Assembly: GCF_008727865.1 (NCBI RefSeq) | Contig: NZ_VTWU01000004.1 | Span: 496,001-560,000 of the forward strand | Reading direction: 5' to 3' | DNA length: 64,000 nt | From: Hymenobacter busanensis | GTDB taxonomy: Bacteria; Bacteroidota; Bacteroidia; Cytophagales; Hymenobacteraceae | In this document: positions 1 to 64,000 of the stretch, one piece after another | How positions within the stretch are numbered: the stretch's first letter is position 1 | How the letters are laid out: every line of letters starts with the position of its first letter | The notes under the pieces: generated by a model | Databases searched by the model: none | Told to the model about the DNA's origin: nothing | The model's input: the letters and a program-made list of their open reading frames with translations, nothing else | Made by a program: the position numbers and the translations under genes

Positions 1-42
1 TTCGAAAAAGCCCGCGCCACCAAGGACGTGCTGGGCGACTAA
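1..42 (+). CDS. 3' end of an unidentified gene
   Basis: The window opens inside a reading frame whose last residues are FEKARATKDVLGD, followed by TAA at 40-42. The codons are GC-rich like the neighbours, which suggests a real C-terminus. Thirteen residues are too few to name a family. It converges on the minus-strand gene ending at 60. Confidence 0.4.
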   Translation, partial: FEKARATKDVLGD

Positions 43-59
43 CCCGTAGCGTGCTGCGC

Positions 60-533
60 TCAGGCCGCCGGCGCCACCAGCAGAGGCATGGTGCGCTGGC
101 GCAACCAGCGCCAGGCGGCCGGCACGGAGTAGAACACGCGCAGGTCTAGTTCCTGCTGCAGCTGATCTAAAACCTGTGCGTTGCCGAGGGACACTTGCAT
201 GTCGGCGTCGAGCACGTAGGCAAAGACCCGCAGGCCGTTTTTCTTGGCCACGGGTACCCATTCGTATTCCAGCCAATGCATGGCCTCGCCCCAGTCGCCA
301 CTGGTGCTGCGCTTGTCGTTGAGAATGCCCAGCGGGTGCAGCTGCTGATGCCACGGCAGCGTGGCTTCGGCCACTCGGATGACTTCCTCGCTGGTGAGGT
401 GGCCGTGCCAGCGCACGTACAGCACCCGCTCGTTCGGAAAGAAGTTAAGCTCGGCTACCACAATCCCGAACGTATCGATGATGGTGTGAACCAATTCGGC
501 TTTCTGGTGGAAGAGGAGAGTGGTGCGGGGCAT
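60..533 (-). CDS. Conserved cytosolic protein, possibly STAS/SpoIIAA-like
   Basis: A 157-residue soluble protein with no signal peptide or membrane segment. The N-terminal half (TIIDTFGIVVAELNFFPNE, then RVLYVRWHGHLTSEEV) alternates strands and helices like the SpoIIAA-like/STAS proteins common in Cytophagales. The middle (GILNDKRSTSGDWGEAMHWLEYEW) resembles the stretch where those proteins carry a phospho-acceptor-like position. This is similarity of pattern only, and no catalytic motif is visible. The start is the first ATG after an AT-rich intergenic stretch holding a 15-bp palindrome. It may be a stress or signalling accessory protein, but its function is unknown. Confidence 0.7.
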   Translation of the reverse strand: MPRTTLLFHQKAELVHTIIDTFGIVVAELNFFPNERVLYVRWHGHLTSEEVIRVAEATLPWHQQLHPLGILNDKRSTSGDWGEAMHWLEYEWVPVAKKNGLRVFAYVLDADMQVSLGNAQVLDQLQQELDLRVFYSVPAAWRWLRQRTMPLLVAPAA

Positions 534-547
534 GGCGGCAACGGCTG

Positions 548-562
548 TATATTAGTAATATA
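548..562. promoter_or_regulatory. AT-rich 15-bp palindrome between divergent genes
   Basis: TATATTA-G-TAATATA is a perfect palindrome around one central base, in the gap between the minus-strand gene starting at 533 and the deoxynucleoside kinase at 652. Its AT content stands out from the GC-rich surroundings. It could be an operator or simply the melting region of the minus-strand promoter. Confidence 0.35.
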
Positions 563-614
563 AGATATAGGCGCGATAATGCCAAGGGCGTGCGGCGGGC
601 TGATGGGTTTGCGC

Positions 615-622
615 TACTTTTG
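615..622 (+). promoter_or_regulatory. Bacteroidota -7 promoter element (TACTTTTG)
   Basis: An exact match to the TAnnTTTG -7 consensus of Bacteroidota, 29 bp before the chosen ATG of the deoxynucleoside kinase gene. A transcript starting here would have a leader of about 25 nt, which supports the ATG at 652 over the upstream GTG at 622. No good TTG -33 box is visible. Confidence 0.6.
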
Positions 623-651
623 TGGCCCTCCTTTCGTTTCGCATTCCGCTC

Positions 652-1287
652 ATGCACATCGCCATCGTCGGCAACATCGGTGCCGGCAAAACCACCTTGG
701 CCCACAAGCTGGCCCACCACTTCAACTGGGAAGTCTTTCTGGAAGACGTCGACGACAATCCGTACCTCAAGGATTTCTACGACGACATGCCCCGCTGGGC
801 CTTCCACCTGCAGGTGTATTTCCTCAACAGCCGCTTCCGCCAGACGCAGCGCATCAAGGAAATGAAGCTCGGGGGCAAAGGCGTGATTCAGGACCGCACC
901 ATCTACGAAGACGCCCACATCTTCGCCGCCAACCTGCACCAGTCGGGCCTGATGGTGGAGCGCGACTTCGACAACTACCAGAACCTGTTTCAGTCGATGA
1001 TCAGCATGGTGGACCCGCCCGACTTGCTGCTCTACCTCAAAGCCGACCTGCCCAAGCTCATCCACCAGATTGAGAAGCGCGGCCGCGACTACGAGAACAA
1101 CATGCGCATCGAGTACCTGCGCAACCTCAACGAGCACTACGAGCAGTGGATCAGCGGCTACAAAGACGGCAAGCTGCTGATTGTGGATGTGAACGACCTG
1201 AACTACGTGGAGCGCCCCGAAGACCTGGGCATCATCATCGAAAAGATCCAGGCCAAGCTGTTCGGCTTGTTCGAGCAAGCCCAGTAA
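652..1287 (+). CDS. Deoxynucleoside kinase
   Basis: A 211-residue enzyme of the dNK/dCK/dGK family, which phosphorylates deoxynucleosides in the salvage pathway. It starts MHIAIVGNIGAGKTTL, and the P-loop GNIGAGKT covers residues 7-14. The catalytic/base-binding segment QDRTIYEDAHIF is the family's DRS/DRT motif followed by the YEDA signature. RGRDYE near residue 145 matches the lid arginine region. The length is normal. The family alone does not fix the substrate (dA, dG or dC). Single-gene unit with its own -7 element and a strong terminator. The ATG at 652 is preferred because the P-loop lies at the extreme N-terminus of the family. Confidence 0.93.
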   Translation: MHIAIVGNIGAGKTTLAHKLAHHFNWEVFLEDVDDNPYLKDFYDDMPRWAFHLQVYFLNSRFRQTQRIKEMKLGGKGVIQDRTIYEDAHIFAANLHQSGLMVERDFDNYQNLFQSMISMVDPPDLLLYLKADLPKLIHQIEKRGRDYENNMRIEYLRNLNEHYEQWISGYKDGKLLIVDVNDLNYVERPEDLGIIIEKIQAKLFGLFEQAQ

Positions 1288-1296
1288 GGCTACTGC

Positions 1297-1343
1297 AGCA
1301 GCGGCCCCGATTTCCACTACGGAACCGGGCCGCTGCTTTTTTA
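1297..1343 (+). terminator. Rho-independent terminator of the kinase gene
   Basis: A perfect 10-bp stem, GCAGCGGCCC (1298-1307) with GGGCCGCTGC (1327-1336), is followed directly by TTTTTT. It lies 10 nt after the kinase stop codon. Confidence 0.85.
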
Positions 1344-1371
1344 CTAATGGCCGGAACCCGATTGCCGGGGC

Positions 1372-2073
1372 TCATTCGCCCTCGACGGCGTGGTTGAGGA
1401 AGTGCACCAACGGCTGGGCCGCTTGCCAGGCAGCCACCACCCGGTCCGCAAAATCGGGGCGCAGCACGTCGGCGTCGGGAATGCTGCGCCACACGAAAAA
1501 GCTTTTGAGGCGCAGCCATTCGATGTCCGGGTCGTCGCGGTCGTAGCCTTTGGGCGCGGTTTTCAGGGCGTTGCTTTGGTCGAGGCCAGCGGGGAAATGC
1601 CGCAGCAGCTCCGCATTCTGGCGCATGGCGTGAAACGCATCGGCGCTGTAGTGAATTTCCTGCCGGATGCGCGCCAGCTGCGCCGGCTCGGGCTGCCAGC
1701 GCCCGGCGCCCACGTACGTTTCGCCGCCCGGCTCCAGGGCCACGAAATAGCCTGCCCACGGACTTTGGCGCCCGCCGCGCTTGAAGCCGGCCGCCATGTG
1801 GCGCTTGTAGGGTTCGTCGCTTTGCTGAAACCGGTCGTTTTTGTTGATGCGGTACATGGTTTCGGCCGGGCTCAGCGGTGCCAGATCGGGCTCGAAAGCC
1901 TGCGCGCGTTTCAGGAGTTGTGTAACCAGGCCGGCGAAAGCGCCCCGGGCGCGGTGGTAGTCGGCGCGGTGCGCATCCATCCAGGGCTTGCTGTTGTTGG
2001 CGTGTAGCTGGCGCAGAAAATCGAGGGCAAAGGCAAGGTCGTTCACGGCGGGGCACGGCTTGGGTGGTGGCAT
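1372..2073 (-). CDS. DUF2461 family protein
   Basis: A 233-residue cytosolic protein of the DUF2461 (TIGR02453) family. Recognisable family segments in order are LDFLRQLHANNSKPWMDAHR (about 15-35), YRINKNDRFQQSDEPYKRHM (about 90-108), the AGYFVALEPGGETYVGAGRW block (about 124-143), and a C-terminal LKSFFVWRSIPDADVL element. Length matches the family. No enzymatic role is established for it. The chosen start begins only 6 nt downstream of a CAAACGTA sequence (TACGTTTG on its own strand), so a promoter there would give a nearly leaderless mRNA; otherwise the true start is internal. Confidence 0.9.
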   Translation of the reverse strand: MPPPKPCPAVNDLAFALDFLRQLHANNSKPWMDAHRADYHRARGAFAGLVTQLLKRAQAFEPDLAPLSPAETMYRINKNDRFQQSDEPYKRHMAAGFKRGGRQSPWAGYFVALEPGGETYVGAGRWQPEPAQLARIRQEIHYSADAFHAMRQNAELLRHFPAGLDQSNALKTAPKGYDRDDPDIEWLRLKSFFVWRSIPDADVLRPDFADRVVAAWQAAQPLVHFLNHAVEGE

Positions 2074-2078
2074 GCGGG

Positions 2079-2086
2079 CAAACGTA
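2079..2086 (-). promoter_or_regulatory. Possible -7 element (TACGTTTG) of the DUF2461 gene
   Basis: On the minus strand this reads TACGTTTG, an exact fit to TAnnTTTG, but it lies only 6 nt from the annotated ATG. It is either a leaderless promoter or a chance match. Confidence 0.35.
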
Positions 2087-2115
2087 CCGGCGGCTCGCGG
2101 CGTTGTGGCAGGGGC

Positions 2116-2154
2116 CGAAAAACAGCGCAGCCGCCTCGGAAAGAAGCGGCTGCG
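2116..2154 (-). terminator. Rho-independent terminator after the DUF547 gene
   Basis: The stem CGCAGCCGC (2126-2134) with GCGGCTGCG (2146-2154) is followed on the minus strand by TGTTTTTC. It lies 25 nt beyond the stop of the DUF547 gene and before the next minus-strand gene. Confidence 0.75.
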
Positions 2155-2178
2155 TGCGGTGTCGGAAAGCAGAGCGGG

Positions 2179-3021
2179 TTACCGCTGCGTGCCGCGCTGG
2201 GCGGTGGCGTCCGGGGCGCTGTTGTCATTCAGCGCCCAATCGAACGGCAGGTAGGTAACTTGGGCGGTGGGCTCGATCTTGATTTTGGCGTAGCGGTTCA
2301 GGAAGGCCACCAACTCGGTTTGCTGGCCAAATTCCGCCGCGTGCCAGTCAAACAAGCTCGACACCTGCACGTGCCCAGCCGCCAGCGTATTGCGCAGCGG
2401 GTCGTTGATGAAGCGCCGGGCCTGTTGGTCGAGTTGCTTGTCGAGCAAGGCCCCGTCGAAGGCGGCGGGCAGCAGCGACGGGCCGGAGTAGGCGCCGCGG
2501 TTGAGGGCAAAATGCAGGCGCGCATCGGCAGGCAACAGTTTGGGCAGAATGGTGCGCTCAATCTGGTTGAGCGAATAGGTTTGGTTGCCCACGTTTACTT
2601 CGGGCGCTTCCCATACCGAGAGCTTGCCGCCGATGGTTTTGATGCGCACTTCGCTCAGGCGCTCCACCGGGTAGTACTGCAGCGTGAGGTACACGCTGGT
2701 GGCGTTGTACACATTCAGCCAGTACGCCGCCTGGTCGGCACGCGACCAAGAGGGCTGTGGGGGCATGTGCTTGGCGGCTTGCAAGTAAGCCAGCAACTCG
2801 TCTTCGTCGTTTTGCAGGCCCTGGTAGTTCAGGTGCCCATCAGCACGAAGGTGACGAGCCAGCAGCTCGCCCCACGGGGCGTGCAAGAGCTGGAGGGTGT
2901 TGTTGTCGGCACTGGCGGGGCGCCCGTTCAGGAGCAACAGGCCAAAAAGCAGGAAAAGCGTGACTCGTGCAGGCAAGCGGTGCAACATGCGGCAAGTGGG
3001 CAGTAATAGGGCGGACGTCAA
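2179..3021 (-). CDS. Exported DUF547 protein lacking the usual cysteines
   Basis: A 280-residue protein with an N-terminal export signal (VTLFLLFGLLLLNGRPASA) and a DUF547 domain over about residues 75-235 (AAYWLNVYNATSVYLTLQYYP, then SVWEAPEVNVGNQTYSLNQIE). DUF547 proteins are thought to have a papain/transglutaminase-like fold, and most carry a Cys-containing block resembling FALVCASKSCP. Here the block reads LHFALNRGAYSGPSL, with Arg and Gly replacing both cysteines, so a thiol mechanism seems impossible. Function is unknown. Start uncertain: ATG at 3021 or an internal Met before the hydrophobic core. It has its own promoter and terminator. Confidence 0.87.
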   Translation of the reverse strand: MTSALLLPTCRMLHRLPARVTLFLLFGLLLLNGRPASADNNTLQLLHAPWGELLARHLRADGHLNYQGLQNDEDELLAYLQAAKHMPPQPSWSRADQAAYWLNVYNATSVYLTLQYYPVERLSEVRIKTIGGKLSVWEAPEVNVGNQTYSLNQIERTILPKLLPADARLHFALNRGAYSGPSLLPAAFDGALLDKQLDQQARRFINDPLRNTLAAGHVQVSSLFDWHAAEFGQQTELVAFLNRYAKIKIEPTAQVTYLPFDWALNDNSAPDATAQRGTQR

Positions 3022-3095
3022 GTTCTAAGCGACTCGTAACCAAGCAGCGGGCTAATAATTTGCTTGAGCAGCGCGAAGCGGAAACCGACTGTGGG

Positions 3096-3126
3096 CAAAA
3101 GTAAATACGCGGCAGTACAATATCAA
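3096..3126 (-). promoter_or_regulatory. Promoter of the DUF547 gene
   Basis: On the minus strand a TTG (-33, from 3124-3126) lies 20 nt upstream of TACTTTTG (-7, from 3096-3103), a complete match to the Bacteroidota promoter layout. The element lies 74 bp before the ATG at 3021. Confidence 0.55.
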
Positions 3127-3169
3127 GCGAATTGGATTTACACCTTAATAAAATATGTCGTAATCTGCA

Positions 3170-3652
3170 CTAGTAAGAATTGGTAGCGGAAAAATCCTGC
3201 AGCTGCCAACGCTGCAAATTAAACGTATGAACAGCCGCTACGACCAGCGGCGTGCGCACTACAAGTACCAAATTGGCTGGTTGATAAGATTTTGTGTGCA
3301 AAATGGTATGCAAAGCCGGGGCCAGCCCCTGCCCGCGCAATTCCAGCGGACCTACTTCATCGACCACCAGACAGCGGGTTTCGGGTGTGGTGGCTGCTCC
3401 AAGCAAGGCGTGGTTGGCCCACCCGAAGGCCGCTGAGGAGAAACGGTGCGGGCCGATGCACTGGGCTTGCCAGTCGCCGGGCCGGGCGTTTACCGACCAC
3501 TGCAGCCCGGTGCGTAAGTCGTGAAAACGGCGGGTTGCCCGATTTTCGGCTGGCATCAGCAGTCCAGCTACGCTGGCTTGTCCACTTGCCCAGGCAGTCA
3601 GTCGGGTGGTTTTGCCGCTGCGCACGGGGCCGCTGAGCAGGTGTATAATCAT
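3170..3652 (-). CDS. Small P-loop NTPase, THEP1-like
   Basis: A 160-residue soluble protein beginning MIIHLLSGPVRSGKTTRLTAW, with Walker A GPVRSGKTT at residues 8-16. A Walker B-like strand followed by an acidic pair, LVVDEVGPLELRGQGL (about 95-110), closely resembles the DEIGxMEL motif of THEP1/COG1618 nucleoside triphosphatases. It is slightly shorter than usual for that family (about 180). It starts 22 bp after the stop of the upstream membrane-protein gene on the same strand, so the two are probably one operon. A role energising or regulating that membrane protein is inference only. Annotated THEP1 proteins hydrolyse NTPs in vitro without a settled cellular role. Confidence 0.75.
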   Translation of the reverse strand: MIIHLLSGPVRSGKTTRLTAWASGQASVAGLLMPAENRATRRFHDLRTGLQWSVNARPGDWQAQCIGPHRFSSAAFGWANHALLGAATTPETRCLVVDEVGPLELRGQGLAPALHTILHTKSYQPANLVLVVRTPLVVAAVHTFNLQRWQLQDFSATNSY

Positions 3653-3674
3653 GGGTAACGGCCGGGCTAGAAAG

Positions 3675-4745
3675 CTACGCGGCTTGGCGTACGGGTTCGA
3701 CGAACATGGAAACGGCTAGGGCCCGGCAAAACCAGCGCCAGCGTCGCCAGCCCCGGTGCCCGCCCGCCACGCGCCAACATTGCGCCACCAGCTGGCCGGT
3801 AGCAGGGAGTAAGTTGAGGGTCGCCGACAAATCGGCGGCCCAACGGCCGCGCGGGCGGCTGAGCCAGTTCCGCAGGGCCCGCAGCAGCAGGGGCGCAACC
3901 ACCAATGCCCAGCCACCATATACCACAATCGAGCGAAGCAGCAGTCCGCCCAGCTTGGAGCGGTCGAGGGCGGCTACGGGGGGCCAGCCGGCCGCGGCGG
4001 CCAGCCACAGCAGCGCCACCGCCACCCAGATGCCCAGCAACACGCGGCTGATGTGCCACCGCCGCGGAGGAGCCGCAGTGACAGGCGCCGAGTCGTTGCT
4101 GTCGTCGTTTTCGGTGGGCTGCTGCGGTTGCCAGAGCCAGGGGTACTGCTGAGCCAGCATCGGCAGCTGCTGCGGCAAGCCGCCGGCCCACCACCCAATG
4201 GCCACGCCCGCGGCGGCATGCAGCATCAAGTAGCCGAGGGCAAGCAGCAGGGCATAGTTGGGCTGCTGCGCGGCCATGCCACCAAGCAGGCCTTGTACAA
4301 ACTGGTTGAAGGCGCCGGGCAGGTCGTTGCCGAACACCAGCCAAAGCATCAGCACCCGTTGCGCGGCCGACTCCACCAGCGTGAGCAAACCCAGCAGCAC
4401 GCCGCGCAGGCGCGGAAACGACGTGCCCCAGGCCAGCATTTCGCCCACAACGCCCTGAAACGCTACCGCCACGTAGGCCGTGGGCGGGCTTTGCGGGCTA
4501 AGCATGGCTTTGAGGGCCAGCACCACCAGCAGCCCGCGCAGCACAATGCCGCGCCGCCCGGCGTAGTGCCCAATCAGCCGGATGATGACCACCGCCGTGC
4601 CGCCGACGAGCAAACCGGTAACGGGCAGCTTGAAGGCGTGCAAAATGCCGCCCAGTAACCCTTCGCTCAGGGCCCACAGCGCCACGAGGCGCGGAACCAG
4701 CAGGCGGGACGGAGTAGGCGCAAAAGCCGAAGCAGCAAACGACAT
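3675..4745 (-). CDS. Polytopic membrane protein paired with the NTPase
   Basis: A 356-residue integral membrane protein not recognised by name. The N-terminal half (residues 15-200) has about six hydrophobic segments, including ALWALSEGLLGGILHAFKL and VTGLLVGGTAVVIIRLIG; its shape recalls small S-component-like vitamin transporters. A charged linker (QPTENDDSNDSAPVTAAPPRR, about 205-226) separates it from a second half with three more segments (VLLGIWVAVALLWLAAAAGW; SIVVYGGWALVVAPLLLRAL; ending FCRALAVSMFVEPVRQAA). The pairing with an NTPase 22 bp downstream suggests an energised or gated transporter, possibly a minimal ECF-like system. That is inference: no coupling helix or ABC signature is visible in either protein. 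Confidence 0.75.
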   Translation of the reverse strand: MSFAASAFAPTPSRLLVPRLVALWALSEGLLGGILHAFKLPVTGLLVGGTAVVIIRLIGHYAGRRGIVLRGLLVVLALKAMLSPQSPPTAYVAVAFQGVVGEMLAWGTSFPRLRGVLLGLLTLVESAAQRVLMLWLVFGNDLPGAFNQFVQGLLGGMAAQQPNYALLLALGYLMLHAAAGVAIGWWAGGLPQQLPMLAQQYPWLWQPQQPTENDDSNDSAPVTAAPPRRWHISRVLLGIWVAVALLWLAAAAGWPPVAALDRSKLGGLLLRSIVVYGGWALVVAPLLLRALRNWLSRPRGRWAADLSATLNLLPATGQLVAQCWRVAGGHRGWRRWRWFCRALAVSMFVEPVRQAA

Positions 4746-4783
4746 GGCAGAAAAATAACAGCTTCGGAGGAAAATTGGCGACG

Positions 4784-5623
4784 CTAGGCGTGGTGGCTGA
4801 GCACTTCAACAGCACCGCCCGTGCGCAGTACACCGCTGGCCGGGCCCACCACGTTCATGCCGAACATGACTTTATTACCGGCTTTGCGGTACTGCGCCAG
4901 GGTGCGCAGGGGTTCGGCGCTGCGTTCGGCGGTCAGCTGGTCGGTAGTGGTGACGGGGCAGCGGCCGCAGGGCCGGATGCCGCGAAACGCCAGCTCGCCC
5001 ACCCGGAACTCATGCCAGGTATCTTCGGCGTAGGGCAGGGTACCGGTTACCACCAAGTTGGGGCGGAAGCGGTTCATGGGCAGCGGTTGCTCCAGGCGCT
5101 GGTTGAGGTCGTCGAGCGAGGCTTGGCCGATGAGCAGGAACGGGTAGGCATCGGCGAAGCTCACGAGGCCGGGCACTTTGCCGTCGTCGACGGGGCGCAG
5201 GGCTACGTCGGGCATGAACACGAGGCGGCAGGGCTGGCCGAGGGCTTCGCTCAGCCACTGGTCCTGCTCGTTGGTGCCGCGGTAGGCAAACACCATATCG
5301 TCCCACACCGTCACAAACTGGGTGCGGTCGGCACTGGCTTCGAAGGGCACCAGCAAGGGGCGCAGCTCGGGCCGCCGAATGTGGCGAATCACGAAGCCGT
5401 TGTGGCCCAGCTCCAGGTGCAGCAGCGCCATTTCGGGAATGTTGCGCTGCGTTAGAAACTGCCCGCGCGCGTCCACAATCAGCCACCGACGGTCGTGGCG
5501 GAAGCCGCGGGCCTGCACTTCGGCCTCGGGCACGCGAAAGCCGCCCAAGGACTTGACGGGGTAGAGGTAGAGGTCGGCAAGCAGGAGCGAGGCAGCAGGC
5601 ATAAGGCAGCAGGAAGAGGCCAC
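4784..5623 (-). CDS. MOSC domain protein (molybdenum-cofactor sulfurase C-terminal family)
   Basis: A 279-residue protein with a MOSC N-terminal beta-barrel domain (LADLYLYPVKSLGGFRVPEA, about 15-35) followed by a MOSC domain. Diagnostic pieces are RHDRRWLIVDARGQFLTQR, MNRFRPNLVV (about 182-191), the conserved cysteine in GIRPCGRCPVTTTDQ, and the closing VMFGMNVVGPASGVLRTGG. The layout matches YcbX and mitochondrial mARC proteins, which bind molybdenum cofactor and reduce N-hydroxylated compounds. No ferredoxin domain is fused here, so an external electron donor would be needed. The start may be the ATG at 5623 or a Met a few codons in. It is divergent from the DUF3667 gene. Confidence 0.88.
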   Translation of the reverse strand: MASSCCLMPAASLLLADLYLYPVKSLGGFRVPEAEVQARGFRHDRRWLIVDARGQFLTQRNIPEMALLHLELGHNGFVIRHIRRPELRPLLVPFEASADRTQFVTVWDDMVFAYRGTNEQDQWLSEALGQPCRLVFMPDVALRPVDDGKVPGLVSFADAYPFLLIGQASLDDLNQRLEQPLPMNRFRPNLVVTGTLPYAEDTWHEFRVGELAFRGIRPCGRCPVTTTDQLTAERSAEPLRTLAQYRKAGNKVMFGMNVVGPASGVLRTGGAVEVLSHHA

Positions 5624-5688
5624 GAAGATAACCGACGGCTCTGCGGCGTTGGTTTTCTTTTTTACTTACGTGCTCATTCCGCCGTGCC

Positions 5689-6492
5689 ATGAACGCCGCC
5701 GCTCCCTCCGCTCCTGCTACTCCCGCAGCCGAAGCAACAGCTTGCCTGAACTGCGCGCAGCCGTTGGCAGCCGGGCCCTACTGCCCGCACTGCGGCCAGG
5801 CCCGCCCGCACCGCCTCTCGGTGCCGCACCTGCTGCACGAGCTGCTGCACGTATTTACCCACGCCGACAAAAGTATTTTCGGCTACGCGGCGCAGGTGCT
5901 GCGCTACCCCGGCCGGGTGGTGGCCGACTATTTGGCCGGCCGGCGCAAGGTTTACTTCAACCCTTTTCAGTTTCTGCTGCTGGCAGTGGGTTTCGCTACG
6001 TTGCTTTCCACCCAGCTGCACTACTATGAGCTCATCGGCGAAAACGTGCAGCGGGGTTTTCGGGCCGGCGGCGCTTCGGCCGAGCAGGTGGAACGGGTAG
6101 GGCGGTATTTCTACGCCATCGGCAAGTTTTTCAACGTGTGGTGGCTGACGCTGATGCCCCTGCACGCGCTGGGCGTGTGGGCCGTGTACCGCCGCTGGCT
6201 GAACTACGCCGAGTCGTTGTTTGTGCTGGTCGTGGTGGGCTCGGCGTTTCAGCTCTACCTCATGGTGGCGCTGGTGTCCATCTTTTTGGTGGCGGGTCGC
6301 GAGCCGGGCAGCAGCACCGCGCTCATGCAGGCCGCGGTGTACGTGGCGTATCTCACGTGGGTGGGCCGGCAAGGCCTGCGCCTGAGCTGGCCCCGCGCCG
6401 TGCTCAGCGCCTTGGTTGTGAGCGTGCTGGCCGGGCTGCTGAACTACGGCGTCAACATACTGGTGTTCCGCTGGTACGTGTTCGGGCACTAG
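5689..6492 (+). CDS. DUF3667 zinc-ribbon membrane protein
   Basis: A 267-residue protein with an N-terminal zinc ribbon, CLNCAQPLAAGPYCPHCGQ (about 19-37, two CxxC knuckles), then the DUF3667 core (HLLHELLHVFTHADKSIFGY, RYPGRVVADYLAGRRKVYFNPFQF). At least four hydrophobic segments follow. In this family the segment around GRRKxYxxPFxF is the strongest signature. Typical of Bacteroidota; no biochemical function is established. The alanine/proline-rich stretch before the ribbon is probably disordered. Confidence 0.9.
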   Translation: MNAAAPSAPATPAAEATACLNCAQPLAAGPYCPHCGQARPHRLSVPHLLHELLHVFTHADKSIFGYAAQVLRYPGRVVADYLAGRRKVYFNPFQFLLLAVGFATLLSTQLHYYELIGENVQRGFRAGGASAEQVERVGRYFYAIGKFFNVWWLTLMPLHALGVWAVYRRWLNYAESLFVLVVVGSAFQLYLMVALVSIFLVAGREPGSSTALMQAAVYVAYLTWVGRQGLRLSWPRAVLSALVVSVLAGLLNYGVNILVFRWYVFGH

Positions 6493-6501
6493 GCTGCGCG
6501 C

Positions 6502-7467
6502 CTAGTGCAATGGCCGCTTCTTGATGAGGCCGCCGTGGGTGTCTTTGATGCTGTGCATGAGCAGGAACGCCTGGTGGTCGATGGCTTCTACCTCGCTGCG
6601 CAGGCGCGTGACTTCCAGGCGCGTCACGGCCGTAAACACGATGTCCATCGATTCTTGCTGGTGGCCGTGGCCGCCGTAGCCGCTGCGGCCCGCGTAGAGC
6701 GTCACGCCGTGGCCGAGCTTCTCGGTTATCATGCGCCGGATGGCTTCGCTGCGCTTCGAAATGATGGTGACGCCGGTGTATTCCTCCAGGCCGTCAATCA
6801 TGAAATCGACGGTTTTGGCAGCCGAGAGGTAAGCCAGAATTGAGTACATAGCCGTTTCGACCGACAGCAGCCAGGCGGCCACGGCAAAAATCAGCACGTT
6901 AATCACCAGCATCACGTCGCCCACGCTCATGGGGCTTTTGCGGCTGGCAAACACGGCCATGATTTCGGTGCCGTCGAGCACGCCGCCGCCCCGGATGGTG
7001 AGGCCGATGCCCGCGCCCAGGAAAAACCCGCCGAATACCGAAATCAGGAGCTTGTCTTGGGTGAGAACGGGGAACGACACCAGCCACAGCACCACGGCCA
7101 GTCCCAGAATGGCCGCCGTGGCTTTGAGAGCCACCACGCGGTCGAGGTGGAAATAGGCCAGCGCGATGAACGGCGCGTTTATCAGCACCAGCAGCACCGA
7201 CAGCGGCCAGCCGGTGACTTCGGCCGTGAGCAGCGAAATGCCCGTCACGCCGCCGTCGATGAAATCGTTGGGCAATAAAAAGCCTTTCAGCCCCAGCGCC
7301 GCCGAGAAAATGCCCGCTACTACCAAGGCAAAGCTGACCATCTGCCGCCGCAGCAGGCGCAGGGCAAACTTCCACACCGGTCCACCCGTGTGGCCCGGAG
7401 GCAGGCCGTTGGGGTATTTTTCGCGCAGCATTTTCCGGATGATGAGTTGCTGAATCAGCATAAGCAC
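6502..7467 (-). CDS. YitT family membrane protein
   Basis: A 321-residue protein of the YitT/DUF161 family with a C-terminal DUF2179 domain. After an N-terminal cytosolic stretch come about five transmembrane segments, with family signatures ALGLKGFLLPNDFIDGGVTG (about 62-81) and FFLGAGIGLTIRGGGVLDGTEI (about 155-176). The soluble C-terminus (about 230-321) contains GVTIISKRSEAIRRMITEKLGHGVTLY and MDIVFTAVTRLEV, typical of DUF2179. Transport function is presumed, but no substrate is established. It converges on the DUF3667 gene with only 9 bp between stops. The start could be Met1 or Met3. Confidence 0.9.
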   Translation of the reverse strand: MLMLIQQLIIRKMLREKYPNGLPPGHTGGPVWKFALRLLRRQMVSFALVVAGIFSAALGLKGFLLPNDFIDGGVTGISLLTAEVTGWPLSVLLVLINAPFIALAYFHLDRVVALKATAAILGLAVVLWLVSFPVLTQDKLLISVFGGFFLGAGIGLTIRGGGVLDGTEIMAVFASRKSPMSVGDVMLVINVLIFAVAAWLLSVETAMYSILAYLSAAKTVDFMIDGLEEYTGVTIISKRSEAIRRMITEKLGHGVTLYAGRSGYGGHGHQQESMDIVFTAVTRLEVTRLRSEVEAIDHQAFLLMHSIKDTHGGLIKKRPLH

Positions 7468-7580
7468 AGGGGTTGGTGACGTTTGAAAGTACGGGCGTCG
7501 GCGCGCATTCGCCGAAAAAAAGCTCGACAGTAGGCCACACCACGGGCGACAAGCGAGCTGTTGGGGAACTGCTGCCCAGC

Positions 7581-7608
7581 AAAAAAGGCAGCGGCCATAG
7601 CCGCTGCC
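7581..7608 (-). terminator. Terminator after the S8 peptidase gene
   Basis: The stem GGCAGCGG (7587-7594) with CCGCTGCC (7601-7608) is followed on the minus strand by TTTTTT (AAAAAA at 7581-7586). It lies about 30 nt after the peptidase stop. Confidence 0.8.
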
Positions 7609-7639
7609 TTTCCCGAATCGTCAGAAAAACGAGCTTGGC

Positions 7640-9307
7640 CTACTTGCCCGCCGCTGCGCCCCCTTTGGCGGCGCTGCCGGCCTGCGCCTGCGTGGCCAGT
7701 TCCACGGCGCGGTAGAGGTTCACCACGCCGCCGGTGCTCGAAAGCGTGCTGAAATCGACCGGCTTCTTGGCGCCCGGCTTCAGCACCTTGGTGTGCACCG
7801 GCTGGGCCGACGCCATGAGGATGCGCTTCAGCTCCACGGCCGAAAGGGAAGGAAAGTACGACTTGAGCACTGCCGCCATGCCCGCTACCGTGGGGGCCGC
7901 CATGCTGGTGCCGCTTTCGTTGCCGTAGGTGCTGCCCGGCAGGGTCGAGTAAATGCCCACGCCCGGCGCAAATACCTCCACTCGCTTGCCGTAGTTCGAG
8001 AAATCGGCGGCCAGGTGCTCGTCGTTGGTGCTGGCCGAGGCCCCCACCGTCAGAAAGTTGGGGTAGGCGGCCGTGGCCTTCGGCGCCACCGGCGCGGGGT
8101 AGTGCGTCACCTCGTCGATGTTGTTCGACTCGTTGCCGGCCGCGTGCACCAGCAGCACGCCCTTGCTGCCGGCGTAGCGAATGGCCTCGTCGACAGCCTC
8201 GCGGTGGGGCGAGTAGTACTTGCCAAAGCTCATGTTGATGATGGCGGCGCCGTTGTCGGTGGCGTAGCGGATGGCGTTGGCCACGTCCTTGTCGTGCTCG
8301 TCGCCGTTGGGCACGGCGCGCACGGCCATGATCTGCACCGGGGCACCGGCCACGCCCTGCACGCCAATGTTGTTCTGGCGGTCGGCGGCAATGATGCCGG
8401 CCACGTGGGTGCCGTGCAACGCATCGGGACCGGTCACGTCGTTGTTGCCGTAGTTGCGGTCCTTGGTGTTGTCTTCGTCGTCGCCCACGATGGTGCGCGG
8501 GTTGTACTGCAGGTTCAGGGAGTAATCCAAGTGCTTTTTGCCTTCCGTCGCGGCCTGCTGAATCTGCTTCACCACCGACTCCATATCGGGCTGGCCCGAG
8601 GCGAGCAGGCTGCCGTAGAGCTGCGAGGTAAGGGCCAGCAGCTGCGGGTTGCTCACGGGCGGCTTGCGCAGCACGGCGGTATCGAGCCGCTCTACGCCCA
8701 GCACTTGTTTCAGCTGGCTGGTAATGCTTTGCAGCTGCTCGCCCATGGGGCCCAGCTCCTGCAGCTGCTTGGTTTCTTCGGCTACTTTCTTGTCGTAGTC
8801 TTTTTTCACGCGCTGGTACAGGTCGTACTCCTCGCGCTTGGCCGCGGGCACCGAGGTACGGCTTTTGCCCTCGTAGAGCGGCTTGAGCTTGGCCACGAGG
8901 CGGGTTTCCTCGTAGGTGTCCACGTCCACGTTGCGGCCGTCTTTGCCGCCCAGAAAGCTCCAGCCGTGGATGTCGTCCACGTAACCGTTGCCATCGTCGT
9001 CTTTGCCGTTGCCGGGAATTTCGCGGGGGTTGGTCCAGAGCACGCGCTTCAAATCCACGTGGGCCGTATCCACGCCCGAGTCGATAACGGCCACCACCAC
9101 GGCGGTGGGAATACGGTTTTTCAGCAGCTCATCGTAGGCGCGCTGGGTGCTGATGCCCATCGTGCGGTCTTTCAGCGGGTCGAGGTGCGTCCACTGCACG
9201 GGTGCGGGCGCGGCGGCCGGCGCGGCCACCTGTTGGGCCGACGCGGCGGCCGGAAGTATCAACGCAAAACCAAGCGTGGCCAGCCACGGACGGGGGAAGA
9301 AGCTCAT
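7640..9307 (-). CDS. Secreted S8 (subtilisin-like) serine peptidase
   Basis: A 555-residue exported protease. The signal peptide is MSFFPRPWLATLGFALILPAA up to ASAQQ. The catalytic triad is readable: Asp in VAVIDSGVD (about 76), His in HGTHVAGI (about 298) and Ser in GTSMAAPTVAGM (about 468), with the oxyanion Asn in HAAGNESNN. The spacing between Asp and His is about 220 residues, against a few dozen in subtilisin. The extra stretch is charged and helical (KREEYDLYQRVKKDYDKKVA region) and includes an EF-hand-like DDDGNGYVDD near residue 105. There is no T9SS tail, so it is probably periplasmic. Divergent from the PIG-L gene. Confidence 0.93.
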   Translation of the reverse strand: MSFFPRPWLATLGFALILPAAASAQQVAAPAAAPAPVQWTHLDPLKDRTMGISTQRAYDELLKNRIPTAVVVAVIDSGVDTAHVDLKRVLWTNPREIPGNGKDDDGNGYVDDIHGWSFLGGKDGRNVDVDTYEETRLVAKLKPLYEGKSRTSVPAAKREEYDLYQRVKKDYDKKVAEETKQLQELGPMGEQLQSITSQLKQVLGVERLDTAVLRKPPVSNPQLLALTSQLYGSLLASGQPDMESVVKQIQQAATEGKKHLDYSLNLQYNPRTIVGDDEDNTKDRNYGNNDVTGPDALHGTHVAGIIAADRQNNIGVQGVAGAPVQIMAVRAVPNGDEHDKDVANAIRYATDNGAAIINMSFGKYYSPHREAVDEAIRYAGSKGVLLVHAAGNESNNIDEVTHYPAPVAPKATAAYPNFLTVGASASTNDEHLAADFSNYGKRVEVFAPGVGIYSTLPGSTYGNESGTSMAAPTVAGMAAVLKSYFPSLSAVELKRILMASAQPVHTKVLKPGAKKPVDFSTLSSTGGVVNLYRAVELATQAQAGSAAKGGAAAGK

Positions 9308-9633
9308 GCAGTAAGGCGCCCGAACCGGCGCATTGGGGGTAAATGAAGGCGGGAAGATAGGCTACGGACAAGCTTTGGCCGGAACCGTTGCGGCAGGGCC
9401 GGATTTTCCCCGCGCTTCCCTCAACGATGCGGCCGGGCCGAGGCGTTCCACTTTATCGGCAGAATGCAATGTTTGCCACGCGCCAGCGGCTTTCAGCGGC
9501 TGCAGCAATCTGAAGCAGCGGCGAATCGGACTTTGCCGGCCCCGAACCACGGGGGCAGAAGCGGCTGGCGGGCCCCGCGCGCTGAACCCACCCCGCGTCC
9601 GGCGGTTATCTTCACGACTTCAACCTACCCCCG
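9308..9633. other. Intergenic region between divergent peptidase and PIG-L genes
   Basis: This 326-bp gap must hold both promoters. I find no exact TAnnTTTG on either strand. A near match, TATCTTCA (9607-9614), lies about 20 bp before the PIG-L ATG. No open frame with convincing codon use, no repeat and no terminator-like hairpin is visible. Confidence 0.5.
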
Positions 9634-12225
9634 ATGCTCCACCATTGCCTCCGCCGTGCCCTGCTCACGGCCCTGCTTGTGCTTCCTGCGGCCTTCTTCG
9701 GTAGCGAAGCCCAGGCCCAAGCCCCCAAAACCTACTCGTCCTCGGAAATCCTGCTGGGGCTGAAAAAGCTCAACGTGCTCGGCTCGGTGCTCTACATTGC
9801 GGCCCACCCCGACGACGAAAACACCCGCCTGATTGCCTACATGGCCAACGGCCGGCTGCTGGAAACCGGCTACTTCAGCTGCACCCGCGGCGACGGCGGC
9901 CAAAACCTCATCGGCCCCGAGCTGCGCGAGCAACTCGGCGTCATCCGCACCCAGGAGCTGCTGGCCGCCCGCCGCATCGACGGCGGCCGGCAGTTTTTCT
10001 CCCGCGCCAACGACTTCGGCTTCTCGAAAACCGCCGAGGAGACGTTCAAGATCTGGGACAAGGAGCAGGTGCTGGCCGACATGGTGTGGGTGATTCGCCA
10101 GCGCCGCCCCGACGTGCTCATCACCCGCTTCCCACCCGACGCCCGCGCCGGCCACGGCCACCATACCGCCTCGGCCATCCTCGCCGCCGAAGCCTTCGAC
10201 GCGGCCGGCGACCCGAAACGCTTCCCCGAGCAGCTGCAGTACGTGCAGCCCTGGCAGCCCAAGCGGCTGTTCTGGAACACCGGCTCGTTCTTCGTGAAGC
10301 CCGGCGAAGACATGAGCGGCTACCTGAAAGTAGATGCCGGCGGCTACAACGCCTTGCTGGGCCAGAGCTACGGCGAAATTGCCGCCCGCAGCCGCTCGCA
10401 GCACCGTTCGCAGGGCTTCGGCTCGGCCGCTACCCGCGGCGAGGCGCTGGAATATTTACAGCTGGTAAAAGGCGACAAAGTCAGCAAAGACCCCTTCGAG
10501 GGCGTGGACATGAGCTGGAACCGCGTGAAAGGCGGAGCCGCCGTGGGCAAGCTTCTCGACGAGGTGATTCGGAAGTATGATGCGAGCAAGCCGGAGGGGA
10601 GTGTGCCGGGGCTGCTGAAGGTGCGGGAGGTACTATTTGGGTTGCTGGCTAAAGAGGACAACGGACGTTTTTGGCAGATAGAAAAGCTGGAAGAACTCGA
10701 TGCTTTAATCAAGCAGAGTGTAGGCCTTCATTTGGAAGTAACTGCCGCTAGTCCTTCTGCCGTTTACATGCCTTCAGGCACAATGGCAGTAAGCGCCACT
10801 TATGAAATAGTTAATCGTTCAAACCTGCCTATTCAACTGCTGGCTAAACAAGGTGTCGTTGGTAACGAGGCCCTTGCTGTAACCTCCATTTCAGCTATGA
10901 ATGGAATGCATGGCAACCAAGGCAAGCGGATTGACTTGCCGACTAACACAAGGCTTACTGATACCATCAGCATCAAGGGGAGTGTGAGCACGGCTTTGGT
11001 TTCTCAGCCGTACTGGCTGCGGGATGCGGCTTCTATTGGTATGTACTCCGTTAAAAGTCAAATAGACCGGGGTAAGGCCGAGAATGATCCGGCTGCTTTG
11101 GTACACTTTCGCTTCTTAGTCGGCGGACAAATGTTCATGTATAATGTCCCCGTGCAATACAAGCGCGTCGACCCCGCTTTCGGTGAGATATACCAGCCAG
11201 TGGCCGTAGTGCCGCCCGTGGCCGTGAACCTCGTCGGTCGGGCATACGTCTTTGCCGACAACCAGCCCAAAACCGTTCCCGTCACCCTAAAAGCCGGCCG
11301 CGCCAATGCCAAAGGCACGGTGGCCCTACAGGTGCCCGCCAACTGGAAAGTGGAGCCCGCCAGCATTCCGTTCGATATCCTGAACAAAGACGAGGAGCGT
11401 ACCGTGACGTTCCAGATGCAGCCCGCCGACAAAAACAGCCCTGAAAGCAGCGGCCAGCTCCGCGCCGTGGCCACGCTCGACGGCCAGCCCTACACCCGCG
11501 GCATCCAGACTATCAACTACCCGCACATTCCCGTCCAAACGCTCTTCCTCGAGGCCGTGGCCCCGTTGGTAAAGCTTGATCTGAAGCGCCGCAACCAGGA
11601 AATCGGCTACCTCATGGGCGCCGGCGACGAAGTGCCCGACGCCCTGCGCCAGATCGGCTACAACGTGACCCTGCTCAAGCCCGAAGACCTGAACGCCGGC
11701 AAGCTCAAGCGCTACGACGCCGTGGTGCTGGGCGTGCGCGCCTACAACACCATCGACCGCCTGAAGTACCTGCAAAAAGAGCTGCTCGAATACGTGGAAA
11801 AAGGCGGCAATATGGTGGTGCAGTACACCGTCAATTCCCGCGTGGTGCTGCCCGAAATCGGCCCGTACTCCCTGAAACTGTCGAACGACCGCGTGACGGT
11901 GGAAGACGCGCCCGTGACCATCACCAAGCCCCAGCACCCGCTGATGGCAGCCCCAAACAAGATTACCACCAAGGATTTCGAGGGCTGGCAGCAGGAGCAG
12001 GGCCTCTACTACCCCAGTTCCTGGGACCCGAAATACCAGACCGTCATCAGCAGCCACGACCCCGGCGAAACGCCCAAGGAGTCGGCCATTTTGGTGACGG
12101 ACTACGGCAAGGGCCACTACATCTACACCGGCCTTTCCTTCTTCCGCGAACTGCCCGCCGGCGTGCCCGGCGCCTACCGCCTCATCACCAACATGATTGA
12201 ACTGGGCAAGGACAAGGCGAACTAG
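9634..12225 (+). CDS. Large exported PIG-L family deacetylase
   Basis: An 863-residue protein with a signal peptide (LLTALLVLPAAFFGSEAQA). The PIG-L/LmbE deacetylase domain covers about residues 45-300: IAAHPDDENTR carries the zinc-binding HPDDE motif, and the second metal site appears as GHGHHTAS (about 171-178). This fold hydrolyses N-acetyl groups from sugars such as GlcNAc derivatives. Beyond it come beta-rich domains and, at about 650-860, a glutamine-amidotransferase-like module (DAVVLGVRAYNTIDRLKY, GGNMVVQYTVNS, GKGHYIYTGLSFFRELPAG). This layout is common in Bacteroidota next to sodium:solute symporters, and one follows here. Codon use becomes markedly AT-richer at about 10,640-11,160. 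The substrate is unknown. Confidence 0.88.
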   Translation: MLHHCLRRALLTALLVLPAAFFGSEAQAQAPKTYSSSEILLGLKKLNVLGSVLYIAAHPDDENTRLIAYMANGRLLETGYFSCTRGDGGQNLIGPELREQLGVIRTQELLAARRIDGGRQFFSRANDFGFSKTAEETFKIWDKEQVLADMVWVIRQRRPDVLITRFPPDARAGHGHHTASAILAAEAFDAAGDPKRFPEQLQYVQPWQPKRLFWNTGSFFVKPGEDMSGYLKVDAGGYNALLGQSYGEIAARSRSQHRSQGFGSAATRGEALEYLQLVKGDKVSKDPFEGVDMSWNRVKGGAAVGKLLDEVIRKYDASKPEGSVPGLLKVREVLFGLLAKEDNGRFWQIEKLEELDALIKQSVGLHLEVTAASPSAVYMPSGTMAVSATYEIVNRSNLPIQLLAKQGVVGNEALAVTSISAMNGMHGNQGKRIDLPTNTRLTDTISIKGSVSTALVSQPYWLRDAASIGMYSVKSQIDRGKAENDPAALVHFRFLVGGQMFMYNVPVQYKRVDPAFGEIYQPVAVVPPVAVNLVGRAYVFADNQPKTVPVTLKAGRANAKGTVALQVPANWKVEPASIPFDILNKDEERTVTFQMQPADKNSPESSGQLRAVATLDGQPYTRGIQTINYPHIPVQTLFLEAVAPLVKLDLKRRNQEIGYLMGAGDEVPDALRQIGYNVTLLKPEDLNAGKLKRYDAVVLGVRAYNTIDRLKYLQKELLEYVEKGGNMVVQYTVNSRVVLPEIGPYSLKLSNDRVTVEDAPVTITKPQHPLMAAPNKITTKDFEGWQQEQGLYYPSSWDPKYQTVISSHDPGETPKESAILVTDYGKGHYIYTGLSFFRELPAGVPGAYRLITNMIELGKDKAN

Positions 12226-12238
12226 CAGCACGAAAGCT

Positions 12239-12487
12239 CCCCTCCTTTTTGAAGGAGGAGACGCGGCGAGTTTACTCGCCGCTGGGGTGGTAGCGTCGTT
12301 GCTGATGTTGAACGACCTACACACAACGGTCATGCTGAGCTTGTCGAAGCATCTCTACCGCTTCGTCAGATACCATTCAACAAAGTGAGTGCGGACTTCA
12401 GAGGGAGAATGACGGCCTTTTAAACAACGACGCAACCAGCCCAGCGGCGAGTAAACTCGCCGCGTCTCCTCCTTCAAAAAGGAGGGG
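12239..12487. repeat. 249-bp inverted-repeat element with 63-bp arms
   Basis: The left arm 12239-12301 and right arm 12425-12487 are reverse complements at 61 of 63 positions. Each arm contains two smaller hairpins: CCTCC..GGAGG around a TTTTTGA turn, and GGCGAGTTTACTCGCC. The 123-bp interior starts with a degenerate copy of the GTCATGCTGAGC repeat family (12329-12360, weak partner at about 12385-12413). It fills most of the 329-bp gap between PIG-L and the small membrane peptide, with no gene inside. It looks like a MITE-type or REP-cluster element. Confidence 0.85.
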
Positions 12488-12554
12488 GCATCACGGCCTT
12501 CGGCGCAGCTTCGCACAATTCTTGTTGTTCTTCTTTTCCATCCCGCCACCCAAC

Positions 12555-12698
12555 ATGCTGCACCCCGTTTCCCCCGCCGATTCCGACCATTCTCCGCCCG
12601 GTCTGCCCTCGTGGCGCGCGTGGTACACGTTGGTGCTGGCGGCGCTGGCGGCCGAAATCGGGTTTTTCGTGTGGCTTAGCCGAGCGTTGGGCGCATGA
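12555..12698 (+). CDS. 47-aa single-span membrane peptide coupled to the symporter
   Basis: A short frame starting MLHPVSPADSDHSPPGLPSW with one hydrophobic helix (YTLVLAALAAEIGFFVWLSRAL, about 23-44), ending LGA. Its TGA overlaps the ATG of the sodium:solute symporter as ATGA (12695-12698), so translation is probably coupled. GC-rich codons and the good fit to a single-pass topology support a real gene. Small helper subunits beside sodium:solute symporters are known (for example YhdT with PanF), although I see no sequence match to YhdT. It probably assists assembly or activity of the adjacent symporter. Confidence 0.7.
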   Translation: MLHPVSPADSDHSPPGLPSWRAWYTLVLAALAAEIGFFVWLSRALGA

Positions 12699-14464
12699 GC
12701 AACTTCGACTGGCTGGTGCTGGCGGGCACACTCATTCTCATTGTTGGCTACGGCACCTGGCGCACCCGCAAGGCTGGCGCCAGTCTCGACAACTATTTGC
12801 TGGGCGGGCGCAACACCCGCTGGTGGGGCGTGGGCCTGAGCATCATTGCCACCCAAGCCTCGGCCATTACCTTCCTGAGCACGCCCGGCCAGGCCTACGC
12901 CGACGGCATGCGCTTCATTCAGTTCTACTTCGGCCTGCCCGTGGCCATGGTGCTGATATCCATCGTGGCCGTGCCCATCTACCAGCGGCTGCGCGTGTAC
13001 ACGGCCTATGAGTACCTCCAAACCCGCTTCGATGGGCGCACGCGCACCCTGGCAGCGGGCTTGTTTCTGTTGCAACGCGGCCTGAGCAACGGCCTCTCGC
13101 TCTACGCACCGGCCTTGGTGCTGTCGGCGGTGCTGGGCTGGAGCCCGGCCGTGACGGTGTGCCTGCTGGGTACGCTCATCATTGCCTACACCGTGAGCGG
13201 CGGTACCCGCGCCGTTACCATCACCCAGCAGTGGCAGGTGGCGGTTATTTTCTCGGGCATGGCAGCGGCGGGCTACCTGCTGGTGCGCTACCTGCCGCCC
13301 CAAATCGGCTTTACCGATGCCCTGCACGTAGCCGGGCGGCTGGGCAAGCTCAACCTTGTCGACTTTTCCTTCAGCTGGACCGACCGCTACAACTTCTGGA
13401 CCGGCATGACCGGCGGCCTGTTTCTGGCCCTGTCTTACTTCGGCACCGACCAAAGCCAGGTGCAACGCTACCTTTCGGGCCAAAGCGTGACACAAAGCCG
13501 CCTGGGGTTGCTCATGAACGGCTTGGTGAAGGTGCCCATGCAGTTCGGTATCCTGCTCATTGGGGTGCTGCTGTTCGTGTTCTATCTGTTTCAGCCGGCG
13601 CCGCTCACCTTCAACCGGCCCGTGTATGAGGAGGTGATGCGCGGGCCCGCCGCCGCCGAGGCCCGGCAGCTGGAGCAGCAGCACCGCACCCTGCAACTGG
13701 CGCAGCAGGCGGCTACTACTTCGCTGGCGGCGGCCCAACGCGCCCAGAATCCGGTGGCCGAAGCTGCGGCGCAACAGCGGCTGCAAACCACCCAGGCCGC
13801 CCGGGCCGGCATTCAGCGGCAGTGGCTGGCCCTCATCAAGCGCACCAACCCTACCGCCGACGACAAGGCCATCGAAGCCAAAGGCAAGGACACCGACTAC
13901 GTGTTCATTTCATTCGTGCTGAAGTATTTGCCGCGCGGCCTCGTGGGTTTGCTGGTGGCCGTGGTGCTGAGCGCGGCCATGAGCAGCGCCGCCGGCGGCC
14001 TGAATTCCCTGGGCTCTACCAGCGTGGTCGATATCTACCGGCCGGCGCTGAAAGGGCGCATTCGCTCGGAAGAGCAGCTGGTGAAAACCTCGCGCTGGCT
14101 CACCGTGGGCTGGGGCGTGCTAGGCATCGGGTTTGCGCTATTTGCGGCCCGCATGGAAAACCTCATTCAGGCCGTCAACATCCTCGGCTCGTTGTTCTAC
14201 GGCACCATTCTGGGCATTTTCGCGGTGGCGTTTTTTCAGAAGCATGTGCACGGCCGGGCGGTGTTCGGCGCGGCCGTCGTCACGCAGGTCCTCACGCTGC
14301 TGGCGTTCTGGCTCACCGATATTGCCTACCTGTGGTACAATATCCTGGGCTGCTTTGCGGTGATGGGCATTGCTGAGGTGTGGCAGCGCACCGGTCCGCC
14401 CGATTCCCGCTCCGAGAGAGAAGGGGAGCCGACTGATTATCCGTTGGTGGAAGCCCGGTCGTGA
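12695..14464 (+). CDS. Sodium:solute symporter (SSS family)
   Basis: A 589-residue transporter with about 13 transmembrane segments. SSS hallmarks are the N-terminal YGTWRTRKAGASLDNYLLGGRN (about 19-40), the unwound TM1 region IIATQASAITFLSTPGQAY, GGTRAVTITQQWQ (about 169-181) and the sodium-site helix AVVLSAAMSSAAGGLNSLGS (about 424-443). Between TM8 and TM9 there is an unusual charged, alanine- and glutamine-rich insert of about 90 residues (roughly 315-400) predicted to be helical. The substrate cannot be read from sequence; SMCT-like monocarboxylate or sialic-acid-type uptake are options. It is co-translated with the preceding small peptide and follows PIG-L, so an amino-sugar link is conceivable. 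Confidence 0.9.
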   Translation: MSNFDWLVLAGTLILIVGYGTWRTRKAGASLDNYLLGGRNTRWWGVGLSIIATQASAITFLSTPGQAYADGMRFIQFYFGLPVAMVLISIVAVPIYQRLRVYTAYEYLQTRFDGRTRTLAAGLFLLQRGLSNGLSLYAPALVLSAVLGWSPAVTVCLLGTLIIAYTVSGGTRAVTITQQWQVAVIFSGMAAAGYLLVRYLPPQIGFTDALHVAGRLGKLNLVDFSFSWTDRYNFWTGMTGGLFLALSYFGTDQSQVQRYLSGQSVTQSRLGLLMNGLVKVPMQFGILLIGVLLFVFYLFQPAPLTFNRPVYEEVMRGPAAAEARQLEQQHRTLQLAQQAATTSLAAAQRAQNPVAEAAAQQRLQTTQAARAGIQRQWLALIKRTNPTADDKAIEAKGKDTDYVFISFVLKYLPRGLVGLLVAVVLSAAMSSAAGGLNSLGSTSVVDIYRPALKGRIRSEEQLVKTSRWLTVGWGVLGIGFALFAARMENLIQAVNILGSLFYGTILGIFAVAFFQKHVHGRAVFGAAVVTQVLTLLAFWLTDIAYLWYNILGCFAVMGIAEVWQRTGPPDSRSEREGEPTDYPLVEARS

Positions 14465-14483
14465 TGAAATGAGCCCAAACGCA

Positions 14484-14523
14484 AAGCGGCCCGCTACCGA
14501 AAGGAAGCGGGCCGCTTGTTTTA
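14484..14523 (+). terminator. Terminator after the symporter gene
   Basis: The stem AAGCGGCCCGCT (14484-14495) with AGCGGGCCGCTT (14506-14517) is followed by GTTTTA. It lies 20 nt beyond the symporter stop and may also serve the convergent DUF2911 gene. Confidence 0.82.
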
Positions 14524-14552
14524 GTATGCTTCTCGACAGAAGCGGCGGACGA

Positions 14553-15431
14553 TTACAACTTGCCGGTTTTCTTGGCTTCCACAATCAGGTCCTCGTTCAT
14601 CTTCACGTAGTCGGCGTTTTTGGCGTCGAGGGCCAGCTTCTTCGACTGCTCGGCCGAAGCCACGGTGCCTTTGTAATCCTTCATTTTCAGGCGGATTTTA
14701 GCTTCCGTGTGCACGTTCCAAAACTTGGGGTCGGTGGCGTTGGCTTTTTGCATCCAGGCCAGGGCCTGCTTTAGGTCCTTGTCGTTGTCGTAGTAGTACA
14801 CGGCCGCGGCGGCCAGGTCGTTGGCCGAGGGCGAGGCGTTCTTGATGACTTTCTCGTCGATCTGGGCCATTACCTTCGGCTCCACTTCGCTCGTTACTTT
14901 GAACTTGGCGCCGGTCAGCTCCCACATCATGTCCACGTTGGCCGTGGCGGGTGTGATGTCGGAGAAGCCAATGGTGAAGGTTTCCACTTTGTTGCCCAGT
15001 TTGTAGGGCTTCACGCTCACGCGGGCCACGTCCTGGTCGTCTTTGAAGCCGTCGACGTCGGCGCCTTGCTTGGTGCTTTTGTTGAACACCACCAGCCATT
15101 CGGTCTTGTTCGGAATGGTGTAGATGCCGTACTCACCGGCCGGAATCTTCTTGCCCTCCACCGTCACGTCGTCGGAGAACTTGATGCTGGTGGTTTGGTT
15201 GGCGCCGGTGCGCCACCGCTTGCCAAACGGCACGAGCGTACCAAAGGCTTGGCGCCCTTTCAGGCTGGGGCGCGAGTAGGTGATGGTGATGTCGGTGAGG
15301 CCCACGCGCTGCGTAACGGTGCTTTTGGGGCTGGCCGCTGGGGTGCTGATCTGGGCCTGGGCGGCCGGGGCCGAAAAGAGTAGGGCGGCTGCCAGGGCAG
15401 GAGCGGCCAGCAGCGAAGTCCGGTTCAACAT
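14553..15431 (-). CDS. Exported DUF2911 protein
   Basis: A 292-residue protein with signal peptide MLNRTSLLAAPALAAALLFS up to AQA. The DUF2911 domain spans about residues 35-185, shown by QRVGLTDITITYSRPSLKGR, PFGKRWRTGANQTTSIKFS, IPAGEYGIYTIPNKTEWLVV and the FTIGFSDITPATANVDMMWE block. A C-terminal helical part (about 200-290, DNDKDLKQALAWMQKANATDP) looks like degenerate TPR repeats. The family is widespread in Bacteroidota and presumed periplasmic or surface; its function is unknown. CTAAAAGTA at 15464-15472 could be its -7 region (TACTTTTA on the minus strand). Confidence 0.9.
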   Translation of the reverse strand: MLNRTSLLAAPALAAALLFSAPAAQAQISTPAASPKSTVTQRVGLTDITITYSRPSLKGRQAFGTLVPFGKRWRTGANQTTSIKFSDDVTVEGKKIPAGEYGIYTIPNKTEWLVVFNKSTKQGADVDGFKDDQDVARVSVKPYKLGNKVETFTIGFSDITPATANVDMMWELTGAKFKVTSEVEPKVMAQIDEKVIKNASPSANDLAAAAVYYYDNDKDLKQALAWMQKANATDPKFWNVHTEAKIRLKMKDYKGTVASAEQSKKLALDAKNADYVKMNEDLIVEAKKTGKL

Positions 15432-15542
15432 GAGGAAAACGAGTGAATGAGGGTGATTAGCGCCCTAAAAGTACAGCTTTCGGAGAATGGACGCGGCGGC
15501 GCTGCTAAAGCGTTTGTCAACGCCGTCGCTAACGCGCTGACC

Positions 15543-15800
15543 TCAAGCAAACGGCTGCCCGTTGACAAGCAACCGCGCAAACGAATCGTGGTGGTGCAGC
15601 AGGCGCTGAAACCGCTGCAACGAAAGCGCCGAATAGCGTCCGTAGATGGTGAACGTGACGGTAGCTGGTGCGTCGCTCCAGCCGCGGCTGAACCGGGCGC
15701 CGGCGTCCATGGCTTCGTAGAACAATGCCTTCACCAGCGGCACGTCGAGGTAGTTTTCGTTGAAAGCGACGTGAAGGCGGGTGTGTAAGGTGTATATCAC
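15543..15800 (-). CDS. Small conserved-looking protein, unknown function
   Basis: An 85-residue frame starting MIYTLHTRLHVAFNENYLDV. Amphipathic helices and a mixed beta segment (ATVTFTIYGRYSALSLQRF) give a plausible small soluble fold, and codon use matches neighbouring genuine genes. No signal peptide, metal motif or DNA-binding motif. It stands 26 bp downstream of the ExbD-like gene on the same strand and could be co-transcribed. I do not recognise a family. Confidence 0.6.
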   Translation of the reverse strand: MIYTLHTRLHVAFNENYLDVPLVKALFYEAMDAGARFSRGWSDAPATVTFTIYGRYSALSLQRFQRLLHHHDSFARLLVNGQPFA

Positions 15801-15825
15801 AAAGCTCCTAAGTAAAACTAAAGAG

Positions 15826-16476
15826 TTACAATTGGTCTGAGTTATAAGGCTTATTATGCGTGATTAAATAGTATCGATAAAGGTGTAGCCCTTGTAAGTT
15901 TCTGAATAGATTTTTGATCCGGGCATAGGGCAAACGGTAATCTGTACGAATAGAAATCAGGGGCATCCTGTCGAAGCCTCGAAGCGCTTCGGCTCTAGCA
16001 GCTGTAATGCATTCGGATAATTGATTGTCTCCTTCTGAACATGGAATGCCAAGTAAGGTGATTTTCCTTCGCTCATAATCAGGGAGCGAGAGGTAAGCGG
16101 GCAACTTTCGAACATCCATGCCCAGGTAAGGTATCTTTACCAATTCCCGCTGCTGGAAGATTGTAAAATAAACGCCGCGTTTAGCTGCCACTTGGCGTAT
16201 CGCAGCGGCTTGGACAGACTTCGAATCATGAGAGAAGTAAACCTTGTTAGTCTTGTCAAGGCTGATGGTTAAGATATTTGTTTCCGGTCCACAGTACGAA
16301 CGTTCAGTGGTAGAGGGCAAAAGCAGGTAAGGCGCGTCTGTGTGAAAATCGGTTTCAGCATTAGATAAGAGGCAGCACATAATGGCAAGAAGCATAGCCG
16401 CGACCGAACCGAAGTCTTGCCACACAATAGGATAACGGGTTATGCGGCCGGTACGAAATGATAGCGAAGCACTCAT
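15826..16476 (-). CDS. ExbD/TolR-like protein, AT-rich
   Basis: A 216-residue protein with one N-terminal membrane segment (FGSVAAMLLAIMCCLLSNA, about 22-40), followed by LLLPSTT and ILTISLDKTNKVYF. The C-terminus LISIRTDYRLPYARIKNLFRN then YYLITH has the periplasmic-domain pattern of ExbD/TolR. ExbD works with ExbB and TonB to energise outer-membrane transport, using a membrane Asp; here the helix lacks a clear Asp and no exbB is adjacent. Base composition is visibly lower in GC than both neighbours and it uses rarer codons. It may be a divergent orphan paralog acquired by transfer. Confidence 0.55.
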   Translation of the reverse strand: MSASLSFRTGRITRYPIVWQDFGSVAAMLLAIMCCLLSNAETDFHTDAPYLLLPSTTERSYCGPETNILTISLDKTNKVYFSHDSKSVQAAAIRQVAAKRGVYFTIFQQRELVKIPYLGMDVRKLPAYLSLPDYERRKITLLGIPCSEGDNQLSECITAARAEALRGFDRMPLISIRTDYRLPYARIKNLFRNLQGLHLYRYYLITHNKPYNSDQL

Positions 16477-16481
16477 AACAG

Positions 16482-16530
16482 AAGCGGGGCGGCTTGGTAT
16501 GCCTAAACATAACCAAACCGCCCCGCTTTT
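16482..16530. terminator. Hairpin behind the ABC exporter gene
   Basis: A long stem pairs AAGCGGGGCGG.TTGGT (16482-16498) with ACCAAACCGCCCCGCTT (16512-16528). On the plus strand it is followed by TTATT; on the minus strand the T-run is poor. It sits between the exporter stop and the ExbD-like start and probably ends the exporter transcript. Confidence 0.6.
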
Positions 16531-16547
16531 ATTGCTCTGATTCTTTC

Positions 16548-18398
16548 TTACGTCAGCTCAAACTGCAGCTTGAGCAGGTTGGCGTACAGCCCGTTTTCGT
16601 TGTCGCTCAGCTCCTCGTGGGTGCCCTGCTCCACGATGCGGCCACCGTCGATGACCAGGATTTTGTCCACCTTCCGAATGGTGCTCAGGCGGTGCGCAAT
16701 GATGATGCTGGTGCGGTTCTGCATCAGCTCGTCCATGGCCTGCTGCACCAGCTTCTCGCTTTCCGAGTCGAGGGCCGAAGTGGCTTCGTCGAGCAGCAGG
16801 ATGGCCGGGTTTTTCAGGATGGCGCGGGCAATGGCAATGCGCTGGCGCTGCCCACCCGAGAGCTTGATGCCCCGCTCGCCCACCACCGTATCGAGGCCTT
16901 CGGGGAACGACTGGATGAACTGCCAGGCGTTGGCGCGGCGCGCAGCGTCCACAATGTCGGCCTCCGGCGCGTCGGGGCGGCCGTAAAGGATGTTTTCGCG
17001 GATGGTGCCGCCGAAGAGCAGCGTTTCCTGCGGCACGATGCCGATGTGCTGGCGCAGCTCCGTCAGGTCGAGCGCGTTGATGTCGTGCCCGTCGATGCTG
17101 ATGCGGCCGCCGCTGAGCTCGTAGATGTGCATCAGCAGCTGCACGATGGTGCTTTTGCCCGCGCCCGAAGGCCCCACCAGCGCCACTTTCTCGCCGGCTT
17201 CGATGCAGAACGAAATATCCTTGAGCACCGCCAGATCGGGCCGCGTGGGGTAGCGAAACTGCACGTTCTGGTACTCGATGTTGCCGCGCAGCTTCAGCGG
17301 GGGCGTGCCGGCCGGCCGCGTCTGGTGCACCGGCTCGGAGGTTTCGTCGAGGATTTCCAGAATGCGCTCCGACGCGCCGAGGCTGCTTTGAATCTTGCCG
17401 TACATCTCGCCCAGGCCGGCCACCGAGGCGCCGATGAACATGGTGTAGAGAATGAACGACACCAAGTCGCCCATGGGCAGGTGGCGCGGGTCGGAGGCGG
17501 GCAGCTCTACGTAGGTAGCGCCGCGCCAGAGCACCAGGAAGATGCCGCCGAAGATGGCCACGATGATAAACGATACGAAGCCGCCGCGGAACACGCTGGC
17601 CTTCAGGGCGGCCTGTACGGTGCGGTTCAGGCCGGCGCCGTAGCGGCTTACCTCGTGCTGCTCGCTGGTGAAGGCCTTTACCGAGCTGATGCCCTGCATG
17701 GTTTCCTCCACAATGACGTTGGTTTTGGCCAGTTCGTCCTGCGTCTGCTTCGAGAGCTTACGAATGCTGCGGCCGAACAAAAACGCCATTAGCACCAGCG
17801 GCGGAAAGGTGGCCAGCATAAACAGCGACAACCGCCACGACTCCCACATGATGAAGGCCACCCCGGCCAGCAGCGTCAGAATCTGGCGCATGAACTCGGC
17901 CAGCGTGAGCGTAAACGTGTCCTGAATATTGGCCACGTCGGAGGTCAAGCGGGAGGTGATTTCGCCTACCCGGCGCTGCTCGAAAAACGGAATGGGCAGG
18001 GTGACGAGCTTCTGGTAGAGCGTGCGACGAATGTCGCGCACGGTGAACTCGCTGACCCGCGAAAAGAAAAAGATGCGCAGGAAGGAAAACAAGCCTTGCA
18101 GCAGCACCACGCCAAAGAGCAGCAGCGCAATGCCGGTAATCGTTTTCGGCAGCCAGGCCGGCAGGGTGCTGGTTTGGTGGTTGGCCACGTTCACCAGGTA
18201 GCCCAGCATTTTGGGCATTATCATGGTAGACACGCTGCTGAACACGAGCAGCAGCAGGCCGGCAATAAAGGGGGCCTTGTAGGGCAGCACGAAGCGGAAA
18301 ATCCGCAGCCCGCGCTGAAAGTTTTCTTTGGTAAGCTTGATTTTGGGTACGTCGGGCCCGACGCTGCCACTGGTATTCAATCCGCTTCTGGCTGCCAT
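16548..18398 (-). CDS. ABC exporter, MsbA-like fused permease/ATPase
   Basis: A 616-residue half-transporter. Six transmembrane helices fill about residues 35-345 (for example FIAGLLLLVFSSVSTMIMPK), with the ABC exporter loop VGEITSRLTSDVANIQDTF (about 152-170). The ATPase domain has Walker A GPSGAGKST, signature LSGGQRQR, Walker B ILLLDEATSALD and H-loop IIAHRLSTI. It probably acts as a homodimer exporting a lipid or other hydrophobic substrate. The MsbA label reflects architecture only; the lipid A flippase role is not proven. The start at 18398 gives a 35-residue cytosolic lead, and a Met in this lead is not otherwise available. Confidence 0.93.
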   Translation of the reverse strand: MAARSGLNTSGSVGPDVPKIKLTKENFQRGLRIFRFVLPYKAPFIAGLLLLVFSSVSTMIMPKMLGYLVNVANHQTSTLPAWLPKTITGIALLLFGVVLLQGLFSFLRIFFFSRVSEFTVRDIRRTLYQKLVTLPIPFFEQRRVGEITSRLTSDVANIQDTFTLTLAEFMRQILTLLAGVAFIMWESWRLSLFMLATFPPLVLMAFLFGRSIRKLSKQTQDELAKTNVIVEETMQGISSVKAFTSEQHEVSRYGAGLNRTVQAALKASVFRGGFVSFIIVAIFGGIFLVLWRGATYVELPASDPRHLPMGDLVSFILYTMFIGASVAGLGEMYGKIQSSLGASERILEILDETSEPVHQTRPAGTPPLKLRGNIEYQNVQFRYPTRPDLAVLKDISFCIEAGEKVALVGPSGAGKSTIVQLLMHIYELSGGRISIDGHDINALDLTELRQHIGIVPQETLLFGGTIRENILYGRPDAPEADIVDAARRANAWQFIQSFPEGLDTVVGERGIKLSGGQRQRIAIARAILKNPAILLLDEATSALDSESEKLVQQAMDELMQNRTSIIIAHRLSTIRKVDKILVIDGGRIVEQGTHEELSDNENGLYANLLKLQFELT

Positions 18399-18504
18399 TC
18401 GATTGGGTTAGAGCTTAGATAGGAGAGGCAAGAACTTAGCTGGTCTGGTTCGGCAAAACCACGTCTGAGCTCTTGGTTCTCACTTCTAGGTTCTAGAGTC
18501 TCCG

Positions 18505-18981
18505 TTATTCAAATTTTACTTTACTCTTCTCCACCTTCAGGTTGCTGGAATTGCCGAAGGGTACCGGCAACTGCACCGGCACCGGCACCGGCTGGCCTTT
18601 GCGCAGCGCCGGTTTCCAGGCTGGCATTGCGCCAATGACGCGCAACGCCTCGGCGTCGCACTCCGGCGAAAGGGCCTTCACCACCTGCGCGCCGCTGGGC
18701 CGGCCATCGGTGCCGATGGTGAAGCCCACCAGCACCGAGCCGGACAGGGCTTTGCTACGGGCGGCTTCGGGGTATTGCACGTTGGCTTGCAGGTATTCGC
18801 CGAGCGCGGCCGGGCCGCCAATGAACTGCGGGGCTACATCCGGGCGGTTGGCGGCGGGCTTGGCCTGGGCCTGCATACGGCCGGGGCGCAGCACGGTGGT
18901 TTGTTGCGGTGCGGCCGGTGTGGTTTGGGCCGAAGCAGCGCAAGTTGCCAGCAGCAGGATGAAGAGCAGGTGATATTTCAC
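18505..18981 (-). CDS. Exported TonB C-terminal domain protein
   Basis: A 158-residue protein with signal peptide MKYHLLFILLLATCAASAQ, a proline/alanine/glutamine linker, and a TonB C-terminal-like domain (about 58-140). That domain reads LGEYLQANVQYPEAARSKAL, then GSVLVGFTIGTDGRPSGAQVV, then CDAEALRVIGAMPAWKPALR, the classic TonB_C pattern. It has a cleavable signal instead of a retained membrane anchor, so it is unlikely to be a conventional energy transducer; it may bind partners in the periplasm. It ends about 105 bp before the ABC exporter start on the same strand. Confidence 0.85.
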   Translation of the reverse strand: MKYHLLFILLLATCAASAQTTPAAPQQTTVLRPGRMQAQAKPAANRPDVAPQFIGGPAALGEYLQANVQYPEAARSKALSGSVLVGFTIGTDGRPSGAQVVKALSPECDAEALRVIGAMPAWKPALRKGQPVPVPVQLPVPFGNSSNLKVEKSKVKFE

Positions 18982-19019
18982 GGGCGGGGCGGGAACGAAA
19001 AGGCACTTGTGGTAAATCG

Positions 19020-19108
19020 GTCATCCTGAGCGTGCGCGAAGGACCTTCTCACGTTAGGATAGACTGCTACCTGACGTGAGAAGGTCCTTCGCGCACGCTC
19101 AGGATGAC
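19020..19108. repeat. Palindromic intergenic repeat, GTCATCCTGAGC family (copy A)
   Basis: Perfect 35-bp arms (19020-19054 and 19074-19108) surround a 19-nt loop. The arms begin GTCATCCTGAGCGTG and contain GAAGGACCTTCTCACG. It lies between the TonB-domain gene and the second symporter and contains no coding frame. Confidence 0.9.
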
Positions 19109-19149
19109 AAGTCCTCAAACATTCTTCGATGAAGGCGCAAAGGTACGCC

Positions 19150-20655
19150 CTAGCTAACCAATTCGGCGGCAGCGGGGTTCACTGCGGAGCCCACCTCGGC
19201 GGGGCGCGAAATGGCCAGCAAGCCTAAGAAGGTGAGCAGCCCGTTGACGAGCAGAATTTCAAAGCCAAACTCGTAACCGCCCAGCCACGCTTTGGAGTTG
19301 GCATTCAGGATGTAGCAGAACACCGGCGGCCACACGCACATGTAAGGCACGAGGCGGTCGGTGAGCTGGCGGCGGGTAAAAATGCCGAACGCAAACAGCC
19401 CCAGCAGCGGCCCGTAGGTATAGCCCGCGGCCTTGAACACGGCCGTAATCAGGCTCTGGTTGTTGAGCGCCCGAAACACCAGAATGATGAGCACCAGCAC
19501 CACCGTGAACATGAGGTGGGTGCGTTGGCGCATCTTGCTCTGCTCGGCCTCTGTGTACTTACTGATGGTCAGAAAATCGACGCAGAATGAGGTGGTGAGG
19601 GCCGTCAGGGCCGAGTCGGCGGAGGAATAGGTGACGGCAATGATGCCCAGGATGAACACGATGCCGGCGAAGAGCGAGAAGTGCTCGGTGGCCAGCAGCG
19701 GAAACACGTCGTCGCCGATGACCTTGCCGGTGGCGGCATTTACGGGCAACTGAATGCCTTTGGCGGCGGCGTATTGGTAGAGCAACACGCCCAGCGAGAG
19801 GAACAAAATGTTGACCGGCACCAGGATGAGGGCAAACCAGAACATGTTTTTCTGGGCGTCCTTGAGCGTGCGGCAGCTCAGGTTTTTCTGCATCAGGTCC
19901 TGGTCGAGGCCGGTCATGACGATGGTGATGAACATGCCCGACACGAACTGCGTCCAGAACTTGCGCGAGTCGGTCCATTCCCAGAAGAAAATCTGCGACA
20001 TCTCCGACTTGCGCACGGTCTGAATCACTTGCTGAAAGCCCAGGTTCAACTCGTCGGAAATCAGGTAGATGCTGATGCCCACGCTCGTAAGCATGGCCAG
20101 CGTCTGGAAGGTGTCGGTCCAGAGAATGGTTTTCAGGCCCCCGCGGAAGGTGTAGAGGTAAATCAGCAGAATGCTCACGGCCACCGTCACGGCGAAAGGC
20201 ACGCCAAGGTCGTCGAACACCGCTACCTGCAGCACCCCGGCTACCACGTAGAGGCGCAGCGCCGCCCCAATGGCGCGCGAAATCAGGAACAAGGCCGCCC
20301 CGGTTTTGTAGCTCCAAAACCCGAAGCGCGTCTCCAGGTAGGTGTAAATGCTGACCAGGTTCAGCTTGTAGTAGAGCGGCAGCAGCACCGTGCCGATGAC
20401 GAGGTAGCCCGCCAAATAGCCAAACACCACCGACATGTAGCTCCAGGCCTGCGCGTGCACCATGCCCGGCACCGAGATGAACGAGACGCCCGAGAGCGAC
20501 GTGCCAATCATGGCGAAGGCCACCATGTACCACGGCACGTTGCGGTTGGCCACGAAAAAGCTGGCGCTGGTGGCCTTGCGCGAGGTGAGCAGCGCAATGA
20601 TGATGAGGATGGTGAAGTAGCCGGCAATCAGGCTCAGAACGAGCGTCGGGGACAT
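19150..20655 (-). CDS. Sodium:solute symporter (second copy)
   Basis: A 501-residue SSS transporter, not closely similar to the one at 12.7 kb. It begins MSPTLVLSLIAGYFTILIII and has about 13 helices. Family landmarks are ATSASFFVANRNVPWYMVAF (about 28-47), GTSLSGVSFISVPGM (TM1 break region), FRGGLKTILWTDTFQ (about 170-184) and the sodium-site helix GIIAVTYSSADSALTALTTS (about 350-369). The substrate is unreadable from sequence. The frame runs open for 51 codons upstream of the chosen ATG, but that part is arginine-rich and non-hydrophobic, unlike SSS N-termini, so 20655 is preferred. TAAAGATA at 20679-20686 is a weak -7 candidate. Confidence 0.9.
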   Translation of the reverse strand: MSPTLVLSLIAGYFTILIIIALLTSRKATSASFFVANRNVPWYMVAFAMIGTSLSGVSFISVPGMVHAQAWSYMSVVFGYLAGYLVIGTVLLPLYYKLNLVSIYTYLETRFGFWSYKTGAALFLISRAIGAALRLYVVAGVLQVAVFDDLGVPFAVTVAVSILLIYLYTFRGGLKTILWTDTFQTLAMLTSVGISIYLISDELNLGFQQVIQTVRKSEMSQIFFWEWTDSRKFWTQFVSGMFITIVMTGLDQDLMQKNLSCRTLKDAQKNMFWFALILVPVNILFLSLGVLLYQYAAAKGIQLPVNAATGKVIGDDVFPLLATEHFSLFAGIVFILGIIAVTYSSADSALTALTTSFCVDFLTISKYTEAEQSKMRQRTHLMFTVVLVLIILVFRALNNQSLITAVFKAAGYTYGPLLGLFAFGIFTRRQLTDRLVPYMCVWPPVFCYILNANSKAWLGGYEFGFEILLVNGLLTFLGLLAISRPAEVGSAVNPAAAELVS

Positions 20656-20819
20656 AGGCGAGGGGGGAAATGAGGCTGTAAAGATACAGCCCCGCCGGGC
20701 TTGGCGTGGACAGGCCCCAAAAGCCCCCAAACCGTCGTGCAGCGCGTAAGCGAAAACCCATTTACCTTGTTTCTTGCGAATGGAAAGCCCCACCCAAACC
20801 GACTCCAACCACCCCGCAT

Positions 20820-21752
20820 ATGCTCGACCTGGTAATTGACGCCCGCGCCGCCGCCATCGGCCCCGGATTCGACGTGAAACGCATCCTGCCGTTTCGGCAG
20901 CGGCGCATGGTCGGGCCGTTCATTTTCATGGACCACGCCGGCCCGGTCGATATAGCGCCGGTTAACGCGCACGACCTCGACGTGCTGCCGCACCCGCACA
21001 TCGGCCTTTCCACGGTCAGCTACTTGTTTGGCGGTCAGGTGACGCACCGCGACAGTCTCGGCGTGGAGCAAATTATTCGGCCGGGCGAGGTGAACTGGAT
21101 GACGGCCGGGCGCGGCATTGCCCACTCCGAGCGGTTCGAAGACCCGGCCACGCTGGCCGGCGGGCAGCTGGAAATGATTCAGACTTGGGTGGCGCTGCCC
21201 GAAGCCGACGAAGAACAGGCACCCACCTTCGCCAACTACCAGCCCCACGAGTTGCCCGTTTTCACCGATACCGGCGTGTGGATGCGCCTGATTGCCGGCA
21301 ACGCTTTCGGCCTGCGCAACGACGTGCGCACCCATTCGCCGCTGTTTTACCTGCACGTGGTGCTGCAGCCCGGCGCCCGGTTTGGGCTGCCGCGCGGCCA
21401 CCAGGAGCGCGGCGCCTACGTGGCCAAAGGCAGCGTGGAAGTGGCCGGCCACCGCTACACCGCCGGCCAGCTGCTGGTTTTCACGCCCGGCGTCGACCCC
21501 GTCATCGTGGCCCGCGAAGCCAGCACGCTCATGCTGCTGGGCGGCGAGGCGCTGGGCGAGCGGTACATCTGGTGGAATTTTGTGTCGTCGCGCAAGGAGC
21601 GGATTGAGCAGGCCAAGGCCGACTGGCAAGCCGGCCGCATTGCCCTGCCGCCCAACGACAACGCCGAGTTCGTACCGCTGCCGCAGGACAAGTCGCGGCC
21701 TGCCGGCACCGGCGGCGCTACGGGCGGCGCGGCGCCGCAGGCGCTGTCATAA
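20820..21752 (+). CDS. Pirin family protein
   Basis: A 310-residue bicupin. The N-terminal cupin carries the metal-binding pattern LPHPHIGLSTVSYLFGGQVTHRDSLG (about 58-83) with the downstream Glu/His in GIAHSERFE, matching pirin's three His and one Glu iron site. The second, C-terminal cupin holds YVAKGSVEVAGHRYTAGQ. Pirins are iron-binding proteins; some show quercetin 2,3-dioxygenase activity, others regulate redox enzymes. The start MLDLVIDARAA is chosen because the family begins near this point; the open frame upstream is lysine/proline-rich. It is divergent from the symporter. Confidence 0.9.
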   Translation: MLDLVIDARAAAIGPGFDVKRILPFRQRRMVGPFIFMDHAGPVDIAPVNAHDLDVLPHPHIGLSTVSYLFGGQVTHRDSLGVEQIIRPGEVNWMTAGRGIAHSERFEDPATLAGGQLEMIQTWVALPEADEEQAPTFANYQPHELPVFTDTGVWMRLIAGNAFGLRNDVRTHSPLFYLHVVLQPGARFGLPRGHQERGAYVAKGSVEVAGHRYTAGQLLVFTPGVDPVIVAREASTLMLLGGEALGERYIWWNFVSSRKERIEQAKADWQAGRIALPPNDNAEFVPLPQDKSRPAGTGGATGGAAPQALS

Positions 21753-21829
21753 CGTTGCTGGGGGCAGCTCAACCTTAACTCCAGCGGGCTGAACCTACGT
21801 AGAGGGGGCACCAGCATCCTTTACGCGCC

Positions 21830-22087
21830 ATGCCGCTGCACCCCGAGCTTGATAAGAAACTGAGCAAGAAATACGAGCCCAAAATCCGCATTGACGACGT
21901 ATTCAAGGGCTATGACATCACCTTTCTCACCAACGAGCATGGGGAGCCGGTCACCCTGTTCTTCGGCAAGCGCCGGCCCGACGGCACCATTGCCGGCGAG
22001 CGGTACACGCGCACCATCAAGCGCCTGCCCGATAGCCTGGAAGTGAAATCGAGCCACTGGGACAACCGCGGCAAGATCATGAACTAG
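21830..22087 (+). CDS. Small conserved-looking protein, unknown function
   Basis: An 85-residue charged protein (MPLHPELDKKLSKKYEPKIR) with alternating strands: ITFLTNEHGEPVTLFFGKRR, then GTIAGERYTRTIKRLPD. The pattern suggests a compact beta-rich fold. It has GC-rich codons, no signal and no recognised motif. It lies 77 bp after the pirin gene on the same strand, possibly the same transcript. Confidence 0.7.
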   Translation: MPLHPELDKKLSKKYEPKIRIDDVFKGYDITFLTNEHGEPVTLFFGKRRPDGTIAGERYTRTIKRLPDSLEVKSSHWDNRGKIMN

Positions 22088-22125
22088 CGGCTACCCGGCC
22101 TCAATTCCAGGGGTAAGCGGTTGAG

Positions 22126-23151
22126 TTAGTCCATGTCGGTCAGGCTCAGGGGCTGGCCCACGGCGGGTGCGTGCAGCTGCGCGCTTAGCCAGCCTTCGGC
22201 CGCAATCTGTTCGAGGGTTTGCAGCGGCTCCGAGGCTGGCTCATCAGAGAGGTCGTAGGTGCCGTGGTGCATGGGCACGAGGTGGCCGGCGCGCAGCTGG
22301 TTGGTGGCCTTGGCGGCTTCGTGCGGGTTCATGTGGCTCAGGCGCATCATAAAGGCTGGTTTGTAGGCGCCAATGGGCATCAGCACCACATCCAGCGGGC
22401 CAAACTGCTCTTCGATTTCGTAGAAGTGGGGGCCCTCAGCCGAGTCGCCGGCGAAATAGAGCGTGCGGCCGGTGACCACCTCCCGAATCAGAAACGAGCC
22501 CCAGAGCACCGTGTTCAGGTCGCCGATGCCGCGCCGGTGCCAGTGCCGGGCGGGCAGGTAATAGATTTCCAGCGGGGCCGCGGGCCCGAGGTCGTACTGC
22601 TGCCACCAGCCGGCCTCCTGCACCGGCAGCGGCCTGGTTACACCGCGCAGCAACGGTTCCACGCGCAACGGGCCGAGCACCTGCGCCTGCGGGTTCTGGC
22701 GGGCCAGCAGCTTCAGCGACTTTTCATCGAGATGGTCGCGGTGGCCGTGGGAGAGGAGCAGGTAGTCGATGCCGGTCAGGTCGCTGGGGGCGCAGGGCAA
22801 GGCGTGGCGGCGCTTGAGCAGCGGCAAGTCGAACAGCAGCGGGTCGAAGAGCAGCGTGCGGCCACCCATACGCAGCCAAAACGTGGCGTGGCCCAGCCAG
22901 AGGAGCGTGTCATCGGGGCACTGGCGCAGCACCGCGGCGCAGGGCTGCACGGCGGGCGCCCAGGTGTCGCGCTTTTTCTCCTCGGCCTGCGGGTTTTTGG
23001 TGAGCACCTTCCACCGAAAAACATCCGAGAACTGCGGCTGGTAGAGCACGTCGCCGTTGGCAAACTGGCGGCCGAACATCAGGTTGCCGAGGTAGTTGCG
23101 GCGAATGGTGGGCAGGGCGTCGTTGCGAACGTAGTGGGGCTGGGCGGGCAT
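22126..23151 (-). CDS. MBL-fold metallo-hydrolase, NAPE-PLD/UlaG-like
   Basis: A 341-residue metallo-beta-lactamase-fold hydrolase. The zinc signature is LLSHGHRDHLDEKSL (HxHxDH), with a further His in YYLPARHWHRRG, the Asp in LYFAGDSAEG and the last His in LVPMHHGTYDLSD. The N-terminal DTLLWLGHATFWLRMGGRTLLFDP block and the sequence W-x-R-x-G place it with N-acyl-phosphatidylethanolamine phospholipase D-like proteins, so a phosphodiester or lactone substrate is likely. The start MPAQPHYVRNDALPTIRRN is taken because the upstream open frame is low-complexity and unlike the family. Confidence 0.9.
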   Translation of the reverse strand: MPAQPHYVRNDALPTIRRNYLGNLMFGRQFANGDVLYQPQFSDVFRWKVLTKNPQAEEKKRDTWAPAVQPCAAVLRQCPDDTLLWLGHATFWLRMGGRTLLFDPLLFDLPLLKRRHALPCAPSDLTGIDYLLLSHGHRDHLDEKSLKLLARQNPQAQVLGPLRVEPLLRGVTRPLPVQEAGWWQQYDLGPAAPLEIYYLPARHWHRRGIGDLNTVLWGSFLIREVVTGRTLYFAGDSAEGPHFYEIEEQFGPLDVVLMPIGAYKPAFMMRLSHMNPHEAAKATNQLRAGHLVPMHHGTYDLSDEPASEPLQTLEQIAAEGWLSAQLHAPAVGQPLSLTDMD

Positions 23152-23245
23152 AGAAACCAAGAAAGGCGCGGGACGGGCGAAGTAAGCGGGATACGGGCAA
23201 ACAACCGTGCGGGGCCGGGTTTGCTTATCCCGAAACGCGGTCAGC

Positions 23246-24451
23246 CTACCTGGCGCCGCGCACCAGCCACGCCACGCCCGCCAGGCACAGCGCAAACCAC
23301 GCCCACGGCAGCCGCAAATCGACCACCGAGAGGGCCCCGAACATGAGCGTGCCCGCGAGACTGGCAAAGCCCTGCACGGCTTGGTTCAGCCCAAATATTT
23401 CGCCGCGGTCTTGGTCGCTGGTGCGCTGGGCCAGCAGCCCTTCAATCAGGCCCTGCACCAACGAGAGAGTTAGGCAGTCGAAGGCCACAATAACGTAGAG
23501 CCCCACCCGCGAAGCGCCCACCAGCCCGTAGGCGGCCAGCACCGGCACGCCCAGCGCCGCCAGCCAGAAAATGGCCCGCCGCTGGTTGAGGCGGTCGGCC
23601 ACGTAGGTGTAGAACAGGTAGTTGATGACCACACTGGCCGCCCCAAACGCCATGAAAAAGTAGCTGATGGCGCGGGCGTCCATGCGCAGCGCGCTCAGGC
23701 TGGCGAACGGCACAAAGTAGAAATAGTAGCCGATGCTGAGCGTGAACAGCGCCTGCGTAATGACCAGCCGCAGCAGGCCGGGGTGGGCGCGCTCCTTGGC
23801 CCGCAACCGCCGCCAGATGGTGGGCAGATTCAGGGCTTCCCGCACTGCGGCCCGCAGCGCGGCGGGCGTAACGCCGGTGCGCTGGGCGTGGGTTTCGCGC
23901 AGCAGTAGGCTCAGCCCAATGTTTAGCGCGGCCAGCGCCACGGCAAAACCCGCCACGTAGGTGGCCTGGTGGCCTTCGGGAATGCGGTAAAACGTGAGCA
24001 GCAAGCCCGAGCACATGGGCCCCAGCACGAAGCCGAAGGAAATAATGGCGCCTTCGAGGCCCAGGTTCTTGAATACTTGGTCGGGCGGCGAGAGGTCGGT
24101 AATGGCCGAGCGCACGGTGGCGTACATGCCGTTGGTGAGGCCGTCGGAAGCGCGGTTGACGAAGTACAGCGCCGTGCGCACCGGCAGCAGCAGCAGCGTA
24201 GCCAGCAAGGTGCCCACCGCCGACAGCACCAGAATGGGCCGGCGCCCGTAGCCGTCGGAGAGCTTGCCCAGCAGTGGGGCCGCAAACAGCTGAATGCCCA
24301 GAAAAATACCCGTGCCCACCGACAGCCACAGCTGCGGCTGGCGCAGCCCGCGCACGTACTCGGGCATGATGGGCCCGATGGCTGCGCCGGCCACTACATC
24401 GATGAAAATGACGGCGTAAATCAGCCGGAGCCGGCGGGCAGGGGAGGGCAT
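23246..24451 (-). CDS. MFS transporter, TetA-like
   Basis: A 401-residue protein with 12 hydrophobic segments. The DHA1 motif A appears as GKLSDGYGRRPILVLSAVG (about 65-83), and the TetA-type start LIYAVIFIDVVAGAAIGPIM (about 9-28) has the family's Asp in TM1. It is probably a drug:proton antiporter or related exporter. An ATG 21 nt upstream (24472) is also in frame; the shorter start MPSPARRLRLIYAV is nearer family length. The MBL-fold gene starts about 95 bp after its stop, so they may be co-transcribed. Confidence 0.88.
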   Translation of the reverse strand: MPSPARRLRLIYAVIFIDVVAGAAIGPIMPEYVRGLRQPQLWLSVGTGIFLGIQLFAAPLLGKLSDGYGRRPILVLSAVGTLLATLLLLPVRTALYFVNRASDGLTNGMYATVRSAITDLSPPDQVFKNLGLEGAIISFGFVLGPMCSGLLLTFYRIPEGHQATYVAGFAVALAALNIGLSLLLRETHAQRTGVTPAALRAAVREALNLPTIWRRLRAKERAHPGLLRLVITQALFTLSIGYYFYFVPFASLSALRMDARAISYFFMAFGAASVVINYLFYTYVADRLNQRRAIFWLAALGVPVLAAYGLVGASRVGLYVIVAFDCLTLSLVQGLIEGLLAQRTSDQDRGEIFGLNQAVQGFASLAGTLMFGALSVVDLRLPWAWFALCLAGVAWLVRGAR

Positions 24452-24617
24452 AAGTGCGCGCAAGGTCCGCAATAAACCGCTGATGCGGCGGGACCAACTC
24501 AGCGGATTTTTCCCCGACTTCGGCCGGTTTTTCCCGCACTTCGCAGGTTACGGCTTCGATTGCGGAACCGGGCGGGCGTGGTTTGGGCCATCATTCACCG
24601 CCAAACCCTCCCGCCAC

Positions 24618-25967
24618 ATGCTCGCTCTGTTCCCTTTCCGCCGCCCGGCTTTGCTGCTGGCCGCCTCCCTGCTGCTGACCCGCACCGCGCATGCGCAAAC
24701 GCCCCCGGCCGCGTCTCCCGATTCGGTATTTGCCGGCACCCCGCGCGAAACCCTCGCCCTGCCCGGCACGCCCGATTTTCGCTTGTTCGACGAGGCGTTC
24801 TACCAAAACCAGCTGTTTCTGCTGGGCGAGGCGCATGGCGTGCAGCGGCCGCAGGAAATCGACTTCGCGCTGCTGCGCCACCTCAACCAGCGCGCCGGCG
24901 TGCGCCACTACCTGGCCGAGGTCGACTGCGCCAAGGCCTACTACCTGAACGAGTACCTGCGCACCGGCGACGAGCCCACCCTGCGCCGGGTGTTTGCCAG
25001 CTGGGTGCGGCAGCAGGCGCAGTGGGGCAACGAGGACTTCGTGCGCAAAATCCAGCGCATCCGGGCCCTCAACGCCACCTTGCCCGCCGCCCGCCGCATC
25101 CGCTTCGTGGGCATCGACGGGCTGCAGGACTACGCCCTGGCCGCCGATTACCTGGCCGTGCTGCAGGCCCGCGCCAACAAGCTGCCGGCTTCGCTCACCG
25201 TGCGCCTCGATTCGGTGCGCGCCGCGCTGCCCCAGGCTGGGGCCGCCACGTTTGCCGGCGTGGCGTGGCGCGCTCAGCAGGCGTTGCGCGCCGACGAGCC
25301 TGCCGCCCGCCGGGCCTTGGGCCGCGCCACCTACGACGAGCTGCAGCACCTGCTCACCAACGCCAGTTACGCCCGCACGCTGCCCTCGCGCGAAGCCCAG
25401 ATTTTTGCCAACTACCAAGCCGTGCTGCCGCTCTACCATCTCGAAAACGAGAAACTCTACGGCTTGTGGGGCACCGGGCACGTGCTGCAAAGCCCCACGG
25501 TGGACGGCCACCGGGCCTTTGCCAGCCGCGTGCGCCAAAGCAGCTTGCCGGCCCGCAACAAAGTGGTGTCGCTGCTCTGCACCACCAGCGGCTCGCGCAT
25601 GATGTACGCCTCGGCCCAATTGCCCGCGCCCTTCCGCACGCCCCAGGCCTACACCGCCACCGACAAGTTCAACCACGACGGCCCGCTGGTGGTGCTGCGT
25701 GGCATTGAGGCCCTGAAAGCCACCACCGCGCCCGGCAGCACCACGCTCGTGAAGCTTGATGCCCCCGGCGCTGCCGCCTGCCGCTTGCCCGTGCAGGTGC
25801 GCTACGCCCCCGGCATTCCAGCGGCCCAGCAGCTGCAGTTCGATCCGCAGCTGCCCGCTACGGCCTACGTGCAGTACCTGCTGCTGGTGCGCGACTCCGG
25901 CCCCACCGAGCCGCCCCGCACCGAAAACGCCAGCCTCAATCAGGCCCAGGCGCAGCCCGCCCGCTAA
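24618..25967 (+). CDS. Exported erythromycin-esterase-like protein
   Basis: A 449-residue protein with signal peptide (ALLLAASLLLTRTAHAQ). The domain over about residues 60-340 has LLGEAHGVQRPQEIDFALLR, with the Glu-Ala-His motif of the erythromycin esterase/ChaN-type fold, and LAEVDCAKAYYLNEYL (about 101-116). Later motifs are RIRFVGIDG and KLYGLWGTGHVLQ, with the second catalytic-site-like His. Proteins of this type hydrolyse macrolide esters in Ere enzymes, but exported relatives have unknown substrates, so resistance should not be assumed. The C-terminal 80 residues are beta-rich with a disordered Gln/Ala tail. Confidence 0.8.
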   Translation: MLALFPFRRPALLLAASLLLTRTAHAQTPPAASPDSVFAGTPRETLALPGTPDFRLFDEAFYQNQLFLLGEAHGVQRPQEIDFALLRHLNQRAGVRHYLAEVDCAKAYYLNEYLRTGDEPTLRRVFASWVRQQAQWGNEDFVRKIQRIRALNATLPAARRIRFVGIDGLQDYALAADYLAVLQARANKLPASLTVRLDSVRAALPQAGAATFAGVAWRAQQALRADEPAARRALGRATYDELQHLLTNASYARTLPSREAQIFANYQAVLPLYHLENEKLYGLWGTGHVLQSPTVDGHRAFASRVRQSSLPARNKVVSLLCTTSGSRMMYASAQLPAPFRTPQAYTATDKFNHDGPLVVLRGIEALKATTAPGSTTLVKLDAPGAAACRLPVQVRYAPGIPAAQQLQFDPQLPATAYVQYLLLVRDSGPTEPPRTENASLNQAQAQPAR

Positions 25968-26105
25968 AGCTCCGCATCGGCTTCGGGCCAACAGGGCAGC
26001 TTGATAGAGTACCTCAACCCAAAATCGATGATACCAGCCCGCGCCGCCGTGGCTTCCCTCGCCCTTCGGGGGTGAGGCCCCTCCCACGTACCTTCGCGCT
26101 TCGCT

Positions 26106-27176
26106 ATGCTCCCTTCCTTTCTCCTTAAGCTGTTTCCGCGCCGCCCCGGCCGCGCCGATGCCGTTGTAATGGCCGTGTACTGGCTGGTGGCGGCGCCGCT
26201 GCTTTTCATCGAGTACCGGGCTGAGTTTAGCTTACCCCGGGCCGTGGCCGGTACGGCGTTTACCGCGCTGCTCGATTCGGCCACGGTGCTGCTGGCGGTG
26301 CACGGGCTGCTGCCGCGGCTGCTCACGGCCGGGCAGCGGACCGGAGCACTGGCGCTGGTGCCGGCGTTTGTACTTCTGAGCGGGGTGGGCTACGTGTGGG
26401 GGCTGGAGGTGGTGTTTGGGCAGCAGGTGAGCTGGCAGCCGCTGAGCCTGGTGTATGCGGCCGTCAGCCACGCCCGCAGCTACGGGCTGCTGGCGGTGGT
26501 GCTCACCGGCAAGCACTACCACGATACCCAACAGCGGCTGCTCGGGGCCCAGAAAGCCCAGGCCGAAAGCGAGCTGCGCTTGCTCAAAGCCCAGATCGAC
26601 CCGCATTTTCTCTTCAACAACCTCAACATCCTGCACGTGCTTATTGCGCAGGATACCGACGTGGCCAGCCACTACCTCGACCGGTTTGCGGGCCTCTACC
26701 GCTACCTCATCCGCCACCGCGACGCCGATTTCGTGCCCCTGGCCGAGGAACTGCGCTTTTTCGACGACTACGTGTACTTGCTGCGCCACCGCTTCGGGGC
26801 GGCCTATGCCTTCGACACCACGCTGGCCCCCAGTCTCGACCCCGCTACCCGCCACGTGGTGCCCGGCACGCTCCAGATTCTCGTCGAAAACGCCATCAAG
26901 CACAACCGCGGCGACGAGGACTCTCCGCTCGTGGTAACGCTGGAGGTGTGCGCCGACCACTTGAGCGTGCGCAACCCCGTGCAGCCCAAGCGCACCGCAC
27001 CCGAGTCGGGCGGCACGGGGCTGCTGAATTTGCAGGCCCGCTACCGCATCCTCACTGGCCAGCCCGTGCAGGTGCAGCGCGGCCCTGTGTTTGCCGTGAC
27101 GGTGCCGCTGCTCACCCACACCGCCCGCCGGGCCGCCCCTGCTCCGGCACCGCTGCTGGCCGAAACGGCCCCGTAA
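26106..27176 (+). CDS. LytS/YehU-type membrane histidine kinase
   Basis: A 356-residue sensor kinase. Four hydrophobic segments occupy about residues 15-145 (AVVMAVYWLVAAPLLFIEYR; FTALLDSATVLLAVHGLLPR; ALALVPAFVLLSGVGYVWG). A coiled-coil connector (QQRLLGAQKAQAESELRLL) leads into the His kinase block QIDPHFLFNNLNILHVLI, with the phospho-acceptor His at about 163, and an HATPase domain containing LQILVENAIKHNRGDED and GGTGLLNLQARY. This is the LytS class that signals to LytTR regulators, and its regulator starts 3 nt after its stop. The input signal is unknown; the membrane part has no recognised sensor domain. Confidence 0.93.
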   Translation: MLPSFLLKLFPRRPGRADAVVMAVYWLVAAPLLFIEYRAEFSLPRAVAGTAFTALLDSATVLLAVHGLLPRLLTAGQRTGALALVPAFVLLSGVGYVWGLEVVFGQQVSWQPLSLVYAAVSHARSYGLLAVVLTGKHYHDTQQRLLGAQKAQAESELRLLKAQIDPHFLFNNLNILHVLIAQDTDVASHYLDRFAGLYRYLIRHRDADFVPLAEELRFFDDYVYLLRHRFGAAYAFDTTLAPSLDPATRHVVPGTLQILVENAIKHNRGDEDSPLVVTLEVCADHLSVRNPVQPKRTAPESGGTGLLNLQARYRILTGQPVQVQRGPVFAVTVPLLTHTARRAAPAPAPLLAETAP

Positions 27177-27179
27177 GTC

Positions 27180-27983
27180 ATGCGCCTGCTCATTCTCGAA
27201 GACGAAGCGCCCACCGCCCGGCAAATCCGCCTGTTTGCGGCCCGCTACGGCCTGCCCACCCACGACGTGCACGAGGCGCGCAGCGTGGAAAAAGCCCTGG
27301 CCTGGTTTGGGCAGCACGAGATGCCCGCCCTGGTGTTTTCTGACATCGAACTGCTCGACGGCAACGTGTTCGGCCTCTACCAGCAGGTGCGCGTAACGTG
27401 CCCCATCATCTTCACCACCGCCTACGACCAGTTTCTGCTGCCCGCGTTTCAGGCCAACGGCATCGGCTACTTGCTCAAGCCCTTCAACTACGCGCAGTTT
27501 GCCGCCGCCCTGGCCAAATACGACGCCCTGAAAGCCAGCTTCGCGCCCCCGGCCGCCGCCGAACCGGAACCTGCTCCGGCCGAGCCCGTCTTGTCGGCGG
27601 CCGTTATCGAGCAGCTGAGCGCGGCGTTGCGGCGCCCGGCCCAGGGCTACCGGCAGCGCCTGACGGTGCGCCAGCCCAACAACAGCTTCTACCTGCTGCC
27701 GGTGGAAGAGGTGGCCTACCTGCAGGCCGACGAAGGCGTGGTGTTTGCCGTCGACCAGCAGGGCGGCCGGCACCCGATCACCGGCACGCTCACCGAGTGG
27801 GAGCAGCAGCTCGACCCGGCGCAGTTCTGCCGCCTCAACCGCGGCGAGCTGCTGCACCTGCCGGCCATCGACAAAATCGAGCCGTACTTCAACAACCGCT
27901 TGGCCGTGCGCCTGCGCCACGGGGCCACGCTCACCAGCAGCGCCGCCCAAACCCCGGCCCTGCGCCGCTGGCTGGAAGGCTAA
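27180..27983 (+). CDS. LytTR response regulator
   Basis: A 267-residue regulator. The receiver domain (1-120) has the acidic pair in ILEDEAP, phospho-acceptor Asp in LVFSDIELLDGN (about 60), Thr in IFTTAYDQF and Lys in YLLKPFNY. An alanine/proline linker (about 121-140) leads to a LytTR DNA-binding domain (about 158-266), seen in EEVAYLQADEGVVFAVDQQG, FCRLNRGELLHLPAIDKIEPY and LTSSAAQTPALRRWLEG. It forms an operon with the kinase. A complex hairpin cluster follows directly. Confidence 0.93.
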   Translation: MRLLILEDEAPTARQIRLFAARYGLPTHDVHEARSVEKALAWFGQHEMPALVFSDIELLDGNVFGLYQQVRVTCPIIFTTAYDQFLLPAFQANGIGYLLKPFNYAQFAAALAKYDALKASFAPPAAAEPEPAPAEPVLSAAVIEQLSAALRRPAQGYRQRLTVRQPNNSFYLLPVEEVAYLQADEGVVFAVDQQGGRHPITGTLTEWEQQLDPAQFCRLNRGELLHLPAIDKIEPYFNNRLAVRLRHGATLTSSAAQTPALRRWLEG

Positions 27984-28038
27984 GGCTGCCATCGGCCAGA
28001 CAACGCTTCGCCGTCGCACTCGCTACCCCACCCTAAAC

Positions 28039-28270
28039 ACGCTCCGGCGCGTCTTCGGGACGGTCGGTCGCATCCCGAAGACGCGCCGGAGCGTCCAAAC
28101 AACGCGGGGCCGCGTCTCCAAGATGTCTGTTCGCGTCTAAACTAAGCGGCCTCGCGTCGGCGAAACGGCCGCTCGCATTCCGGATACGCGAGGCCGCATC
28201 TAAAACACGGTCGGCCGCGTCTTGGAGACGCGGCCGGCCGTGTTTGGGGTGGGAAGGGGTACCCCTTCCC
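28039..28270. repeat. Cluster of nested GC-rich hairpins
   Basis: Within the 372-bp gap between the LytTR gene and the M61 gene lie five pairings. (1) Perfect 22-bp arms 28039-28060 and 28073-28094. (2) GGCCGCGTCTCCAAGA (28108-28123) pairs with 28220-28235. (3) GCGGCCTCGCGT (28146-28157) pairs with 28186-28197. (4) 28205-28222 pairs with 28226-28243 around a 3-nt loop, competing with pairing 2. (5) GGGAAGGGGTACCCCTTCCC (28251-28270) is a perfect 20-bp palindrome. No gene is visible. It differs from the other repeat families here. Confidence 0.85.
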
Positions 28271-28355
28271 GGAGGTACCCCTTCAGGCCGAAGCAGTGGG
28301 GCTCCCTATGGGGTGGCAAAGCTCACTTGCCGGCGCAAAGGCTAGCTGGGTAAGG

Positions 28356-30209
28356 TTATTTGGCCTTGCGGCCCAGCCAAGCAGCCCGAAACGTCTGCTG
28401 CTCGGGCGTGGGCTGCTGGCCGGCCTGCTCGGCAGGTACTACTTCTAGCGTGGGGTCGGCGGCGAGCTTGAGGCTGACGGTGCGCACTTGCCCGCGCGAG
28501 CGAACTTCCACGGGCACAACGTCGTCGGCTTTGTGCTTTTTGAGAACGGCGGCGAGGCTCTTTTCGTCCTTCAGCTCCTTGCCGTCCAGTTTCAGCAGCT
28601 CGTCGTCGCGGTCGAGGCCGGCTTGGTAGAGCGGGGTGCCCAGCAAGGCATTGTAAACGACGAGCCAGCGGCCGTTCACAAACGCTACCTGGCCGGGCTG
28701 GCCCACGGTGGGCAAGTTGGGCTTGGCCTGGCGCACCACCATGCCGGCCGGGGCCAGCAGATCGGCAAAGCGCGGCAGCTCGTGGCCGTAGATGTGCTGG
28801 CGGAAGAAGCCGCCCGCGAAGGCCGTGTCGCCGCTCACCTGGCCCAGAATGCGCTGCAAATCGGTGAGCAGGTAGGGCTTTTCGGGCGCAAAGTCCTTCT
28901 GCGGTTTGCCGTGCTGCAGCCATACCTGCCGCATAAAGGCGTCGAGGTCGGTTTTGTAGTTTTTGCGCAGCAGCAGGTCGAGGGCCAGGGCATTGGCCCC
29001 GCCCACGAAATAGTACGACTGGTAGGTGTTGGCGCGGTTGCTGGGGTCGATGGACTTGGCCGCGTCCACAAACGGGGCCTGCTGGCTCATATACACGGCC
29101 GAGTTGCGCTGCGCCCCCGGCGACTGCACCATTGCGTTGACCAAGCCGCTGAGGGCTTCCTGGCAGTACTGCTGGTCGGAACTATAGGCGCCCGAGCGGC
29201 GCAGCAGCAGCTCGCCGTAGTACTGCGTGAAGCCCTCGGCGAACCACAAGGAGTTGCTCATGTTGGCCCGCTCAAAGTCGAAGGGTTCCAGGTCGCGCGG
29301 GCGAATGCGCTCCACGTTCCAGCTGTGAAAAAACTCGTGTGAGACGGTGCCCAGGTTGTCGAGCGCACCGGGGCCGCTCAAGGGGCGGGGGCTGGTGACG
29401 GAGGTGGAGTTGCGGTGCTCCATGCCGTCGGAAGTAGCCTGGGGCAGGTAGTCGGCCACGAAGGTGTAGCGGCCGAAATCGTACTGCGGCAGCTCGCCAA
29501 ACACCGCCCGGGCTTCCTGCACCACGTTTTTGGTTTGCTCCGTAAAGCGGTCCAGGTCGGCTTCCGAGCCCGCGTGCAGCACGGCCAGCTCAATGGTGCG
29601 GCCGTCCTGCTGCCAGCTGCGCACCTGCTGCGGCCCCAGCGAGGTGGGCGAATCCATGAAATACTGCAGGTGCGGCGCCTTCCATACCTCGCCGCTGGGC
29701 TGCAGCTGCGAGGCCACGCTCCAGCCCTGGGGCACGTCGAAACGCACTTCCACGGGGCGCTGGTCGAGGCCGCGGGCGAAGGCGAAGGTGGCCGGGATGT
29801 TCAGGTGCGCGTGCTGCTGATCGATGCCGGCGTAGGTGCCGTCGGTGCGGTCGGCGTAGAGCGTGTAGCGGAAGACCACGGTGCCGTCGGGGCCGGGCGT
29901 CACGTCCCAGCCGTAGGGGTCGGGCTGCGTTACGCGCAGGGGCTTGCCGCCGGCATCGGTGGCTTGCACGTCGTACACGTTCTTGGCAAACTCGTGCAGG
30001 GCGTAGCGGCCGGGCGAGGAGCGGGCCATGCGCACGTGCAGCGGCTGCCCGGCCGGCACCTGGCTGAAGGTGGCCGTTACCTGGGCCTCGTGGTGAATGG
30101 CGTTGGGAAAGCCGATGCGGTACTGCACGGGGGCCTGGGCCCGCACAACCAGCGGCGCGGCAGCAACGGCAAAGCCCAGCAGCAGCCGGGCGGCGGAAGA
30201 ACGGAACAT
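28356..30209 (-). CDS. Exported M61 family metallopeptidase with PDZ domain
   Basis: A 617-residue protein with signal peptide (MFRSSAARLLLGFAVAAAPL up to RAQ). After a beta-rich N-terminal domain, the zinc site reads SHEFFHSWNVERIRP (HExxH, about 286-290) with the third ligand in SLWFAEGFTQYYGEL, the M61 glycyl-aminopeptidase pattern. The C-terminus (about 520-600) is a PDZ domain containing YNALLGTPLYQAGLDRDDEL and ELKDEKSLAAVLKKHK. It probably cleaves peptides in the periplasm. The longer in-frame start is rejected because only the ATG at 30209 puts the signal peptide at the N-terminus. It is 76 bp downstream of the methyltransferase. Confidence 0.92.
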   Translation of the reverse strand: MFRSSAARLLLGFAVAAAPLVVRAQAPVQYRIGFPNAIHHEAQVTATFSQVPAGQPLHVRMARSSPGRYALHEFAKNVYDVQATDAGGKPLRVTQPDPYGWDVTPGPDGTVVFRYTLYADRTDGTYAGIDQQHAHLNIPATFAFARGLDQRPVEVRFDVPQGWSVASQLQPSGEVWKAPHLQYFMDSPTSLGPQQVRSWQQDGRTIELAVLHAGSEADLDRFTEQTKNVVQEARAVFGELPQYDFGRYTFVADYLPQATSDGMEHRNSTSVTSPRPLSGPGALDNLGTVSHEFFHSWNVERIRPRDLEPFDFERANMSNSLWFAEGFTQYYGELLLRRSGAYSSDQQYCQEALSGLVNAMVQSPGAQRNSAVYMSQQAPFVDAAKSIDPSNRANTYQSYYFVGGANALALDLLLRKNYKTDLDAFMRQVWLQHGKPQKDFAPEKPYLLTDLQRILGQVSGDTAFAGGFFRQHIYGHELPRFADLLAPAGMVVRQAKPNLPTVGQPGQVAFVNGRWLVVYNALLGTPLYQAGLDRDDELLKLDGKELKDEKSLAAVLKKHKADDVVPVEVRSRGQVRTVSLKLAADPTLEVVPAEQAGQQPTPEQQTFRAAWLGRKAK

Positions 30210-30285
30210 AGGGAAGGGAATGGCTGCCGAAAGTACGGCGCGCTCAGCAGACGCAAAAGCACGACCTTCGTTGCGGGCCGAGGGG

Positions 30286-30921
30286 CTATTCCCACACCGA
30301 TGCTTCCACCAGCCCATCGGCCCAGTGCTGCTGCCACTGGCGCTGGAGGCCCAGCTGGCCCAGCGCGGCCGCAATGTCGGGCAGCTGCCTGCCCGTTACG
30401 CCCGAGGCGCGCCGGAAAAACCGGTACATCAGCCACTGCAGGCCGTGTTGCCAGAACCGGCGGGCCGGCGCGAAATCGGCCACCAGCCAGCGCGTGCCGG
30501 CGTGGGCGTGCCGTTGCAGGTGGTCCAGCAAGGCGGCCAGCTCGGCTTCGGTAAACAAGTCGAACAGGAAGAACGCGGCCACGGCGTCAAACTGCGCATC
30601 GGGCGGCAGGTCGGCCTCGGTGCCGTGGATGAAAGTGACCTGCGCTGCGGCGCCGGGCGCAATTTGGGCAAACATGTCTTGGGCCCGGCGCAGCATTTCG
30701 GCCGACGCCTCGACGTACGTGACCTGCGCGGCGCCCTGAAATGCCAGCACATCGGGCAGCACCCGGCCGGTGCCGCCGCCAATGAACAGCACCCGCGGCG
30801 CGCCCGGCGGCAGGCCGTGGCGCAGGGCCGCCTGCTGGGCCCGCACCAGCGTACGGCCAAATACCAGCCGGGCCAGCGGGTCGTAAAACGCGGCCACGAA
30901 ATCGAAATCGGGAACGGACAT
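30286..30921 (-). CDS. SAM-dependent methyltransferase
   Basis: A 211-residue class I methyltransferase. Motif I is RVLFIGGGTGRVLPDVLAF (about 43-61), motif II the acidic strand QVTYVEASAEMLRRAQ, and the later strand QFDAVAAFFLFDLFTEAEL. The N-terminus FDFVAAFYDPLARLVFG is typical of UbiE/menG-like and related small-molecule methyltransferases, but no substrate motif is visible. It precedes the M61 peptidase on the same strand; the functional link, if any, is unclear. Confidence 0.88.
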   Translation of the reverse strand: MSVPDFDFVAAFYDPLARLVFGRTLVRAQQAALRHGLPPGAPRVLFIGGGTGRVLPDVLAFQGAAQVTYVEASAEMLRRAQDMFAQIAPGAAAQVTFIHGTEADLPPDAQFDAVAAFFLFDLFTEAELAALLDHLQRHAHAGTRWLVADFAPARRFWQHGLQWLMYRFFRRASGVTGRQLPDIAAALGQLGLQRQWQQHWADGLVEASVWE

Positions 30922-31041
30922 CGGTGGACAAGGCCGCTCCAGGTGCAGAGCCGGGCCTCACCCGACAGTACGGGGCGGCGGCCCGACGGTATACATCCCT
31001 GGCCGGCCAATTTGCGTTGTTCGGTACACACGCTTTGCCCG

Positions 31042-31779
31042 ATGCCTATGCTCACCGCTCATGTGCGCCGCCTGCTGGCCGGCGTGGTGCTGTTCGTTAC
31101 CGAGTTTGCCCTGATTTTGCTCGTGGGCACCGTCGGCGTGGTGGTGTTTCTGGCGCTGGGCCGGCAGGTGCTCGGCGACGGGCAGGTGGACTTCGACGAG
31201 GCCGCCTTCAGCTGGTCGCACTGGTTTTTGGGCGAAAACAACCGCCGGTGGGTGGACTTCATGACGTTTATGGCCTCGCGCAACTTCATCATTGTGGCGG
31301 CCCTCAGCATCATCGGGTACTTCCTGCTCATTCGCAAGCACCGCTGGTACTCGCTGAAAGTGCCGGTGGTGGCCCTGGGCAGCATCACGCTCAATTTGCT
31401 GCTCAAGAACTTCTACAACCGCCCCCGGCCGCAGTTGCCCCTCACCTCGGCCTCGGGCCTGAGCTTCCCCAGCGGCCACGCCATGATTTCGGCCTCGTTC
31501 TACGGCCTGCTCATCTACCTCACGTGGCAGCACGTGGAAAACCGCTCGTTGCGCTGGCTGCTCACGGTGCTGCTGTCGGCGCTCATCCTGCTCATTGGCC
31601 TCACCCGGGTATACCTGCGGGTGCACTACGCCTCCGACGTGCTGGCCGGGTTTGCGGCCGGTTTGCTGTGGCTGCTGGTGGCGCTGCCCTTGCTCAAGCG
31701 CATCGAGCTGTTCACCAAACGGCGCGTGCGGCCCGGTGTGCCAAACGAGGCTTCGGCCGGGTCGCCAGGAAAAATTTAA
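31042..31779 (+). CDS. PAP2 family membrane phosphatase (copy 1)
   Basis: A 245-residue membrane protein with about six helices. The PAP2 acid-phosphatase signature is split as KNFYNRPRP (about 124-132), then SFPSGHAMISASFYG (about 143-157), then TRVYLRVHYASDVLAGFAAG (about 190-209), giving the C1, C2 and C3 motifs with catalytic His residues. It probably dephosphorylates undecaprenyl pyrophosphate or lipid phosphates. It is paralogous to the PAP2 gene at 32106, from which the tRNA-Leu gene separates it. The start is ATG 31042 or the Met two codons later. Confidence 0.9.
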   Translation: MPMLTAHVRRLLAGVVLFVTEFALILLVGTVGVVVFLALGRQVLGDGQVDFDEAAFSWSHWFLGENNRRWVDFMTFMASRNFIIVAALSIIGYFLLIRKHRWYSLKVPVVALGSITLNLLLKNFYNRPRPQLPLTSASGLSFPSGHAMISASFYGLLIYLTWQHVENRSLRWLLTVLLSALILLIGLTRVYLRVHYASDVLAGFAAGLLWLLVALPLLKRIELFTKRRVRPGVPNEASAGSPGKI

Positions 31780-31831
31780 GCTTGATTGTCAGCCTGCAAC
31801 CGCCGTGTTAACAAAAAAATAGGCGCGCGGC

Positions 31832-31863
31832 TTGACTCCTACGGGCTTCATGCACTACTTTTG
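31832..31863 (+). promoter_or_regulatory. Promoter of tRNA-Leu
   Basis: TTG at 31832-31834 (-33) and TACTTTTG at 31856-31863 (-7), spaced by 21 bp, form a complete Bacteroidota promoter. It lies about 50 bp before the tRNA 5' end. Confidence 0.7.
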
Positions 31864-31914
31864 TCCCACGTTTCGCTTCTCCCAAACGGAAAAGCAGCTT
31901 TGAAACGCTCCGCT

Positions 31915-31996
31915 GCGCTTGTGGCGAAATTGGTAGACGCGCTGTCTTCAGGCGGCAGTTCCGAAAGGTGTGAGAGTTCGAGTCTCTCCGAGCGCA
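31915..31996 (+). tRNA. tRNA-Leu (anticodon CAG)
   Basis: The 82-nt gene folds fully: acceptor stem GCGCTTG (31915-31921) with CGAGCGC (31989-31995); D-arm with GGCGAAATTGGTAGACGC; anticodon stem CTGTC with GGCAG around loop TTCAGGC, giving CAG; a long class II variable arm; and T-arm GAGAG-TTCGAGT-CTCTC. The discriminator is A at 31996. CCA is not encoded (the following bases are CAA), so the 3' end must be added by CCA-adding enzyme. Confidence 0.96.
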
Positions 31997-32002
31997 CAAC
32001 CT

Positions 32003-32040
32003 CGAAAGCCGGTTCCGAAAGGGCCGGCTTTCGTGTTTTC
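32003..32040 (+). terminator. Terminator of tRNA-Leu
   Basis: The stem GAAAGCCGG (32004-32012) with CCGGCTTTC (32024-32032) is followed by GTGTTTTC. It lies about 7 nt after the tRNA. Confidence 0.75.
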
Positions 32041-32105
32041 GGGGGTTGCAAGTATCGGCCGCAGTCTGGGCCGCGTAGAGCATTCCGCCCGCCACTGCCT
32101 GCTGC

Positions 32106-32765
32106 ATGAGCCGATTGTCCCGTTTTCTGCTGCGTCTTGCCGAGCTACTCACCGCCGAGCTGTTGGTGCTGGGCGGCGTGTTGTTCGGTGCGTTCTTGGC
32201 CTTTTTGCTGCTCACCAAGCTGGTCTTTGTCGACGGCCCCGAAGCCTTCGACCAACAGGTATTCGGCTGGTTTGATGCCTTACGCGCCGCCGTGCCCGGC
32301 CTCACCCCCTGGGTGCTGCGGCTCACGTTTTTCGGTTCGGCGCTGTGGTTCGTGGTGGCGGGGCTCAGCTTGCCGGCGCTGCTGTGGTGGCTTAAGCTGC
32401 GCCGCGAATCGGTGGAGCTGCTGGCGGCCGTGGCCGGTGCGGCGCTCTTGAATCAACTCCTCAAAATAGGCTTTGGGCGCGTGCGGCCGCTGTCGGCGTT
32501 GCTGGCGCAGCCCGGTCTGAGCTTCCCCAGCGGCCACGCCATGATTGGGCTGGCCCTCTACGGCATGCTGGCTTGGCAGCTGCGCCGCCACGGTCGGCAC
32601 CCGGTGTGGGCGGCGGTGTTGCTGCTGTGGGCGGTGCTCATCGGCCTCACGCGCATCTACCTGCACGTGCACTACCCTACCGACGTGCTGGCGGGATTCG
32701 CGGCGGCCGTAAGCTGGCTGGTGCTGGTGCAGCTCACGGTTCGGCAGCGGCTGCGCCGTGCGTAG
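32106..32765 (+). CDS. PAP2 family membrane phosphatase (copy 2)
   Basis: A 219-residue membrane protein with the PAP2 motifs KIGFGRVRP (about 120-128), SFPSGHAMIGLALYG (about 140-154) and TRIYLHVHYPTDVLAGFAAA (about 183-202). It is clearly homologous to copy 1 over the core but divergent at the N-terminus (RLAELLTAELLVLGGVLFGAF). Its likely role is lipid or undecaprenyl pyrophosphate phosphatase. Its stop lies 3 bp from the stop of the convergent GAF-domain gene, leaving no room for a separate terminator. Confidence 0.9.
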   Translation: MSRLSRFLLRLAELLTAELLVLGGVLFGAFLAFLLLTKLVFVDGPEAFDQQVFGWFDALRAAVPGLTPWVLRLTFFGSALWFVVAGLSLPALLWWLKLRRESVELLAAVAGAALLNQLLKIGFGRVRPLSALLAQPGLSFPSGHAMIGLALYGMLAWQLRRHGRHPVWAAVLLLWAVLIGLTRIYLHVHYPTDVLAGFAAAVSWLVLVQLTVRQRLRRA

Positions 32766-32768
32766 CCG

Positions 32769-35108
32769 CTACTCCTCCATTTTCACCTTCACGCGCAGCG
32801 CCAGCAGGCCTTTGGCGCCTTGCAGTTCGTCCAGCTCCAGCTCTTCCACCTCGGGCTCCAGCAAGTGGCGGTCCTGCAGGTAATCGATGTATTCGTGGTA
32901 TTCGGCGGCTTCCCGGGGCTGCGAGTACACCAGGGCAATGTGGCCGGGCTGCGTCAGCCGCTCACCGGTGCCCAGCACCACGGCTTTGTCGATACGCTTC
33001 TTGATGATTTCGTAGCGGATGTTGTAGGCGCCGTCCACGTCGAACTGGCCTTCGTCGGCGCGGAAACGGATGCTGAGCGACTGGCTGTGAATGAGCAGCA
33101 GCTGCGTAATATCGAGCGGGAGGGGCAGGGTGGGCTTGAGGCGGTGGGTGAGGCGGGCCACCTCGCAGCTCACCAGCAGCTGCCACAGGCGCAGGTTCTT
33201 CAGGAAAATCAGGTCGAAGGGCTTGTCGTGCACCAGCGAGGCGCCCACGTACACGTTGTATTCCACGCCGTCGGTTTTGAAGCGCTGGAAGTAGTGCGGG
33301 TACATCTGCTGGGCCTTGCGGTCCTCTTCGTCCAGAAAGTCACTCACGGCGTCGTTGAGGCGGGTGATGCTTTCTTCAAAGGCCTTGCGTCGCTTGTACA
33401 GAATGCCCAGCTCGGGGTCGATGTTGTTCCAGTACTCGGCAATGACGGCCCGCAACTCGGGCGTGTGCTGAGCCAGGTACTGAAACAGCGGTTCCACCTC
33501 GTTTTTCAGCGACTCGAAGATGCTCACCTCGTCGCCCGACAAAATGCCCTGCTTCAGCCGCCGCAGGTTTTTGGTGACGTAAAACTTCAGCTCGTCGAGA
33601 ATGGGCAGGGCCTGAAACTCGGTGGCTTTCTTGAGCACGCGGTTGGCCAGGGTGAGGTGCTCAATCAGGTCGCCCTGGATGGCTTCGTTGCGGGCCGTGC
33701 TGGAGCCGCGCACATCGGCCGAGCCGAAGAGCGGGTACACGTCGTGGAACACGATGGGCTCGATTTCGGCGCTCTTGTTGCCCTCGTCAATCTTTTCCAG
33801 CAGGCTCAGGGCGGCGTCGGTAAAGCGCCACTCCAGAGCCGGGTGAATGGCTGTGAATTTTTCCTTGATAACGGCCTGCACGCGGGTTTGTAGCTCTTCG
33901 GCATTGCGCTTCACGGCCACGGCAAACAGCGGCTGGAAGGCCGTTACCTTGTCGAGGTCGAACTGGGTCAGGTCGCCGGCGTTGGGCGAGCCGATTTCCA
34001 GCAAGCCCACAGCGTCGTCGCCGTAGGGCAGCAGGGCCAAGATGACCGAGCGGATGCCGATGCTGAGCAGCTGCTCGCGCAAATCACTCGGAATGTCGGC
34101 TTCCTGCACGTCTTCGAGCACCAGCGGGCGGCGCTCCTGCAAGAGCTGCTGGTAGATGCGCCGGAAGCCCGAGGTGGCGTGCTGGCGCTGCAGCTGCTTC
34201 ATCAGAAACGAGTGGTTGATGCGCCGGCCGAAGTCCACGAAGGCCTTTTTCTTGTCGTCGTAGGCCGCAATGCCCAGCTGCAGGGCCGGCCGGCCAAAGA
34301 GCACCCGCATCTTTTCCTGGATCTGCTCGAGGCGGTCGGCGGCTTGCAGCACGTCGCGCTCCAGCAGGTCGTACTTCAGCTCGGAAAGGATTTCCTGATT
34401 GGTAACGTCGGTGAGTTGGAGCAGGTTGAAGCCTTCGAGAGAAAAGTTTTCGGGCGGCAGCAGCTCCCGCCACAGCTGCTGGTTGCGCGGGTTGCGGGCC
34501 AACTGCTCCAGCTGGTCGGGCGTGAGTTCGGGCCGCTGGCCCACCACGTGCACGTCGAGAAACGAGGAGTTGAACACCACCGAATAGTGGCGGTACAGGC
34601 CCATGTTGTAGTCGGGCACGGTGAAAATGATGGTGCCGGTGCCCGGCAGGGTCATGCCGTAGAGCTTTTCCAGAATCAGGAAATACACCATCTGCACCAT
34701 GTAGTGCTCCATGCTAGCCGAGTCGATATTGAGCGGCTGCTTCACGCGGCGGTCGGTGCTGAGCAGCACCTCGGCAAAACGCGGGGTGTGGTAGAAACTG
34801 AAGCGCTGAAAAGGCGGCACCGCCCCAATGATGTCGGTAGAAAACGAGGCGGGCGGAAACACCGCCACCATCAGCGAAGCTACGAGCGTGGCGTGCTTCT
34901 CCAGGATTTGCGGGTCGGTTTGGAGGCCGCGCAGCTCGGGGTGCTTTTCCACTTCGCGCATGATGCCGCGGGCCAGCAGCGCCAGCCCGGGGTTGGGGTC
35001 GTCGATGCGGGCCTGCCACCAAGCAATGAGCGGCTCGAAGCTGAGGGTGGTTTGAAATACGGAAGCCACCGACTCGGGAGCCGGCGGGGGAGTGACGGGG
35101 TTGGGCAT
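32769..35108 (-). CDS. GAF-domain protein, large cytosolic
   Basis: A 779-residue soluble protein. A central region (about 300-430) contains LLQERRPLVLEDVQEADIP and IRSVILALLPYGDDAVGLLEIGSPN, the pattern of a GAF sensory domain. The N-terminal 230 residues contain conserved-looking strands (SMEHYMVQMVYFLILEKLYG, GTGTIIFTVPDYNMGLYRHY) with no known domain. The C-terminal 300 residues are helical. There is no output domain (kinase, cyclase or HTH), so it may sense a ligand and act through protein contacts. The start MPNPVTPPPAPE is preferred to the Met eleven codons upstream. Confidence 0.78.
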   Translation of the reverse strand: MPNPVTPPPAPESVASVFQTTLSFEPLIAWWQARIDDPNPGLALLARGIMREVEKHPELRGLQTDPQILEKHATLVASLMVAVFPPASFSTDIIGAVPPFQRFSFYHTPRFAEVLLSTDRRVKQPLNIDSASMEHYMVQMVYFLILEKLYGMTLPGTGTIIFTVPDYNMGLYRHYSVVFNSSFLDVHVVGQRPELTPDQLEQLARNPRNQQLWRELLPPENFSLEGFNLLQLTDVTNQEILSELKYDLLERDVLQAADRLEQIQEKMRVLFGRPALQLGIAAYDDKKKAFVDFGRRINHSFLMKQLQRQHATSGFRRIYQQLLQERRPLVLEDVQEADIPSDLREQLLSIGIRSVILALLPYGDDAVGLLEIGSPNAGDLTQFDLDKVTAFQPLFAVAVKRNAEELQTRVQAVIKEKFTAIHPALEWRFTDAALSLLEKIDEGNKSAEIEPIVFHDVYPLFGSADVRGSSTARNEAIQGDLIEHLTLANRVLKKATEFQALPILDELKFYVTKNLRRLKQGILSGDEVSIFESLKNEVEPLFQYLAQHTPELRAVIAEYWNNIDPELGILYKRRKAFEESITRLNDAVSDFLDEEDRKAQQMYPHYFQRFKTDGVEYNVYVGASLVHDKPFDLIFLKNLRLWQLLVSCEVARLTHRLKPTLPLPLDITQLLLIHSQSLSIRFRADEGQFDVDGAYNIRYEIIKKRIDKAVVLGTGERLTQPGHIALVYSQPREAAEYHEYIDYLQDRHLLEPEVEELELDELQGAKGLLALRVKVKMEE

Positions 35109-35181
35109 AAATGGAAAGGAGGCGGCGCTTGACCTGCACAACTATACGCAGCAGCAGGCGGGCCGGACGTACCGGCCGGCC

Positions 35182-35772
35182 CTACCGGCGGCGCAACTCC
35201 ACTTCCACCGGCTCGTCCTGGCTCGTGGGGTCGTGGGCATCTACCCGCTGGCGGTTCACCAGCAACGATTTCGTGGTGTTTTGGTAGCAGGTACAGCAGC
35301 CGTCGGAGTCGAGCTTGCCTTGCAATTCGATGCCGCTGATGGTGTCGCGCTGCACCGGGCGCAGGCGCTGCCGGCCGGGCAGCAGCAGGGCGTAGCGGTA
35401 GGCGCTGAGCTTGCGCCCGGAGCGCACCGCAAACGGCGTGGCGTTGTCGATGATGACGGGCGTAGCGGCGGCCGTGGCGCGGGGCCGCACCAGGCGCACG
35501 GTGTCGTTGCCGGCCGTGGTGGCGTCGTCGGGGTGCACGTAGCGCACCACCACCACGGTATCTACCTCGGCGGCGCGAAACCCGGTGCCGGTGCCCGTGG
35601 TGTCGGTGCTGTAGCGGAAGAACAGCGCGTCGTCGCGTTCGTCCTGACAGTCGCAGGAAACGGCGCCGCAGCAACCGGCCAGCACCCCCGCACTCAGCAA
35701 CAACGACAGCACAACAAACAAGCGGGGCACGGCAGGCAGAATTTTCAGGTGACAGAGAAAAAAGCGCGGCAT
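35182..35772 (-). CDS. Lipoprotein, unknown function
   Basis: A 196-residue protein with a lipoprotein signal ending in the lipobox LSAGVLAGC (about 27-35). A second cysteine cluster (CCGAVSCDCQDE) follows at once and a third, GCCTCYQN, lies near residue 158; these may form disulfides or bind metal. The rest is beta-rich (TVVVVRYVHP, GRKLSAYRYALLLPGR). No family recognised. CTAAAAGTA at 35808-35816 could hold the -7 region (TACTTTTA on the minus strand). Confidence 0.75.
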   Translation of the reverse strand: MPRFFLCHLKILPAVPRLFVVLSLLLSAGVLAGCCGAVSCDCQDERDDALFFRYSTDTTGTGTGFRAAEVDTVVVVRYVHPDDATTAGNDTVRLVRPRATAAATPVIIDNATPFAVRSGRKLSAYRYALLLPGRQRLRPVQRDTISGIELQGKLDSDGCCTCYQNTTKSLLVNRQRVDAHDPTSQDEPVEVELRRR

Positions 35773-35865
35773 CGGTCAGGCTGTAATGGGTGGGCCCGGC
35801 TGCCGCGCTAAAAGTACGCCGCAAGCAATTGGCACAACGCCTTACCAGCCATACGCAGAAAGCCA

Positions 35866-35903
35866 AACGGCCGGCTCCCGCAAAGGAGCCGGCCGCTGCC
35901 AGT
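35866..35903 (-). terminator. Hairpin after the T9SS-tailed gene
   Basis: The stem GGCCGGCTCC (35869-35878) with GGAGCCGGCC (35885-35894) is perfect, but the T-run on the minus strand is weak (GTTTGGCTTT), so termination efficiency is uncertain. Confidence 0.5.
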
Positions 35904-35918
35904 AACGCGCCAGGCGTG

Positions 35919-36884
35919 TTATTCTTTCACGAAGCGCCGGGTTTCGTTCAGCCCTTTGCCCGTGATTTTGTAGTAGTAGGTACCGCGGGGCAGGTCCGAG
36001 AGGTTCACGTCGAGCGACTGAGCGCCCTTGTCGAGCTTGCCGTCCTGCAGGGTGCGCAGGGTGATGCCTTTCTCGTTCAGCAGCTCTACTTTCACGGTGC
36101 CTTCTTTCTTCACCTCATACTCCAGGCGTTGGGTGGCCGAAGCCGGATTGGGGTAGAGGGCAGCACGGCCACCGCTGGCGCCGGAGGCCTCGGCTTTGGC
36201 CGGTGCGTTGGGGTCCATTAGCAGAAAGCGGGTCGGCGCAAAGTACTTATGCATGCTGCCGTGGCCGCCGTGGTGCTTGCCGCCGAAGCCGGCTTTGCCT
36301 GCTTTATTCTGGTGCTGCTGCATTTTCTGCTGCTGCTCGGGCGTGGCGTTTTTCAGCACAATGGCTTTCATATCGGCGGCCCACTTCTCGCGCTGGGGCT
36401 GCACTTCGGCGGCCAGCTGCTGAATGTTGGTGCTGTATTTCTGAGCCAGTTGGGCCACGTTCAGCATCACGGCGTGCTGCTCCGAGCGGAATTGCTGCTG
36501 CTGCTGCTGCTGGGCTTCGGTCAGCTCGGGGCGCTGGCCCGGTTGGCCCTTGGCGGTGCCTTCGGGACGCAGGCTCTGGCGAAACGCGTGGCTTTTCTCG
36601 CGCACGGCTTTCAGTTGGGCGCGGTAGCCCGCAAGCTGGGTTTTGTCAGCGGCCGAGAGTTGGGCGTCGAGTTTCTGGCGCTGCTGGCGCACCACGGGCA
36701 TCACGTTTTGCTGCGTGTAGTCGCGCAGCTCTTTGCTAGCCGGGTGGCCCTTGCTGTGCAGCCCGTTGGAGTGGCCGAACGCCACTTTATCGTGGCTTTG
36801 AAGCGCCTGTGCATTGACGGCTGCCGAGGCGGGCAGCAGCGAAAAAGAAAGCGCCAGGGCTTTCAGCCAGGGAGTGGTTTTCAT
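35919..36884 (-). CDS. Secreted helical protein with T9SS sorting tail
   Basis: A 321-residue protein with a signal peptide (MKTTPWLKALALSFSLLPAS up to NAQ). The middle is helical and Gln-rich (LTEAQQQQQQQFRSEQ; ATPEQQQKMQQHQN), reminiscent of Spy/CpxP-like extracytoplasmic chaperones, and a short His/Gly segment follows (GGKHHGGHGSMHKYF). The C-terminal 80 residues form a type A sorting domain: AALYPNPASATQRLEYEV, then LLNEKGITLRTL, then LSDLPRGTYYYKITGKG, ending in basic RRFVKE. It should be exported through the outer membrane by the type IX system. Function is unknown. Confidence 0.87.
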   Translation of the reverse strand: MKTTPWLKALALSFSLLPASAAVNAQALQSHDKVAFGHSNGLHSKGHPASKELRDYTQQNVMPVVRQQRQKLDAQLSAADKTQLAGYRAQLKAVREKSHAFRQSLRPEGTAKGQPGQRPELTEAQQQQQQQFRSEQHAVMLNVAQLAQKYSTNIQQLAAEVQPQREKWAADMKAIVLKNATPEQQQKMQQHQNKAGKAGFGGKHHGGHGSMHKYFAPTRFLLMDPNAPAKAEASGASGGRAALYPNPASATQRLEYEVKKEGTVKVELLNEKGITLRTLQDGKLDKGAQSLDVNLSDLPRGTYYYKITGKGLNETRRFVKE

Positions 36885-36962
36885 GTTTATGTAAGGGCAG
36901 AAGGGTGAGAGGTTTCTGCTCTCATAGATGCAGGTGCGTGGCCGGAGTTTAATCGAAAAAAG

Positions 36963-36996
36963 AAAAAACCGCTCCGACTCAGCGCGAAGCGGTTTT
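36963..36996. terminator. Bidirectional-looking terminator
   Basis: AAAAAACCGCT (36963-36973) pairs with AGCGGTTTT (36988-36996), giving T-runs on both strands. It lies about 85 bp beyond the stop of the lipoprotein gene at 37083 on the minus strand. Confidence 0.7.
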
Positions 36997-37082
36997 ACGA
37001 ATTGCGAATCAGGTTACAGAACGCTCCAGTGAGGCCGACTTGAGGCCGTTACGGTAAGTAAAGGCAACAACCTCGGCGCGAG

Positions 37083-37784
37083 TTACTTCCCGGTGGTTTC
37101 GGCTTTCACGGTCACCGGTTCCGGGTTCTGGCTTCCGTTTTCGGGCGTGTCGGCAGCTTCCAAGGTGCCGTGGTTGATGGGACCCGCGGTGAGCAGCGCC
37201 GAACGTAGACGGGCAGCATCGAGGTCCAGTTGCGGCTTGATTTGGGCAAGAGCCACGCGCAGGGCTTCGAGGTCGGCGAGGCGCGGGGCCTGCGTCTGCG
37301 AATAGCCGTGGTACATGGCCACTTTAATGCGCGACTTGCCCACACCCGAATAGGTAGCCAGGGTTTCGCCCTGGGCACTGAGAATTTGCAGCTCGGCTTT
37401 TATATCGGTCTGGTACCACTCCAGCGGCAACCCGAGCAATGATGGGGTCATGAGCGTGGCCAGTTGAAAAGCTTGCAAAGCCCGCCCCACGCGGTTGGTA
37501 GCAGCTTCGGTAACCACCAATTTGGCGTAGCCAAAACGGGCCGTGTCTTCGGGGTCGGTCAGGTTCATGCGCACTTCCCGCTCAAACAGTTTCTGCGGAT
37601 CTTCGGGCCAAGCCCCGGCGGAGTTGGCCAGCGGTCCGTTGTCTACCGTCAATTCCAACGAGGGCAGCCGGGTAGATAAGGCCGATATCGACGGTTGAAA
37701 CAACACTTTGTCAGCAGATTTGCATCCAACCAAGAAGATCAGACACAGTGAGGTAACCAGCAAGGTGCGGTAGAGTGCAGGCAT
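37083..37784 (-). CDS. Lipoprotein, unknown function
   Basis: A 233-residue protein with lipoprotein signal MPALYRTLLVTSLCLIFLVGC (lipobox FLVGC, Cys 21). The mature part has DPQKLFEREVRMNLTDPEDT and TDIKAELQILSAQGETLATY, alternating strand/helix segments, and an acidic disordered tail. It is probably attached to a membrane facing the periplasm. No family recognised. It is preceded by a strikingly AT-rich stretch (about 37,855-37,910). Confidence 0.75.
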   Translation of the reverse strand: MPALYRTLLVTSLCLIFLVGCKSADKVLFQPSISALSTRLPSLELTVDNGPLANSAGAWPEDPQKLFEREVRMNLTDPEDTARFGYAKLVVTEAATNRVGRALQAFQLATLMTPSLLGLPLEWYQTDIKAELQILSAQGETLATYSGVGKSRIKVAMYHGYSQTQAPRLADLEALRVALAQIKPQLDLDAARLRSALLTAGPINHGTLEAADTPENGSQNPEPVTVKAETTGK

Positions 37785-37854
37785 GGCAAAAACCAGAAAT
37801 TGTGGAAGTAGAATTACCAGGATAGCACCAAATCAGGAGGGCCGCCGAGTATGC

Positions 37855-37910
37855 TGCAATTATAACTTTATTATTATTAAATATAAATATTATTTAAAAT
37901 ATTTTTTCAG
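37855..37910. promoter_or_regulatory. AT-rich stretch upstream of the lipoprotein gene
   Basis: About 55 bp, almost all A and T (TTATTATTATTAAATATAAA and similar), in otherwise GC-rich DNA, 75-125 bp before the lipoprotein ATG. No exact TAnnTTTG is present. It could be an UP-like region or a binding site for a nucleoid protein; base composition is the only evidence. Confidence 0.4.
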
Positions 37911-37963
37911 AGGCAGTGCGAATACCTACACCTGTTCGGTGTAGTAGCCTCACTCATTCGCAA

Positions 37964-37999
37964 ACAAAAAAAGCCGGCCACGACAAGCGTGACCGGCCA
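37964..37999 (-). terminator. Terminator after the dicarboxylate symporter gene
   Basis: GCCGGCCACG (37973-37982) pairs with CGTGACCGGC (37989-37998) with one mismatch and is followed on the minus strand by TTTTTTT (37966-37972). It lies 30 bp after the stop. Confidence 0.8.
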
Positions 38000-38029
38000 G
38001 TATAACGATGCCGCGAGAAGCTGAACGGT

Positions 38030-39451
38030 TTAGCTGTGCATTTCAGCCGGCGCAATGTCGGACTGTACCTCGGTTTCCAGCACGTTCTCGCCGTGGTAGT
38101 TGTCCACAAACTCGCCTTCCCAGCGGGCCACCACCACGGTAGCCAAGCAGTTGCCCAGTACGTTTACGGCGGTGCGCGCCATATCCATCAGCGCATCGAT
38201 ACCCAGAATGATGAATACCGGCCACGAAGGCAGGTTGAACGAAGCCACCGTGGCCAGCAAGATGACGAGGGAAGCGCGCGGTACCCCAGCTACGCCCTTG
38301 CTGGTGAGCATCAAGGTGAATACCATTACCAACTGCTGCCCGATGGTAAGGTCGATGCCGGCGGCCTGGGCCACAAACACGGCCGCCAACGAGAGGTACA
38401 GCGTGGTGCCATCGAGGTTGAACGAGTAGCCCGTGGGCATCACGAAAGCTACCACGCGGCGCGGTACGCCGATGCTTTCCATGGCTTCCATGGCCCGCGG
38501 CAAGGCCGCTTCCGACGACGTAGTGGCAAAGGCAATGCTCACCGGCTCGGCAATGGCCTGCACAAACCGCTTGATGGGCACGCGGGCAATGAGGGCCATC
38601 GGCAGCAGCACCAGCAGCACAAAGGCAATGAGGGCCGCGTAGAGCGTGAGCAGCAGCTGAAAGGCATTCAGCAGGGGCGCAAAGCCCATTTTGCCTACGG
38701 TGTAGGCAATGGCGCCGCCCACGCCCAGCGGCGCGAAAAACATGACCACGTTGGTGAACTTGAACATCACCTCCGACAAGCTTTCCGACCACTCCAGCAT
38801 GGGGCGGCGGTGTTTGCCGGGCACCATTGCCAAGCCGATGGCGAAGATGATGGCAAATACCACCACTTGCAGCACTTGCCCCTCCGATACCGATTTGGCA
38901 ATGTTTTCGGGGAAGATGTGCAGGATAATATCCGAGGTGGTTTGCTCTACGGTCTGCAGTTTGTCGGCTGCGGCGTCGGTGGGCACTTGCTTGATGCCGG
39001 CGCCGGCGCGGGTGAGGTTGATGGCCGCCAGCCCAATGAACAGCGCAAACGTGGTTACTATTTCGAAGTACACGAGGGCTTTTACGCCCATGCGGCCCAC
39101 TTTCTTGAGGTCGGCGTGGCCGGCAATGCCCACCACCAGCGTGGCAAATACCAGCGGCGCAATGATGGTTTTGACGAGGCGCAGGAATACGTCGCTCAGT
39201 ACCTTAAACTTCTGGGCCGTTTCGGGGAAATCGGCACCCACTTCGGCGCCCACCAGCATGCTCACCACAATCCAAAAGGTGAGCGAGCGGCGCTGCGAGG
39301 CCCACACCACCATGGCTGCCAAGGCAATCCAGCGGGCCGCCAGAGGCACCGCTGCCGGCACGGCCAACACGCCGTAATGGGATAAAGCAGTAAGCAAAGC
39401 GGCCAGCAACAGCAGGCCCAGCGCCGGCACGGCCACGCGGGTCAACTTCAT
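38030..39451 (-). CDS. Dicarboxylate/amino acid:cation symporter (DAACS)
   Basis: A 473-residue transporter of the GltP/DctA family. Signatures in order are ADFPETAQKFKVLSDVFLRL, the serine-rich hairpin TTSSEAALPRAMEAMES (about 306-322), SFNLDGTTLYLSLA (TM7 NMDG-like), SKGVAGVPRASLVIL (second hairpin, about 380-394) and DALMDMARTAVNVLGNCLAT (TM8, about 418-437). The Asp and Asn residues that bind substrate amino group and cations are retained. The substrate is probably dicarboxylates or glutamate/aspartate. The start at 39451 removes an unsupported 11-residue lead; an exact promoter lies 51 bp upstream. Confidence 0.92.
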   Translation of the reverse strand: MKLTRVAVPALGLLLLAALLTALSHYGVLAVPAAVPLAARWIALAAMVVWASQRRSLTFWIVVSMLVGAEVGADFPETAQKFKVLSDVFLRLVKTIIAPLVFATLVVGIAGHADLKKVGRMGVKALVYFEIVTTFALFIGLAAINLTRAGAGIKQVPTDAAADKLQTVEQTTSDIILHIFPENIAKSVSEGQVLQVVVFAIIFAIGLAMVPGKHRRPMLEWSESLSEVMFKFTNVVMFFAPLGVGGAIAYTVGKMGFAPLLNAFQLLLTLYAALIAFVLLVLLPMALIARVPIKRFVQAIAEPVSIAFATTSSEAALPRAMEAMESIGVPRRVVAFVMPTGYSFNLDGTTLYLSLAAVFVAQAAGIDLTIGQQLVMVFTLMLTSKGVAGVPRASLVILLATVASFNLPSWPVFIILGIDALMDMARTAVNVLGNCLATVVVARWEGEFVDNYHGENVLETEVQSDIAPAEMHS

Positions 39452-39501
39452 AACGAGAGTATTGGGTCGTTTTCTGCCGGCCACAAGGCGGCGGAACTAA
39501 G

Positions 39502-39529
39502 CAAAGATAGGCGTTTGGCCGGCAGCCAA
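39502..39529 (-). promoter_or_regulatory. Promoter of the dicarboxylate symporter gene
   Basis: On the minus strand TTG (39527-39529) and TATCTTTG (39502-39509), spaced 17 bp, match the Bacteroidota -33/-7 layout, 51 bp before the ATG. Confidence 0.62.
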
Positions 39530-39603
39530 AGGGGGCCCAAACCGTAAAGGCGGTGGCGATTCGCCGCCGAATCCTTAATTATGGTTTCCGAACCGAGTTC
39601 CTC

Positions 39604-40638
39604 ATGCTACACTGGTCCATCGAACCGCGCGAGTTGCCGCTGCGCTTCACCTGGAAAATCTCGCGCAACGCCTCCGATGCCAAGACCAACCTCTTTGTGC
39701 GCGTAGCCGATGCCAGCGGCCGGCCTGCGGGCTGGGGTGAGGCCGCGCCCAACGTGCGCTACGGCGAGTCGCCGGCCTTGCTGCTCCAGCAGTTTGCCGC
39801 GCTGCAGCCCGATTTGGCGCGGGTGCAAAGCCTGCCGGAACTCACGCAAGTGCTAGATGCAGCCGCACCGGCGCATGCTTTGCGGTTCGCGCTGGAGTCG
39901 GCCTACGTGCACCGCGAGGCGCTACGGCGGGGGCAGTCGGTGCCGCAACTGTTGGGCGTGTCCGCGCCAGCTGCTAGCGTGCCCACCGCTTTCACGCTGC
40001 CCATTATGGAGCCGGCTGCCGTACCGGCCTTTGTGCAGCAGCACGGCCTGGCGCGGTTTGCTCTCATCAAAATAAAGGTCAATCAGGAGGGCGGGGCCGA
40101 CCTTTTGCGCGCTTTCACCCGCGAGCTGCCCGGCCACCCGCTGCTGGTCGATGGCAACGAGGCCTGGCGCGACGCCGACGGCCTGCTGCGCTTTGTTGAA
40201 GAAGCCCAAACCATTGCCGGCCTGAATGTGCAGCTGCTCGAACAGCCGTTGCCTGCCGCCTGCGCCGATGATTACCGCTACCTGCACGGGCGCACGCCCT
40301 GGCCGCTCATTGCCGACGAATCGGTAACCGACACGGCCGATTTCGCGGCCATTGCGCAGCAGTTTCACATGGTGAACATGAAGCTGATGAAGGCCGGCGG
40401 CTACCTCAACGGCGTGCGGCTGCTGCGTGAGGCGCAGGCCCACGGCCTGCGCACCATGGTCGGCTGCATGGTCGAAACCTCGTTGGGTATCTGGTCGGCG
40501 CTGCAAGTTAGTGCCCTGTGCGAAGTCTGCGACTTAGACGGCCTGCTCATTGTGCGCGACGAGCCCTTTGGTGTAGTGCAGGAAGCCGCTGGAGAGCTGG
40601 CGCCACAGGCTGCCGTGCCGGAGCTATTGGGGTTATAA
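39604..40638 (+). CDS. Dipeptide epimerase, enolase superfamily
   Basis: A 344-residue enolase-superfamily enzyme. The catalytic lysine pair is KIKVNQEGG (about 157-160), the metal ligands are LVDGNEAW (Asp), LLEQPL (Glu) and IADESV (Asp-Glu), and the second base is Lys in VNMKLMKAGGYLNG. This matches L-Ala-D/L-Glu epimerases, which recycle cell-wall dipeptides; o-succinylbenzoate synthase is a close alternative but no men genes are nearby. A 17-codon in-frame extension is open upstream, but MLHWSIEPRELPLRFTWKIS starts where the family capping domain does. Confidence 0.9.
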   Translation: MLHWSIEPRELPLRFTWKISRNASDAKTNLFVRVADASGRPAGWGEAAPNVRYGESPALLLQQFAALQPDLARVQSLPELTQVLDAAAPAHALRFALESAYVHREALRRGQSVPQLLGVSAPAASVPTAFTLPIMEPAAVPAFVQQHGLARFALIKIKVNQEGGADLLRAFTRELPGHPLLVDGNEAWRDADGLLRFVEEAQTIAGLNVQLLEQPLPAACADDYRYLHGRTPWPLIADESVTDTADFAAIAQQFHMVNMKLMKAGGYLNGVRLLREAQAHGLRTMVGCMVETSLGIWSALQVSALCEVCDLDGLLIVRDEPFGVVQEAAGELAPQAAVPELLGL

Positions 40639-40659
40639 GGATGCGCTTGATAAAAAGTT

Positions 40660-40759
40660 GTCATCCTGAGCGTAGCGAAGGACCTTCTCACGCCAGAACG
40701 ACCATCGTAATGACGATTCGTTCAGCGGTGAGAAGGTCCTTCGCTCTGCTCAGGATGAC
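40660..40759. repeat. Palindromic intergenic repeat, GTCATCCTGAGC family (copy B)
   Basis: Arms of about 33 bp (40660-40692 and 40727-40759) pair with two mismatches. The left arm starts GTCATCCTGAGCGTAGCGAA. An inner GAACGA/TTCGTTC pairing fills part of the loop. It sits just after the epimerase gene. Confidence 0.88.
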
Positions 40760-40780
40760 AGAGGATTAGAATGGCTGCGG

Positions 40781-41377
40781 CTACTTGACGGCGCGCAGCT
40801 GCTCGTCCAAAGAGCGAATCTGACCGTCGAGCTGGCTGGTGTCGGGAGCTTTGGAGTTGCCCTGGCTCAGCAACGAAATCTTCTGGTTGAGCAGCTGAAT
40901 TTTCTGGGCCATGAGGTCCACGCGGCGGTTCATGTCGGCGAGGCGGGCGTCGAGGTTGCCGGTGGGCGCCGCGCCGCGCTCTACGTATTCGCCAAACTTG
41001 GCGTCGGCGGGGGCCGAGGTGCCGCGGGCTTCGGCGGCGCTTTGCGGCGTGGCGAAGATGATGCCGCCGTCGGCCTTCACGTAGTCGCCTTCCTTCAACG
41101 TAGTGATTTTGCCGTTGGACAGCTCCACAATGCCGCTTTTCACGTTGATTTTGGTGCCGTTGGGCAAGCGCACATTTTGGTTGAGGCCGGTGGTCTGGCC
41201 GTCACGTCGGCGCACCACCGCGCCGTTCTGCATCACAAACTGGTCGCCGTTTTGCAAATCGATGCGCGCCTCGGTGGTGCTGGATTTGGGGGCGGGTTTG
41301 CTGGTGCTTTGGGCCTGCACGGCCGGGGCGGCCAGCAGCGCGGCCGAAAGCAGCAGGAGGGAAGTCAGCTGGTTCAT
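40781..41377 (-). CDS. Exported DUF6799-like protein with coiled coil
   Basis: A 198-residue protein with signal peptide (MNQLTSLLLLSAALLAAPAV up to QAQ). Two tandem beta units follow at about residues 40-105: GDQFVMQNGAVVRRRDGQTT and LPNGTKINVKSGIVELSNG then KITTLKEGDYVKADGG. This repeat pattern matches the DUF6799 family of Bacteroidota. The C-terminal third is a coiled coil (LDARLADMNRRVDLMAQKIQ onwards). It probably sits in the periplasm; function unknown. Confidence 0.85.
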   Translation of the reverse strand: MNQLTSLLLLSAALLAAPAVQAQSTSKPAPKSSTTEARIDLQNGDQFVMQNGAVVRRRDGQTTGLNQNVRLPNGTKINVKSGIVELSNGKITTLKEGDYVKADGGIIFATPQSAAEARGTSAPADAKFGEYVERGAAPTGNLDARLADMNRRVDLMAQKIQLLNQKISLLSQGNSKAPDTSQLDGQIRSLDEQLRAVK

Positions 41378-41471
41378 GACGGGCGAATGGTCTGGTTTAT
41401 GCACCGTGCATACGGTAATTCGCCCGGCTCGGCTATTTGTTGGCACAAAAGCAAAAAAGCGGGAACCAATG

Positions 41472-41502
41472 TTGTTACATTAAATGTATGTACATATATT
41501 TG
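41472..41502 (+). promoter_or_regulatory. Promoter and candidate operator of the marR-yceI unit
   Basis: TTG (41472-41474) and TATATTTG (41495-41502), spaced 20 bp, form a full Bacteroidota promoter. Two overlapping palindromes lie between and over them: TACAT-TAA-ATGTA (41476-41488) and TATGTACATA (41487-41496). Their position suggests autorepression by the MarR protein encoded directly downstream. Confidence 0.65.
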
Positions 41503-41518
41503 CAGCGTCATCCAGCAT

Positions 41519-41971
41519 ATGATGAAGATAGAAGACGAAATTCAGCAGCCCACTTTCAAAAGCTCGCACCAGAAAGCCCTCATCAATTTGGTGTTTACGG
41601 CCAACTGGCTGGGCTTGCGGCAGGCCTGTGCCTTCCGTCCCTTCGGCATCACGCTCCCGCAGTTTAACGTGTTGCGCATTTTGCGCGGCCAGCACCCCAA
41701 GCCGGCCACCGTCAACCTGCTTATCGAGCGGATGCTGGACAAAACCAGCAACGCCTCGCGCATTGTCGACAAGCTCGAAGCCAAGGCGTTGGTAACGCGC
41801 ACCACCTGCCCCAGCAACCGCCGCGCCGTGGATATCCGCATCACCGAAGCCGGGCTGGAACTGCTCCGCCGCCTCGACGTGGAAGTGGATTCGGAGCGCG
41901 GCCCGTTGCAAAACCTGACACCCGACGAAGCGGCGCAGCTTAGCGCCCTGCTCGATAAAATCCGCGACTAA
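41519..41971 (+). CDS. MarR family transcriptional regulator
   Basis: A 150-residue winged-helix regulator. The recognition region is LPQFNVLRILRGQHPKPATVNLLIERMLDKTSNASRIVDKL, split as helices at about 45-85, and the wing reads VTRTTCPSNRRAVDIRITEAG with the family's Arg-rich turn (Asn where most have Asp). MarR proteins usually repress themselves and neighbours and are released by small ligands. The ATG at 41519 lies 17 bp after the -7 element, so the long open frame upstream is not used. It is followed 49 bp later by the YceI gene, its probable target. Confidence 0.9.
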   Translation: MMKIEDEIQQPTFKSSHQKALINLVFTANWLGLRQACAFRPFGITLPQFNVLRILRGQHPKPATVNLLIERMLDKTSNASRIVDKLEAKALVTRTTCPSNRRAVDIRITEAGLELLRRLDVEVDSERGPLQNLTPDEAAQLSALLDKIRD

Positions 41972-42020
41972 CGGCCATCCGGCCCTTTTCTCTTTGCCTT
42001 TTTTGTTCCCTTACCATACC

Positions 42021-42671
42021 ATGAAAAAGTTCATCCTTCCGCTGCTCGTAGTTGGCGCCATGTTCGCCGCTCCCGTTGCAAACGCCCAAAAAGTGGGTGA
42101 AAAACAAGTGAAAGCCGCCAAAGGCGGTGCCGCGGCCTACGCCGTGCAGCCCCAGTTGAGCACCCTCGGCTGGGTGGGTAAAAAAGTAGGTGGCCAGCAC
42201 AACGGCACCATTTCCGTGAAAGACGGCGCGGTGCAAGTGAAAGGCAACCAGATTGTGGGCGGCACGTTCGCCTTCGACATGAACTCCATTAAAGTGGCCG
42301 ACCTGACCGATCCGGAGTGGAACGGCAAGCTGGTAGGGCACCTGAAGAACGACGACTTCTTCGCGGTGGATAAGAACCCGACGGCCACCTTCGTCATTAC
42401 CAGCATCAAGCCGCTGAAAGGCGACGCCAACGGCAACAACGCCCAGATCAGCGGCAACCTGAGCATCAAAGGCAAGACCAACCCGGTAACCTTCCCCGCC
42501 AAAGTAGGCGTGAAAGACGGCGTAGCTTCGGCCTCGGGCGTGGCTACTGTGGACCGCACCAAGTACGACGTGAAGTACGGCTCGACCCTCTTCGGCGCTG
42601 CCGCCGACAAGGCCATCGAAGACAACTTCACGCTGAGCTTCAACGTCATTGCCAAGCAGCAAGCCAACTAA
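42021..42671 (+). CDS. YceI family periplasmic protein
   Basis: A 216-residue protein with signal peptide (MKKFILPLLVVGAMFAAPVA up to NAQ). The YceI lipocalin-like beta-barrel covers about residues 45-214: STLGWVGKKVGGQHNGTISV, the GTFAFDMNSIKVADL strand, DDFFAVDKNPTATFVITSI and GNLSIKGKTNPVTFPAKV. YceI proteins bind polyisoprenoid lipids such as long ubiquinone-type chains. Placed after marR and before a strong terminator, it is probably part of the same regulated unit. Confidence 0.93.
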   Translation: MKKFILPLLVVGAMFAAPVANAQKVGEKQVKAAKGGAAAYAVQPQLSTLGWVGKKVGGQHNGTISVKDGAVQVKGNQIVGGTFAFDMNSIKVADLTDPEWNGKLVGHLKNDDFFAVDKNPTATFVITSIKPLKGDANGNNAQISGNLSIKGKTNPVTFPAKVGVKDGVASASGVATVDRTKYDVKYGSTLFGAAADKAIEDNFTLSFNVIAKQQAN

Positions 42672-42691
42672 TTGCGGCACCTGTTTGCTAC

Positions 42692-42728
42692 AAAAAAGCC
42701 TCGTCGGTAATTCCGGCGGGGCTTTTTT
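42692..42728 (+). terminator. Terminator after the YceI gene
   Basis: AAAAAAGCCTCG.CGG pairs with CCGGCGGGGCTTTTTT (with G-T pairs), ending in a six-T run, 21 bp beyond the YceI stop. Confidence 0.8.
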
Positions 42729-42749
42729 ATGTGGCGTGGGCAAACGCGC

Positions 42750-43301
42750 TTAACTGGGCAATTCCAGCTCGGTAGGCAGCGGGTAACGCAGCTGCCGGTG
42801 TTTCTCGTGGCGGCGCAGCGTGTCCAGAATGTCGTCGAATTCGGGCTTGTACTCCAGCCACAGGTCTTCGTGAAGCTTCGGAATGAGCTTGGCCGTGCGC
42901 AGCAACAGCCGCACGGTGGACACATAGAAGGCGTACACAAAGCCCTCAAAATACTGTGGGTATTCGTCGAGTACGAGGCGCAGGGTGTACATGTTCAGAT
43001 CGACTTCGAGGCGCTTGTCTTTGGTGATGCGCTTGGCGCGGGCTATTTCCTTAGCGGCCTTGCCGAGGGCACGCGACAGGGCGCGGTTCATCACGCGGCC
43101 GTTGGCTTTCTGCAGCAGCGCGGCTATGCGTTCGGCGTGCTCGTCGAGCAAAGTACGCAGGTCTACGTCGGGCAGAATCTCGTAGCGCACCAGGTCGTAG
43201 AGTTCGGCGTCGCGGCGCACGGCTTTTAGCAACAGGTCTTCCTTCTCTTTGTCGGAAAGCTGCTTGAGGGCGCGTTTGAAGTCGGGAGAAGGGGCGGGCA
43301 T
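42750..43301 (-). CDS. Helical cytosolic protein, unknown function
   Basis: A 183-residue charged, mostly helical protein (KRALKQLSDKEKEDLLLKAV; RALGKAAKEIARAKRITKDK). It has no signal peptide, membrane segment or recognised motif. ATG 43301 is preferred to the TTG two codons upstream. Typical Bacteroidota codon use supports a real gene. No family name recognised. Confidence 0.75.
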   Translation of the reverse strand: MPAPSPDFKRALKQLSDKEKEDLLLKAVRRDAELYDLVRYEILPDVDLRTLLDEHAERIAALLQKANGRVMNRALSRALGKAAKEIARAKRITKDKRLEVDLNMYTLRLVLDEYPQYFEGFVYAFYVSTVRLLLRTAKLIPKLHEDLWLEYKPEFDDILDTLRRHEKHRQLRYPLPTELELPS

Positions 43302-43341
43302 TGGCAATTATCAATTAGCAGTTGTCAATCATCGGCCGGTA

Positions 43342-43440
43342 TCGTCCCGACGAAGGAAGGACCTTATTAATTACGCGGAAACGAGTCGTGTATACGCGAA
43401 TCGTTCTGCGGTAATAAGGCCCTTCCTTCGTCGGGACGAC
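43342..43440. repeat. Palindromic intergenic repeat (copy F, variant)
   Basis: The left arm CGTCCCGACGAAGGAAGGAC (from 43344) pairs with the right arm ending GTCGGGACGAC at 43440, with inner TTATTA pairing. It is a diverged member of the GTCATCCTGA/GAAGGACC family, lying between the helical protein gene and the S9 peptidase gene. Confidence 0.75.
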
Positions 43441-43449
43441 AGACCCTGG

Positions 43450-45666
43450 TTACTGCCCGTTGCTGGCGCCAGCGGGGGCGGCTTCGGGCTTCAGGTACTG
43501 GTCGAGGTAGTTGGTGATTTTGGTGTAGAGGTGCACCCGGTCTTTGCCTGCCACGTTGTGCGGGTGGCCGGGGTACACGAAGTAGTCGAGCTGCACGCCG
43601 TTGTCGACGGCATTTTTGAGGTAGGTGAGGCTGTGCTGCCACACCACCACGTCGTCGATGGTGCCGTGAATCAAGAGCAGCGGCGTCTTCAGGTTCTGCA
43701 CGTAGCCTAGCAGGTTGGCCTTCTGGTAGCCCTCGGGGTTTTGCTCGGGCGTGTCCATGTAGCGTTCCGTGTACATCACCTCGTACATGCGCCAGTCGAT
43801 AACCGGGCCGCCGGCCACGCCTACTTTAAAGGTGCCTTCGGGGGCGCGGGTGAGCAGGGTGGTGGTCATGAACCCGCCGAAGCTCCAGCCGTGTACGCCG
43901 ATGCGCTGGGCATCCACGTAGGGCAAGGATTTCAAGTACTCGACGCCCTTAAGCTGGTCGGCCATTTCCTGGGTGCCCAACTGGCGGAACGTAGCCTGCT
44001 CAAACGGCAGCCCGCGGTTGCCGGAGCCACGCGAATCGACGGTAAACACCACGTAGCCTTTCTCGGCCATCAGCTGCATCCAGAGGTTGCCGCCGCCCAG
44101 CCACGAGTCCGTCACGAGCTGCACGTGCGGGCCGCCGTAGACGTACACCACGGCCGGGTATTTCTTGGCCGGGTCGAAGCCCACGGGCGTAATCATGCGG
44201 CAGTACAAATCCGTCTGCCCGTCGGCGGCTTTGATGGGAAACAGCTTCATTTGGCCCAAGGCGTAGCCCGCCACGGGGTTGGGCGCGCTGAGCAGTTGTT
44301 GCTGGGGTTTGCCGTCTTTGGTGGCCAGCACGCTCACCGTGCGCGGCGTAGTCTGGCTGCTAAACGAGTCGAGCAGATACGTGCCCGAGGGGCTCAGGAA
44401 GCCGGCGTGCGTGCCGGCGTTGGGCGAGAGGCGGCGGGGCTTGCCACCATTCAGGCTCACGCTGTAGAACTGCCGCTGAATGGGGCTTTCCTGGTTGCTG
44501 AGGAAATACACGGTCTTGCCTTTCGGGTCGAAGCCGGTGACGTCCGTCACCAGCCAGTTACCGCTGGTGAGCTGCTTGAGCAGCTTGCCCGAGGTGTTGT
44601 AGAGGTAGAGGTGGTTGTAGCCGCTCCGTTCGCTCTGCCACACAAATTGGTCGGGGTGGCCGGGCACAAACTGCAGCGGGTGCTGCGGCTCCACGTACTC
44701 GGCGTCGGTTTCTTCGAACAGGGTTTTCACCAACGCACCCGAGGCGGCGTCGTACTGGCGCAGCCACAGGTGGTTCTGGTCGCGGTTGAGCACGGCCACG
44801 TACACCGATTTCTCGTCGGGGCTCCAGGCAATGTTGGTCAGGTACTGCTCCTTCGGCTCGCCGGTTTGCAGAAACACCGTCTGGCCCGAAGCCACGTCGT
44901 ACACGCCCACCGTCACTTGGTGGCTTTTGTCGCCGGCCATGGGGTATTTGATGGCTTTTTCCTGGGCCGGCACTTCCGTCACGTCCACGATGGGGTAGTC
45001 GGTTACCATCGTCTGGTCCATGCGGTAGTAGGCCAGCTTGTTGCCTTTGGGGCTCCAGAACGTGCCTTTCGTGATGCCGAACTCCGAGCGGTGCGCGGCT
45101 TGGCCGTTCACAATGGCCGGGTTCGTTTCGGTGGTCACGGCCACGTTTTCCTTACCCGCCGCGCTGATGAACAGGTTCTGCGCCTTGGTATAAGCCACGC
45201 GCGTTTTAGTGGGGTCCAGCTCCACGTTTTCGGCGCCGGCGGCGTAGCCAAACAGCTTGGTGGCTTTGCCGTCGAGGGTGGAGTAGCGGAATACTTCGCG
45301 GCTGGGCATGGTCACCACGAAGGCATCGGGGCTGGTCCATTGCACCGTGGGAAAGGCGCTGGCCTTCACGGCGGGCGCGCCGGCGGCTTGCAGGGCTTGG
45401 CTGAGCGTGGCCAGAGACACAACTTGTTTTACCGAGCCGCCTACCGCGCCGCGCACCAGTTCATCTTGGCCGTTTTCGGTTCGAGCGAAGCTGAATTCGT
45501 CCTTCGAGCCGGGAATCCAGGTAAGTTGTTTGAGCGTGGTGGGCTGCAGGCTGCGGTTGAGGTAGGCGTCCTCCATCGAGAGGCGCTTCTGCTGGGCCAC
45601 CGAGGGCAGACCGGCCAGGGCCAGCAGCAGCACGGGCAGCGCCGCGCGCCGGGAAAAGCTATGCAT
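43450..45666 (-). CDS. S9 family peptidase, dipeptidyl-peptidase IV-like
   Basis: A 738-residue exported enzyme with signal peptide (RRAALPVLLLALAGLPSVAQ). The N-terminal two-thirds is a DPP4-type beta-propeller (LTWIPGSKDEFSFARTENGQ; YYRMDQTMVTDYPIVDVTEV). The C-terminal alpha/beta-hydrolase carries the Ser nucleophile in GVHGWSFGGFMTTTLL (about 593-608), Asp in LLIHGTIDDVVVWQHS and His in YPGHPHNVAGK. It probably cleaves X-Pro or X-Ala dipeptides from peptides in the periplasm. The start at 45666 is set by the signal peptide; the longer frame is not signal-like. Confidence 0.92.
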   Translation of the reverse strand: MHSFSRRAALPVLLLALAGLPSVAQQKRLSMEDAYLNRSLQPTTLKQLTWIPGSKDEFSFARTENGQDELVRGAVGGSVKQVVSLATLSQALQAAGAPAVKASAFPTVQWTSPDAFVVTMPSREVFRYSTLDGKATKLFGYAAGAENVELDPTKTRVAYTKAQNLFISAAGKENVAVTTETNPAIVNGQAAHRSEFGITKGTFWSPKGNKLAYYRMDQTMVTDYPIVDVTEVPAQEKAIKYPMAGDKSHQVTVGVYDVASGQTVFLQTGEPKEQYLTNIAWSPDEKSVYVAVLNRDQNHLWLRQYDAASGALVKTLFEETDAEYVEPQHPLQFVPGHPDQFVWQSERSGYNHLYLYNTSGKLLKQLTSGNWLVTDVTGFDPKGKTVYFLSNQESPIQRQFYSVSLNGGKPRRLSPNAGTHAGFLSPSGTYLLDSFSSQTTPRTVSVLATKDGKPQQQLLSAPNPVAGYALGQMKLFPIKAADGQTDLYCRMITPVGFDPAKKYPAVVYVYGGPHVQLVTDSWLGGGNLWMQLMAEKGYVVFTVDSRGSGNRGLPFEQATFRQLGTQEMADQLKGVEYLKSLPYVDAQRIGVHGWSFGGFMTTTLLTRAPEGTFKVGVAGGPVIDWRMYEVMYTERYMDTPEQNPEGYQKANLLGYVQNLKTPLLLIHGTIDDVVVWQHSLTYLKNAVDNGVQLDYFVYPGHPHNVAGKDRVHLYTKITNYLDQYLKPEAAPAGASNGQ

Positions 45667-45855
45667 AAAGCGAGGAAACGGGGTGAAAAAGCAACGGAAT
45701 GGTCCCCGAAAATTACGCCCAAAATTCCGGACGCGCCGCCCGCACAAAACCCCGCCCGCAGGCAACTATTCGCGTTTGGGAATGGTTATAGACGACCGTG
45801 GAAAAGCGGCCCGGGTCGCCCGGTTTTTGTGCCTGACTATCCGTATTTTTACGCC

Positions 45856-46137
45856 ATGAACACCAAGCCCCAGTTTGCGCCCGACGAAGACGTTCTGCTG
45901 CTCGAAGAAACCACCGACCTGCGCGATTTGGTCGTGTACAACGACGACGTGAACACCTTCGACCACGTCATCCGTACCCTCATCGACGTGTGCGGCCACG
46001 AGCCCGAGCAGGCCGAGCAGTGCACCCTGCTCATCCACTACAAAGGCCAGTGCGCCGTCAAGCTCGGCACCTACGACGAGCTGACCCCGCTCTGCTCCGC
46101 CATCCACGACCGCGGCATCTCGGCCGACGTAGTGTAA
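45856..46137 (+). CDS. clpS: ATP-dependent Clp protease adaptor ClpS
   Basis: A 93-residue adaptor that delivers N-degron substrates to ClpAP/ClpCP. The core has the diagnostic DLVVYNDDVNTFDHVIRTLI (about 24-43), whose Asn-Asp pocket binds the substrate N-terminus, then CTLLIHYKGQCAVKLGTYDE. The N-terminal 20 residues are acidic and disordered, as usual. TATTTTTA at about 45844-45851 may be a -7 element. Divergent from the S9 peptidase and followed by an inverted-repeat region. Confidence 0.93.
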   Translation: MNTKPQFAPDEDVLLLEETTDLRDLVVYNDDVNTFDHVIRTLIDVCGHEPEQAEQCTLLIHYKGQCAVKLGTYDELTPLCSAIHDRGISADVV

Positions 46138-46139
46138 AG

Positions 46140-46247
46140 AATGAGGCGAAATGTGAAAATGTGCGGAATGTGGAAATGAATGCTTCGGCTTCAGCCTGCC
46201 TCACCTCATTTATCACATTCATTCACATTCTGCACATTTTCCACATT
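46140..46247. repeat. Inverted-repeat region between clpS and recR
   Basis: Repeated AATGTG words make an imperfect inverted repeat of about 32 bp: 46150-46182 (AATGTGAAAATGTGCGGAAT) pairs with 46216-46247, and an outer AATGAGGC/CCTCATT pairing surrounds it. It contains no coding frame. It differs in sequence from the GTCATCCTGAGC family. Confidence 0.7.
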
Positions 46248-46255
46248 AGCCTTTG

Positions 46256-46870
46256 ATGGAATTTCCCTCCAAACTCATTGAAAACGCAGTCGGCGAGCTG
46301 GCCAAGCTGCCGGGCATCGGCCGCAAAACGGCCTTGCGTCTGGCGCTGCACCTGCTAAAGGCCGAAACCGAAACCACCAGCAGCCTGGCCGAAGCCTTGG
46401 CCAAGATGCGCTACGACATCCGCTACTGCGCCACCTGCTACAACATTTCCGACACCGAGGAGTGCTCGATTTGCGCCAACCCGCTGCGCGACCGTAGCAC
46501 CGTGTGCGTGGTGTCCGACATCCGCGACGTTATTGCCATCGAAAACACGGGGCAGTACCAAGGCGTGTACCATGTGCTCGGCGGCGTTATTTCCCCCATC
46601 GAAGGCATTGGCCCGGCCGATTTGCACATCGAGCCCCTCGTCGACCGCATGAAAGGGCAGGAGAGCGAAGTGAAGGAAGTCATTCTTGCCATCAGCCCCA
46701 CGATGGAAGGCGACACCACCGCGTTTTACCTCACGCGTCGCCTGCGCGAGTTTCCCGACGTGCACATCAGCAGCATTGCCCGCGGCATTCCGGTGGGCGG
46801 TGAGCTGGAGTACGCCGACGAAATTACCCTCGGCCGCTCCATTGTGGAGCGTCAGCGGCAAAACCGTTAA
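46256..46870 (+). CDS. recR: Recombination mediator RecR
   Basis: A 204-residue recombination protein that, with RecO, loads RecA. The N-terminal helix-hairpin-helix reads [18 protein letters not shown] (about 18-35), the C4 zinc finger is [16 protein letters not shown] (about 58-73), and the Toprim region carries [12 protein letters not shown] and [12 protein letters not shown], ending in the Walker-like [15 protein letters not shown]. Length is normal. ATG 46256 is preferred to the overlapping TTG one codon earlier. Confidence 0.95.
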
Positions 46871-46877
46871 ATGAGCT

Positions 46878-46929
46878 GTTAGCTAATGGCTATTGGCTGT
46901 TGGCTTGGGTTCGAAAGCCAATAGCTAAC
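46878..46929. repeat. Inverted repeat after recR
   Basis: GTTAGCTAATGGCTATTGGC (46878-46897) pairs with AGCCAATAGCTAAC (46916-46929), with extra GGCTATTGG words in the loop. It lies between the recR stop and its terminator. Confidence 0.7.
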
Positions 46930-46938
46930 GACTTCTTC

Positions 46939-46974
46939 AAAAAGCGCCCCGGCCGAACCGCCGGGGCGCTTTTT
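46939..46974 (+). terminator. Terminator after recR
   Basis: A perfect stem pairs AAAAAGCGCCCCGG (46939-46952) with CCGGGGCGCTTTTT (46961-46974), with T-runs on both strands. It lies about 70 bp before aspA. Confidence 0.85.
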
Positions 46975-47046
46975 GCTTTATTGCGCGGCGTTTCGACCCC
47001 AACCTTTCGTTTCCGTAGAAGAAGCCCAACCACACTGTTTCCCTGT

Positions 47047-48495
47047 ATGCAGCCGTCCCCCGTTGCCACGTCTACCCCGTCGGGCACACCGACCACCTCG
47101 CGCCTCGAACACGATTTCCTGGGTGAGCGGAGCATTTCCGACCAGTATTACTACGGCATCCAGACGCTGCGGGCGCTCGAAAACTTCACTATCACCGGCA
47201 TTCCGCTGCGCGCCGAGCCGCTGTTTGTGGAGGCGCTGGCCGACGTGAAAAAAGCCGCCGCCCTGGCCAACCGCGACCTGGGCGTGCTCGACCCCAAACT
47301 GGCCGGCTACATTGCCCAGGCCTGCGACCGGGTGGCTACCGGCGAGTTCGACAACCAGTTTCTGACCGACATGATTCAGGGCGGGGCCGGTACGTCGGTG
47401 AACATGAACGCCAACGAGGTTATTGCCAACGTGGCCCTGGAGCTGATGGGCCGCCGCAAGGGCGAGTACGACTTTTGCCACCCCAACAACCACGTCAACT
47501 GCTCGCAAAGCACCAACGACGCCTATCCCACGGCCTTTCGCATTGCGCTGAACAAGAAGCTGGTGGGTTACCGCGAGTCGCTGGCTATGCTGGCCGATTC
47601 CTTTGCCGCCAAAGGCGAGGAGTTTCGGAACGTGCTGAAAATGGGGCGCACGCAGCTGCAGGACGCCGTGCCCATGAGCATGGGCGACGAGTTTCACGCC
47701 TTCGCCACCAACCTGCGCGAGGAGCTGCTGCGCATCGACGACAGCCGCAACCTGATTCGCGAAATCAACATGGGCGCCACCGCCATCGGCACGCAGGTAA
47801 ACGCGCCCGACGGCTACGCCAACCTGGTGACCAAGTACCTGCGCGACATCACCGGCCTCGACCTGCTGCTGGCCGGCGACCTGATTGAAGCCACCTACGA
47901 CACCGGCGCCTACGTGCAGCTCTCGGGCGTGCTCAAGCGCACGGCCGTGAAGCTCTCCAAGATCTGCAACGACTTGCGCCTGCTTTCCTCGGGCCCGCGC
48001 GCCGGCTTGTTCGAAATCAACCTGCCGCCCTTGCAGCCCGGCTCCAGCATCATGCCCGGCAAGGTGAACCCCGTCGTGCCCGAGGTAGTCAACCAGACCG
48101 CGTTCTACGTCATCGGTGCCGACCTCACTGTGACCATGGCGGCCGAAGCCGGCCAACTGCAGCTGAACGTGATGGAGCCGGTCATCAGCTTTGCCCTCTT
48201 CACCAGCATCAGCTACATGACGCGTGCCTGCCACACGCTGCGCGAAAAGTGCGTGGTGGGCATCACCGCCAACGCCAAGCACGCCGAAGACATGGTGCGC
48301 AACAGCATCGGCATCGTCACGCAGCTCAACCCCGTGCTCGGCTACGAAACCACGGCTAGCATTGCCAAAGAGGCGCTGCAAACGGGCAAATCGGTCCACC
48401 AGATTGCGGTGGAAGAGCGGAAGCTGCTCACCGAAGCCAAGTGGAACGAGATTTTCACGTTCGAAAACCTGATTCGGCCGCACTTCATTCAGTAG
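47047..48495 (+). CDS. aspA: Aspartate ammonia-lyase
   Basis: A 482-residue fumarase/aspartase-superfamily enzyme that interconverts aspartate with fumarate and ammonia. It shows the superfamily signature GSSIMPGKVNPVVPEVVNQ (about 333-351), with the catalytic Ser loop, and MIQGGAGTSVNMNANEVIAN then HVNCSQSTNDAYPTAFRIAL (about 143-162). Length matches aspartase; the main alternative is class II fumarase, from which it is separated by these signature details only weakly. The start is the ATG at 47047 because the open frame above it runs back through the recR terminator. Confidence 0.9.
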   Translation: MQPSPVATSTPSGTPTTSRLEHDFLGERSISDQYYYGIQTLRALENFTITGIPLRAEPLFVEALADVKKAAALANRDLGVLDPKLAGYIAQACDRVATGEFDNQFLTDMIQGGAGTSVNMNANEVIANVALELMGRRKGEYDFCHPNNHVNCSQSTNDAYPTAFRIALNKKLVGYRESLAMLADSFAAKGEEFRNVLKMGRTQLQDAVPMSMGDEFHAFATNLREELLRIDDSRNLIREINMGATAIGTQVNAPDGYANLVTKYLRDITGLDLLLAGDLIEATYDTGAYVQLSGVLKRTAVKLSKICNDLRLLSSGPRAGLFEINLPPLQPGSSIMPGKVNPVVPEVVNQTAFYVIGADLTVTMAAEAGQLQLNVMEPVISFALFTSISYMTRACHTLREKCVVGITANAKHAEDMVRNSIGIVTQLNPVLGYETTASIAKEALQTGKSVHQIAVEERKLLTEAKWNEIFTFENLIRPHFIQ

Positions 48496-48514
48496 CGTTC
48501 AAGCAAACCGCCGA

Positions 48515-48555
48515 AGTAGTACTACGACTCCAAGTCGTAGTACCACTATCGTTGC
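48515..48555. repeat. REP-like hairpin, copy 1 (matches the RAYT-flanking copy)
   Basis: A palindrome with 15-bp arms (48515-48529, 48533-48547; one G-T pair) and loop CCA, followed by ATCGTTGC. The arm core is TACTACGACT, and the foot reads GTAG just before it. The same 41 nt occur at 63442-63482 with one base changed in the foot (GTGG). Confidence 0.88.
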
Positions 48556-48682
48556 TGGCGTTGGGCGGTCCAGGCCACCAGCGTACGAGCACCACTCCGT
48601 TGCTGCGGAGGTTGCACAGGCGAAATGGGGTGAGGGTTTCGTTGCGTAACTTTCGCAGCCCCTCGCGCTCCTGATTTTGCCC

Positions 48683-50665
48683 GTGCCCGCTTCTGCCGTC
48701 AAGCTTTCCGTCGTCATCGTCAACTACAACGTCTGCTACTTTCTGGAGCAGACCTTGCTGTCGGTGCGGCGGGCGGTGGAAAAGCTGGGTGCCCCGGCCG
48801 AGGTGTGGGTGGTCGACAACAACTCCGTCGACGGCTCGGTGGCGATGGTGCGGGAGCGGTTTCCCGAGGTGCGCCTGATTGCCAACCGCGACAACCCGGG
48901 TTTCTCGAAGGCCAACAACCAAGCCATTCGTGAATCGCGAGGCGAGCATGTGCTGCTGCTGAACCCCGATACGGTGGTGGAAGAAGATACCTTCCGCCTG
49001 TGCTGCGCGTTTATGGACGCGCACCCCGATTGCGGCGGCCTAGGCGTGAAAATGCTCGACGGCCAGGGCAAGTTTCTGCCCGAGAGCAAGCGCGGGCTGC
49101 CCACGCCGTGGGTGGCGTTCTACAAGGTGTTCGGGCTGGCGGCGCTGTTTCCCAAGTCGCGCACCTTCGGCCGCTACCACCTCGGCTTCCTCGACAACGA
49201 CCAGACCCACGAGATTGAGGTGCTCAGCGGCGCGTTCATGCTCATGCGCCGCGCCGCTTTAAACCAGGTCGGCTTGCTCGACGAAGATTACTTCATGTAC
49301 GGCGAGGATATCGACCTCTCGTACCGGCTCACCCAGGGCGGCTGGAAAAACTACTACTTCCCCGGCACCCGCATCATTCACTACAAGGGCGAAAGCACCA
49401 AGCGCACGAGCGTGAACTACGTGTTCGTGTTCTACCGCGCCATGGTCATTTTCGCCCGCAAGCACTTTGCGCCGCAGCGGGCCGGGTGGTTTGCGCTGCT
49501 GATTAACGGCGCCATCTGGTTTCGGGCGGGCGTGGCGGTGGTGCGCCGCTTCTGGGACCAGGCCTGGCCGGTGCTGCTCGATGCGCTCATCATTTTCGCG
49601 GGCATGTACTTCCTCAAGCACTATTGGGAAGTCAACCACAAGTTTGTGCGCACGGCCTATCCGCCGCAGTACATGCTGGTGGCGGTGCCGGCCTACATTG
49701 CCATTTGGCTGGGCAGCGCCTGGCTCAGCGGCGCCTACGACGACCCGCCCAAAACCGCCCGCCTCGTGCGCGGCGTGGCCGTGGGCACCATCCTCATTTC
49801 GGCCGTTTCCAACTTCCTCGACGCCTGGCGCTTCTCCAAGGCGCTCATTGTGCTCGGCGGCGGCTGGGCCATTGTGGCCATGGTGGCGCGGCGCCTGCTC
49901 ACGCACTTCCTGCGCTACCGCGACCTGAACCTCTCGGAGCGGCGCCAGAAAAACATTGCCATTGTCGGCTCGCCGGCCGAAAGCCGCCGCGTGCGCGCCC
50001 TGCTGGAGCAAGCCGCCGTGCAGGCCCGCATCATCGGCTACGTGAGCCCCGGCCCCGTGCCCGCCGGTGAGGCCGACGACCAGCTCGGCGAAGTGCGCCA
50101 GCTCGACGAAATCCTGCGCATCTACGCCATCGACGAGCTGATTTTCTGCGGCAAAGACCTCTCTGCCAACCGCATCATTTCGCTGATGGTGGACGAGCAG
50201 GAGCGGTTTCCCCACGTAGCCTTCAAAATTCTGCCCGAAGACAGCCAGTACATCATCGGCTCGTCTTCGAAAGATTCGCCCGGCGACTACTACGCCCTCG
50301 ACATCGAGTTGAACCTCTACAAGCCCCAGCAGCGCCGCAACAAGCGCATTCTGGACGTGCTGCTGAGCCTGGGCCTGCTGGCAGCTGCGCCGCTGCTCAT
50401 CTGGCCGATCGATAGGAAAGCCGGCTTCTTCGGCAACGCGCTCAACGTGCTATTGGGCCGGCGCACCTGGGTAGGCCTGCGCCACACCACCACGCCCGAG
50501 CGCGCCCCTCGTGCTGTGCTGTCGCCCGCCGACCACGTGGCAGCCAACACGCCGCTGACCGAGGCAACGCGCCGCCGCTTGGAAGTGCTCTACGCTAAGG
50601 ATTACGAGCCGGCCACCGATTTTGCGCTGGTGCTGCGCAACCTGCGCCGGCTGGGGCAGGAGTAA
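48683..50665 (+). CDS. Glycosyltransferase family 2 fused to a degenerate sugar-phosphate transferase
   Basis: A 660-residue protein. Residues 1-250 are a GT2 domain: LSVVIVNYNVCYFLEQTL, VVDNNSVDG, the metal motif LLLNPDTVVEED and FMYGEDIDLSYRLTQGGW, typical of rhamnosyl/undecaprenyl-linked transferases. About five helices follow (about 255-415), then a nucleotide-fold segment (NIAIVGSPAESRRVRALLEQ). The end (about 535-655) keeps scattered pieces of the initiating polyprenyl glycosylphosphotransferase (NKRILDVLLSLGLLAAAPLL; LLGRRTWVGLR; ending DYEPATDFALVLRNL) but has lost its central RxG..G..F..KFRSM block, so it is probably inactive. The start is GTG 48683 or TTG 48677. Confidence 0.85.
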   Translation: MPASAVKLSVVIVNYNVCYFLEQTLLSVRRAVEKLGAPAEVWVVDNNSVDGSVAMVRERFPEVRLIANRDNPGFSKANNQAIRESRGEHVLLLNPDTVVEEDTFRLCCAFMDAHPDCGGLGVKMLDGQGKFLPESKRGLPTPWVAFYKVFGLAALFPKSRTFGRYHLGFLDNDQTHEIEVLSGAFMLMRRAALNQVGLLDEDYFMYGEDIDLSYRLTQGGWKNYYFPGTRIIHYKGESTKRTSVNYVFVFYRAMVIFARKHFAPQRAGWFALLINGAIWFRAGVAVVRRFWDQAWPVLLDALIIFAGMYFLKHYWEVNHKFVRTAYPPQYMLVAVPAYIAIWLGSAWLSGAYDDPPKTARLVRGVAVGTILISAVSNFLDAWRFSKALIVLGGGWAIVAMVARRLLTHFLRYRDLNLSERRQKNIAIVGSPAESRRVRALLEQAAVQARIIGYVSPGPVPAGEADDQLGEVRQLDEILRIYAIDELIFCGKDLSANRIISLMVDEQERFPHVAFKILPEDSQYIIGSSSKDSPGDYYALDIELNLYKPQQRRNKRILDVLLSLGLLAAAPLLIWPIDRKAGFFGNALNVLLGRRTWVGLRHTTTPERAPRAVLSPADHVAANTPLTEATRRRLEVLYAKDYEPATDFALVLRNLRRLGQE

Positions 50666-50682
50666 TAGATAAAAGAATACTG

Positions 50683-51309
50683 GTGAAAAAAGAACTGCGT
50701 AATATTTTATTGGATGCCCTTGCGGTAGACATGAGTGCGCAAGGCTACGTTCTTAATAAGTCTCGCGCTGAATTTACTAAGCGAAGCTCTGACGGATGGA
50801 ATAAATTTCAATTGTTATTCTTAGATCGGGCAACACACTGGGAAATAGTACCAGGACTGCTAATTCGCAAAAATCAAGTCGAAGACATATACCACAAGGC
50901 TTCATATTACGAGAAGAATTATCAGAAATTCACGCCTACTATTGGTATTTTGGTTGAGAACTATACAGGTACAAGCATTGATAGTCGGCGGGAATTAAGA
51001 AAGCCAACTGATGTAGAGCCTTGTATTGGTGAGTTGCTACAACAGTTTAATGCAGTGGCTTTGCCTTTCTATGAGAGGTTTGCTAGTATAAAGGTGCTCG
51101 AGTCAGAAATAAACGATCAAAATTCAAGTGGTTCATTGATAACCGGCCCAATTAGAAAAGGTAGTTTGGGGGTTATTCTGGCTTCACTTGTAAATAATCC
51201 CGATTACGAGATGTTGAAAGAGAAGTATCGTGAATATTATAATCGTTTCAGTGAAGGATTTTACCTGCGTGAGTATGAGGGTGTATTAAAGGTTTTGGAG
51301 AGTAGTTAA
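50683..51309 (+). CDS. AT-rich orphan, DUF4304-like
   Basis: A 208-residue soluble protein (MKKELRNILLDALAVDMSAQ; EFTKRSSDGWNKFQLLFLDR; YEKNYQKFTPTIGILVENYT). The N-terminal pattern of helix then FxKxxxxGWNxFQ resembles DUF4304 proteins, whose function is unknown. Its codon use is strikingly AT-rich against both neighbours. The start is a GTG, 17 bp after the glycosyltransferase stop on the same strand, so it may be transcribed with it. It was probably acquired recently; no toxin or immunity motif recognised, although small DUF4304-like proteins often act as immunity partners. Confidence 0.75.
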   Translation: MKKELRNILLDALAVDMSAQGYVLNKSRAEFTKRSSDGWNKFQLLFLDRATHWEIVPGLLIRKNQVEDIYHKASYYEKNYQKFTPTIGILVENYTGTSIDSRRELRKPTDVEPCIGELLQQFNAVALPFYERFASIKVLESEINDQNSSGSLITGPIRKGSLGVILASLVNNPDYEMLKEKYREYYNRFSEGFYLREYEGVLKVLESS

Positions 51310-51392
51310 AAATGGTGACAAGCTTGAACGAATGTTGAAGGACAAGCTATGAAATATAATTCATGCTTATAGGATGGCGCGTCGGTACTGTG

Positions 51393-51425
51393 TTGCCTTG
51401 GTCCGCCGGCATCTGCGTATTTTTG
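51393..51425 (+). promoter_or_regulatory. Promoter of the aminotransferase gene
   Basis: TATTTTTG (51418-51425) is an exact -7 element, with TTG at 51393-51395 or 51398-51400 (22 or 17 bp spacing). It lies 44 bp before the ATG at 51470. Confidence 0.65.
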
Positions 51426-51469
51426 CAGTCTTTCCCCTCTGTTTCCCCAACCCAGCCCTGTTTCCCCTT

Positions 51470-52690
51470 ATGTCTACCGCTGCCGCGCTTGCCCCGTTGG
51501 TTCTTTCCGACCGCATCAATGCCATGCAGGAGTCCCAAACCATTGGCATGGCCAAAAAGGCCCGCGAGCTGGCGGCCCAGGGCATCGACGTTATCAGCCT
51601 GAGCTTCGGCGAGCCTGATTTTCAGACTCCGCAGTACATCAAGGACGCCGCCAAGAAGGCCCTCGACGAAGGCTACACTTTCTACACACCCGTGCCCGGC
51701 TACCCCGAGCTGCGCCAGGCCATTGCCGACAAGCTCAAGCGCGAAAACCACCTCGACTACAAGCCCGAAAACATTGTGGTGAGCACCGGCGCCAAGCAAG
51801 CCCTGGCCAACGCCGTGCTCAGCCTCGTGAACCCCGGCGACGAGGTCATCATTTTTTCGCCCTACTGGGTGAGCTACGAGGAGATGGTACGCCTGGCCGA
51901 AGGCGTTACGGTGCGCCTCGTCGGTTCGCTCGAAAACGACTACAAAGTGACGGCCGCGCAGCTGGCCGAGGCCATTACGCCCCGCACCAAACTGGTCATG
52001 TACTCGTCGCCGTGCAACCCCACGGGCGCGGTATGGTCGCGGGAGGAACTGGCGGCCATAGCCGAAGTGGTGGCCCAGCACCCGCAGGTATACGTGTTGG
52101 CCGACGAGATTTACGAGTACATTAACTTCGTGGGCGAGCATGCCAGCCTGGCCCAGTTTGATGTCGTGAAAGACCAGGTCATCACCGTCAACGGCTTCTC
52201 CAAAGGCTACGCCATGACGGGCTGGCGCATCGGTTACCTGGCGGCCCGCAAAGAAATTGCGGCCGCCTGCGAGAAGATGCAAAGCCAGATTACCTCGGCC
52301 ACGTGCTCCATTACGCAGCGCGCCGGTTTAGCCGCGTTGCAGGGCGGCCGCAGCTCGGCCGACGAAATGGTAACCGCCTACCGCCGCCGCCGCGACCTGG
52401 TGCTGGGCATCGTGAAAGACATTCCCGGTCTGAAAACGCCCACGCCCGACGGCGCCTTCTACATCTTCCCCGACGTGTCGGCCTACTTCGGCAAAACCAC
52501 GCCCAGCGGCGACACCATTCAGAACGCCAACGACCTGGCCATGTACCTGCTCAACGACGGCCACGTGGCAGCCGTCGACGGTGCCGCGTTCGGCGCGCCG
52601 CAGTGCCTGCGCTTCAGCACCGCCGCCGCCGACGAGAAGCTCACCGAGGCTTTCCGCCGCATCAAAGTGAGCCTCGCCAAGCTGGTGTAG
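51470..52690 (+). CDS. Pyridoxal-phosphate aspartate/aromatic aminotransferase
   Basis: A 406-residue class I/II aminotransferase of the prokaryotic aspartate type. The PLP lysine lies in TVNGFSKGYAMTGWRIGYLA (Lys about 241). Family elements include VISLSFGEPDFQTP, ENIVVSTGAKQALANAVLSL, MYSSPCNPTGAVWS (about 179-192) and ADEIYEYINF. It probably makes or degrades aspartate, with broad specificity possible. The start MSTAAALAPLVLSDRINAMQ is supported by the promoter; an upstream in-frame extension covers the promoter and is rejected. Confidence 0.93.
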   Translation: MSTAAALAPLVLSDRINAMQESQTIGMAKKARELAAQGIDVISLSFGEPDFQTPQYIKDAAKKALDEGYTFYTPVPGYPELRQAIADKLKRENHLDYKPENIVVSTGAKQALANAVLSLVNPGDEVIIFSPYWVSYEEMVRLAEGVTVRLVGSLENDYKVTAAQLAEAITPRTKLVMYSSPCNPTGAVWSREELAAIAEVVAQHPQVYVLADEIYEYINFVGEHASLAQFDVVKDQVITVNGFSKGYAMTGWRIGYLAARKEIAAACEKMQSQITSATCSITQRAGLAALQGGRSSADEMVTAYRRRRDLVLGIVKDIPGLKTPTPDGAFYIFPDVSAYFGKTTPSGDTIQNANDLAMYLLNDGHVAAVDGAAFGAPQCLRFSTAAADEKLTEAFRRIKVSLAKLV

Positions 52691-52721
52691 AAACCTGCTC
52701 GTGTTCGAGCACAAGTAGAAC

Positions 52722-52830
52722 GTCATGCTGAGCGCAGCCGAAGCATCTCGCGTGTTTAGCTGGATTGTAAACTCTTCGTTGAACGAGGGAAGACCAGCAC
52801 GCGAGATGCTTCGCTTACGCTCAGCATGAC
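52722..52830. repeat. Palindromic intergenic repeat, GTCATGCTGAGC family (copy D)
   Basis: Arms of 33 bp (52722-52754 and 52798-52830), nearly perfect, begin GTCATGCTGAGCGCA and contain GAAGCATCTCGCGTG. The loop is 43 nt. It fills most of the gap between the aminotransferase and YfiT-like genes. Confidence 0.88.
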
Positions 52831-52866
52831 GCCTGTATAAGCCGTTCTATTCGTTCTTTTGCCGCT

Positions 52867-53406
52867 ATGAACGAGCCCACCGACGAGCACCTGCGCTTTC
52901 CCATCGGCCGCGTGCAGCTGCCCGAGCAGCCGCTTTCCGCCGCTGAGCGCGCGGTCTACATTCAGCAGATTGCCGACTTGCCCGCGCAACTCACGGCCGC
53001 GGCCCGCGCCGCCGGCGGCGTACAACTGGAACAGCCTTACCGCCCCGGCGGCTGGAACGGCCGGCAGGTAATCCATCACCTGGCCGACATGCACCCGCTG
53101 CTCTACGCCCGCTTCCGGCAGGCCCTGACCGAGGACGAACCCACCGTGCCCGTGTTTCAGGAAAGCGCCTGGGCCGAGCTGCCCGACGTAGCCGCCACGC
53201 CCGTTACGGTGTCGTTGGCGCTGCTGGAGCAGGTGCACACGCGTTGGGTAGTGTTGATGCACCACCTGAGCGAGGCCCAGTGGCAGCGTCGCTTGTACCA
53301 TCCGCGGTTGCAGCGCTGGTTCACGCTCGACCAGGCCTTGGTGCAGTACGCCTGGCACGGTCGGCACCACCTCGGGCACATCAAGCTACTCGCAACGGGC
53401 AACTGA
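52867..53406 (+). CDS. DinB-superfamily YfiT-like metal-dependent protein
   Basis: A 179-residue four-helix DinB/YfiT protein. Family signatures are YRPGGWNGRQVIHHLADMHPLLYARF (split, about 58-83), LTEDEPTVPVFQESAWAELPD and the final WHGRHHLGHIKLL, whose His residues complete a metal site with the earlier His. YfiT relatives are thiol transferases or hydrolases; bacillithiol S-transferase is the best-studied type, but the thiol used here is unknown. It lies between a repeat element and the sugar kinase. Confidence 0.88.
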   Translation: MNEPTDEHLRFPIGRVQLPEQPLSAAERAVYIQQIADLPAQLTAAARAAGGVQLEQPYRPGGWNGRQVIHHLADMHPLLYARFRQALTEDEPTVPVFQESAWAELPDVAATPVTVSLALLEQVHTRWVVLMHHLSEAQWQRRLYHPRLQRWFTLDQALVQYAWHGRHHLGHIKLLATGN

Positions 53407-53410
53407 CAAT

Positions 53411-53418
53411 TACCTTTG
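53411..53418 (+). promoter_or_regulatory. -7 promoter element (TACCTTTG) of the kinase gene
   Basis: An exact TAnnTTTG, 26 bp before the chosen ATG at 53445 and just after the YfiT-like stop. No TTG at -33 was found. Confidence 0.55.
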
Positions 53419-53444
53419 CAGCCTTTCCTGCTCAGAACCCCGCA

Positions 53445-54452
53445 ATGCCCGCTGCTCCGCCCGCGCCCTCCACGCTGCCCGAACTTTTTGCCGCTTTCAA
53501 CCGCCTGACCGTGCTCATCGTGGGCGACGTGATGGTGGACGCCTACGTGTGGGGCCGCGCCGCCCGCCTTTCGCCCGAAGCGCCGGTGCCCGTGGTGAAC
53601 GTGACGCGCACCGAGCAGCGCCTCGGCGGGGCAGCCAACGTGGCCCTCAACATCCAAGCCCTGGGCGCCACGCCGCTGCTGTGCGCCGTCATCGGCACCG
53701 ATGCCGGCGGCGACCAACTCCTGCACGAGCTGCATCAGCGCCAGCTTTCCGCCGACGGCCTCGTGCGCAGCGACGAGCGGCCGACCACCGTCAAGCAGCG
53801 CATTCTGGCCCACGGCCAGCAGCTACTGCGCATCGACTCGGAAGTGGAAACCGACCTGAGCGCCACGGAAGACGCCACGCTGAGCGAGGCCTACGAGCAA
53901 CTGCTCGACCGCGCCGACGTGGTTATTTTCGAAGACTACGACAAGGGCGTGCTCAATGCCGACCGCATCGGCCGCTTCATTGCGCTGGCGCGGCAAAAGG
54001 GCATTCCCACCGTTGTCGACCCCAAAAAGCGCAACTTTCTGGCCTACCGCGGCTGCACGCTCTTCAAGCCCAACCTGAAAGAGCTGCGCGAAGGCCTGAA
54101 GCTGGAATTTGCCGACGGCGACAACGCCGGCCTTGAGCACGCCGTGCAGCAGCTGCGCACGCACCTCTCGCCCGACATGGTGCTCGTCACGCTCTCCGAG
54201 CGCGGCGTGTTCTGCGACGCCGCTACTGGCCCCATCTACCTGCCCGCTCACGTGCGCGCCATTTCCGACGTATCGGGCGCCGGCGACACCGTTATCAGCA
54301 TTGCTGCCCTGTGCGTGGCGCTAAATCTGGCCCCGGCCGCAATGGCCGGGCTGGCCAACCTGGGTGGCGGCCTCGTGTGCGAGCAAGTGGGCGTGGTGCC
54401 CATCGAGAAACAGCTCCTGCTCGCCGAAGCCGAAGCCGCCGAGGTGCTGTAA
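53445..54452 (+). CDS. PfkB-family sugar kinase, RfaE1-like
   Basis: A 335-residue ribokinase-family enzyme resembling the kinase half of HldE/RfaE. Features are LIVGDVMVDAYVWGRAARLS (about 23-42), the substrate-lid QRLGGAANVALNIQALGAT (about 59-77), VVIFEDYDKGVLN, the PfkB block VVDPKKRNFLAYRG then FKPNLKELREGL, and the anion hole/base DVSGAGDTVISIAAL (about 275-289). It probably phosphorylates D-glycero-D-manno-heptose 7-phosphate for LPS or a related sugar; the cytidylyltransferase half is absent. The start lies 26 bp after a -7 element. Confidence 0.88.
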   Translation: MPAAPPAPSTLPELFAAFNRLTVLIVGDVMVDAYVWGRAARLSPEAPVPVVNVTRTEQRLGGAANVALNIQALGATPLLCAVIGTDAGGDQLLHELHQRQLSADGLVRSDERPTTVKQRILAHGQQLLRIDSEVETDLSATEDATLSEAYEQLLDRADVVIFEDYDKGVLNADRIGRFIALARQKGIPTVVDPKKRNFLAYRGCTLFKPNLKELREGLKLEFADGDNAGLEHAVQQLRTHLSPDMVLVTLSERGVFCDAATGPIYLPAHVRAISDVSGAGDTVISIAALCVALNLAPAAMAGLANLGGGLVCEQVGVVPIEKQLLLAEAEAAEVL

Positions 54453-54465
54453 GCTGAAAATGCCT

Positions 54466-54567
54466 GTCATCCTGAGCTAAAAGCGAAGGACTTTCTCCTT
54501 GTTGAATGAGTCGTTGTTACGAGCTTCGTTCAGCGGTGAAAAGGTCCTTCGCTCTGCTCAGGATGAC
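54466..54567. repeat. Palindromic intergenic repeat, GTCATCCTGAGC family (copy C)
   Basis: The left arm (54466-54499) and right arm (54533-54567) pair imperfectly. The right arm, ending GCTCTGCTCAGGATGAC, is nearly identical to copy B, including the preceding TTCGTTCAGCGGTGA. It lies between the convergent kinase and hemE genes. Confidence 0.85.
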
Positions 54568-54578
54568 AGTTTTGTATG

Positions 54579-55625
54579 CTAGCCCAAATCCTGGCGCATG
54601 CGCAGGCTGTGCTCTTTCACCGTCTCGATGAACACCTTCACGCGGTCGGGGTTGGTGTCGGGGTACACGCCGTGGCCGAGGTTGGCAATGTGGCGCTGCG
54701 GGCCGAAGCGCTCCAGCATGGCAACGGTGGCGGCGCGCACCTGCTCGGGCGAACCGTAGAGGGCGCAGGGGTCGAGGTTGCCCTGCAGGGTTTTGTCGCC
54801 CACGAGCTGGCGCACGTGGCGCGGGTCTTCGTTCCAGTCGAGGCCGATGGTGCGGCAGGGCATCTGGGCGAAATCCTGGTGGGCGAAGAAGGCGCCTTTG
54901 GCAAACACCGTCACGGGGGTATCGGCGGGCATGGCCGCACAGATTTCCTGGATGTAGCGGGCCGAAAACTCGTGGTAGTGCTCGGGGTTCAGAATGCCGG
55001 CCCACGAATCAAATACCTGCACCAGGTTGGCGCCGGCCTCGATTTGGGCGCGCAGGTAGGCAATGGTGGTGTCGGTGATTTTGCGCAGCAGGCGGTGGGC
55101 CAGCTCGGGGTCCTGAAACAGCATCCGCCGCGCTTTGGAGAAGGTCTTGGAGCCGTGGCCTTCCACCATGTAAGCCAGAATCGTCCAGGGCGCGCCGGCA
55201 AACCCGATGAGCGGCACGCGGCCGCCCAGGGCGCGCTTGGTGACGCGGATGGCGTCGAGCACGTAGCCGAGGTGCTCGTGCGGATCGGCCACGCGCAGGC
55301 GGTCTACGTCGGCAGCCGACTGCACGGTTTGGGGAAACAGCGGGCCGCGGGCTTCCACCATTTCGTAGGTCAGGCCCATGGCTTCGGGCACCACCAGAAT
55401 GTCGGAGAAGATGATGGCCGCGTCGACGTCCAGCGCGTCGATGGGCTGGATAGTGACTTCGGCTGCCAGATCGGGCGTTTCCACCAGCTCCTTGAAGCCG
55501 CTCAGCTTGGCGCGCAGGGCGCGGTACTCGGGCAGAATGCGGCCGGCCTGGCGCATGAGCCACACGGGCGTCCGTTCGGTTTGTTCGCCGCGCGCGGCGC
55601 GGAGCAGGAGGTCGTTTTTGAGCAT
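54579..55625 (-). CDS. hemE: Uroporphyrinogen decarboxylase
   Basis: A 348-residue enzyme decarboxylating uroporphyrinogen III to coproporphyrinogen III in heme synthesis. The N-terminal signature is [20 protein letters not shown] (about 18-37, with the conserved RQAGR), and the second pattern is [16 protein letters not shown] (about 140-155). Later blocks are [13 protein letters not shown] and [12 protein letters not shown]. Length is normal. A -7 element lies about 20 bp upstream. It is convergent with the kinase gene across a repeat element. Confidence 0.95.
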
Positions 55626-55645
55626 GGGGAGCGGGCTAGAGGCGG

Positions 55646-55653
55646 CAAAGGTA
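55646..55653 (-). promoter_or_regulatory. -7 promoter element (TACCTTTG) of hemE
   Basis: On the minus strand this is an exact TAnnTTTG, 20 bp before the hemE ATG. No -33 TTG at suitable spacing was seen. Confidence 0.5.
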
Positions 55654-55691
55654 CAATTGCTGGCTTTGCGGTGCAGCAGGCGCGGTCCGTG

Positions 55692-56318
55692 CTACTGCGT
55701 CAGTCCCGGAAACAGCGCCTTGATGGCCGTGGCCAAGAAATTCACCCCAATGGCAAGCGTGATGAAGCCCATGATGCGCGCCAGCGCCGCCATGCCCGGC
55801 CGGCCCAGAAACCGCGTCAACCGCAGCGACGACATCAGAATCAGGTAGGCGGCCAGCGCCACCAGCACGAAGCCCAAAAACGTCATGCCCATGCTCAGGT
55901 ACGAGGGCCGCTCGGTGAACAGGCCGATGCACACGGCCATGGAGCCGGGGCCCGAGAGCATGGGCATGGCCAGCGGCGTGAAGCTGATGTCGTCTTTGTG
56001 CATGCTTTCCTCCAGCGTGGCGTCCGATACTTTGGCGCGGTTGCCGCCCGGCGTGAGCAAATCGAAGGCCGAGCGCATGAGCAGAATGCCGCCCGCAATG
56101 CGCAGGTGGTGGATGTTGATGCCGAAGAAGTTGAGAATGTACTGCCCCGCGAAAAACGACACCGCCAGCACGCCCACCATGTAGATGCACGCCCGCAGCG
56201 CGGTGGCGGCCCGGCCGCTGGCCGTGTCGTGCTCCGTGAGCGTGAGAAACACCGGCATGGCCCCGAAGGGGTTGACAACGGAGAAGAGTGTGGTGAACGT
56301 GGCGAGCAGAATTTCCAT
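55692..56318 (-). CDS. MarC family integral membrane protein
   Basis: A 208-residue protein with six hydrophobic segments. The first contains TLFSVVNPFGAMPVFLTLTE (about 9-28), and the paired MarC signature later reads PLAMPMLSGPGSMAVCIGLF (about 116-135). The family was once linked to multiple antibiotic resistance, but that role has not held up; substrate and function are unknown. A -7 element lies 22 bp upstream and it is 66 bp before hemE on the same strand. Confidence 0.92.
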   Translation of the reverse strand: MEILLATFTTLFSVVNPFGAMPVFLTLTEHDTASGRAATALRACIYMVGVLAVSFFAGQYILNFFGINIHHLRIAGGILLMRSAFDLLTPGGNRAKVSDATLEESMHKDDISFTPLAMPMLSGPGSMAVCIGLFTERPSYLSMGMTFLGFVLVALAAYLILMSSLRLTRFLGRPGMAALARIMGFITLAIGVNFLATAIKALFPGLTQ

Positions 56319-56340
56319 GCGCGGGCAAGTGGGGAGCGGC

Positions 56341-56348
56341 CAAAGGTA
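56341..56348 (-). promoter_or_regulatory. -7 promoter element (TACCTTTG) of marC
   Basis: An exact TAnnTTTG on the minus strand, 22 bp before the marC-type gene's ATG, in the short region shared with the divergent purE promoter. Confidence 0.5.
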
Positions 56349-56383
56349 GGATTTGGGCGCATACGGAGTGCGCCGAAATTGGC

Positions 56384-56391
56384 TATGTTTG
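56384..56391 (+). promoter_or_regulatory. -7 promoter element (TATGTTTG) of purE
   Basis: An exact TAnnTTTG on the plus strand, 65 bp before the purE ATG. No well-spaced -33 was found. Confidence 0.5.
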
Positions 56392-56456
56392 GCCGCGGCC
56401 TCGTATGTAGTCAGGCCGAGGCAGCCGCCCTATTGCGCGGCCGCTCCACCTTCCCT

Positions 56457-57005
56457 ATGACGACCACTCCTCCCGACTCCGCCACCCCGGACCCCGCCGC
56501 CACGCCCATTGTGGGCATCATTATGGGCGGCCAATCGGACCTGCGTGTGATGAACGCCGCGGCCGAGATGCTGCGCCAGTTTCAGGTGCCCTACGAACTC
56601 ACCCTGGTGTCGCCGCACCGCACGCCGCACCGCTTGGTGGAGTACGCCGAATCGGCCCGCAAGCGCGGCCTGCGCGTGCTCATTGCCGGTGGAGGCGGGG
56701 CCGCCCACCTGCCGGGCATGGCCGCGGCCTTCACCACCATTCCCGTCATCGGGGTGCCCATCAACGTGCCCACCAGCATCGGCGGGCTCGATTCCATCTT
56801 GTCGATGCTGCAAATGCCTACCGGTGTGCCCGTAGCCACGGTAGCCGTGGATGGCGCCGCCAACGCGGCCGTGCTGGCCGTGCAGATGCTGGCCCTCGGC
56901 AACGCCCGGCTTGCCGATGCCCTGGAGAAATACCGCGGGGCCCTGCGCGACAAGGTGATGCGCACCGTCGACGAGCTGCGCAAGGGCGGCCTCGACGACA
57001 TATAG
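56457..57005 (+). CDS. purE: N5-carboxyaminoimidazole ribonucleotide mutase PurE
   Basis: A 182-residue class I PurE of purine synthesis. Motifs are IIMGGQSDLRVMNAAAEML (the GSxSD phosphate-binding loop with Gly-Gly-Gln here), LVSPHRTPHRLVEYAES with the catalytic His, and AGGGGAAHLPGMAAAFTTIP with the second active-site His. An N-terminal proline/threonine lead (about 16 residues) is unusual but short. Length is otherwise typical. purK is not in the window. Confidence 0.94.
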   Translation: MTTTPPDSATPDPAATPIVGIIMGGQSDLRVMNAAAEMLRQFQVPYELTLVSPHRTPHRLVEYAESARKRGLRVLIAGGGGAAHLPGMAAAFTTIPVIGVPINVPTSIGGLDSILSMLQMPTGVPVATVAVDGAANAAVLAVQMLALGNARLADALEKYRGALRDKVMRTVDELRKGGLDDI

Positions 57006-57102
57006 CCGCCCGGGAATTATGGGGAGGGTACAATTGGGAGGTTGGCATTCAGCCGTTTCAGCCGCTGATTGCAACCAACTCGGCAAGGAGTAGTACAAGC
57101 CA

Positions 57103-58293
57103 TTGATTTCCCCTCTCTCCGCCCTTTCCGTGCTGCTGCAACTCTCTTCTTTACTTACGAACCTGCTCGTGGGGCTGACGTGGCTACTGGGCGTGGCGGT
57201 GGTAGTGGCCACGCTGCTGCCGCTGCTGCGCCAAACCGCGTGGTGGATCCGCGTGTTCGACTTCCCCCGCCTGCAAATTGTGGGCGTGGCCGTCGTGTCG
57301 CTGTCGGGGGCGCTGGGCCTGCGCTTCTGGGACCAGAACTGGGCCTGGCGGCTGCTGCTGCTCACGCAGGCGGCCGTGATTGTCTACCAGATAGCGCGCA
57401 TTCTGCCCTACACGCGCCTCGTGCGCAAGCAGGTGGGCGACTCAACCCTGAAAGACGGGCGGCGCCACCTGAGCCTAGCCATGATGAACGTGCTGCAGTT
57501 CAACCGCCAAGGCGCCCGGGCGCTGCAGGTGCTCCAGCAAGCCGACCCCGACATCATCATGGCCGTGGAAACCGACGACTGGTGGTACCAGCAGCTCAAG
57601 CCGCTGGAAACCACGCATCCTTACGTGTGCCACGAGCCGCTCGACAACACCTACGGCCTGCTGTTTTTTTCGCGCCTGCCGCTGGAAAACTTCGTCATCA
57701 AGTATTTGCTCGACGACGACGTGCCCAGCCTGCACACCCGCGTTCAGCTACCCGACGGCCGCACCTGGGTGCGGCTCTACGGCCTGCACCCCAAACCACC
57801 GGCACCGGCCGAATCCAAAACCAGCACCAAGCGCGACGCTGAGCTGCTATTGGTGGGCAAGGAAATCGACCGCAACGAAGAGCCGACCATTGTGTTTGGC
57901 GACATGAACGACGTGGCCTGGTCGCACACCTCCGAGCTGTTTCGGCGCATCAGCGGCCTGATGGACCCGCGCGTGGGCCGCGGCCTGCTGCCCACCTTCC
58001 ACGCCGATTACTCCCTGTTGCGCTGGCCTCTGGACCACGTCTTCGTTTCGGCCCACTTCAAGGTCGACGACATGGAGCGGCTGCCCTACGTCGGCTCCGA
58101 CCACTTTCCCATCTACATCAAGCTCAGCTACGAGCCCCACGACAAGGAAGTGCAGGAAGAAAACAGCGAGGAGGCCGACTTCGAAGACCACAAAGAAGCC
58201 CTGGAGAAAATAAAAGAGGGCTTTGAGGAGGAAAACGAAGAAGAGCAGGAGGAGGCCACCGACCCCGAGCCCAAGAAGGTGTTGACTACGTAA
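57103..58293 (+). CDS. Membrane-anchored endonuclease/exonuclease/phosphatase protein
   Basis: A 396-residue protein with three N-terminal hydrophobic segments (LLVGLTWLLGVAVVVATLLP; IVGVAVVSLSGALGLRF; AWRLLLLTQAAVIVYQIARI) and a soluble EEP domain at about 125-345. There MNVLQFN and DIIMAVETDDWW hold the first metal residues, and VFGDMNDVAW (Asp, Asn), WPLDHVFVS and VGSDHFPIYI give the remaining catalytic Asp/His. It may hydrolyse phosphodiesters outside the inner membrane. The last 50 residues are a highly acidic tail (EENSEEADFEDHKEALEKIK onward). The best start is TTG, as no ATG precedes the first helix. Confidence 0.87.
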   Translation: MISPLSALSVLLQLSSLLTNLLVGLTWLLGVAVVVATLLPLLRQTAWWIRVFDFPRLQIVGVAVVSLSGALGLRFWDQNWAWRLLLLTQAAVIVYQIARILPYTRLVRKQVGDSTLKDGRRHLSLAMMNVLQFNRQGARALQVLQQADPDIIMAVETDDWWYQQLKPLETTHPYVCHEPLDNTYGLLFFSRLPLENFVIKYLLDDDVPSLHTRVQLPDGRTWVRLYGLHPKPPAPAESKTSTKRDAELLLVGKEIDRNEEPTIVFGDMNDVAWSHTSELFRRISGLMDPRVGRGLLPTFHADYSLLRWPLDHVFVSAHFKVDDMERLPYVGSDHFPIYIKLSYEPHDKEVQEENSEEADFEDHKEALEKIKEGFEEENEEEQEEATDPEPKKVLTT

Positions 58294-58309
58294 AGCCGTG
58301 TTTCCGGCG

Positions 58310-59452
58310 CTACTCGCCTTCGTATAAAAACGCCATCTGCCGCTCGTTCACGCGGGCCGGCACGCGGCGCATCACCGCGTCGCGCAGCTGTATAAGCAGG
58401 CGGTTTTCGAGTTGGGCCGCTTTGCCCAGTTGCCACGACTGGTTGACGATGCGCGTGGTGCGCGGCCGGCGGCGCTGGTCAAACGCCTGAAATGCCGCCA
58501 CGGGGTCGGCGTTTTCCGCCAGGCAGCGGGCCAGCATGGCGGCATCTTCTACGGCTTGCCCTGCTCCCTGGCCCATGTTGGGCGTGGTAGCATGGGCGGC
58601 GTCGCCGAGCAGCAGCACCCGGCCAAAGGCAAACCGGCGCAACGGCTTCAGGTCGATGATGTCGCCCCACAGCAGCTGGTCCTCGTGGGTGAGGGATAGG
58701 AGCGCGGGAATGGGGGCGTGGAAGTCGGCAAACCGGCGTTGCACGTCGGCCAGGCGCCAGCCCCGAAACACGGGGTTGTTGGGCACGGCGCTGTTCACGC
58801 AAGCAAACCAATACACCTGTCCGTTGGCCAGCGGCACGCAGCCGAAGCGCCCGGCCGAACCCCAGCTTTCGGTGGAGCGGCCAGCCGGCAACCCCAGTGC
58901 CCGGGCATCGACGACGCCGCGCCAGCATGTGTACCCCGCAAAGCGCGGCTGCGCCTCGGGCAGCAGCTGCCGCCGCACACCCGACCGAATGCCATCGGCC
59001 CCGATCAGCGCGTCGGCGGTGCCGGTGCTGCCGTCGGTGAAATGGGCCGTGACGCGGCCGTTGTGCTCCTCGAACCGCTCGAATCGTTTGCCTAGCTGCA
59101 AGGTGCAGGGCGGCAGCTGCTGGAGCAGTACGCGCTGCAGATCGGCGCGGTGAATGGCGAGGTTATCGTAGCCGAGACGCCGGGTAAACGGTGCCGTGTC
59201 GACATCGTTGAGCACGCGGCCGTGCTGGTCTAGCAGGCTGATGTGGGTAACGGGGTGCCCCGCGGCCCGCACGGGCGCGTGCACTCCCAGGTGGTCGAGG
59301 CTGCGCATGGCGTTGGCGCCCAGCACTACGCCCGCCCCAATTTCGCGCAGCTCGGCAGCGGCCTCATACACGTGGGCGCTATGCCCTTGCTGCAACAGCG
59401 CCCGGGCCGTAGCTAACCCGCCGATACCGCCGCCAATGATGATAAATTCCAT
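58310..59452 (-). CDS. FAD-dependent monooxygenase
   Basis: A 380-residue flavoprotein of the UbiH/aromatic hydroxylase group. The dinucleotide fold is at the extreme N-terminus, MEFIIIGGGIGGLATARALL (GxGxxG), followed by the DG motif ALIGADGIRSGVRRQLL (about 155-171) and the GD motif VLLLGDAAHATTPNMGQGAG (about 279-298). It should hydroxylate or epoxidise a small substrate using NAD(P)H; the substrate is unreadable. The start at 59452 places the FAD motif correctly; the 22 extra in-frame codons upstream are rejected. Confidence 0.92.
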   Translation of the reverse strand: MEFIIIGGGIGGLATARALLQQGHSAHVYEAAAELREIGAGVVLGANAMRSLDHLGVHAPVRAAGHPVTHISLLDQHGRVLNDVDTAPFTRRLGYDNLAIHRADLQRVLLQQLPPCTLQLGKRFERFEEHNGRVTAHFTDGSTGTADALIGADGIRSGVRRQLLPEAQPRFAGYTCWRGVVDARALGLPAGRSTESWGSAGRFGCVPLANGQVYWFACVNSAVPNNPVFRGWRLADVQRRFADFHAPIPALLSLTHEDQLLWGDIIDLKPLRRFAFGRVLLLGDAAHATTPNMGQGAGQAVEDAAMLARCLAENADPVAAFQAFDQRRRPRTTRIVNQSWQLGKAAQLENRLLIQLRDAVMRRVPARVNERQMAFLYEGE

Positions 59453-59719
59453 GCGTGTGCAAACGAGCCGCCGGTTTCCGCCGCACGGGCAGTTCCACGG
59501 GCCGGTTTGCGGCGGCAACTTAGACCCGGAAAGTGAAACCTGCTACCACATCTTGGGGTGAGCGGGCTGCGAGCGAACGAAAAGGCAGCCAAAACGACTT
59601 TCTCAAAATAGGATGGAAAAGCGACTGGGTTTCCAGATTTGGGAAACCAATTGCTGAACTTATCGGCCTCTGCAGGCGGTTTGCAGCTGGTAATGAGTTG
59701 TTGCCTCCGTCAATAGAAT

Positions 59720-60397
59720 ATGATTTTTCTTTCCGCATTGCTTGTCGCACCGCTGCTCTGCGCGGACCCCGTTACCGACCGCGTGTTCAAGCCCGAACTG
59801 CTGCCAGCCAAGGCGGCCCGGCCCATGGCGTTTGTGCCGGCCGGCTGGATGCTGGAGCGCCAGGCCGCCGGCGACCTGAACGCCGACAAACGCCCCGACC
59901 AAGTGCTGCTGCTTGTAGAACGCCCTTCGGCGGCGCCCGATGCCAAGCGGGAGCGGGCCGTGGTGGTGCTGCTGGCCGAGCCCACGGGGCAGTTTCGGCG
60001 GGTAGGGGCCGCCGGGGCCGTGTTGCCCTGCGTGGGCTGCGACGAAACCGCCGCCGGCACCGACGGCGTGCCCGAACTCGCCATCAGCAAAGGGCAGGTG
60101 AGCCTGCGCCACATTGCCGGCAATGCCCAAACCACCGACCGCACGCTGCGCTTCCGCTACGAGTCCACTGCCGACCGCGTGCGCCTCGTGGGCGAAGACC
60201 ACATCCGCAGCAGCCGCCAGGTGCTGGATACCACCGTGCGCCACACCGATTTCCTGACTGGCCAGCAGCAAACCGAACGCATTTACGCCGACCCCAAAGC
60301 CCAGGGCAGCACCCGCCAGCTCACCTCGCGCAGCACGGCCACCGTGCCCACCGCGCCGCGCTATCTGGAAGACCTAAACCTAAATACCCTGCTCTAA
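59720..60397 (+). CDS. Exported protein of a tandem-duplicated pair (intact copy)
   Basis: A 225-residue protein with a short signal (MIFLSALLVAPLLC). Its body holds FVPAGWMLERQAAGDLNADK then RPDQVLLLVER, which recalls FG-GAP/integrin-like units, plus a cysteine pair (VLPCVGC), RFRYESTADRVRLVGED and DFLTGQQQTERIY. The next gene is a clear paralog with the same order of motifs. Function unknown; probably a secreted or periplasmic beta-rich protein. Confidence 0.8.
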   Translation: MIFLSALLVAPLLCADPVTDRVFKPELLPAKAARPMAFVPAGWMLERQAAGDLNADKRPDQVLLLVERPSAAPDAKRERAVVVLLAEPTGQFRRVGAAGAVLPCVGCDETAAGTDGVPELAISKGQVSLRHIAGNAQTTDRTLRFRYESTADRVRLVGEDHIRSSRQVLDTTVRHTDFLTGQQQTERIYADPKAQGSTRQLTSRSTATVPTAPRYLEDLNLNTLL

Positions 60398-60426
60398 ACG
60401 CTCCTTTCCGCTCACAGACAAGCTGG

Positions 60427-60455
60427 AAAAGCCGGGACTCTGTTCCGGCTTTTTT
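60427..60455 (+). terminator. Terminator between the two paralogs
   Basis: AAAAGCCGG (60427-60435) pairs with CCGGCTTTT, followed by a T-run to 60454. It lies 30 bp after the intact paralog's stop. Confidence 0.8.
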
Positions 60456-60496
60456 GCGTCCGGTGGTTTTTGGGCACGGGTGTACCTTGCGCCGCT

Positions 60497-61200
60497 ATGC
60501 TTCGTTGCTTCTGGTTTCTGCTGTTGCTTTTTTCCGCCAGCGGGCTGACCGCGCAGCCCGCCACGCCCCCCCTGCTCGACCCCAAACGGGTGCCGCTGAC
60601 CGCGAAAAAGCCCGCCGATTTTGTGCCGGCGGGCTGGCAGCTGGAGCAACAGCTCAGCGGCAACCTGAACGCTGATGCGCGCCCCGACCGCGTGCTGATG
60701 CTCGTGGAAAAAGCCACCATCAACGATAACTCAGTCGACCGCAACCGTGCGCTGCTGGTGCTCTTGGCGCAACCGGACGGCTCGTTGAAACGCGTCGGTG
60801 TCGGCCCGAAGGCACTGTATTGCACGGGCTGTTTTGGCGCCCTAGCCGGCCCTGAAGGCGGTACGCCCGAACTTAGCTTCGACCGCGGCAGCCTGCTGGT
60901 GGAGCACATGGCGGGCTCGCGTTTTATGACGGTGCAAACGCAGCGCTTCCGCTACGAAACGGCCAGTGGCCGCGGCGGCTCATCGGCGAAGAGTACAGCA
61001 ACACCGACCGGGCCAGAGGGCTTAGCACGCACGCCAGCACCAACTTTCTCACCGGTCAGCAGCAAATCAGCAAAGGCAGAATGGACAGCGAGAAAAGCCA
61101 ACGGATAACGCGCCGCACGGTGAAAACGCCGAAGCTGTATCTGGAAGATGTAAACGCGCAGGGCGAGACGCCGTGGTTGCCGGCCGACTTCTTTGATTGA
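60497..61200 (+). pseudogene. Second paralog, broken by a one-base frameshift
   Basis: It opens with a signal peptide (MLRCFWFLLLLFSASGLTAQ) and aligns with the intact copy: FVPAGWQLEQQLSGNLNADA, YCTGCFG (cysteine pair), RFRYETASGR. After about position 60,973 the frame runs into GC-rich nonsense up to a stop at 61108. One base further along, the other frame continues the homology as RLIGEEYSNTDRARGL, NFLTGQQQISKGRM and LYLEDVNAQGETPWLPADF to TGA at 61198-61200. Restoring one missing base (likely the T of a Trp codon near 60,973) would rejoin them. It is either a real pseudogene or a sequencing error in GCGGCGG. Confidence 0.82.
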
Positions 61201-61226
61201 TTCTTCCTGCGAATAACCCCTGATGC

Positions 61227-61261
61227 AAAAAAGGCCCGAAGCTCACGCTCCGGGCCTTTTT
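61227..61261. terminator. Bidirectional terminator between the paralog and dnaK
   Basis: AAAAAAGGCCCG (61227-61238) pairs with CGGGCCTTTTT (61251-61261), giving T-runs on both strands. It serves the convergent paralog and dnaK. Confidence 0.85.
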
Positions 61262-61281
61262 ACTGTTCGACTAGCCGCGAA

Positions 61282-63234
<1,953 letters not shown>

Positions 63235-63441
63235 GAGTATGTTCGTAGGTAGAGTGAGGTGTCTTGTTTAGGTGGCAGCTTGCGGCTGTTGCGGGGTGGT
63301 TTACAAGACGCGTACCAGCCCGCCAAACGCCGTTTTTTGCTGCCAGAATGTCACCGCCCGGCAGAAGCCGCAGCGGTGTTTCTGCCGGAAGCGGTTGTAC
63401 GGAAGATGGAGCCGGACAGATATTCAGGCGACGCAGGCCGG

Positions 63442-63482
63442 AGTGGTACTACGACTCCAAGTCGTAGTACCACTATCGTTGC
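63442..63482. repeat. REP-like hairpin, copy 2, directly behind the RAYT gene
   Basis: Perfect 15-bp arms (63442-63456 and 63460-63474) with loop CCA, then ATCGTTGC. The foot tetranucleotide is GTGG, before arm core TACTACGACT. It lies 18 bp from the stop codon of the transposase (63493). It matches copy 1 at 48515 except for one foot base. The surrounding 258-bp gap to dnaK is otherwise empty. Confidence 0.92.
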
Positions 63483-63492
63483 ACGACAGCCC

Positions 63493-64000
63493 TTAGAACA
63501 ACCAGTCCTTTACATCCGCTGGCATAGTCTGCTTAATAAGCAAGGCTATTTGCTCCGCATCGGTTGGCAAATCGAGCAACGCCGTTGCCAGCTCTTTGTG
63601 GCATAATGTACCACCACGCAACCCCGCGTAATCCGGATACGACGACCACACCCATTGGCTTATATCACGTATCAGGCCCGCTCGAAGCGGATTCTGGTGA
63701 ATATAGCAGAAGCACATAAAGGCGTACTGCTCCGTTGATAATTCCTTCGCTTTCGTGTGCTGCTGGAACAACGAACCCGTACGGCCCTGCTCTTTTTGAA
63801 TAGCGCGGGTGTATGAGCTTAGCAGAAGCCGGAGGTCGGTGCTACAACGTGCCAGGTCGGCGGCTTCGCGCACTTGCACCAGCAGATGAAAGTGGTTTGG
63901 CATGAGACACCACGCCAAAATGCGCAGGTGTGGGGTGAGGTGGCGGCGGAGCTTGGTGAGAAAGTAGCGGTAATTCTCCGGCGTGTGAAATACCGTTTCG
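63493..64000 (-). CDS. REP-associated tyrosine transposase (RAYT), partial
   Basis: A Y1-type HUH transposase of the TnpA_REP family that acts on single-stranded REP hairpins. The visible 168 residues lack the N-terminus, which lies beyond the window. Reading continues upstream of the first internal start as ETVFHTPENYRYFLTKL, which is standard RAYT sequence. The HUH motif is MPNHFHLLVQV, the catalytic Tyr lies in LLLSSYTRAIQKEQGRTGSL, and the end has YIHQNPLRAGLI and WVWSSYPDY. A REP hairpin follows directly, forming a likely REPtron. Confidence 0.9.
   Translation of the reverse strand, partial: ETVFHTPENYRYFLTKLRRHLTPHLRILAWCLMPNHFHLLVQVREAADLARCSTDLRLLLSSYTRAIQKEQGRTGSLFQQHTKAKELSTEQYAFMCFCYIHQNPLRAGLIRDISQWVWSSYPDYAGLRGGTLCHKELATALLDLPTDAEQIALLIKQTMPADVKDWLF

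Follow-up and report, generated by a model that had tools for sequence, protein, structure and literature searches.

A gene for a Y1 HuH transposase at the end of the analysed DNA stands between two inverted hairpins, and together they form a REP-RAYT-REP unit of ~710 bp, with gene-facing tails TATCGTTG..., that probably moves with its ends. The comparison with related genomes suggests that the gene travelled in one piece with its hairpins. We prefer this reading because the stems covary, the hairpins go with one clade of transposases, their dispersal is mainly intergenic, the tails lie inside, and the places of the unit differ between genomes. REP-RAYT is an already known kind of system, of which the present one is a Bacteroidota variant. 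The window, i.e. the whole analysed stretch of 64,000 nucleotides, corresponds to C6:496001-560000 of the Hymenobacter busanensis genome (G000; 4.89 Mb, 11 contigs).

The transposase gene and its flanking hairpins

In window numbering, the features are as follows.

63442..63474, plus strand: REP hairpin 3' of RAYT1, 15 pairs and a 3-nt loop; R1 match C6:559440-559486, 69.7 bits
63475..63482, plus strand: tail ATCGTTGC (with the T before it, TATCGTTGC), facing the RAYT1 gene
63493..64000, continuing to 64062 beyond the window, minus strand: RAYT1, Y1 HuH tyrosine transposase with an HFH motif and the Tyr in YIHQNP
64104-64152 (C6:560104-560152), past the window end, inverted: second flanking hairpin, on the 5' side of RAYT1
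48515..48547, plus strand: solitary dispersed REP hairpin, 19 nt past the aspA stop, with GTAG, not GTGG, at the stem base
48548..48555, plus strand: tail ATCGTTGC of the solitary copy

R1 is a covariance model of 25 hairpins, 15 from G000 and 10 from beside the RAYTs of five named Hymenobacter.

The minus-strand ORF of RAYT1 overruns the window end by 62 nt and its full product has 189 residues. A preliminary description of the window had taken the partial protein for a RAYT, and the profile searches bear this out. RAYT1 matches Pfam PF01797 (Y1_Tnp) with 30.9 bits, above the cut-off of 23, and a PDB search with a profile of its lineage matches a single chain, 4er8 TnpArep (E = 2.3e-4). The full protein also matches NCBIfam NF047646 (REP-associated tyrosine transposase; 72.3 bits, E = 3.7e-20), albeit under the curated cut-off of 80, and four RAYT1 relatives score 63.7-75.9 bits with this profile. 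Judged by its sequence, RAYT1 is a RAYT relative outside NCBI's line. Residues H57, H59 and Y120 (L042 numbering) are invariant across 28 sequences. Of the named species, H. gummosus and H. jeollabukensis carry the nearest RAYTs, and the second of them is genome G002 (flanking ORFs identical).

On the plus strand, 63442-63474 reads A-GTGGTACTACGACTCCAAGTCGTAGTACCAC-T and forms a 33-nt hairpin, separated from the RAYT1 stop codon by 18 nt (63475-63492). The hairpin with its GTGG foot was thus correctly placed in the preliminary description, which regarded it as the REP of this transposase; it does adjoin the gene, but there are actually two, inverted, one on each side. RAYT1 is bracketed by these mirror-image hairpins with both tails TATCGTTGC turned to the gene, and the hydrolase-like ORF next door (named by eye) takes its final codons from the 5' hairpin. 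The second copy that had been reported after aspA, including its 8-nt flank, is likewise present at 48515 and has the tail ATCGTTGC in common with the first. It differs from the RAYT1 hairpin at 1 of 40 positions, and the two matches compare with a mean of 0.00 in 100 shuffles. As single-stranded DNA, the 63442 hairpin folds at -16.0 kcal/mol on both strands (z = -6.8 and -8.0) and the 48515 copy at -11.1 kcal/mol (z = -5.2).

The unit stands at different chromosomal places

RAYT1 belongs to a clade of seven RAYTs (the GTGG clade), from G000, H. gummosus, H. jeollabukensis, H. montanus, H. sp. ASUV-10, H. actinosclerus and G035. By comparison of neighbouring genes, the seven stand at five places. 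Within the genus set of eight genomes, RAYT1 is found in G000 and G002 only.

The G000 unit lies between dnaK and the hydrolase gene. Upstream of dnaK, it is absent in all seven genus relatives: the hydrolase is directly next to dnaK in G003 and G006, it lies further away with other sequence between in G001, G002, G004 and G007, and G005 has no hydrolase match in the stretch compared. On the dnaK side, similarity stops ~14 nt ahead of the near hairpin in G001, G002 and G005, 17 nt ahead in G006, and ~86 nt ahead in G003, G004 and G007; on the hydrolase side it restarts 24-53 nt past the far hairpin.

In H. gummosus and H. jeollabukensis, the unit adjoins thiL (named by eye), with another gene on its far side. 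The same place lacks the unit in G000, G001, G004, G005, G006 and G007, where mostly a terminator-like hairpin is seen by eye, and G003 has a different upstream neighbour at thiL. The H. jeollabukensis breakpoints lie 2-7 nt and 10-17 nt from the hairpins. Elsewhere, none of the neighbour genes at the G000, H. montanus and H. actinosclerus loci recurs at another of the loci compared; one neighbour is common to ASUV-10 and G035 and has relatives, on the other strand, beside the sister-clade loci L134, L137 and L138. No target rule for the places of the unit was found. The different places may also reflect independent gains by transfer, or rearrangement, and the edges of the unit are blurred.

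Transfer and rearrangement are central to the strongest alternative, an ordinary domesticated RAYT: a host gene, passed on by inheritance, that disperses REPINs in trans and whose places differ through interspecies transfer and rearrangement. It would accord with published accounts, in whose available text RAYTs are single-copy and vertically inherited (PMC8049555) and 'there is no evidence of tnpAREP mobility' (PMC8266576), and with the single RAYT1 match in each of G000 and G002. It would also accord with the CCGG sister clade, where two groups of loci (L128, L129, L132, L133 and L135; L134, L137 and L138) share neighbour genes, i.e. the gene stays put. However, the seven RAYTs of the GTGG clade are found at five places, and at two of these there are relatives without the unit whose edges fall at or near the hairpins. 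We consider this alternative possible but rather doubtful. The word 'domesticated' in the preliminary description is itself questionable, because the place of the unit differs among related species and places without it exist.

The hairpins go with one RAYT clade

R1 hairpins lie beside the RAYT in all seven members of the GTGG clade (15 of the 56 sources searched), and none was found in the remaining 41 sources at E up to 0.05. Six of the seven clade genomes had contributed hairpins to R1; G035 was left out of the model, and its flanking hairpins score 20-29 bits. In five of the seven, R1 hairpins flank the gene on both sides. In H. montanus and ASUV-10, R1 matches only a pair upstream of the gene; downstream, half a hairpin can be seen by eye, and the tails have diverged. 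H. gummosus and H. jeollabukensis have an additional weaker hairpin between the left hairpin and the gene.

In a survey of 204 genomes of the family, a RAYT1 relative occurs in 46 (E up to 1e-10) and an R1 match in 44 (E up to 0.001, both strands counted; values of 29 mean at least 29). G035 has a single R1 match at this threshold, yet its RAYT is 57% identical to RAYT1; it has a second RAYT of 51% identity, with no locus among those searched. Five genomes (G001, G005, G029, G081 and G092) are orphans in the sense that they contain 19-29 R1 matches, 29 being a lower bound, and no RAYT1 match at E up to 1e-10. Copies therefore persist or spread without the cognate gene.

These hairpin-rich orphans also contain 16 other RAYT matches, with some in all five genomes, and so leave room for another transposase, e.g. 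the second RAYT of G000 (RAYT2) or an orphan-genome RAYT, to have moved the hairpins, RAYT1 merely lying between two of them. We regard this as improbable. RAYT2 (C6:59128-59595, L027:5087-5611; NF047646 96.8 bits, over the cut-off) has its own GTAG-type hairpin, GTAGGCGTCACTCGGCACAGCCGAGCGACTGC, with three core copies adjoining the gene, and there is no R1 match at its locus. The RAYT2 core also occurs once at the locus of a G029 RAYT (L229), and a search of the window with the RAYT2 hairpin at up to 3 mismatches gave 0 matches. Among the RAYT loci searched, R1 hairpins flank the RAYT1 clade only, and they are found at 0 of the 10 orphan-genome RAYTs whose locus was searched. Further, at least 10 R1 matches occur in 5 of the 6 genomes with a RAYT1 of at least 55% identity versus 5 of the 198 others, a comparison that is partly circular.

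A search of 44 of the 75 more distant RAYT loci (L047-L121) gave 3 weak R1 matches in two loci (E = 0.0096-0.015). By eye, a tip resembling ACT-N3-AGT, as in the G000 hairpin, recurs in the flanking palindromes of several of these distant RAYTs. An inverted repeat between upstream and downstream flank is present at 46 of 78 RAYT loci versus 2 of 78 in a mismatched control; the 78 are those of 80 loci with enough flank, each flank being taken with 30-60 nt of gene edge, and the repeats are not all confirmed hairpins. H. montanus is one of the 32 loci without such a repeat.

The foot is part of the stem and the tail adjoins it

The preliminary description treated GTAG and GTGG as two foot types. 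GTGG stands in 14 of 16 copies, the other two having GTAG and neither sequence, respectively. However, GTGG pairs with CCAC in the stem (GTGG...CCAC, a 'double foot'), and the GTAG at 48516 results from one base change that breaks a stem pair. GTAG was thus dropped as a foot type of its own and is regarded as a point variant. The available text of PMC3733652 describes GTAG repeats, mutated to GTGG in one family.

The stems seem to be kept by pairing, as judged from paired changes in the 25 hairpins and from differences within an orthologous REPIN. In the 25 hairpins, 6 of 14 pairs have changed on both sides and 96.9% of cells pair; the covariation score is 0.237 versus 0.122 in shuffles (0 of 500 as high), although 11 of the 25 rows had been found by a palindrome pattern. 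Independent of those rows, the stems of one REPIN orthologous in G000, G001 and G002 show paired C/G differences.

The tail motif TATCGTTGCTGATG occurs with up to 4 mismatches at 15 of 38 flanks versus 5.3 expected from mononucleotide shuffles (L123 repeats L043). With 0-2 mismatches it is found at the stem base in G000, L042, L043 (and L123), L128, L129 and L135, and in none of L044-L046, L127, L130-L134 and L136-L138. Inside the GTGG clade, the foot is therefore steadier than the tail.

The sister clade has a different stem. At nine of its 11 loci (L128-L138) the palindromes adjoining the RAYT are of CCGG type; those of L130 and L131 are different (labels by eye). In a tree of 25 proteins, one change parts the GTGG from the CCGG rows (support 98/93), and L130 and L131, unlabelled in the tree, fall on the CCGG side. 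At three of the sister loci an inner tail resembles TATCGTTG, and TATCGTTGCTGATG stands directly at the CCGG stem with 0-1 changes (L128, L129) or 2 changes (L135). Part of the lineage therefore shares the tail while stem and foot differ.

Dispersed copies and inverted pairs

The repeat, of which the preliminary description knew two copies, is widespread in G000. Of the outcomes that this description named as refuting, a genome total of just two copies and the lack of a RAYT profile match are both contradicted. A palindrome pattern with up to 3 mismatches finds 12 places in the genome (0 in a reversed control) and a stem-plus-tail pattern gives 14 matches (control, 0). With E up to 0.01 and both strands counted, R1 gives 39 matches, and those listed, which reach down to near E = 3e-5, fall at 20 or more distinct places. 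The question raised earlier, whether copies are intergenic, can be answered with our home-made gene caller, whose coding share in the window is 0.78: in G000, 14 of 20 places lie between genes, and in G002, 12 of the 16 examined do, i.e. 26 of 36 against an expected fraction of 0.22 (p about 2e-10). Some of the 10 others merely touch the end of a called ORF and three are deep inside. These three (G000 C7:50253, G002 C12:149361 and G002 C7:111221) lie in long ORFs that are left open.

Among the matches listed, which cover 136 distinct places in 19 genomes, there are 25 close pairs (<150 nt) in 10 genomes, one of them in G000 (C7:543836). All 25 have the hairpins outside and the tails inside, with 4-54 nt between model ends. 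They consist of two inverted REPs a short distance apart, as REPINs do, and share their hairpins-out, tails-in layout with the hairpins that bracket RAYT1. In the 24 pairs read (23 of the 25 and one more from G001), the inner ends TATCGTTGAACGA and TATCGTTGCTGATG recur, often one of each; two pairs of G023 and one of G133 depart from both. Some copies are old: G000 and G001 have several at the same place, as do G001 and G002, and one is common to these three genomes.

It is very improbable that the hairpins never moved and serve the host as signals for transcription or mRNA stability, lying close to the RAYT by chance: 14 of the 36 examined copies are within 30 nt of a predicted gene 3' end, and the aspA copy stands where all seven genus relatives lack it and have other sequence with different, by eye terminator-like hairpins, but neither window hairpin has a terminator-like site, pair orientation is fixed, three copies are deep inside ORFs, and one G002 REPIN is absent at the corresponding place in G000. 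The preliminary description suggested that the hairpins could affect transcript ends; a terminator reading of the window hairpins was dropped as there is no terminator-like site near either, and the window region 48000-64000 has no Rfam match at gathering scores.

Separately, window positions 31915-31997 are a tRNA-Leu (cag); the window has no R1-type hairpin there, and G001 and G002 have one ~10 nt from the matching region.

Proposed mechanism and relation to known systems

Layout and comparison lead us to propose that RAYT1 would recognise a hairpin with its adjoining tail on single-stranded DNA and would cut near the outer base of the hairpin. The DNA moved would be its own gene, flanked by two hairpins, or, in trans, gene-less pairs, which would be MITE-like. 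A hairpin that stands alone, like that after aspA, would be one half of a decayed pair. On the strand with the tail 5' of the hairpin (5'-CAACGATA-stem-3'), the tail stands where known REPs have GTAG, which the available text of PMC8266576 describes as the guide in REP cleavage; for its position, the tail is proposed to act as guide here.

A more far-reaching version, which we put forward tentatively, is that Hymenobacter-type bacteria retain a living ancestral REPIN state: REP-RAYT-REP would still transpose as a unit, the gene-less pairs would be its MITEs, the tail 5'-CAACGATA would replace the GTAG guide, and stem and foot would have been exchanged between clades. REPINs have been proposed to descend from REPs flanking an ancestral autonomous element (PMC3116915, in the text available). 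This version is weakened because two of the seven clade members have a remnant downstream hairpin and diverged tails.

Similar to TnpAREP/RAYT with its REPtron in E. coli, Stenotrophomonas and Marinomonas, the present system has a Y1 HuH protein, REP hairpins on both sides, mainly intergenic dispersed copies, single and in inverted pairs, and a RAYT with its own hairpin type. Unlike in those systems, GTGG lies within the stem on both sides, the stem has 14-15 bp, the tail TATCGTTG stands between hairpin and gene, and the place of the unit differs among related species.

Comparison with described RAYT subclasses relies on the accessible portions of the sources. Subclass 2.6 of Quentin et al. 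2018 (Bertels group 5, Bacteroidetes) is alike in its Bacteroidota hosts, Tyr motif YIHQNP, copies elsewhere in the genome and, for the sister clade, hairpins without GT[AG]G. Of its three motifs as given in the portion of PMC6006769 available, NH[LIV]H, WQ and YIH[QN]NP, RAYT1 with NHFH, FQ and YIHQNP has one; unlike in subclass 2.6, the GTGG-clade hairpin does start with GTGG. Subclass 2.4 (Bertels group 4), which includes Bacteroidetes, is alike in the 'double foot' REP GTGG...CCAC, one of its two REP types as there described, whereas RAYT1 has YIHQNP for its YIxNNP and R1 finds no hairpin within the gene. The REPINs of Pseudomonas fluorescens, as the available text of Bertels and Rainey 2011 presents them, are alike in having two inverted REPs with a short spacer and a MITE-like character; unlike there, the gene-between-hairpins layout persists here and appears to have moved.

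In the text available, PMC8266576 and PMC6006769 report no evidence for RAYT or REPtron movement. A unit that moves with its ends, which would fit the sequence comparisons made here, is contrary to that view. No paper linking Hymenobacter with REP sequences was found in the open-access literature. The general questions are by what route REPs spread and whether a RAYT gene can itself change place. Around the GTGG clade there are cultured relatives with and without the unit at a given place, sister RAYTs that combine a like tail with another stem, and genomes that have the hairpins and lack a close RAYT; recognition (stem or tail), gene movement and the fate of hairpins after gene loss are therefore directly testable.

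Further observations on individual units

The H. jeollabukensis RAYT (L043:3001-3580 = L123) has an internal TAG ~16 codons ahead of the frame end, possibly a sign of decay. The downstream hairpin in L044 and L045 looks cut off by other sequence with a similar start (GGCTTCGCCG). Just beyond the hairpin feet of the H. gummosus unit (L042:2850-3660), its outer flanks are inverted repeats of each other as well (CGCGAA ... TTCGCG).
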